Source: a virus. From it: 25,976 nucleotides of DNA. The DNA lies in the IMG/VR virus record IMGVR_UViG_3300030012_001451, positions 1 to 25,976 of that record; one strand, 5' to 3'. The translations under genes were made by a program, and so were the position numbers. The notes beneath the pieces are model-generated. The model was not told the DNA's origin, did not search any database, and worked only from the letters and a program-made list of their open reading frames with translations. How positions within the stretch are numbered: position 1 is the stretch's first letter; every line of letters starts with the position of its first letter. This document shows, in pieces, positions 1 to 25,976 of this stretch.

Positions 1-522
1 GAGTGTAAGTATATAGTAGACGTTTACAGATCCAAATATAACAAAATATCAGAGTTGTGGAGACAAGCTGACAGGTGTTTACAAAGTATCTTGGATAGAA
101 CAGGAAACATTTTAGGTAGAAAGGGCGCATTACTATTTGACTCAACCGAAGAAGGATTTCAATTACCGAATAAACTATGGCAAAGATACAAAGGACTTCA
201 TATCACAACAGATGAAAAAGGACTAGCTCAATATTCTTATAAGACCAGAGACACCACAACAAGTATATATGGTGGTAAACTTATAGAGAACGTATGTCAG
301 GCTTTGGCACGATGTGTCGTTGCTCAACAAATGGCAAAAATAGCTAATAGATATAAGGTTGTATTAACAGTTCACGATGCAGTTGCTTGTATAGTAAAAG
401 AAGAAGAGGTAGATGAGGGATTAGCATACGTTGAAGAATGTATGAAGTGGCGCCCTAGTTGGTGCAAAGATCTACCTCTCGATTGTGAACTAGGTTCAGG
501 TAAAAGTTATGGAGACACCTAA
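1..522 (+). CDS. Family A (Pol I-type) DNA polymerase, C-terminal fragment
   Basis: This is the C-terminal palm and finger end of the phage replicative DNA polymerase, which extends the new strand at the fork. The frame is open from base 1, so the 5' part of the gene lies outside the window; a start at the TTG near base 55 would be artificial. In fragment numbering, residues 90-104 read YGGKLIENVCQALAR, the conserved helix seen in T7-like and bacterial Pol I enzymes. Residues 124-128 read VHDAV, motif C, with catalytic Asp126. The exonuclease domain, if present, is upstream. The stop overlaps the start of the exonuclease gene by 14 nt, so the two are probably translated together. The family call is firm; the subgroup cannot be judged from this fragment. 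Confidence 0.92.
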   Translation, partial: ECKYIVDVYRSKYNKISELWRQADRCLQSILDRTGNILGRKGALLFDSTEEGFQLPNKLWQRYKGLHITTDEKGLAQYSYKTRDTTTSIYGGKLIENVCQALARCVVAQQMAKIANRYKVVLTVHDAVACIVKEEEVDEGLAYVEECMKWRPSWCKDLPLDCELGSGKSYGDT

Positions 523-1186
523 AAAGTATTCGTGGTCATACTCGGCATTGAGTATGTACAAAATGTGTCCTAAAAAATATTATCATTTAAAAGTTGCAAA
601 AGATGTTGTAGAACCACAGACAGAAGCACTTACATTTGGTAATAGAGTACACAAGGTAGCTGAAGATCATCTAAAAGAAAACGTATCACTACCAAAAGAA
701 CTAGATTACTTGAGTGGTATGTTGTCTAAATTAAAAGAACTACAAGGAGATAGACTGTGCGAATATCGTATGGGGTTAACTAGAGACTTAGAACCTTGTG
801 GGTTTTTTGGTAAAGATGTGTGGTGGAGAGGTATTGCAGACTTGATAGTTTTGGGAGACGATAAAGCGTATCTTATTGATTATAAGACAGGAAAAAGCAG
901 TAAATATGCGGATGTAAAGCAGTTAGAAATATTATCCTTGGCAATCTTTAAACATTTCCCTAAAATAAAGAAAGTAAAAGCAGGTTTATTATTTGTCATA
1001 TCTAAAGATTTTATAAAAGCTAACTACAAGGCAGAAGACCAAGAAGAGAGTTGGTCATACTGGTTTGATAATACAAACAATTTAGAAGACTCTTTTAAAT
1101 CAGATACGTGGAACGCTAAACCAAACTTTACTTGTAAAAATTATTGCGCTGTATTAAGTTGTCCTCACAATGGGAGAGCAGATTAA
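509..1186 (+). CDS. PD-(D/E)XK exonuclease, Cas4/RecB-like, probable Fe-S cluster
   Basis: A 225-residue nuclease of the PD-(D/E)XK superfamily. Visible motifs are GNRVHKVAE (the early G-x-x-x-H helix), GIADLIV (catalytic Asp), DYKTGK (the core D...xK pair) and a following QLE helix. One early cysteine, Cys20 in MCPKKYY, and three at the end (Cys209, Cys213, Cys218) match the four-cysteine layout that binds a 4Fe-4S cluster in Cas4 and AddB. In phages such proteins usually act as 5' or 3' DNA exonucleases in recombination or host DNA breakdown, here next to the polymerase. No cas genes are nearby, so a replication or recombination role is more likely than adaptation. The start at 509 overlaps the polymerase end and has a modest AGG upstream. 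The family is confident; polarity and exact role are inferred. Confidence 0.87.
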   Translation: METPKKYSWSYSALSMYKMCPKKYYHLKVAKDVVEPQTEALTFGNRVHKVAEDHLKENVSLPKELDYLSGMLSKLKELQGDRLCEYRMGLTRDLEPCGFFGKDVWWRGIADLIVLGDDKAYLIDYKTGKSSKYADVKQLEILSLAIFKHFPKIKKVKAGLLFVISKDFIKANYKAEDQEESWSYWFDNTNNLEDSFKSDTWNAKPNFTCKNYCAVLSCPHNGRAD

Positions 1187-1187
1187 A

Positions 1188-1463
1188 ATGCCATACGTAA
1201 ACAAACCTAGACCTTATAAGAAAGAATATAAAAAACAAAAAGCACGTGGTGAACATAAAGACCGCATGGAACGTCAACGTGCTAGACGTGCGATGGATAA
1301 AAAATATCCTGACAAAAATAAAAATGGTAAAGCAGACAAACGTGAAGGTAAAGATATATCTCACAAGAAACCGTTAAGTAAAGGTGGCACAAACAAAGAC
1401 GGATACAAGGTAGAGTCAAAAAAGAAAAATAGATCTCGCAATTATAAAAAGAAAAAAGTATAA
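1188..1463 (+). CDS. Small very basic protein with HNH-like core
   Basis: About 91 residues, extremely rich in Lys and Arg. The segment DISHKKPLSKGGTN followed by KKKNRSRN resembles the core of small phage HNH nucleases (H-x-x-P-L-x-x-G-G...N...N-R-S). No zinc-binding CxxC pairs are present, and the last position of the triad is Asn rather than His, a variant known in the superfamily. I chose ATG 1188 over ATG 1170 because GGAGAG at 1173-1178 sits 9 nt upstream and the two genes then do not overlap. Small HNH proteins in phages nick DNA during packaging or homing; in the replication module this one may instead be a processing nuclease or simply a DNA-binding protein. The assignment rests on one short motif. 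Confidence 0.6.
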   Translation: MPYVNKPRPYKKEYKKQKARGEHKDRMERQRARRAMDKKYPDKNKNGKADKREGKDISHKKPLSKGGTNKDGYKVESKKKNRSRNYKKKKV

Positions 1464-1468
1464 TGTTC

Positions 1469-1523
1469 TCTGACTAAGTAAAAATGTTACTTTGGTCTAT
1501 ACGAGTATTTAAAGGAGAGCGTT
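1469..1523 (+). promoter_or_regulatory. Promoter/operator-like leader before the SNF2 helicase gene
   Basis: This intergenic stretch aligns with the leader at 3067-3125: a TGAC box, GTAAAAATG, TACT, TACGA and a final AAAGGAGAGC ribosome binding site occur in the same order. The core AGTAA-AAATG-TTACT (1477-1491) is a perfect 5-bp inverted repeat, which could be an operator. CTGACT (1470-1475) could be a -35 box. The -10 is weaker than in the second copy: TCTATA at 1496-1501, preceded by TG as in extended -10 promoters. SD AAAGGAGAG (1511-1519) serves ATG 1524. Confidence 0.5.
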
Positions 1524-3071
1524 ATGGAGATTATAGACAACAAGGCTTTGTTACTGAAAGTACGTCAGCCAAACAAAATCACAGAAGTTATACCAAAAAG
1601 TAAATCACTTTCTTCTAACGAAGTATTAGTAAATTGGGGTTTAGAAGAAGCACAAGTTTTAAAAAATCTAAAGATAAAAAATGTCCCTAGTCCGATATGT
1701 AGAAACTACAAGTGGGGCGGTAAATTCAAACCGTTTGAGCATCAAAAAGAAACATCTTCATTCCTAACATTAAATCGTCGTGCGTTTGTTTTTAACGAGC
1801 AAGGCACGGGTAAAACAGCTAGTGTAATATGGGCGGCTGATTATTTAATGAAACTAGGGTTTATTAAAAGAGTTTTAGTGTTATGTCCTCTATCTATCAT
1901 GCAGTCTGCGTGGGGTGGGGACTTATTTAAATTTGCTATTCACAGGTCGGTGGCGATAGCCCATAGCTATTCACGAGAAAAAAGAATAGAAGTTGTAAAC
2001 TCTGATGCTGAATTTGTTATATGTAACTATGATGGATTGCAGATTATACGAGATGCAGTAAACAACAATGAGTTTGACCTTGTAGTGGTAGACGAAGCAA
2101 ACGCATACAAAACGGTTACTACAAAGAGATGGAAGATACTAAACTCAATAATAAAACCGCACACGTGGGTATGGATGCTGACAGGCACACCTGCATCGCA
2201 ATCGCCTACAGATGCGTATGGTCTGGCTAGGATTATAAATCCCGCTAATGTGCCTAAGTATTTCGGTACGTTCAAAGATCTTGTCATGTATAAAGTATCT
2301 CAGTTTATATGGCTACCAAAAGAAAAAGCAGAAGACGTAGTTCACAAAGCACTACAACCTGCAATACGTTTCACAAAAGAAGATTGTTTGGACTTACCAG
2401 ACATGACTTACACAACTAGACAAATTCCTCTTACAAAACAACAGTCTAAATATTATGAACGCATGAGAAAAGATATGATGACTATTGCAGCAGGAGAAGA
2501 AATAACTTCTGTTAATGCCGCTGCAAACTTAAACAAACTCTTACAATTATCTTGCGGTGCAGTATATACGGATAATGGAGATACGGTAGAGTTTGATGTA
2601 TCTAATAGATTACAAGTGTTAACCGAAGTTATAGATGAGGCAAGCCACAAAGTTATTGTATTTGCACCTTATCGCCATGCTATAAATTTAATAGAAGATT
2701 ACTTACTCAAAAATAAGTATACGTGTGATGTAATACACGGTGGAGTTACGGTAAACAACAGAACAGAAATATTCAACAAGTTTCAAACAACAAAAGACCC
2801 TAGAGTTTTAGTCATACAACCGCAAGCCGCATCGCATGGCGTGACACTTCATGCCGCAAATGTGGTGGTGTATTGGTCGGCTGTCATGTCTGTGGAAACG
2901 TATTTACAAGCAAATGCAAGAGTACACAGGGCAGGTCAAAGCAATCCATGCACTGTCGTACACTTACAAGGGTCTCATGCAGAAAAGAAAATGTACAAAA
3001 TGCTTCAGTCGAAAATAGATGTTCACAATAAACTTGTAGATTTATATAAAAATATTTTGGAGGAGGATTGA
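1524..3071 (+). CDS. SNF2-family superfamily 2 helicase
   Basis: A 515-residue two-lobed SF2 ATPase. Motif I is EQGTGKT (92-98), motif Ia lies near VLVLCPLSI (118-125), motif II is DEAN (190-193) and motif III is TGTP (220-223). The second lobe contains KVIVFAPYRHA and motif VI QANARVHRAGQ (462-472), whose R-x-H-R-x-G-Q form is typical of SNF2 rather than DEAD-box enzymes. Such proteins translocate on double-stranded DNA and remodel protein-DNA complexes or forks. Compact SNF2 helicases without extra domains recur in marine phage replication modules, and the setting between nuclease and SSB-like genes suggests fork or recombination work. A strong SD (AAAGGAGAG) precedes ATG 1524. The substrate is not visible from sequence. 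Confidence 0.94.
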   Translation: MEIIDNKALLLKVRQPNKITEVIPKSKSLSSNEVLVNWGLEEAQVLKNLKIKNVPSPICRNYKWGGKFKPFEHQKETSSFLTLNRRAFVFNEQGTGKTASVIWAADYLMKLGFIKRVLVLCPLSIMQSAWGGDLFKFAIHRSVAIAHSYSREKRIEVVNSDAEFVICNYDGLQIIRDAVNNNEFDLVVVDEANAYKTVTTKRWKILNSIIKPHTWVWMLTGTPASQSPTDAYGLARIINPANVPKYFGTFKDLVMYKVSQFIWLPKEKAEDVVHKALQPAIRFTKEDCLDLPDMTYTTRQIPLTKQQSKYYERMRKDMMTIAAGEEITSVNAAANLNKLLQLSCGAVYTDNGDTVEFDVSNRLQVLTEVIDEASHKVIVFAPYRHAINLIEDYLLKNKYTCDVIHGGVTVNNRTEIFNKFQTTKDPRVLVIQPQAASHGVTLHAANVVVYWSAVMSVETYLQANARVHRAGQSNPCTVVHLQGSHAEKKMYKMLQSKIDVHNKLVDLYKNILEED

Positions 3072-3125
3072 CATTGTAAAAATGCTACTGTAATATTTAC
3101 GAACGTGTTTTAAAAGGAGAGCCAG
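3067..3125 (+). promoter_or_regulatory. Sigma70-type promoter and SD before the Gp157-like gene
   Basis: TTGACA (3068-3073), a 17-nt spacer and TAATAT (3091-3096) form a near-perfect host sigma70 promoter; transcription would start near 3103. The -35 box overlaps the stop codon of the helicase gene. SD AAGGAGAG (3114-3121) lies just before ATG 3126. The spacer carries the GTAAAAATGCTAC segment that is also found at 1478-1490, so both promoters may share an operator in the -35/-10 spacer. Confidence 0.78.
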
Positions 3126-3512
3126 ATGAAAGTAGATAAGTTAGTCAAGATTTATATAAAAATGAGAGACAGACGTTCTGAACTCAAAACCGCATTTGAG
3201 AAAGAAGACGAACGCATAAAAGATGGTATGCGTGTAATAGAAAACGAACTTCTTGAAGTTTGTAGAGAAACAGGCGCTGAAAGTTTACGCACCGATTTTG
3301 GTACAGTAACTAGACGTGTAACCAAGAGATATCACACTGTTGATTGGGAATCTATGTACCAGTTTATAAAGGACAACAATGTCTTAGAGTTACTGGAAAA
3401 ACGCATAGCACAATCAAACATGAGTACATTCCTACAAGAAAACCCAGACAAGCTACCTCCGGGACTTAACGTAGACAGTCGTTACGCAATAACTGTTCGT
3501 AGGAAAACTTAA
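3126..3512 (+). CDS. Gp157-like coiled-coil protein of the replication module
   Basis: A 128-residue hypothetical protein. Residues 1-48 are charged and helical (MKVDKLVKIYIKMRDRR onward) and look like an N-terminal coiled coil. The middle GTVTRRVTKRYHTVDW and the end LPPGLNVDSRYAITVRRKT match the general pattern of small phage proteins of the Gp157-like kind that sit beside SSB and primase genes. Their function is not established; a recombination-mediator or SSB-accessory role is often guessed. No catalytic motif is visible. The gene follows the best promoter in the window, so it probably heads a transcript that includes the downstream genes. Its stop TAA overlaps the next ATG by 1 nt (TAATG), which implies translational coupling. 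Confidence 0.72.
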   Translation: MKVDKLVKIYIKMRDRRSELKTAFEKEDERIKDGMRVIENELLEVCRETGAESLRTDFGTVTRRVTKRYHTVDWESMYQFIKDNNVLELLEKRIAQSNMSTFLQENPDKLPPGLNVDSRYAITVRRKT

Positions 3513-4204
3513 TGAAAAGAATAAGTATCAAAGACAATGTTTGGAGTTTAATCTTTAACGGTAAAGAGATTAGTCGGTCTGAAGATAAGACTCTAAATGT
3601 AGTTATAGTAGGTGCTACTGAACATATATCACGTATTTACTATACGTCTGATTATAATCAAAGTGACCAGAGAAAGCCTGATTGTTACTCTGTGGATGGC
3701 ACTAAACCTCATCCTTCTGTGCAAAATGCACAAAGTTTAACTTGCATTGGTTGTGATAAAAATATAAAGGGGTCAGGCGCAGGGTCGTCTAAAGCTTGTA
3801 AATTTCAACAACGCATAGCGGTTGTTTTAGCAGGTGATATAGAGGGCAACGTGTATGCGTTAAATATACCGTCTAAATCTATATTTGGTGAAGGGGAATT
3901 GAAAAAGTGGCCTTTACAAGCATATTGTAAAAAACTAGCTAATAATGGAGCGCCTATAACATCTGTTGTTACAGAGATGTGTTTACACAAAGATTCTTTT
4001 GGTTCACGCATAACTTTTCAACCAACTAAAATACTAGACGATGATGAATTTAAGAAAGCCTTGAAACAATCAGAGTCTATAGCTACAAAAGAAGCCATAG
4101 ATGTGTCTTTTGAAACTCATGTTGATGAAAATAATTTAGATATAACGTCTAAAGAAAACTTTATTAACGTGGCTCGTGCGATGGGTATGATCGCTGACAT
4201 TTAA
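3512..4204 (+). CDS. Conserved phage protein with a cysteine cluster, possible DNA-binding accessory
   Basis: A 230-residue protein. The N-terminal half holds a cysteine motif: PDCYSVDG, then LTCIGCDKNIKGSG, then KACKFQQRIAVV. The four cysteines (C-x38..40-C-x2-C-x13..15-C by eye) could bind zinc. The rest is beta-rich with no known enzyme motif. The last 14 residues contain FINVARAMGM (217-226), which resembles a peptide at the start of the next protein. Similar proteins occur next to SSB genes in many phages and have no agreed function; single-strand DNA binding or a clamp-like accessory role is plausible but inferred. It starts by TAATG overlap with the preceding gene and has AGGAAA 6 nt upstream. 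Confidence 0.65.
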   Translation: MKRISIKDNVWSLIFNGKEISRSEDKTLNVVIVGATEHISRIYYTSDYNQSDQRKPDCYSVDGTKPHPSVQNAQSLTCIGCDKNIKGSGAGSSKACKFQQRIAVVLAGDIEGNVYALNIPSKSIFGEGELKKWPLQAYCKKLANNGAPITSVVTEMCLHKDSFGSRITFQPTKILDDDEFKKALKQSESIATKEAIDVSFETHVDENNLDITSKENFINVARAMGMIADI

Positions 4205-4218
4205 AAAGGAGAAACTAT

Positions 4219-5217
4219 ATGTCAAACATAAAACTGGTAGGTGGTAACGATTTTAACGCTTTAGCAGAAGCTATGGGTATGACCCAAGATGCTAATACAA
4301 AGACTCAAAGTAGCACTTTGCCTAGGCTAAAAATTATACATAAGCCAATAATGGGTGAAGAAGAGATAAAAGGTAAAAAAAGAAAAGTCGAAGTCGTAGA
4401 TGCAGGTTCTTTTTGTTTAGAAAGACTAGATACTGATGGTTCTAAGATATATGATTCTGACGGCATAGTAATAAGGTTATTTTGCCAAAGATTTATGTAC
4501 GAAAGATATGTGCCTGAAGGCGAAGATTCTGGTTATTACGTTAAGTCGGTCATGGGTTTAGATTTGAAATCTGATCTAAAAGATACTGACGGTACAGTAA
4601 ATTGTGGTAGACCTAGTAAATATGTTGAAGACTTCGATAGTTTACCGCAAGAAACAAAGGACATCATGAGAGCGACTAAAAGAGTGAGAGTTCTTTTTGG
4701 TGAGGCTAATTTTGCAGGTGCTTTGGATGAAAATGGTAATGTAATAAAAGATGGTTCGGTAGATAAACCCATACCTTTTGTCTGGGAGGTTAAAAACAAA
4801 GATGCTTTCAAAATTATGGGCGTACCTGTTGCTGATATGATATCAAAAAATTTACTTTTACCTCAATGCAAAATTAGTTTAGGAACTAGAAAAGAATCAG
4901 GGCAAAGTGGTATTGAATTTTATTTACCTGATGATGTGAAAATAGAGTCTGGCGACCCAATAGAATTAACAACAGACGACCAAGACCTGTTTAACGATAT
5001 AGCTGAATGGATTAAGTCTTATAACGATTGGGTTGAGGGCCAATCAGGTGGTAAAAACAAGTTAAATGGCGCTACTGCAAACAAAGATGTTCTTGAAGTT
5101 ACATCAGCTAAAAAAGTAGAGGAGCCAAAAAAGGTCACTACTAAAAAGGAAAAAGAGACTCCATCTAAAGTTGATGTAGAGAAAGTCATTGATGAATGGG
5201 ACGACGACGAGGAGTAA
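4219..5217 (+). CDS. SSB-like protein with acidic C-terminal tail
   Basis: A 332-residue protein without a domain I can name firmly. Its layout resembles phage single-stranded DNA-binding proteins: a compact beta-rich body (about 30-270), then a Lys/Glu/Pro linker (about 285-320) and a strongly acidic end, DEWDDDEE. In SSBs and T7 gp2.5 the acidic tail recruits polymerase and helicase. Residues 12-21 (FNALAEAMGM) match the C-terminal peptide of the preceding protein at six of ten positions. Strong SD AAGGAG (4206-4211) precedes ATG 4219. A sequence-specific recombination annealing protein is the main alternative. The genomic position, between the accessory protein and the primase-helicase, supports a role at the fork. 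Confidence 0.6.
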   Translation: MSNIKLVGGNDFNALAEAMGMTQDANTKTQSSTLPRLKIIHKPIMGEEEIKGKKRKVEVVDAGSFCLERLDTDGSKIYDSDGIVIRLFCQRFMYERYVPEGEDSGYYVKSVMGLDLKSDLKDTDGTVNCGRPSKYVEDFDSLPQETKDIMRATKRVRVLFGEANFAGALDENGNVIKDGSVDKPIPFVWEVKNKDAFKIMGVPVADMISKNLLLPQCKISLGTRKESGQSGIEFYLPDDVKIESGDPIELTTDDQDLFNDIAEWIKSYNDWVEGQSGGKNKLNGATANKDVLEVTSAKKVEEPKKVTTKKEKETPSKVDVEKVIDEWDDDEE

Positions 5218-5220
5218 TAT

Positions 5221-5454
5221 ATGTCAAAAGGTTACTCTATACAATTTGTTAACGCAGTCAATGAAGCTGACTCAAATTTGTTAGGTGTAAAACTAGGTTT
5301 AATTTGTGTAAAAAACGATATACCTGTAAATGATGTGGCTGAGTATCTTAGTGTTACTCGCATGACGGTCTATAATTGGTTTAAAGGCATTACTACAATT
5401 CAAGACCCACACATTAAACAGGTAGAAAAGTTAGTTGCTAAATTAAAAAATTAG
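5221..5454 (+). CDS. Small helix-turn-helix DNA-binding protein
   Basis: A 77-residue protein whose centre, VNDVAEYLSVTRMTVYNWFKG (about residues 35-55), is a clear helix-turn-helix: a first helix with Ala, a turn, and a recognition helix ending in VYNWF. The protein is almost entirely this domain plus a Lys-rich end, like Cro/XRE or MerR-type small regulators. The start is 3 nt after the SSB-like stop with AGGAG (5211-5215) upstream, so it is in the same transcript. It is the only obvious DNA-binding regulator in the window and therefore a candidate reader of the inverted repeat shared by the two leaders at 1469 and 3067; that link is inference. The stop codon lies inside the G-run of the following hairpin. 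Confidence 0.8.
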   Translation: MSKGYSIQFVNAVNEADSNLLGVKLGLICVKNDIPVNDVAEYLSVTRMTVYNWFKGITTIQDPHIKQVEKLVAKLKN

Positions 5455-5486
5455 GGGGGTAACTCCCCCTGACCTAGGGGATTATT
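5453..5486 (+). promoter_or_regulatory. Alternative hairpins over the primase-helicase ribosome binding site
   Basis: Two stems compete for the same C-run. Hairpin 1 pairs AGGGGG (5453-5458) with CCCCCT (5465-5470), loop 6 nt. Hairpin 2 pairs CCCCT (5466-5470) with AGGGG (5476-5480), loop GACCT. The AGGGG of hairpin 2 is the only plausible SD for ATG 5487, 6 nt away. Hairpin 1 would leave the SD free and hairpin 2 would hide it. There is no T-run after either stem, so this is not a terminator. Ribosomes finishing the HTH gene (stop 5452-5454) would disrupt hairpin 1. Confidence 0.55.
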
Positions 5487-8333
5487 ATGCTTACAAAGAA
5501 AGAGTTTCTTTCTTTTGTATTACCGACTAACGGTTTCTATTGTTCTACAGATATAAAAAGAAAAAACAATAAGGATAGGTTTTATAGAACTGTTGATGAA
5601 TTAGTTAAAGATACAGAAGGAATAGTTGAAAGAAAGAGCGATGCGTATGTCGCTTTAGCGTCATTTACTGACGATAGTAGTAGGTCACAGGAAAACTCTA
5701 AAGAACTTAAATGTTTTTTTATGGATATAGACTGCGGACCTAATAAAGATTACGAAACAAAGTCCGATGGTTTAAAATCTTTCAAGTCTTTTCGTAAAGA
5801 GGCAGGGCTACCTAAACCATCTTTATTAGTGGATTCTGGTAACGGCATACACGTTTATTGGGTTTTAACTGCGCCTATACCAAAGGAGACGTGGAAACCA
5901 ATTGCTGAGAGTTTAAAAGCTTTATGTGCAGATAAAAAGTTTTCTGCTGATGCAAATGTAACAGCCGATAATGCTAGGATTTTGCGTGTGCCAGATACGT
6001 TTAATTTTAAGGGTGATGAACCAAAACCAGTGGTTGTTCGTAATAAAGGTGAGCCTATAGAGTTAGAACAAATAGAAAATGTAGTAAGTCAATATGGGTC
6101 AACATCGTTATTTGACGAATTACGAAAGAAAAATTTTAGAGATTATACAGATCCACTTACTAAAAAATTACAAGGTAATTATGAAACTAGTTTTAAAAAA
6201 ATATTTAAAAAGTCAATTGAAGGCACTGGTTGCGCTCAAATAAAACACGCATATGAAAATCAAGAATCTATAGAAGAACCGTTGTGGAGAGGTGTTTTGT
6301 CTATAGCTAATATTTGCACTGATAGAGAAAAAGGTGTTCGTGTGATGTCTAGTAAACATCTTGAATACGACGAGAGAGAAGCGTTTGATAAAGCATCAAA
6401 AACTAAAGGACCATATAAATGTGATACATTTAAAACTTTGAACCCGGCAGTATGTGAAGGATGTGAACACAGGATAACGTCTCCTGCTGTGTTGGGTAAA
6501 GAGTTTATAAAATCAGAGGAAGAAGATTATGTAGTTGAAGAAAAAGAACAAACATATGAGATCCCTATTCCTCCACGTGGATTTAATAGACCCCCTGCAG
6601 GTGGAGTATATATAGAAATTAAAAAGAGTGAAGAAGAACCGCCTGAAAACGTATGTGTTTATCCTTATGACTTGTACGTAGTAAAGAGAATACATGACCC
6701 AGAGGATGGCGAAAGTATTTTAATTAGGTTACATTTACCTAAAGATGGAGTAAGAGAGTTTATAGTTCCTCTAAGTTCTACGTTAGCTAAAGATAAATTT
6801 TTAGCGGCGGTGTCATTTCATGGTGTAACAGCGTTAGGAAAAAGACAGGATTATCTTATGCAATATGTAAACAAATCAGTAGAAAAACTACAAAATGAAA
6901 AGAAAGCAGAAGTAGCTAGGCGACAGTTTGGGTGGCATGAAGAAGATAGTGTATTTGTATATGGCGATAAAGAAATAAAAGTTGGACAAGCAGAGCCATC
7001 TTACAGTCCCCCAACGATACCCACACTGATACTAACACCCATGTTTCATGAAAAAGGAGACTTTCACACATGGAAAGACATTATAAATGCTTATGCACAC
7101 GAAGATAGAATCGGTAAAGCTTTTGCATTTTTTCTAGGTTTTGGTGGTCCTCTCATGAAGTTTGTGGGAGACGGTATGTTAGATGGATTGTTATATAACT
7201 TAATATCTCCGGGAAGTGGAGCAGGTAAATCTTCAGTATTACATTTGCTAAATAGTATTTACGGAAACCCAAAAGCATTAGTTTTGAAGTGGGATGATAC
7301 ACACAATTCTAGGATGCAAAGACTAGGTTCTATGCAAAGTCTAACACCGACTATTGATGAAATAACAAACATGGAACCAAAGATGATGAGCAATCTTATC
7401 TACGACATTACATCAGGTCGTGGTAAAAACAGAATGGATGCTAAAGCAAATAGAGAAAGATTAAACAAAACAACGTGGTCTATTCCTGTGGTATCTACTT
7501 CCAATACCAGAATACGAGACAAACTGCTATCTATTAAAGCTTTTCCCGACGCCGAATTGATGCGTATACTGGAAGATAAGTTGCCAGTAGATAAATTTAG
7601 TGACCCAACATGGTCAAAAGCTCATTTTGGCAGAATAAGTAAGCACTACGGACACGCAATAAAACCATACATATACCATTGTGTGAACAATCTACCAGAT
7701 GTGATTGCTAAGTTAAACGAAGTAAATCAGATGATGGACAGAGCCGCTAATATAAAAAATACAGAACGGTTTTGGTCGGCAGGTGCGGCAGTCGCACTGA
7801 CAGGTGGAATGATAGCAAAAGACTTAGGACTACATGATATACCTATAAAACCTGTTCTTGATTACTGCGTTAACTTAATCAACCATAGCAGAAAGAGTAA
7901 CAAAGATTCTTTAACAGAATATGGAGAGATACTAGGGGCGTTCCTAAACTCGCACCCATTGGGTATTACAGTGGTCAATGTTAGCAAAGATAAGGTAACA
8001 GGGTTAGAGATGGGCGCAATAAAAGAACCCAGAACTTCTTGTGTGGCTAGATTAGAGAAAGATGAGAACAGATTATATGTATCTAAAAGTATGTATCAGC
8101 AGTATTGTAGTAGAAATTACGTGAGTTTTGAGGACTCTTTACTAGATTATAAGAAAAGTGGGTCTTACATAGGGATTAAAAAGAAAAGATTACTGGCAGG
8201 TACATCATTGTCTAGTGCATCAAATAGTGTTAGATGTCTTGAATTTAATACTAAGAAACTAGATAGTTTTGATATAGAAGGATTTACAAATGATACGGAT
8301 AATGGGTCTTCCAGTGAGGATATCTTGGAATGA
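5487..8333 (+). CDS. Primase-helicase fusion (AEP-like primase, DUF927-like region, P-loop helicase)
   Basis: A 948-residue replication protein. The N-terminal part carries the archaeo-eukaryotic-type primase motifs: FFMDIDC with Asp80 and Asp82, SGNGIHVYW with His122, and NARILRVPDTFNF near residues 163-175. A Cys312-x10-Cys323-x2-Cys326-x-His328 cluster probably binds zinc. After an acidic linker, residues around 365-500 resemble DUF927, and the C-terminal ATPase has Walker A GSGAGKS (576-582), Walker B TIDE (Asp624, Glu625) and a sensor-like VVSTSN. It should unwind DNA and make primers at the fork, replacing a T7 gp4-type protein. The C-terminal tail of about 150 residues is of unknown role. 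Translation may be gated by the hairpins just upstream. The family is clear; the helicase subclass (SF3-like or DUF927) is less so. Confidence 0.88.
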   Translation: MLTKKEFLSFVLPTNGFYCSTDIKRKNNKDRFYRTVDELVKDTEGIVERKSDAYVALASFTDDSSRSQENSKELKCFFMDIDCGPNKDYETKSDGLKSFKSFRKEAGLPKPSLLVDSGNGIHVYWVLTAPIPKETWKPIAESLKALCADKKFSADANVTADNARILRVPDTFNFKGDEPKPVVVRNKGEPIELEQIENVVSQYGSTSLFDELRKKNFRDYTDPLTKKLQGNYETSFKKIFKKSIEGTGCAQIKHAYENQESIEEPLWRGVLSIANICTDREKGVRVMSSKHLEYDEREAFDKASKTKGPYKCDTFKTLNPAVCEGCEHRITSPAVLGKEFIKSEEEDYVVEEKEQTYEIPIPPRGFNRPPAGGVYIEIKKSEEEPPENVCVYPYDLYVVKRIHDPEDGESILIRLHLPKDGVREFIVPLSSTLAKDKFLAAVSFHGVTALGKRQDYLMQYVNKSVEKLQNEKKAEVARRQFGWHEEDSVFVYGDKEIKVGQAEPSYSPPTIPTLILTPMFHEKGDFHTWKDIINAYAHEDRIGKAFAFFLGFGGPLMKFVGDGMLDGLLYNLISPGSGAGKSSVLHLLNSIYGNPKALVLKWDDTHNSRMQRLGSMQSLTPTIDEITNMEPKMMSNLIYDITSGRGKNRMDAKANRERLNKTTWSIPVVSTSNTRIRDKLLSIKAFPDAELMRILEDKLPVDKFSDPTWSKAHFGRISKHYGHAIKPYIYHCVNNLPDVIAKLNEVNQMMDRAANIKNTERFWSAGAAVALTGGMIAKDLGLHDIPIKPVLDYCVNLINHSRKSNKDSLTEYGEILGAFLNSHPLGITVVNVSKDKVTGLEMGAIKEPRTSCVARLEKDENRLYVSKSMYQQYCSRNYVSFEDSLLDYKKSGSYIGIKKKRLLAGTSLSSASNSVRCLEFNTKKLDSFDIEGFTNDTDNGSSSEDILE

Positions 8334-8493
8334 TTTTAAGGTTGGCACGTCAGTTTTCATACCCTGTTTGGATGTAAAACCAGTTCAAGAATATGTTTTA
8401 GCAGAGGCATATAGGCGTAAATATAACGTCATATGCAAACAAGTTGTAGATAAAAATAGGTATGGGTTGCGATGTTGGAGAATAGAGTGGTAA
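8290..8493 (+). CDS. Small conserved phage protein, function unknown
   Basis: A 67-residue protein overlapping the end of the primase-helicase gene by 44 nt in another frame. Its body, SWNDFKVGTSVFIPCLD through the final GLRCWRIEW, matches a pattern of small phage proteins that start with a W-x-x-L/F-x-V-G-x-S-x-F-x-P-C segment and end with a V/C-W-R motif. Their role is not known; such proteins often sit beside replication genes. AGAAGGA (8276-8282) lies 7 nt before ATG 8290, which favours that start over ATG 8302 or GTG 8314. It is the last gene of the + strand arm before the terminator. Confidence 0.68.
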   Translation: MIRIMGLPVRISWNDFKVGTSVFIPCLDVKPVQEYVLAEAYRRKYNVICKQVVDKNRYGLRCWRIEW

Positions 8494-8524
8494 AATCTGT
8501 ACTATTATAAGTAAGTATGAAAGT

Positions 8525-8567
8525 CCTTTCTAGGTTTTTGGCTCTCCTTCACCGAAAATTAGAAAGG
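8525..8567. other. Interrupted inverted repeat in the convergent gap
   Basis: CCTTTCTA (8525-8532) is exactly complementary to TAGAAAGG (8560-8567). Inside it TTTTTGG pairs with CCGAAAA (one G-T pair), separated from the outer stem by a small GG/T bulge and closing a 10-nt loop. TAGAAAGG can alternatively fold with CTTTC at 8571-8575. No T-run follows on either strand, so it is not a standard terminator. It may be a 3' stabilising or processing structure on the + transcript. Confidence 0.6.
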
Positions 8568-8575
8568 CATCTTTC

Positions 8576-8614
8576 CCCCCGGTAGAGAGCGGACACTTTA
8601 CTGGGGGTTTTTTT
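8576..8614 (+). terminator. Rho-independent terminator of the replication arm
   Basis: CCCCCGGTA (8576-8584) pairs with TACTGGGGG (8599-8607) as a 9-bp stem with one G-T pair and a 14-nt loop, followed by seven T (8608-8614). It ends the + strand transcripts. On the - strand the same stem lacks a following T-run, so the late operon may stop by another route. The T-run runs into the stop codon of the giant virion gene. Confidence 0.85.
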
Positions 8615-11600
8615 ATCTACCCAATATGTTTTTCTTTATGTACGGTATGTTATATTTGTATATCTGCTCTTCACCAGTGAGTCCTAAGTTTTTTACTAAG
8701 TATATATCTAACATATCTAACTCATTTATTAACCTAGTTTTTTCTGTTGATGATATTGATTTATCTTCATTTATAAGACGTTTTATGGCTCTTGTTTCAC
8801 TAAGTTGTTTGTTAACATTATTTATAGATGACTGTAAAACATAAAGTTGTGCGTTGTCATCTTCGTCTAGGTATTTTTTAATACCTTCTAAATCTCCACG
8901 GTTATAAAGTAAATTTACCGTATCTACTACTCTCCCCACTTCATCTCTAAATTTGTAATATTCTGTTTTATCACCAGAAGGAATTTTATCATACATAAAT
9001 GTTTTAAATCCCGGCAACTCATACAAATTATACTCTTTACGACCCATGACCCTAGAACTAATCACGTTTGTTAAATCTAATAATGTGCCACCAAATATAC
9101 CTGTCATTCCTCTAAATAAATACTCCATTTGTATAGGACTTGCGCCAGTAAGTTCTCCAAACATTTTTGCTAATTCAGAAGTTGAAGAAGTAAATTGTTT
9201 TTCATTAGCCACATCTCTTAAACCTGTTGGCACAATAGGACCATCCCTAAAGAAAGAATAGTTTAGATACACTTCCGCAAGAGGTTTAAAAAACTGCGGG
9301 GTTAAGTTCGGTCCAGTTAACGCATCAAAAGCGGCTTGTTGTATATTTTCTCTAAATGTTTGAGCGTCTTCTGGTCTAGCCGTACCTTGACTAATAACAT
9401 AGTTAATTGTGCGTTCTGGGATGACTTTAAATAACAAACCTATTTCTGGAGCGACAGGTAACTTAACACCTGTGCCGGGTATTATAAAGTTTTTATCTTT
9501 TACATATTCATTTTGTTGTTGATACTCTTCATCTTCTGCAACAAGAAATGCGTAAATGGTGCTAAGTGTCGCCAGTTTATAACCTGCCTTTAAAAACAAT
9601 CTTTGCGCTACAGCTTTTTCTTGTTGGCTAACACCTTGTCCTTGCATAGTTCTAATATAAACACTCATACCTTGAATGTATGCGTTCATAAACGGAACAA
9701 TTTGTCTTAACACACCTACATATTTGTTAGCGCCTTGTCTCTTAAAGTTAATAATTTCTTGTGCTGCATATCTAGCTTTTAATAAGTCACCATTTGGAAA
9801 TTGTTCTGATTTCGTTTCTTCTAAAGTTTGTAAAAATACAGCTTTTCTTAAGTTTGCATCAGAAGCAATAGAGAATTTTTCAAAGAAGTCAAAGAATTTA
9901 GATAATTTATTTTTTTGAGAAAGACCAAATTGCTCTCTTATCTCTTCTCCTGCTCTTCCCGGCGTAAAGTCAAAAGAACCTACTATCCCATATCTTTTTA
10001 ATTCATTTATAACTTTATCGTTACCGAATCTAACATTTGCATAACTAAGTGGATTTATAACTCTAGTTGCTGTTTTAAAAGGTTTATCCGTGCCTGATAA
10101 AGTCATAGCTCGATAGCTATCTTGAAACAACTGACTTATAGCAAATTGTGGTGTAGCAGTCACACCCTTTCTTAACAAATCAGAAAATGCTGTCATTACG
10201 TCTATGATAGGACCACTCATAGTCTCTAAACCTTTAAACGCATACACGTCTAAAATATCATCAAATTCATAGTATTCTGGCTTACCATTTCTAAATACAG
10301 TTACCACATTGTCACGATCTATATCAGGTTTGCCGGGTAGTTTTTTTGCCCCTAAATTATTTTTAACCCAACTATCTACTATCGCTAGACCTGCATGATT
10401 ACGCATAGAACTCTTAACCATCCAAAAAGATAGACCAACCATATTATCAAAAACATTATTTATGGTATCTTTACTACCTTTGAATTTACCTATTTCTCTA
10501 GTAGCTAAACCCTTAAAAAATCTTCGTGGATCTTGTTTAAATACTTCTATTTCATTATCTTTTATTCTATTCCACGGAACGTAACCTGCCGCTAGTTTCC
10601 ATTTCTCCGCTATTTCTGGATCTAATCTACCTGACTCTACCATATTGTCTATTAAACCATTTTTAAAAGTAGTGAACTCATTATGTATGGAATCAATTTC
10701 TCTTCCATATAGTTTAAATATTTTTTCACCTGCTTCTATTTGTTCTTTGGTTGGCAAGAATTTATCAGGAATTATATCTTTGCCTTTTACATCTTTTGCT
10801 CTTTTTATAATTAAAGCATCATTAACTAACTGCATAGCTTTTTCAGGATCGCCTATTTTTTCTCCTAGTGTAGCTATCTTATCAAATACACCTGCCAGAG
10901 ATGCGTCTCCTTCAACAGCTTCAAACCCTGATAACTTATTAAAATTTAATTTACCTAACCTCATCACCGCAACTGCTAATGTGTCTGCGTGTTCGGTAGA
11001 CAGCATCAAGATATCTGGACGTATATTCCCTAAATAATCTCTAACTTTATTGTTGTATGCCTCTCTTGCTTTTTTCTCTATAGAAGCTCCTTTGTATGCG
11101 ACTTGCACTGCAAACTTTAAGAAAGGTCTTTTAATATCAAACTTAGCGCTAGACATATCTCCAAAGATGCCGGGTGTTGGCCCTTTAGAATTAGACACGT
11201 TCATATTTAAAAAGTTATCTACTACCATGTTATTAGACATGGCTACAGCATCCCGAAACATTATTCTTGTTGCTTTTGTAGCTTTTCTTGCTTTTTTAGC
11301 ATCTTCGGCTGTTAAGTCTTCAAATACCTCTTCTTCTCTAAAAGTTGTATCATCTACAAACTCTCCACTTACTTTCCTTACTTTACCTCTTAATACGAAA
11401 CCTGCAGATTGATCTATTAAAGTTTGAACTTCTGGATTAGATAAGATAGGAAATCCTAGACTTGTCATTTTTTGGCGTATTATTTTTACAGCGCTTTGTA
11501 ATAATTTTTTAAGGGCGTTTACAAACCCCTTAGCTTCTATAGTTTCAGTTGTTCTATTTACAAAAGCGTTTTCTGCTGCCACTGCTATTAGTTCTTCTAC

Positions 11601-14600
11601 AGCTTCTTCTTTTGTTAACTTTTCCTCTTTCATTAAATTGTTAGCTGCCATATTAATTTGAGGATCAGTCTTATACAATTTATCCATAGTTGCTTTATAA
11701 TCAGCACCTAAAATGGATCTAAGGCCAAAGTGTCCTATAGACTCATGTAAAACTGTTTTTAGTACATCTTTTTTTGAAGTGACTGTAGCTGCATTTATGT
11801 ATATTTGATCGGTTTTTCCATCATAAATCCCTTTTACAGACATAGACTTGTCACGAAGCCTATTTAACTCGGCTTTGTCTTTGACCATTTTATAGTCTTT
11901 TTCTATACGTTTTATATTTTCTTGTAGATCTATAGCGCCCAATCCAGTTTCAGTAACTTCTATCTCACCCCGTCTAATCTTAAAGTAATTCTGCCTCATT
12001 AATTGGTAGTCTTCTAATACTTCTTCAGGAATACTTCTTTGAAAATTTTTAGCGTCACTATAAAGTGAACGAACTTTTGCTGATACACCTAATTTTTTCT
12101 CTAATTCAGCAATACCATTTACGACCACTATGTCTGGTGCGTTTTTCCAATTTTTTACTATTTCATTTACGTATTTCTGTGTTTCAGCAACATTATCTTT
12201 AGGTGAAATAACTGTAACTTCAGATACTTTTTTAAAAGAAAGATCACGTGGCTCTACTTTTGCAGCTTCTGTAAGAGGACTTATAGTTTTATCTTTAAAA
12301 TCTTTTGCTTTTTCTATTTCTTTTGCAGCTTTTTCTGGGACTAATAGTTTTACGGTTTCTTCTAACTCCTTTAATTTTTTTGTATGAGCATCTTTGTCTT
12401 CTCCAAGTTCTTTTATAGCTGCTTGAGAAGTGCCTTTTTTTAATGCGCCGTCTATGTCTTCTTGTATTTTAAGAAGTTCTTCTTCTCTATCTCTAATATC
12501 TGTTAAAGTATCACTTACTAGTTTATCTTTTAGTTCTTTTCTTGTCTCATCGACATATCTTTGTTGAGCTTTATTTAACTTTTTATATGTTGTTTCTGCT
12601 TTTTTAAGAGCATCAATTCGTCTTTTAAATCCTGTTTTATCTTTAGGTGGTAGTAGTTTTTGTTCTACCCGTAATAGTTCAAGCGCAAATAAATCTCCAG
12701 CTATAACTTTTAATTTTCTTCTAGCCTCTCCTATATCACCAAAACCCTCTTTTTCTGTAGCTGATTTTATATATTTTGTAATATATTCTCTTTCTGCTTT
12801 TCTTGCTTCCTCACTTTGTTGTTTAGTTTTATATTTAGCTTCAATAGATCTCACTCCTTTTATTGGATCTAAATACTTTTCTAAACTAGGATTAATTTCG
12901 GCTATAGTCCCAACATTTTTCCTAGCTTTCTCCATTGCTGAAGTTTCTTTTTGAAGCACTTTTGTAGGTTTTTTACCTGTTTCTCTTTTATACTCTTGGG
13001 TAATAAATGTTGTAGGTACATAATCTATTTGCTTTTGTATTTTTTCTTTTTCAATAGCTACTAAAGATAGCTGTGTTTCTATTTCCTTTTTTTGGTTATC
13101 AGTTGTGGCTGTATCTAAATTTCTTCTAAGTCCCTCTTCTTTAGCAATAACTGCACTCAAATCTCTCCTAAGATTTTCTCTATTTTCCATATACTTGTTG
13201 CCGAGATCTTGCAGCGTAACAGATTTACGAACTTTTTCTTTTTTGTTTCTTTGAGCGGCACGATCAAGAACTTCAGCTTCAGGGGTAGTGGTTTCAGGAG
13301 CAGTTTCAGGAGCAGTTTCAGGAGCAGTTTCAGGAGCAGTTTCAAGGGTAGTTTCAGGGGTAGTTTCAGGGGTAGTTTCAGGGGTAGTAGTTTCAGGTTT
13401 TTTACGATATTTTTCTATTTTTGGTAAATACTTAGCAATATTATTTGGATCTGAAACTGACGTAGTTTTCGTTGCGTGGTCGTTTAAAGCATCGTAAAAA
13501 GCAGGGTTAGCTATAGATTTATTTTCTAGGTCTGGGTTTTTATCTAAAAATAATTTTGGTTTTGATATACCTATTTGTTTTAAGTATTCTTTAGTTACTT
13601 TAGTTGATTTATTAACTTTTATTGGCTCTACTTTTTTCTTCTTATCTGCCGTCTTTTTTCCTAATTTCTTTACTAATTCTGGAGCAGTAGTAGGATCAAG
13701 ATTACCTTTTTCGTCAAACAAATCTATTTGATCTTCTTGAGGTAGTGAGGTAATAGTTTTTTGCTCACCTGTTTCTGGGTCTACAGGCTCTATTGGATCG
13801 AGTGTTGTCTTAACAGGTGCAACACCTTTCTTTTGCTCTTCTTTAGGTAGCGTTGCTTTTTTACTTTTTACTTTGTTTTTTAAATTTTTTTCATACTCAT
13901 TTAGATTATCTAACTGTCTTTGTATAGATATTTTATCGTCTCTAGTACTAGCACCTCGTAGGTTTTCTAATAGTTCAGCCTTTTGTCTTTTAAATCTTGC
14001 TAAATCTATCTCAGCTTGTCTTATATAATCTCTAGCTTCTTCTCTACGAGACTCTTTTGTTACTTCATCTATATAATCTATTTGTTTCTGTATTTTTTCT
14101 TTCTCTTCTTCAGTTGTAGCTCTATCTAACTCTGCTCTTAGCCTTTCTTTTTCAGCAAATATTTTAGATCTATCTGCTCTAGCTTCTACCTTACCCTCTT
14201 CTTTTTCTAACTCTGTTGCTTCTGGTAAACCTTCTATATCAGGTTGTGCGGCGGTAGGGATTGGTTGTCCTATATCATCTGGATCTCTTTCCGCTCTTTC
14301 TTGTTTTGGTTCTTTTGGTTCTTTTGGTTCTTTTGGTTTTTTGTCAAATTGTTTTCTGCCCAAAGCTAGATCAAATATACCCTGTGCTAACGCACCAACC
14401 GCACCACCGTATGCGGCTTCTTCTCCTATACCATCAATTAATTCTTGTTCGGGTTTATATACACCTTTTGCGATTGCATTTTGTGCAAACCCTGCGGCAG
14501 CTTCCGTAGCTGCTTCCTCTCCACCTGTCTTTGCGGCTCTTTTTACAAAATCTGTACCGCTTTTAATGACATCATCACCTACTCTTTTTAGTAATCTACT

Positions 14601-15155
14601 AGGAGCAAGAAGTTCTAATGCTCCAACAGGAGCGCCTAGTACGGTAGCTAAAGCTCTTTGATCTTCTGTAGCCTCAGCCTCTTCTGCACGTAACCTAGCT
14701 TCTCCTGCACCTGCGCCTGTTGCAAGACTATAAACAGCAGCTCTACCTACCAATCCAAAAGGAGCAGTAGCTACGAAAGGTAAAAAAGAACCAAACGCCT
14801 CACCAAACTTTCTACCAACAGTTTCTTCATATCCGGGAGTTGGCGCAAAAGATTCTCTTATACTTTCAGTAACACCACCTACAGATTCACGTATAGACTT
14901 TTCTGTTTCATCATCAAATATAGAAGCTATACCTGTAGCCGCAGTTTCAACTAACCCTGCCGCACCGGGAATGATACCTTTAAAAAACTCTCCTGTTTGG
15001 CCTAAAACAGTTGGGCCTTCCAATATACCAGCAAAATCTTCTAATGTTAAACCCTCTGATTTTAAGTATACTTTTACAGCTTCAGGAGGTAAATCACTAT
15101 TTAGTAACTTTTTTACATTATTAGTTACTTCAGCATATTTTTCTTGTGGTGTCAT
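8613..15155 (-). CDS. Giant polyvalent/internal virion protein (2180 residues)
   Basis: A very large structural protein, the last gene of the late operon. Residues about 55-260 are Gly/Ala-rich with amphipathic segments. Residues about 270-1060 are charged and coiled-coil-like, interrupted by KEP repeats (about 271-283) and a PETA/PETT tandem repeat (about 585-625). LHESIGHFGLR (His1137, Glu1138, His1142) is the HExxGH metallopeptidase-like motif of phage large polyvalent proteins. The C-terminal 900 residues are alpha-helical and include TATPQFAISQLFQDSYRA, typical of a polyvalent-associated domain found in ejected proteins. It probably enters the cell with the DNA, like T7 gp16, and may open the cell wall or protect the DNA. 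Whether the protease-like site is active is unproven. The start has a plausible ATG at 15155, 9 nt from the previous stop. Confidence 0.85.
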   Translation of the reverse strand: MTPQEKYAEVTNNVKKLLNSDLPPEAVKVYLKSEGLTLEDFAGILEGPTVLGQTGEFFKGIIPGAAGLVETAATGIASIFDDETEKSIRESVGGVTESIRESFAPTPGYEETVGRKFGEAFGSFLPFVATAPFGLVGRAAVYSLATGAGAGEARLRAEEAEATEDQRALATVLGAPVGALELLAPSRLLKRVGDDVIKSGTDFVKRAAKTGGEEAATEAAAGFAQNAIAKGVYKPEQELIDGIGEEAAYGGAVGALAQGIFDLALGRKQFDKKPKEPKEPKEPKQERAERDPDDIGQPIPTAAQPDIEGLPEATELEKEEGKVEARADRSKIFAEKERLRAELDRATTEEEKEKIQKQIDYIDEVTKESRREEARDYIRQAEIDLARFKRQKAELLENLRGASTRDDKISIQRQLDNLNEYEKNLKNKVKSKKATLPKEEQKKGVAPVKTTLDPIEPVDPETGEQKTITSLPQEDQIDLFDEKGNLDPTTAPELVKKLGKKTADKKKKVEPIKVNKSTKVTKEYLKQIGISKPKLFLDKNPDLENKSIANPAFYDALNDHATKTTSVSDPNNIAKYLPKIEKYRKKPETTTPETTPETTPETTLETAPETAPETAPETAPETTTPEAEVLDRAAQRNKKEKVRKSVTLQDLGNKYMENRENLRRDLSAVIAKEEGLRRNLDTATTDNQKKEIETQLSLVAIEKEKIQKQIDYVPTTFITQEYKRETGKKPTKVLQKETSAMEKARKNVGTIAEINPSLEKYLDPIKGVRSIEAKYKTKQQSEEARKAEREYITKYIKSATEKEGFGDIGEARRKLKVIAGDLFALELLRVEQKLLPPKDKTGFKRRIDALKKAETTYKKLNKAQQRYVDETRKELKDKLVSDTLTDIRDREEELLKIQEDIDGALKKGTSQAAIKELGEDKDAHTKKLKELEETVKLLVPEKAAKEIEKAKDFKDKTISPLTEAAKVEPRDLSFKKVSEVTVISPKDNVAETQKYVNEIVKNWKNAPDIVVVNGIAELEKKLGVSAKVRSLYSDAKNFQRSIPEEVLEDYQLMRQNYFKIRRGEIEVTETGLGAIDLQENIKRIEKDYKMVKDKAELNRLRDKSMSVKGIYDGKTDQIYINAATVTSKKDVLKTVLHESIGHFGLRSILGADYKATMDKLYKTDPQINMAANNLMKEEKLTKEEAVEELIAVAAENAFVNRTTETIEAKGFVNALKKLLQSAVKIIRQKMTSLGFPILSNPEVQTLIDQSAGFVLRGKVRKVSGEFVDDTTFREEEVFEDLTAEDAKKARKATKATRIMFRDAVAMSNNMVVDNFLNMNVSNSKGPTPGIFGDMSSAKFDIKRPFLKFAVQVAYKGASIEKKAREAYNNKVRDYLGNIRPDILMLSTEHADTLAVAVMRLGKLNFNKLSGFEAVEGDASLAGVFDKIATLGEKIGDPEKAMQLVNDALIIKRAKDVKGKDIIPDKFLPTKEQIEAGEKIFKLYGREIDSIHNEFTTFKNGLIDNMVESGRLDPEIAEKWKLAAGYVPWNRIKDNEIEVFKQDPRRFFKGLATREIGKFKGSKDTINNVFDNMVGLSFWMVKSSMRNHAGLAIVDSWVKNNLGAKKLPGKPDIDRDNVVTVFRNGKPEYYEFDDILDVYAFKGLETMSGPIIDVMTAFSDLLRKGVTATPQFAISQLFQDSYRAMTLSGTDKPFKTATRVINPLSYANVRFGNDKVINELKRYGIVGSFDFTPGRAGEEIREQFGLSQKNKLSKFFDFFEKFSIASDANLRKAVFLQTLEETKSEQFPNGDLLKARYAAQEIINFKRQGANKYVGVLRQIVPFMNAYIQGMSVYIRTMQGQGVSQQEKAVAQRLFLKAGYKLATLSTIYAFLVAEDEEYQQQNEYVKDKNFIIPGTGVKLPVAPEIGLLFKVIPERTINYVISQGTARPEDAQTFRENIQQAAFDALTGPNLTPQFFKPLAEVYLNYSFFRDGPIVPTGLRDVANEKQFTSSTSELAKMFGELTGASPIQMEYLFRGMTGIFGGTLLDLTNVISSRVMGRKEYNLYELPGFKTFMYDKIPSGDKTEYYKFRDEVGRVVDTVNLLYNRGDLEGIKKYLDEDDNAQLYVLQSSINNVNKQLSETRAIKRLINEDKSISSTEKTRLINELDMLDIYLVKNLGLTGEEQIYKYNIPYIKKNILGR
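13291..13386. repeat. Tandem 12-bp repeat coding for PETA/PETT units
   Basis: Eight direct 12-bp units: GTTTCAGGAGCA four times, GTTTCAAGGGTA once, GTTTCAGGGGTA three times (+ strand), with degenerate units on both sides. Read on the - strand they encode Pro-Glu-Thr-Ala/Thr in the linker of the giant protein. The unit is a multiple of three, so copy changes keep the frame. Confidence 0.95.
14307..14341. repeat. Short 9-bp tandem repeat coding for Lys-Glu-Pro units
   Basis: GGTTCTTTT is repeated about three to four times on the + strand. On the - strand it gives PKEPKEPKEPK at about residues 271-283 of the giant virion protein, a likely flexible linker between the Gly/Ala-rich part and the coiled coil. 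Confidence 0.85.
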
Positions 15156-15164
15156 TATTCGCTA

Positions 15165-16823
15165 CTATCCCTTATTAAGAGTTTTTGCTACTTGTTCTAG
15201 TAAGGCTTTTTCCTCTTCTGACATGCCCTTATTCAATGCTGCTGCTATATCTGCTGCTCTGTTTGTGCTTTTCTTAAGGTTATATACTTCTTTAGCAGCT
15301 TGGTTATAGGATATACCTTTTGCGTCTGCGTAGCGTTGTATTTCTTGTACGGTTGCTCCTTCAATAGAAGCTCGTTTATCAGCCGCATATTTTTGACCTT
15401 GTACTTGAAGTCTAGCTACTTTTTCTCTAGTGTCTTTTTCAGTTAAAGCTCTAGCTAATGTAACTTGAGCGTTTAAAAATGCGTTTTGTTGATTTGCAAG
15501 ACGGGTCTGTTCTTTTTCATATAAGTCAAGATCAAACTTAGCTAAATCAATTTTTCTAGTATTTTCTAACTCAGCTAATTTAATTTCAGAATCTGTGACT
15601 CTTCTTCTAGCATCTTTAATATTTTGTAAACTCTTAGCTAAAGATGGGAACGCTGCTTTTGCTCCTTTACCTATATTAACAAAAGCATTTGGGTCATCTC
15701 CACCCATGATACCTAAGCCTATCTCCAGTAAACCCATATAGATAGCTTCTTTCTTATCACCTGCTAATGCTGCTTTTTCTCTTTCTAACGCTGCCGCAGC
15801 TTTAGCATTTCCAGCATCGACAAGACTTTTAAATTCTGCTAGTTTACTTTCTTTATCAGTAACTTGTTGTCCTATTGCACCGTCTTTAGCTATATTTTCT
15901 GGGCGTAATATATTTCTAGCCTTTTCTAAATTGCTTACTAAAGTCTCTTCTGTTGTTTTTTCTGAAACTTGTTCTAATATTTTAGGTTCTTCTCGTGTAA
16001 TGGGAGCTTCTTTTTTACCATATATTTCTTCTTGTTTTCTATTAAAGTCCTCAATGTATTGTCTTTCTTTATCTGTAAGGTCTCTACCTTTTTCTATTTC
16101 CATTTCTGATATGTCAGGCCCTTGTGGTCCTATTCTTCTATAAAAATCATCTACTTCTTTTTGCTCACTTTGTTTTTTTACAATATCATCTAAAGATAAA
16201 GGTTTTGCTCCTTTCATTGGATCAGTTTCTCTTGGGTCGCCGGGTAAAATTTTTGCTCCTTCCGTTGGGTCAACTTGAGTAGGAGAAGCAGGTAAAGTTC
16301 TTGCACTATCCAAAAGAGTTTGTGTCCCCGGATATTGACCTAGTAAAGCACTTGTAAAAGTAACTTGATTTTGTAAGTCACCTAATCTTCTTTTTTCTGC
16401 TTCAGCTAGTCTTTGTTGACGAACAAGAGACCCATCTCGTCCACTAAACGCAACAATACCACCACCTGCTTTAAACATATCCGGTCTCATTGGTAAACTT
16501 GCAACTGCCATCTGTCTTGGGTTTGGTGGAAGTTGTTGAGGGGCTAATGTTTCCCTTATACCCGCAGTGGTAATGGTTTCTTGTTGCGGTGCTTGTGCTT
16601 GCATTACTTCTTTCTTTTTTCTTCTGGCTGCATTTACAACAGGAGCTATTTCATCAGGAGCTTCACTAGCTAATCTACCGATAAACCCTATGGGATCTGA
16701 AGAAGTTAAAAAAGCATCAGCTTTTGCCTCTATACCTCTCATTTTAGTAGTTTGCATTTGTTTCAAACCTTGTTCTAAGGCTTGTTGTTTTGCATTTATT
16801 TGTTGTAACGCTTTTATACTCAC
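15165..16823 (-). CDS. Internal virion/ejection-type protein (552 residues)
   Basis: A 552-residue structural protein. The first 80 residues are helical and charged. MFKAGGGIVAFSGRDG (about 115-130) is a Gly-rich hydrophobic motif that recurs in marine phage virion proteins. Residues about 355-400 contain GLLEIGLGIMGGDDPNAF followed by a Gly/Ala-rich stretch, and about 400-500 form a long coiled coil. The set fits the middle internal core protein of podoviruses (a T7 gp15-like position, second from the end of the late cluster), but sequence identity to T7 is not evident. Start is GTG at 16823, with AGGAGG encoded within the final two glycine codons of the upstream gene; the genes are 1 nt apart, so coupling is expected. 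Confidence 0.72.
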   Translation of the reverse strand: MSIKALQQINAKQQALEQGLKQMQTTKMRGIEAKADAFLTSSDPIGFIGRLASEAPDEIAPVVNAARRKKKEVMQAQAPQQETITTAGIRETLAPQQLPPNPRQMAVASLPMRPDMFKAGGGIVAFSGRDGSLVRQQRLAEAEKRRLGDLQNQVTFTSALLGQYPGTQTLLDSARTLPASPTQVDPTEGAKILPGDPRETDPMKGAKPLSLDDIVKKQSEQKEVDDFYRRIGPQGPDISEMEIEKGRDLTDKERQYIEDFNRKQEEIYGKKEAPITREEPKILEQVSEKTTEETLVSNLEKARNILRPENIAKDGAIGQQVTDKESKLAEFKSLVDAGNAKAAAALEREKAALAGDKKEAIYMGLLEIGLGIMGGDDPNAFVNIGKGAKAAFPSLAKSLQNIKDARRRVTDSEIKLAELENTRKIDLAKFDLDLYEKEQTRLANQQNAFLNAQVTLARALTEKDTREKVARLQVQGQKYAADKRASIEGATVQEIQRYADAKGISYNQAAKEVYNLKKSTNRAADIAAALNKGMSEEEKALLEQVAKTLNKG

Positions 16824-16824
16824 T

Positions 16825-17745
16825 TTAGCCTCCTAATAATTTAGCTAAACTTAGACCTGTAATACCAAGACCTGTTAGTTGTGATGCAAAGCTTGGTGGA
16901 GGTGTAGCAGTTGTTTGTGTTGTGTCTGTTGTTGGTACACCACGCAAGATGTTTGCAAGGTTACCTAGTTGTTGTTGTCCAAACTCGTCTCTACGTCTTT
17001 GGTATGCGCCTTCTGCACTTAGACCTTCTTGCATTATAGCTCTTTCTAAGTCTCCAAACGCACCGAGTGTTTTGAGTCGGTCTAGTTCTGCTGCTTGTTG
17101 CTGAACTCCTAATGCTCCTTGTTGTTGTCCTAGTGTACCTAATCCTTGAGCTGCTGCCATCTGTGCGGCACGGTCTGCTCCAAACTGTTGTTGAGCGTTT
17201 TGAAAAGCTGCTTGTAAACCTTTAGATCGTATATCACCAAGTTGCGTTCTAAGCCCTGATTCTCTAGCCCCTGTTAAAAGAGCTTGTCTTGCGCCACCGT
17301 ACGTGCCTTGTCTAGCTGACGCTAAATTAGCATCTAATTGAGCTTTCTTTGCGGCATCAATTGCTTTTCTTTGTTCTATGTCAACAACATTTTCCATAAA
17401 CGGTGACATATAAGCTTGAGCTGCCGCTGAATCAAATCTTCCGGGCGTTGCTAATAATCCTTGAATACCTGCTTCTTGAGCTTGTTGTGCTGTAGTAAAT
17501 GCGCCCGGCGCTTGTAGTCCTGCTATTTGCCTACCAAGTTCTTGCTGTGAGGCTGACATTGGAGCCACGCCACCAAGTCCCATAAGAGATTGCGCTCCCG
17601 GACCATAAACATCTTCAAAACCTTTCCCAAATAATTCTTGGGCTTTTGGCATTATGCCTGTTATACCCGCACCGGGATCGCCTACAAAATAAGGTTCTAA
17701 TACCTCAGGTATTTCACTCGTTACTTGGGTTACTTGTTGTACCAT
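16825..17745 (-). CDS. Internal virion protein-like (306 residues)
   Basis: An Ala/Gln/Gly-rich helical protein. YMSPFMENVVDIEQRKA and the following ASARQGTYGGARQALL are conserved in marine podovirus-like phages near tail and ejection genes. The central part (about 165-245) is a long Gln-rich amphipathic helix with QFGADRAAQMAAAQGLG. The C-terminal 25 residues are hydrophobic (LTGLGITGLSLAKLLGG) and could insert in a membrane. Position and size fit the smallest ejection protein, as T7 gp14, which forms a pore in the outer membrane; this is inference from position and character. GGAAGAGAT precedes ATG 17745. Its last codons provide the SD of the next gene. Confidence 0.68.
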   Translation of the reverse strand: MVQQVTQVTSEIPEVLEPYFVGDPGAGITGIMPKAQELFGKGFEDVYGPGAQSLMGLGGVAPMSASQQELGRQIAGLQAPGAFTTAQQAQEAGIQGLLATPGRFDSAAAQAYMSPFMENVVDIEQRKAIDAAKKAQLDANLASARQGTYGGARQALLTGARESGLRTQLGDIRSKGLQAAFQNAQQQFGADRAAQMAAAQGLGTLGQQQGALGVQQQAAELDRLKTLGAFGDLERAIMQEGLSAEGAYQRRRDEFGQQQLGNLANILRGVPTTDTTQTTATPPPSFASQLTGLGITGLSLAKLLGG

Positions 17746-17754
17746 ATCTCTTCC

Positions 17755-19779
17755 TTACGCTGGTAATGTTTTATTTACATTTACTTCAGGCGGTTGTTTT
17801 GTTGTTCCATGACGTGCCTGTCTAATTCTATCCATCATGGAGTATAATCTTTCAGCTCCTGCATTTGAGGAACCGTTACCAAGGTCTGCCACTACATCGG
17901 CAGGAACTACAAATTCTCCATCAGCTAATCTTGCTTCTTGCATACCACCTATATTGGCTCGTATTGAATCACTCATACCATCACCTGCACCATCTAAATA
18001 CCTAGGAGGAAGTGATGACACACCGCCTTCGTTGTAACCAAATGGGTTTCTTCTCATAGCTTCTAAAGCTAGTCTACGTTTTCTTTCTTTTTCTGCTGCA
18101 TCTGCCGCTGTTAAAGCTTTATATTCTGCTTGTTGTTTAGCAATTTCATCACCAGCTTTTGTAGCTGTTATACCTCCAACGGTTGTTAGAGCAGGGGTTA
18201 CAAGATCTTTGGCGGCAACATCTCCTGAAGCAATACTGCTAAACGTATCACCAATTCTTTGTCCTGTACCAACTGCTTCTGCTTTTAATCTATCTATTCC
18301 AAAACCTGAAGGTGTTGTTGATGCTCCAGCGGTTGACATTGGTCTAGTGAAAGAAGATGTGTTTGTTGGAGGAGGAGGGACATTTCTTACAATACTACCT
18401 TGAGCTATATTATCTATCCCAGTTGTTACTGTAGGGGCGCCTGTTGTAGGATCTGGTAGTTGGAAATTAGTTGTAGTTCCTGCGCCAGCGCTAACTATTC
18501 CCGGATCATTAACACCGGGGTTAACTGCTGTCTTTATTGTTCCGTCAGGAAATGTTTCTACAGGTGTACTAACTCCACCGCCTTCTGGGCCAACAGGAGT
18601 ACCTGCTGCTTGCGCTAGTTTACCAATACCATAAGTTGTAAGACCACTTGTTACCGCACGTTTTAAGTCAAACTTACCGTCCCTAAAACCACCAACACCT
18701 CCTGCAATTAAAGATTGCATTGGTAAACTAAGAGCTTGAAATCCGGGTATAAATGGTAATACAAACGGAGCTATTTTAGATACTCCTTTAAACACTTTTT
18801 TAAACAAACCACCTATGAACAAACGAGGTATACCATTTTCATCTACCACACCACCACGTCTATATCCTAGGCTAGCAAGACCACCTGCTCTTTTACCCTC
18901 TGCTTCTTCGGCTGCTGCTTCTGCTCTTAAATCTGCTTTAAATTGTTCACCAAACAAATCGCCAAGTTGTGTAAAAGTATCAGGTAATTTTTGTTGTTCA
19001 GTTTGAATAGAAAAAGGTGATGTAAACTGAGGGTTTGCGAAAGCACTTGCCATAGTGCCACCTATTAACGCACCTGCATCATCTCGTGGTCTTAATCTGT
19101 CAATACCTGCTGTTGCTGTCGGTCCTGTAGTTACAGGAGTTGCACCAAAACTTGAAAAGTCTAAAGCAGGTGTGGTTGGTATATTACCTGCCGCATCTCG
19201 TCTTACAGTTGCAGGAAGACCTAGTTGCCTATCAAAAAATTCTAATTGCTCTGGTCGCATCGCTCTAACTAAACTAGCTCTTTCTTGATTGCTAACCACA
19301 GGTCCAAACTTTTCTTCATAAAAAGCCATATCTTCAGGTCTAGCAGGTCTGTTTAATACCTCTTGAAAAGCTTGCCTAATTCTAGCTGGACCCATAGCTT
19401 CAGGAGAAGTTTTTAATGCTTGCCTTACTTCTTCCATTGGTCTATCCATAAATCCCGCTAAACCTGTTGGATCTGCCTCTCTAAATAATATATTTTGGTA
19501 TAGTCTTTGTAGTCCCGCAGCATCTGCCAAGACAGGTGATGGAGTTGTTTTATCTTCAGTTGTTCCTCCCCCTGTGTCTGCTCTGCTTGCGTCTACTATA
19601 GCTTGTCGTCCGGCAGAAGCAGAATCATATAATCTTTTCTCTAAAGATTTCTCTTCCCCTATATCATATACGCCGTCGCCACCAAACTCTTTTACGTAAT
19701 AATTTATTTCGTCTTGGTTCGGATCTCTTCCAAACACTTCTCTATATGATTGTGTTATACCTTCTTCTAATTGCGCCAT
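17755..19779 (-). CDS. Virion protein with three DUF4214-like units and a hydrophobic middle
   Basis: A 674-residue structural protein. Three related segments sit at about residues 9-33 (SYREVFGRDPNQDEINYYV), 90-111 (LYQNILFREADPTGLAGF) and 134-159 (FQEVLNRPARPEDMAFYEE); each resembles the Y-x-x-x-L-x-R-x-x-D-x-x-G pattern of DUF4214. Residues about 325-375 are Gly-rich and hydrophobic and could cross or lie on a membrane. The C-terminal 90 residues (ARLADGEFVVPADVVADLG onward) form a block I recall from many marine phage virion proteins. It lies in the ejection-protein cluster and may be a tail-tube or ejected protein. GGAG 7 nt before ATG 19779 supports the start. Function is not established. 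Confidence 0.65.
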   Translation of the reverse strand: MAQLEEGITQSYREVFGRDPNQDEINYYVKEFGGDGVYDIGEEKSLEKRLYDSASAGRQAIVDASRADTGGGTTEDKTTPSPVLADAAGLQRLYQNILFREADPTGLAGFMDRPMEEVRQALKTSPEAMGPARIRQAFQEVLNRPARPEDMAFYEEKFGPVVSNQERASLVRAMRPEQLEFFDRQLGLPATVRRDAAGNIPTTPALDFSSFGATPVTTGPTATAGIDRLRPRDDAGALIGGTMASAFANPQFTSPFSIQTEQQKLPDTFTQLGDLFGEQFKADLRAEAAAEEAEGKRAGGLASLGYRRGGVVDENGIPRLFIGGLFKKVFKGVSKIAPFVLPFIPGFQALSLPMQSLIAGGVGGFRDGKFDLKRAVTSGLTTYGIGKLAQAAGTPVGPEGGGVSTPVETFPDGTIKTAVNPGVNDPGIVSAGAGTTTNFQLPDPTTGAPTVTTGIDNIAQGSIVRNVPPPPTNTSSFTRPMSTAGASTTPSGFGIDRLKAEAVGTGQRIGDTFSSIASGDVAAKDLVTPALTTVGGITATKAGDEIAKQQAEYKALTAADAAEKERKRRLALEAMRRNPFGYNEGGVSSLPPRYLDGAGDGMSDSIRANIGGMQEARLADGEFVVPADVVADLGNGSSNAGAERLYSMMDRIRQARHGTTKQPPEVNVNKTLPA

Positions 19780-19874
19780 CTCTTATCTCCAAAGACCTGC
19801 CAACCCCCAAGGCGGAGTGGTAGGGTGGTGGTTCCACCGAGAAGGTTGTTATCGCAGGTTGAAACTATAGTCAT
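19767..19874 (-). CDS. Uncalled 35-codon ORF filling the gap between two late genes
   Basis: ATG at 19874-19872 overlaps the TGA of the 99-residue gene (ATGA), and the frame runs 35 codons to a TAG inside the start of the 674-residue gene. It begins MTIVSTCDNNLLGGTTTLP and ends VFGDKRWRN. It is the only ORF that fills this otherwise uncovered 91-nt gap in a tightly packed operon. A G5 run at about codons 23-24 means a -1 shift would instead read into GLAGLWR and stop at TAA only 3 nt before ATG 19779, a tidier ending. No homologue is recognised. It could be a short structural peptide or a spurious ORF. Confidence 0.45.
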   Translation of the reverse strand: MTIVSTCDNNLLGGTTTLPLRLGGWQVFGDKRWRN

Positions 19875-20170
19875 GTTATTGTCACCGTTACTGATCCTAA
19901 ACCTGTTGTTGCCGAACTTCCTGTCACCACCGCATCACCGGGTAATAATATCTTAACATCTCTACCTTCTCTATATAAACTATAGTTAGGCAATCCTACT
20001 GGACTCTCTGTTAAATCAGTTAATACAAGCCCGTCTAAATGTAGAGGATTCTGTGAATCCAACTGTCTAAAATATGTCTGAAGAACTTTTATTAACTGAT
20101 TGAAATACTGCTGATCGTACTCGTTTTGAGGTAAAGGCAACGGTGGAGAACGAAAATCTCTCATTGCCAT
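19871..20170 (-). CDS. Small conserved phage protein (99 residues), function unknown
   Basis: Starts MAMRDFRSPPLPLPQNEYD, an N-terminus with Pro-rich and Gln/Tyr segments seen in small marine phage proteins next to tail genes. The middle is an amphipathic helix (FNQLIKVLQTYFRQL) and the end is Gly/Thr/Val-rich. No signal peptide or membrane segment is present. The start overlaps the previous stop by 1 nt (TAATG) and GGAGAAG lies just upstream. It may be a minor virion or assembly protein. Confidence 0.6.
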   Translation of the reverse strand: MAMRDFRSPPLPLPQNEYDQQYFNQLIKVLQTYFRQLDSQNPLHLDGLVLTDLTESPVGLPNYSLYREGRDVKILLPGDAVVTGSSATTGLGSVTVTIT

Positions 20171-22050
20171 TATCTTCTCCCATCAGGTCTGCCATCTAAC
20201 CTTGGAGATCCAAACTTCCAAGTCGTACCTAAACTATCAGATGTTATTTTAAAACCTATCTGTCTTGCCCTTGCTCTTAAATATACTTGATTTGTATAGA
20301 CACCCACAGATGTTTCAATAACATTTTTATCATCCTCCACCCGATATGCACTACCGGGGAAATCTCTAGGCTTCACAGTCATTTTAACATGAGGCTCTGC
20401 TGCATTGGAACCTGTAAAGTCTACATCAGGAATTATTCGTTTTACTAAAGTAAATTTTTCACCGTCTCCTATATCAAAGTCAGAACTTGTAATAAACGAT
20501 GTCATGGCCGAACCATCAGCATCCATACCATTTTCATGATCAAATAAAGTATTTTCTCCTACAGCTTGTGGGAACTGCCTTAAATTAGCATCTAACCAAG
20601 CAGATCGGTTTAGCTTTCCATAAAACCACAAGTTATCTTTATAATTATAAGTTACGTAAGAGTCATTTATCTCACTATCTTTAGAAGGGTAAAACCACCA
20701 CACTTCATTGTGCGCTTCGACAGTTCCAGCATATATGTACGATAGAGCATCAAAATTTAAATCGTCAAATACATGATCTCTCAAAGTACACGGTAACGTA
20801 TCTACACGTCCGTTATATAAATAAAATTTATCTGTACCCATCCAAAATAACACATTACTAGCTGCTGCTATACAACGTGGACTGGATATAGATATATTTG
20901 TTTCTAACTCTTGTAAACTAAATACTTCAGTAGTACCTAAAAATTGTAACGAATGAACAGACATATCTGTAAATACTAATGTTTCTTGTCTTGTTCTAAA
21001 CGCAGTTACAATTCTTGAACCACTACTAACTCTTATAAAACCTGCACTGTTAGTGGTGGTTGGTTTAAAATTTTCAGGATTATCTTGGTTTGCAAAACGT
21101 ATTAACAAAGGATCAAATGTGCCTGTGTCTTCTGTAGTATCTAAGCCTGAAAACGGAGTTGCTCCAAAAGCTAATAAATGCCTATCGTTTTGAGACACCA
21201 TAATTTGTCCCACTTCCGCAGGGACATTTTTCGCTCCTTCTCTCGTAGATAGTTTAACAGCTCTAGTCCCAAGAGAAGAGCCGGGGTCAGATAGTAAACC
21301 TCTAGGCCAATAAAACAAAGATCCCTTACCACCCACATTAGAGTTCATGACTAAGTCATTATCAAAGTTATCAAAAAACCAAACAGTTAAAGGTAATATT
21401 ATGGGTTGTAATGCGCCAGAACCCCAACCTAATCTACCCCATGTGCCTACACCCCAACCGTAACCATAAGAAACAGTTCCATTTCCTACTGGTATTTCAT
21501 ACGAACCTGTAGCGCTAGAACCACCATCTCCAGTATCAGAAGCATTAGCAGTCACCGCTGCGGATATGCTGTAGTTATTAGCATCTATTTCTGTTACTTC
21601 GTAGTTTTGATTTAATACATCAGCAGTTATGTTTCCACCTAAAGAAGAAGCTCCAGAAAAAGTTACAAAATCTCCTGTGTTTGTGCTGTGCGCTGTGGCT
21701 TCTACATTTATAACCGCAGAGCCGTTTGTAGCAGAAAACTCGTGAACTGCTAAAGTTGGGTTAGCAGAACGCAAAGGTGTCACGTCGTTTAAATTCGTAC
21801 CAACTTCTATATATACTTTGGAGTTTGTTCCTATAGCTAAAAAATTGTCTTGAAAAGATGTTATCCATCCAAACAAAGCTCTACAAGTGCCTAGTATAGA
21901 AGACGGTGTATACGTGGCCCACCCATTTAATTTTTCAGGATAACCATTTAAAAACCGCACCTTATCACATTCAAACCAACCGCCCTCATTAGAGTAGTTA
22001 GTTACATCTCTATTTATACCGGGTCTAAATTGTAGCTTCTGTAAAGTCAT
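20170..22050 (-). CDS. Tail structural protein (hub/nozzle or stabilisation-type)
   Basis: A 626-residue beta-rich virion protein. The start, LQFRPGINRDVTNYSNEGGW followed by VRFLNGYPEKLNGW, is a strongly conserved beginning in marine podovirus tail proteins. An inserted small beta domain (about 105-185) contains GDFVTFSGASSLGGN and NQNYEVTEIDANNYSI, a module repeated in phage tail proteins. A Gly/Trp-rich stretch, GYGWGVGTWGRLGWGSGA, follows near residues 195-213. The remainder looks like a beta-propeller-type body with many Trp/Phe. By analogy with tail nozzle or packaged-DNA stabilisation proteins it closes the tail tube. Exact equivalence (T7 gp12 or P22 gp10) is not settled. No strong SD is visible; it starts 1 nt after the endolysin stop. 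Confidence 0.68.
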   Translation of the reverse strand: MTLQKLQFRPGINRDVTNYSNEGGWFECDKVRFLNGYPEKLNGWATYTPSSILGTCRALFGWITSFQDNFLAIGTNSKVYIEVGTNLNDVTPLRSANPTLAVHEFSATNGSAVINVEATAHSTNTGDFVTFSGASSLGGNITADVLNQNYEVTEIDANNYSISAAVTANASDTGDGGSSATGSYEIPVGNGTVSYGYGWGVGTWGRLGWGSGALQPIILPLTVWFFDNFDNDLVMNSNVGGKGSLFYWPRGLLSDPGSSLGTRAVKLSTREGAKNVPAEVGQIMVSQNDRHLLAFGATPFSGLDTTEDTGTFDPLLIRFANQDNPENFKPTTTNSAGFIRVSSGSRIVTAFRTRQETLVFTDMSVHSLQFLGTTEVFSLQELETNISISSPRCIAAASNVLFWMGTDKFYLYNGRVDTLPCTLRDHVFDDLNFDALSYIYAGTVEAHNEVWWFYPSKDSEINDSYVTYNYKDNLWFYGKLNRSAWLDANLRQFPQAVGENTLFDHENGMDADGSAMTSFITSSDFDIGDGEKFTLVKRIIPDVDFTGSNAAEPHVKMTVKPRDFPGSAYRVEDDKNVIETSVGVYTNQVYLRARARQIGFKITSDSLGTTWKFGSPRLDGRPDGRR

Positions 22051-22051
22051 A

Positions 22052-22438
22052 TTAATAAGACCAAATTGTTGGTCTTGGCCTTTCCGGTGAATTTTTTAAT
22101 GTGTCTAAATGTATAAACCTACCTGAACCTTTTTGTTGTATACCTATACCTGTAAACCCTTTTGTTAAAGCAAGAGACAACAAATCAAAAGCATCTTGTC
22201 TTGACACTGCTATATCAGCAGCTTGTCCTGTTGTATGCGCTCCGGGAGTTTTTTTCTTTCTTTCAATAGGGTGAGTTGTATGCCTATATCCAGAAGTTAT
22301 TGCCATAGGTTTCCCAAAAGCCAAACGCAAATCATTTAATTTTTTTATAAAATCTGGGTCCATATCACATTGACCTGTGTGTGAACATTTAAATTCATGT
22401 TGTGAAAAATAATTACTCGTGTCCCAATCCATTTTCAT
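22052..22438 (-). CDS. Endolysin, peptidase M15-type
   Basis: A 128-residue peptidoglycan peptidase. SGYRHTTHP (49-57), GAHTTGQAADI (66-76) and RFIHLD (107-112) are the M15A signature, with zinc ligands His68, Asp75 and His110. Enzymes of this type cut the peptide cross-links of the cell wall (D-Ala-D-Ala or L-Ala-D-Glu bonds). There is no signal peptide, so release needs the adjacent holin. Cys18 and Cys24 in FKCSHTGQCDMD are conserved in related small M15 endolysins. Length is typical of a one-domain lysin. The ATG overlaps the holin stop (ATGA), so translation is coupled; the SD is weak and the second Met (M3) is an alternative. Confidence 0.9.
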   Translation of the reverse strand: MKMDWDTSNYFSQHEFKCSHTGQCDMDPDFIKKLNDLRLAFGKPMAITSGYRHTTHPIERKKKTPGAHTTGQAADIAVSRQDAFDLLSLALTKGFTGIGIQQKGSGRFIHLDTLKNSPERPRPTIWSY

Positions 22439-22872
22439 TTCTTTATTAACCCCTTTATTTCTTCTGTTTTATCTTTGCTACCCACCGAACTACCGAAGTA
22501 ATAAGAACAGACCAACCCCACTAAGGTAGTCAGATTACCGAGTAGAAAAATTAGTATGTCTTTGTTTGCAGGTGTAACTTCCAAAAATAATATGACAGCA
22601 AATAAAGCAAAAGCTAAACCCACGATTCCGAGAGCAAGTAAACTGGTAATTATTTTGTTTAACCAAGGACTATGTTCACTGGTAGAGATAGCCATTTCAC
22701 GCTTCCTAGCGCTATCTTTATCAGCAAACTCAGCTTCCATACGCTTAAGGCTTCCATCCTGCTCCATTTGTTTTAGTTGTTGAAGAGCCTTTTGTTTAGC
22801 TTGTGGGTCGGGAATTAACTTGTCTACAAGCTTTTCGCCTATTGGTAATAACCCTGATATTAAATTAAGCAC
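22435..22872 (-). CDS. Holin, GTA/3TM-type
   Basis: A 145-residue membrane protein. An amphipathic N-terminus and a charged coil (about 25-65) precede two strong membrane helices, IITSLLALGIVGLAFALFA (about 75-95) and ILIFLLGNLTTLVGLVCSY (about 105-125). The end GSSVGSKDKTEEI is typical of the holin family known from gene transfer agents and phages, in which the N-terminal amphipathic part counts as a further segment. It should make inner-membrane holes so the M15 lysin can reach the wall. The start codon is GTG at 22872, with AAGGA about 8 nt upstream, and it overlaps the 3' end of the previous gene by 8 nt. Confidence 0.88.
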   Translation of the reverse strand: MLNLISGLLPIGEKLVDKLIPDPQAKQKALQQLKQMEQDGSLKRMEAEFADKDSARKREMAISTSEHSPWLNKIITSLLALGIVGLAFALFAVILFLEVTPANKDILIFLLGNLTTLVGLVCSYYFGSSVGSKDKTEEIKGLIKK

Positions 22873-23071
22873 TTGTCTTTTCCTTTTCTACTTTGTAAAA
22901 CAACTTATTTAGTTTGCAACCTTTAACTGTTTTTGTCTCAAACCAATTAAACCCTCTTTTACTATTCGCACACCAGTAATAACATAGCTTTCTTTCGACC
23001 CATTGTAATTTGCAGTAATATTGATCGACATTCGGAACAACAGTAGCAATCCAAAAAGCTGTGATAATCAT
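22865..23071 (-). CDS. Small cysteine-rich protein with hydrophobic N-terminus
   Basis: A 68-residue protein of unknown function. Residues 1-13 (MIITAFWIATVVP) look like a short uncleaved signal or membrane anchor, and the rest has four cysteines (Cys20, Cys30, Cys34, Cys52), many aromatics and a Lys-rich end. The cysteines could form two disulfides if exported. It starts by ATGA overlap with the 171-residue gene and ends overlapping the holin start, so it belongs to the lysis cassette by position. A spanin subunit, lysis regulator or small secreted protein are options; none is shown. Confidence 0.62.
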   Translation of the reverse strand: MIITAFWIATVVPNVDQYYCKLQWVERKLCYYWCANSKRGFNWFETKTVKGCKLNKLFYKVEKEKTSA

Positions 23072-23583
23072 CTACTGGCCTCTGTAACTGCTGTCCATAA
23101 AAAATGACATAAATAAATTAAAATTAACACAAGGGTTCCAATCGCCACACCCATTTTGGTGTGATATAAGAAAGCTTTCCTTCTTCGCATTTGATCGTAT
23201 ATTTCTTTTTTTCGTTTTGCTTTGATGTCACGACGTATCTTAATGAAGGCTCTGTAACCATAAGGCCCATCCATGCCAAGGTGGTGAAGTTTTCCCCATG
23301 TAAACTCATGCTTGATTGCATCTTCCATTTCTTTAATTTTTTTCTTTGCGATAAGTTCATCAAATGCCTCTGCTGTTTCGCTTTTGTCCCAAGTTAATTT
23401 TTGCCATAAAGTCGGTTTTTTGTACTTCTTTTCCTGACCCATCCACTCTTGTAAATCAGAAACATGACCACTCCAAGTAGAAAGTTGTTTGAAGATATCC
23501 TCCATGTCTCGACCTACTTGAATAGCTTTCTTGACACCATTGAAAGCTAGACTTGCTGCTGACAGTAAAGTCACTGGGTCCAT
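23068..23583 (-). CDS. C-terminally membrane-anchored protein next to the lysis genes
   Basis: A 171-residue protein. The first 40 residues (MDPVTLLSAASLAFNGVKKA onward) form an amphipathic helix. The middle is charged and helical with AKKKIKEMEDAIKHE. A single transmembrane helix (about 145-163, GVAIGTLVLILIYLCHFLW) lies at the end, so the bulk probably stays in the cytoplasm. Proteins of this layout recur between tail and lysis genes in marine phages, without an assigned role. It could be an inner-membrane spanin of unusual orientation, or a lysis or assembly accessory. No strong SD is visible before ATG 23583. Confidence 0.62.
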   Translation of the reverse strand: MDPVTLLSAASLAFNGVKKAIQVGRDMEDIFKQLSTWSGHVSDLQEWMGQEKKYKKPTLWQKLTWDKSETAEAFDELIAKKKIKEMEDAIKHEFTWGKLHHLGMDGPYGYRAFIKIRRDIKAKRKKEIYDQMRRRKAFLYHTKMGVAIGTLVLILIYLCHFLWTAVTEASR

Positions 23584-23588
23584 GTGTC

Positions 23589-24053
23589 TTATACTCCACT
23601 AGCAGACGTTCCATCTAAACTAATGCTAGGCCAATCACTCCATGTTCTTGGATCTGCACTGCCTATTGTGGCAGGGACATTTCTTAATGCTTGTCTATAT
23701 GTAGCCATAGCACTAGGCATAGCTGTGCCTGTTTCTGCTTTTCTAATTGCAGCCCAGTCTGTATCTTTTAGCATATTATCTCTTTGAGAACGTATTTGAG
23801 ACATAGCACTATTTTTAGCTGAAGTTATTTCATCAGCGGTCATATCTGTTTTTTCTACAGTGAATACATACGTGCCAGATACATAAGGTGTAGCACCTGT
23901 TAGTCGTTCTGTTAAAACATCATAAGGTTTATGCTTGTTTACTTTTTTATAACCTCTTTTAGTTAGTTGTTCGTCAGTGGGTATAGCACGAAACACTTTT
24001 GTGTAATGTACTATTTCACCGACAATATCTCCATCTACTTTTGCAATATACAT
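23589..24053 (-). CDS. Tail fibre assembly/tail chaperone-like protein
   Basis: A 154-residue protein whose C-terminal half matches the phage tail assembly chaperone pattern: RSQRDNMLKDTDWAA, then TYRQALRNVP and a final WPS. That R-x-x-x-L-x-x-T-D-W...Y-R-x-x-L-R pattern is common to proteins encoded directly after tail fibre genes and aids fibre folding or attachment. The N-terminal 60 residues are a small beta domain. AGGAGAT lies 7 nt before ATG 24053. It follows the LamG fibre gene with an 8-nt gap, the expected order. Confidence 0.75.
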   Translation of the reverse strand: MYIAKVDGDIVGEIVHYTKVFRAIPTDEQLTKRGYKKVNKHKPYDVLTERLTGATPYVSGTYVFTVEKTDMTADEITSAKNSAMSQIRSQRDNMLKDTDWAAIRKAETGTAMPSAMATYRQALRNVPATIGSADPRTWSDWPSISLDGTSASGV

Positions 24054-24061
24054 TTTATCTC

Positions 24062-25976
24062 CTATCTATTAGCAAAGGCTTGTGTTGGGGCTGTAAAGTT
24101 TGTACCTTGGTATCTTCCAACTCTACTAATTCTTACTTCATCTAAGTATCCATTAAAAAATCTATCTGTTGCATTTCTTGAACCTATAGATAATCTTCCT
24201 CCATAAGTAGAATTTAAATCTGCTGTAAATGATCCAGAGGCTTCTGATGTACCATTTATAAATACTTTAGCTGTGCCATTATAAAGTTCAAAAGCAACAT
24301 GATACCAAGTGTTATGTGATATAGATGCAGTTGAAGTTAATTGTAAAGTCCAACTACTACCATTATATAAAATTCTTCCACAAAGTTTATCTGAACTATT
24401 TTGAGTTAACCAAATAGCATTATTACTACCTGCTCCACCTATATATACAAGTGTTGCACCAAAAACATCTGACCCTTGATTGCCAGTACTATAAGCAAAA
24501 CATTCTATAGTCCAATCACTAGTACCCATAAGGAATAAAGGATTATCAACTTCTTGATTTCTAAGATCATCTCCTGTTCCATCAAAGTAAATACTACCTG
24601 TGCCAAATTTAACTTGTTGTCCTGTAATTCTTGTATTAGCTCTTGACTCAAGGTTATTTTTCATTGTGTGGTCAATGATACCTGCTGTACTAAAGTTTGA
24701 TAATAATAAAGTGTTGGCATCAGCAGATTTAGGAGCAGTAGGTACTGTTATTGTTGTAGAACTTGCATCATAAACTTCTGTATTATGATATTGCAATCCA
24801 GTAAAATAACCATCAGTTTGGTAATTAGAACCTGCTAAATATCCTAATTGAATTTTATTAGATGTTGTTGCATTGTGTAAATCTTCAAAACCAGTTGTTG
24901 CATGTATTATTCTAGTTCCATTCATAAATATTGAGGTTCTTGAGCCATCATTACTAATTACCATGTGAGTCCACGCATTTAATGGAGGTAAGGTTCCTGT
25001 ATTTGTAGTAACAAAACTACCTGCACCATTTGCAATGTCATAATACACAGCATTACTAACCTCATAGAATTGAAATGACATACCATTTGTAGTGTTAAAA
25101 TCTCCTCCACTTCCACCATGTTGTTGAAGAAAACCATGAGCGCCACGAGCAGTTACATACATCCAAAACTCTATGCTCCAGTTTGTACTAAGTCTAGGAA
25201 CTAAATTATCTGTTGTGTAAGTTAAATAATCTCCAGCGCCATCATAGAAAACACTACCGCCTACTGCATCTTTACTATATGATCTAGATGGTGCAAATGG
25301 AGAAAATGGTAGAACTTTTGGATCTCCACTCACAGTGATAGTTCGTCCAGTTGTTGAATTGTCAATGAACCTATTTGATTGACAAGTAAGTAATTCAGTG
25401 CCTGAAACAGCAGTTAAAGGAGTTGTTGGAACTGTTATAGATGAACCTGATGTGTAAACGGAAGAACCTTTTATTATTCTAATATTGGAATAATATGTTT
25501 CATTGGACGAAATGCTTCCATTCCAAGAGTGTATTGTTAAATTTTGTGCGTTTGTAAAACCTAAAGTTGCAGTGCTTGTAGTTGTAGCTTGTCTTGTGCC
25601 GTTTACAAATAAATCTAAATTGTTACTTGCATCTCTTTGAACGACAACATGAGTCCATGTATTTGTTGATGCCGTAACAGCTCCAGTTAAAAGATAACTT
25701 GCTGTATTAATATCATAGTATTGAAAGTACCCATTAGCTTGTAATTGTAAAACTGAACCAAACCCAGATTGACCAATAAGCGTACCCGCCGAGACTGATT
25801 TAAAATAAACAAACAATTCAATTGTAAATTGTCCTGTCCCAAAATTAAAATCGGATGATGCGGGTATAGTAAAATAATCACCACTTGCATCAAATAAATT
25901 ACTCCAATACCCATCTTCTAAACTAAATGGGCTGAATGTACCCATGCTTACATCCTCATTACGAGTAATCTGATGA
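24062..25976 (-). CDS. LamG-repeat tail fibre/adhesin, 5' end outside the window
   Basis: A secreted-type beta protein with three concanavalin/LamG-like jelly-roll domains, at roughly residues 12-170, 205-395 and 440-615 counted from the ATG at 25945. Each has the FDG(A/T)GDY-type start, a TWTH-type middle (NTWTHVVVQ, AWTHMVISN, TWYHVAFEL) and an FVNGT/FMNGT/FINGT strand. Between domains stand linkers such as TCQSNRFIDNST and FSPFAP. The frame stays open to the window edge, and the residues before the ATG read ITRNEDVSMGTFSPF, the same kind of linker as the internal TITVSGDPKVLPFSPF. So the ATG is probably internal and at least one more domain lies beyond. LamG domains bind glycans, so it likely recognises the host surface. 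Product is strong, 5' boundary unknown. Confidence 0.85.
   Translation of the reverse strand, partial: HQITRNEDVSMGTFSPFSLEDGYWSNLFDASGDYFTIPASSDFNFGTGQFTIELFVYFKSVSAGTLIGQSGFGSVLQLQANGYFQYYDINTASYLLTGAVTASTNTWTHVVVQRDASNNLDLFVNGTRQATTTSTATLGFTNAQNLTIHSWNGSISSNETYYSNIRIIKGSSVYTSGSSITVPTTPLTAVSGTELLTCQSNRFIDNSTTGRTITVSGDPKVLPFSPFAPSRSYSKDAVGGSVFYDGAGDYLTYTTDNLVPRLSTNWSIEFWMYVTARGAHGFLQQHGGSGGDFNTTNGMSFQFYEVSNAVYYDIANGAGSFVTTNTGTLPPLNAWTHMVISNDGSRTSIFMNGTRIIHATTGFEDLHNATTSNKIQLGYLAGSNYQTDGYFTGLQYHNTEVYDASSTTITVPTAPKSADANTLLLSNFSTAGIIDHTMKNNLESRANTRITGQQVKFGTGSIYFDGTGDDLRNQEVDNPLFLMGTSDWTIECFAYSTGNQGSDVFGATLVYIGGAGSNNAIWLTQNSSDKLCGRILYNGSSWTLQLTSTASISHNTWYHVAFELYNGTAKVFINGTSEASGSFTADLNSTYGGRLSIGSRNATDRFFNGYLDEVRISRVGRYQGTNFTAPTQAFANR

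Follow-up and report, generated by a model that had tools for sequence, protein, structure and literature searches.

A putative insulating hairpin at a viral HTH/primase-helicase junction whose distant relatives carry int-alpA leaders

The junction between a helix-turn-helix (HTH) gene and a primase-helicase gene, within a stretch of 25,976 nt of viral DNA analysed as a whole (in the following, the window), is best explained by an intercistronic hairpin over the HTH stop codon, i.e., by an element of a kind common in phage operons that probably insulates the two genes, in a clade that has lost an int-alpA leader. We assign this reading a probability of about 0.5. For the free mRNA, folding predicts that a stable stem holds the C-run and that the downstream AGGGG, the Shine-Dalgarno (SD) sequence of the primase-helicase gene, stays largely available. 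With structure directly 3' of the HTH stop, initiation at the primase-helicase gene would most likely be insulated from ribosomes that have just finished the HTH gene; according to a review, translational coupling is negatively correlated with structure immediately 3' of the upstream stop codon (PMC12548453). A second hairpin that hides the SD is possible, as the SD by chance repeats the first-arm sequence, and would be short-lived, being restricted to the time during which the first arm is under a ribosome. Insulation by the first hairpin is suggested by general knowledge and because the relatives L046/L048 keep a hairpin at the equivalent place with a different SD. Phylogeny and model search further show that the junction ancestrally had an int-alpA-type leader, which was lost in this clade. 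The hairpin itself is ordinary; its neighbourhood is the more useful.

The junction and its two hairpins

Upstream of the junction, an open reading frame on the + strand (5221-5454) encodes the 77-aa HTH protein, which has weak HTH_23/HTH_3 Pfam and phrog_8 matches (the Pfam ones under the curated cut-offs). Its identity among close relatives is 94-100%, and annotated phages gave no match. Downstream, the open reading frame from ATG 5487 (5487-8333, + strand) encodes the 948-aa primase-helicase, with DUF927 and PHROG DNA primase/helicase matches. In annotated phages, the primase has distant relatives only (best: Pseudomonas phage Rollin, 27%), and those found in a scan of bacterial genomes are likewise all distant. 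The junction sequence (5440-5489) reads ...AAATTAAAAAATTAGGGGGGTAACTCCCCCTGACCTAGGGGATTATTATG.

The initial annotation had placed two mutually exclusive folds here, one of them holding the SD. Its arm coordinates are exact (AGGGGGG 5453-5459, CCCCCT 5465-5470, AGGGG 5476-5480, ATG 5487), the HTH stop TAG (5452-5454, + strand) does lie within the 5' arm of the first stem, and both folds, which exclude each other, exist on paper, i.e., as folding predictions. The first hairpin consists of the 5' arm UUAGGGGGG (5451-5459, + strand) and the 3' arm UCCCCCUGA (5464-5472, + strand). Its stem extends to U5451-A5472, U5452-G5471 and G5459-U5464 with a predicted energy of -13.9 kcal/mol, and can slide by one since the G-run is six long (5454-5459). 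Within the 3' arm, CCCCU (5466-5470) doubles as the 5' arm of the alternative hairpin, in which C5466-U5470 pairs with A5476-G5480 (predicted -8.6 kcal/mol alone). The 3' arm of this second stem (5476-5480, + strand) is the SD-like AGGGG of the primase-helicase gene. Its duplex with the anti-SD reaches -6.4 kcal/mol through one G-U, compared to up to -8.7 for other genes in the block, i.e., it is a usable SD that is weaker than the AGGAG-type SDs of the neighbouring genes. In the free RNA, the first stem is predicted to be populated to ~98% and the second to ~2%, which agrees with the earlier claim that the first fold frees the SD, as this fold leaves it mostly open.

The pattern GGGGG-N3-8-CCCCC has a single occurrence in the window, namely the first stem, while dinucleotide shuffles yield 0.01 per window. 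A Markov model gives per-window expectations of 0.18 for a GC-only 5-bp stem and of 0.01 for an X / rcX / X triple, both being post-hoc counts. With regard to fold energy, the junction is unexceptional for its composition when compared to shuffles (z of -0.04 to -1.7), and the energy of neither stem is remarkable for a G-/C-rich sequence.

Conservation of the stems among relatives

The primase is encoded by twelve viral contigs at 39-99% identity. Relatives with at least 90% primase identity together with L017 (85% over its fragment) define the close clade, which provides five distinct junctions, and the first stem is present in all five. In L001/L010, six G face six C, i.e., the extra C is matched, where the window has six G against five C plus U. 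L003/L017 read UAGGGGG/CCCCCUA, i.e., U-G became U-A. Six of the nine pairs of the first stem are invariant, two changed one-sidedly and one is broken in two sequences. The compensatory changes that the initial annotation had suggested looking for at homologous HTH-primase junctions are thus found as a matched length change of the first stem and not as a two-sided substitution. The second stem and AGGGG are invariant across the close clade, such that for this stem the comparison speaks neither for nor against and yields no covariation evidence.

Divergence at fourfold sites of the primase among the five variants is 0.17-0.32. Taking these sites as the neutral standard, we estimate for the few variants available that the ten stem positions belonging neither to the stop codon nor to the SD should have changed about 4 times, and all are unchanged. 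Constraint on the first stem is therefore probable in the close clade. For the SD arm, its function as an SD would by itself lead to conservation.

The nearest sister, L008/L009 (70% primase identity), has the same gene order, and its junction shows neither stem, no hairpin and no clear SD. Either the first hairpin is dispensable, or its loss is compensated in L008/L009, which presumably still make primase. L046/L048 (58-60% primase identity) carry a stop-codon hairpin, TAAGGGGG-TTTTATA-CCCCCTTATTTT, at the equivalent junction, and their SD, GAAAGGA, lacks the complementarity to the C-run that AGGGG has. The second stem is absent from L008, L046 and L048. Given the missing stems in L008/L009 and the GAAAGGA SD in L046/L048, the SD-hiding arm is limited to one shallow clade.

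These comparisons also bear on the question whether the junction is regulatory at all. Hairpin and SD complementarity could be neutral, with the hairpin at most stabilising the 3' end of the HTH mRNA; its absence in L008/L009 and a fold energy that is unexceptional for the composition would fit. This is unlikely given the matched stem extension and the unchanged stem positions within the close clade.

Switch and terminator readings of the junction

Another claim of the initial annotation was that ribosome passage over the HTH gene would favour the SD-hiding fold. We modelled a ribosome on the HTH stop by blocking bases up to 12 nt past the first stop base, a block that corresponds approximately to a terminating ribosome when judged by typical toeprint distances. 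Folding then predicts for the window that the SD-opening cost rises from 1.15 to 8.8 kcal/mol as the second stem takes over, and for all five close variants a rise from 0.8-2.6 to 8.2-9.1 kcal/mol. The second stem reaches nearly 100% only when the 5' arm is blocked and the footprint ends near stop+12. With a footprint longer by 3 nt (stop+15), masking is down to ~2.5-3.0 kcal/mol in three of the five variants (window, L003, L017). That is, the claim holds in all variants for a cover of ~12 nt and is weakened in three of them for the longer one. In these models, the switch appears physically possible and depends on the exact footprint, and the SD would be hidden only for as long as the HTH stop is occupied by a ribosome. 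We also considered L003/L017 as switch-breakers via pairing of the loop CCC with the GGG of the SD, an idea weakened by an opening cost of just ~2.6 kcal/mol.

As regulation, such a switch would amount to negative translational coupling: the first stem would be melted by a ribosome at the HTH stop, CCCCU would then be free to capture the SD, and the more the HTH gene is translated, the less often the primase-helicase would be initiated. Besides the predicted rise in opening cost at stop+12, this would be consistent with both stems being kept across variants that differ by 17-32% at fourfold sites, and with the int-alpA leaders of relatives, in which the primase SD likewise takes part in mutually exclusive pairings. 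On the other hand, the second stem shows no covariation, the third arm is missing in L046/L048 and both stems are missing in L008/L009, and the masking at stop+15 is small. Furthermore, the characterised couplings covered by the review (PMC12548453) promote rather than repress the downstream gene. The proposal shares with translational coupling by RNA unfolding that the upstream ribosome alters the structure around the downstream SD, but the known cases open the downstream site (PMC12548453) while the window's case would close it.

Exact-pattern scans for AGGGGG..CCCCCT followed by an SD and an ATG add to this. The AGGGG version was found in 9 unrelated viral contigs and the non-complementary AGGAG version in at least 120 viral stretches (L120-L239), with 98 distinct sequences among the matches listed. 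Before long ORFs, the ratio of AGGGG to AGGAG is 16:206 among the matches listed for the same loci (~16:93 without the selected sites) and 41:170 for other loci. The AGGAG control hence does not support a special selection of AGGGG to match the hairpin: AGGGG is not enriched beside such hairpins, therefore the complementarity between SD and hairpin looks incidental. This lack of enrichment at comparable sites also counts against negative coupling, which we consider rather unlikely. The translational switch tying primase-helicase output to HTH translation that had been proposed initially is unsupported as a mechanism that is conserved, given the absent covariation of the second stem and an SD-hiding arm that is confined to one shallow clade.

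Judged from these pattern matches, the hairpin-SD-start layout as such is common in phages. The AGGGGG..CCCCCT hairpins of L120-L239 stop a few nucleotides short of an AGGAG SD with its ATG, many have CUUCGG loops, and they appear as a widespread intercistronic element. With the GC-rich intercistronic hairpins of phages (stop, hairpin, SD, start) the window shares order and spacing. It differs in that the stop codon is inside the stem, in that no U-tract directly follows the stem on the + strand, and in that the SD repeats the 5' arm.

Two terminator-type roles were also considered. The junction could act on the - strand as an intrinsic terminator of antisense transcripts (GGGGG-AGTTA-CCCCC, then CTAATTTTTT), or it could be a weak + strand attenuator with the first hairpin as antiterminator and the second, together with the AUUAUUAU after it, as terminator. 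In a pattern scan, 5470-5453 (-) and 5466-5480 (+) come out as terminator-like, the late genes of the - strand converge on this block, and the + strand hairpin of L046/L048 is followed by UUAUUUU. Yet the upstream A-run is part of the HTH coding sequence (Lys/Asn codons) and is interrupted in L046/L048, and AUUAUUAU is poor as a U-tract. On the + strand, neither stem has the layout of an intrinsic terminator, i.e., the first is followed by UGACC and the second only by AUUAUUAU, though the simple scan lists the latter. Moreover, the gap between the two converging blocks holds a much stronger terminator-like hairpin (8576-8607). A terminator-type role of the window's junction is thus decidedly unlikely. 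The hairpin at 8576-8607 has 12 pairs followed by TTTTTTT and separates the replication (+) from the structural (-) block. In L046/L048, where the primase starts at 3001, the stop-codon hairpin and the UUAUUUU after it are found ~10-45 bases further upstream; instead of insulating, this hairpin may act as a weak terminator or attenuator.

int-alpA leaders at the equivalent junction

The preferred reading, i.e., an insulating hairpin in a clade without the leader, also draws on more distant relatives (45-52% primase identity), in which the intergenic region is longer (~85-100 nt) and strongly conserved. Rfam reports int-alpA (RF02996) over the gathering score in L074, L109, L091 and L096. As a leader of ~90 nt, it is located immediately ahead of the primase-helicase start and contains a pseudoknot that overlaps the SD. 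In most of the phage family (L047-L119), int-alpA is situated between the HTH gene and the primase-helicase gene, e.g., L074:2921-3003, L096:2919-3003 and L109:2912-3003.

A model of the relatives' leader (R1) matches 75 of the 83 related loci searched, 30 of which were used to build it and match by construction. No junction match to R1 was obtained for the window, L008, L046, L048, L011 or phage Rollin. With regard to a remnant of int-alpA in the window, RF02996 has no match at E<=10, and R1 with filters off has none at the junction (the best window score, 9.8 bits, is elsewhere). The initial statement that no known riboswitch family is recognised is right for the window, as none of its 25,976 bases has a match at Rfam gathering scores; at the junction, Rfam gives only sub-threshold noise, e.g., cow-rumen-4. 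In the primase tree, the window's clade is nested inside the int-alpA carriers with 100/100 support, thus int-alpA was most simply lost once in the stem of this clade.

The leader structure was assessed in an alignment of 30 sequences (A2), which comprises P1, P2, P3 and a pseudoknot between P3 loop and SD, altogether 21 pairs that are 95.4% paired. Two-sided changes are observed in 14 of the 21 pairs, compared to 7.3 for shuffles and 2-4 for slid controls. The P3-loop/SD helix is mostly invariant (two-sided changes in one of six pairs, another varying between U-A and U-G), therefore its direct support is modest. The P3 loop of the phage leaders is complementary to two copies of GACGGC, i.e., a decoy just after P1 and a copy that overlaps SD and start (GGACGGCT-ATG). 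Pairing within the same sequence is stronger than cross-pairing for the decoy (-9.4 vs. -8.4) as well as for the SD/start copy (-11.2 vs. -10.4), reached in 0 of 200 reshuffles, which do not control for relatedness.

int-alpA occupies the equivalent HTH/primase-helicase junction and, like the switch proposed for the window, involves mutually exclusive pairing of the SD region (P3 loop with decoy or SD/start copy); unlike int-alpA, the 32-nt spacer of the window is too short for a three-stem structure. That the three-arm element is a minimal int-alpA replacement, i.e., that a ~90-nt pseudoknotted RNA became a 30-nt switch repressing when HTH is translated and control by SD pairing was kept, is very unlikely.

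In bacteria, int-alpA scores above the cut-off in 35 of 274 genomes of one bacterial class. In the bacterial copies (L265, L273-L301), a pseudoknot of P3 loop and AAGGG-like tail covaries; 20 parsed copies show the pairs CCUUC:GAAGG, CCCUU:AAGGG, CUUCCU:AGGAAG and CCCUA:UAGGG, and own pairing is -9.37 vs. -7.38 for cross-pairing (sd 0.39, 0/500). Complementarity of the loop to the start is unconfirmed in the same 20 copies (own -4.51 vs. cross -4.53), therefore we claim it for the phage leaders only. Rfam types int-alpA as an sRNA gene, and the tail is single-stranded in the consensus structure printed by cmscan, i.e., the covarying pseudoknot of P3 loop and downstream tail is absent from the structure as printed. 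The neighbourhood links this RNA to a phage replication gene at its start codon, which makes a translational role in cis directly testable, and the window's clade, L046/L048 and L008 provide natural int-alpA-minus junctions.

Elsewhere in the window, positions 13209-13400 hold a repetitive TTPETAPE-type tract within a 2180-aa protein encoded on the - strand.
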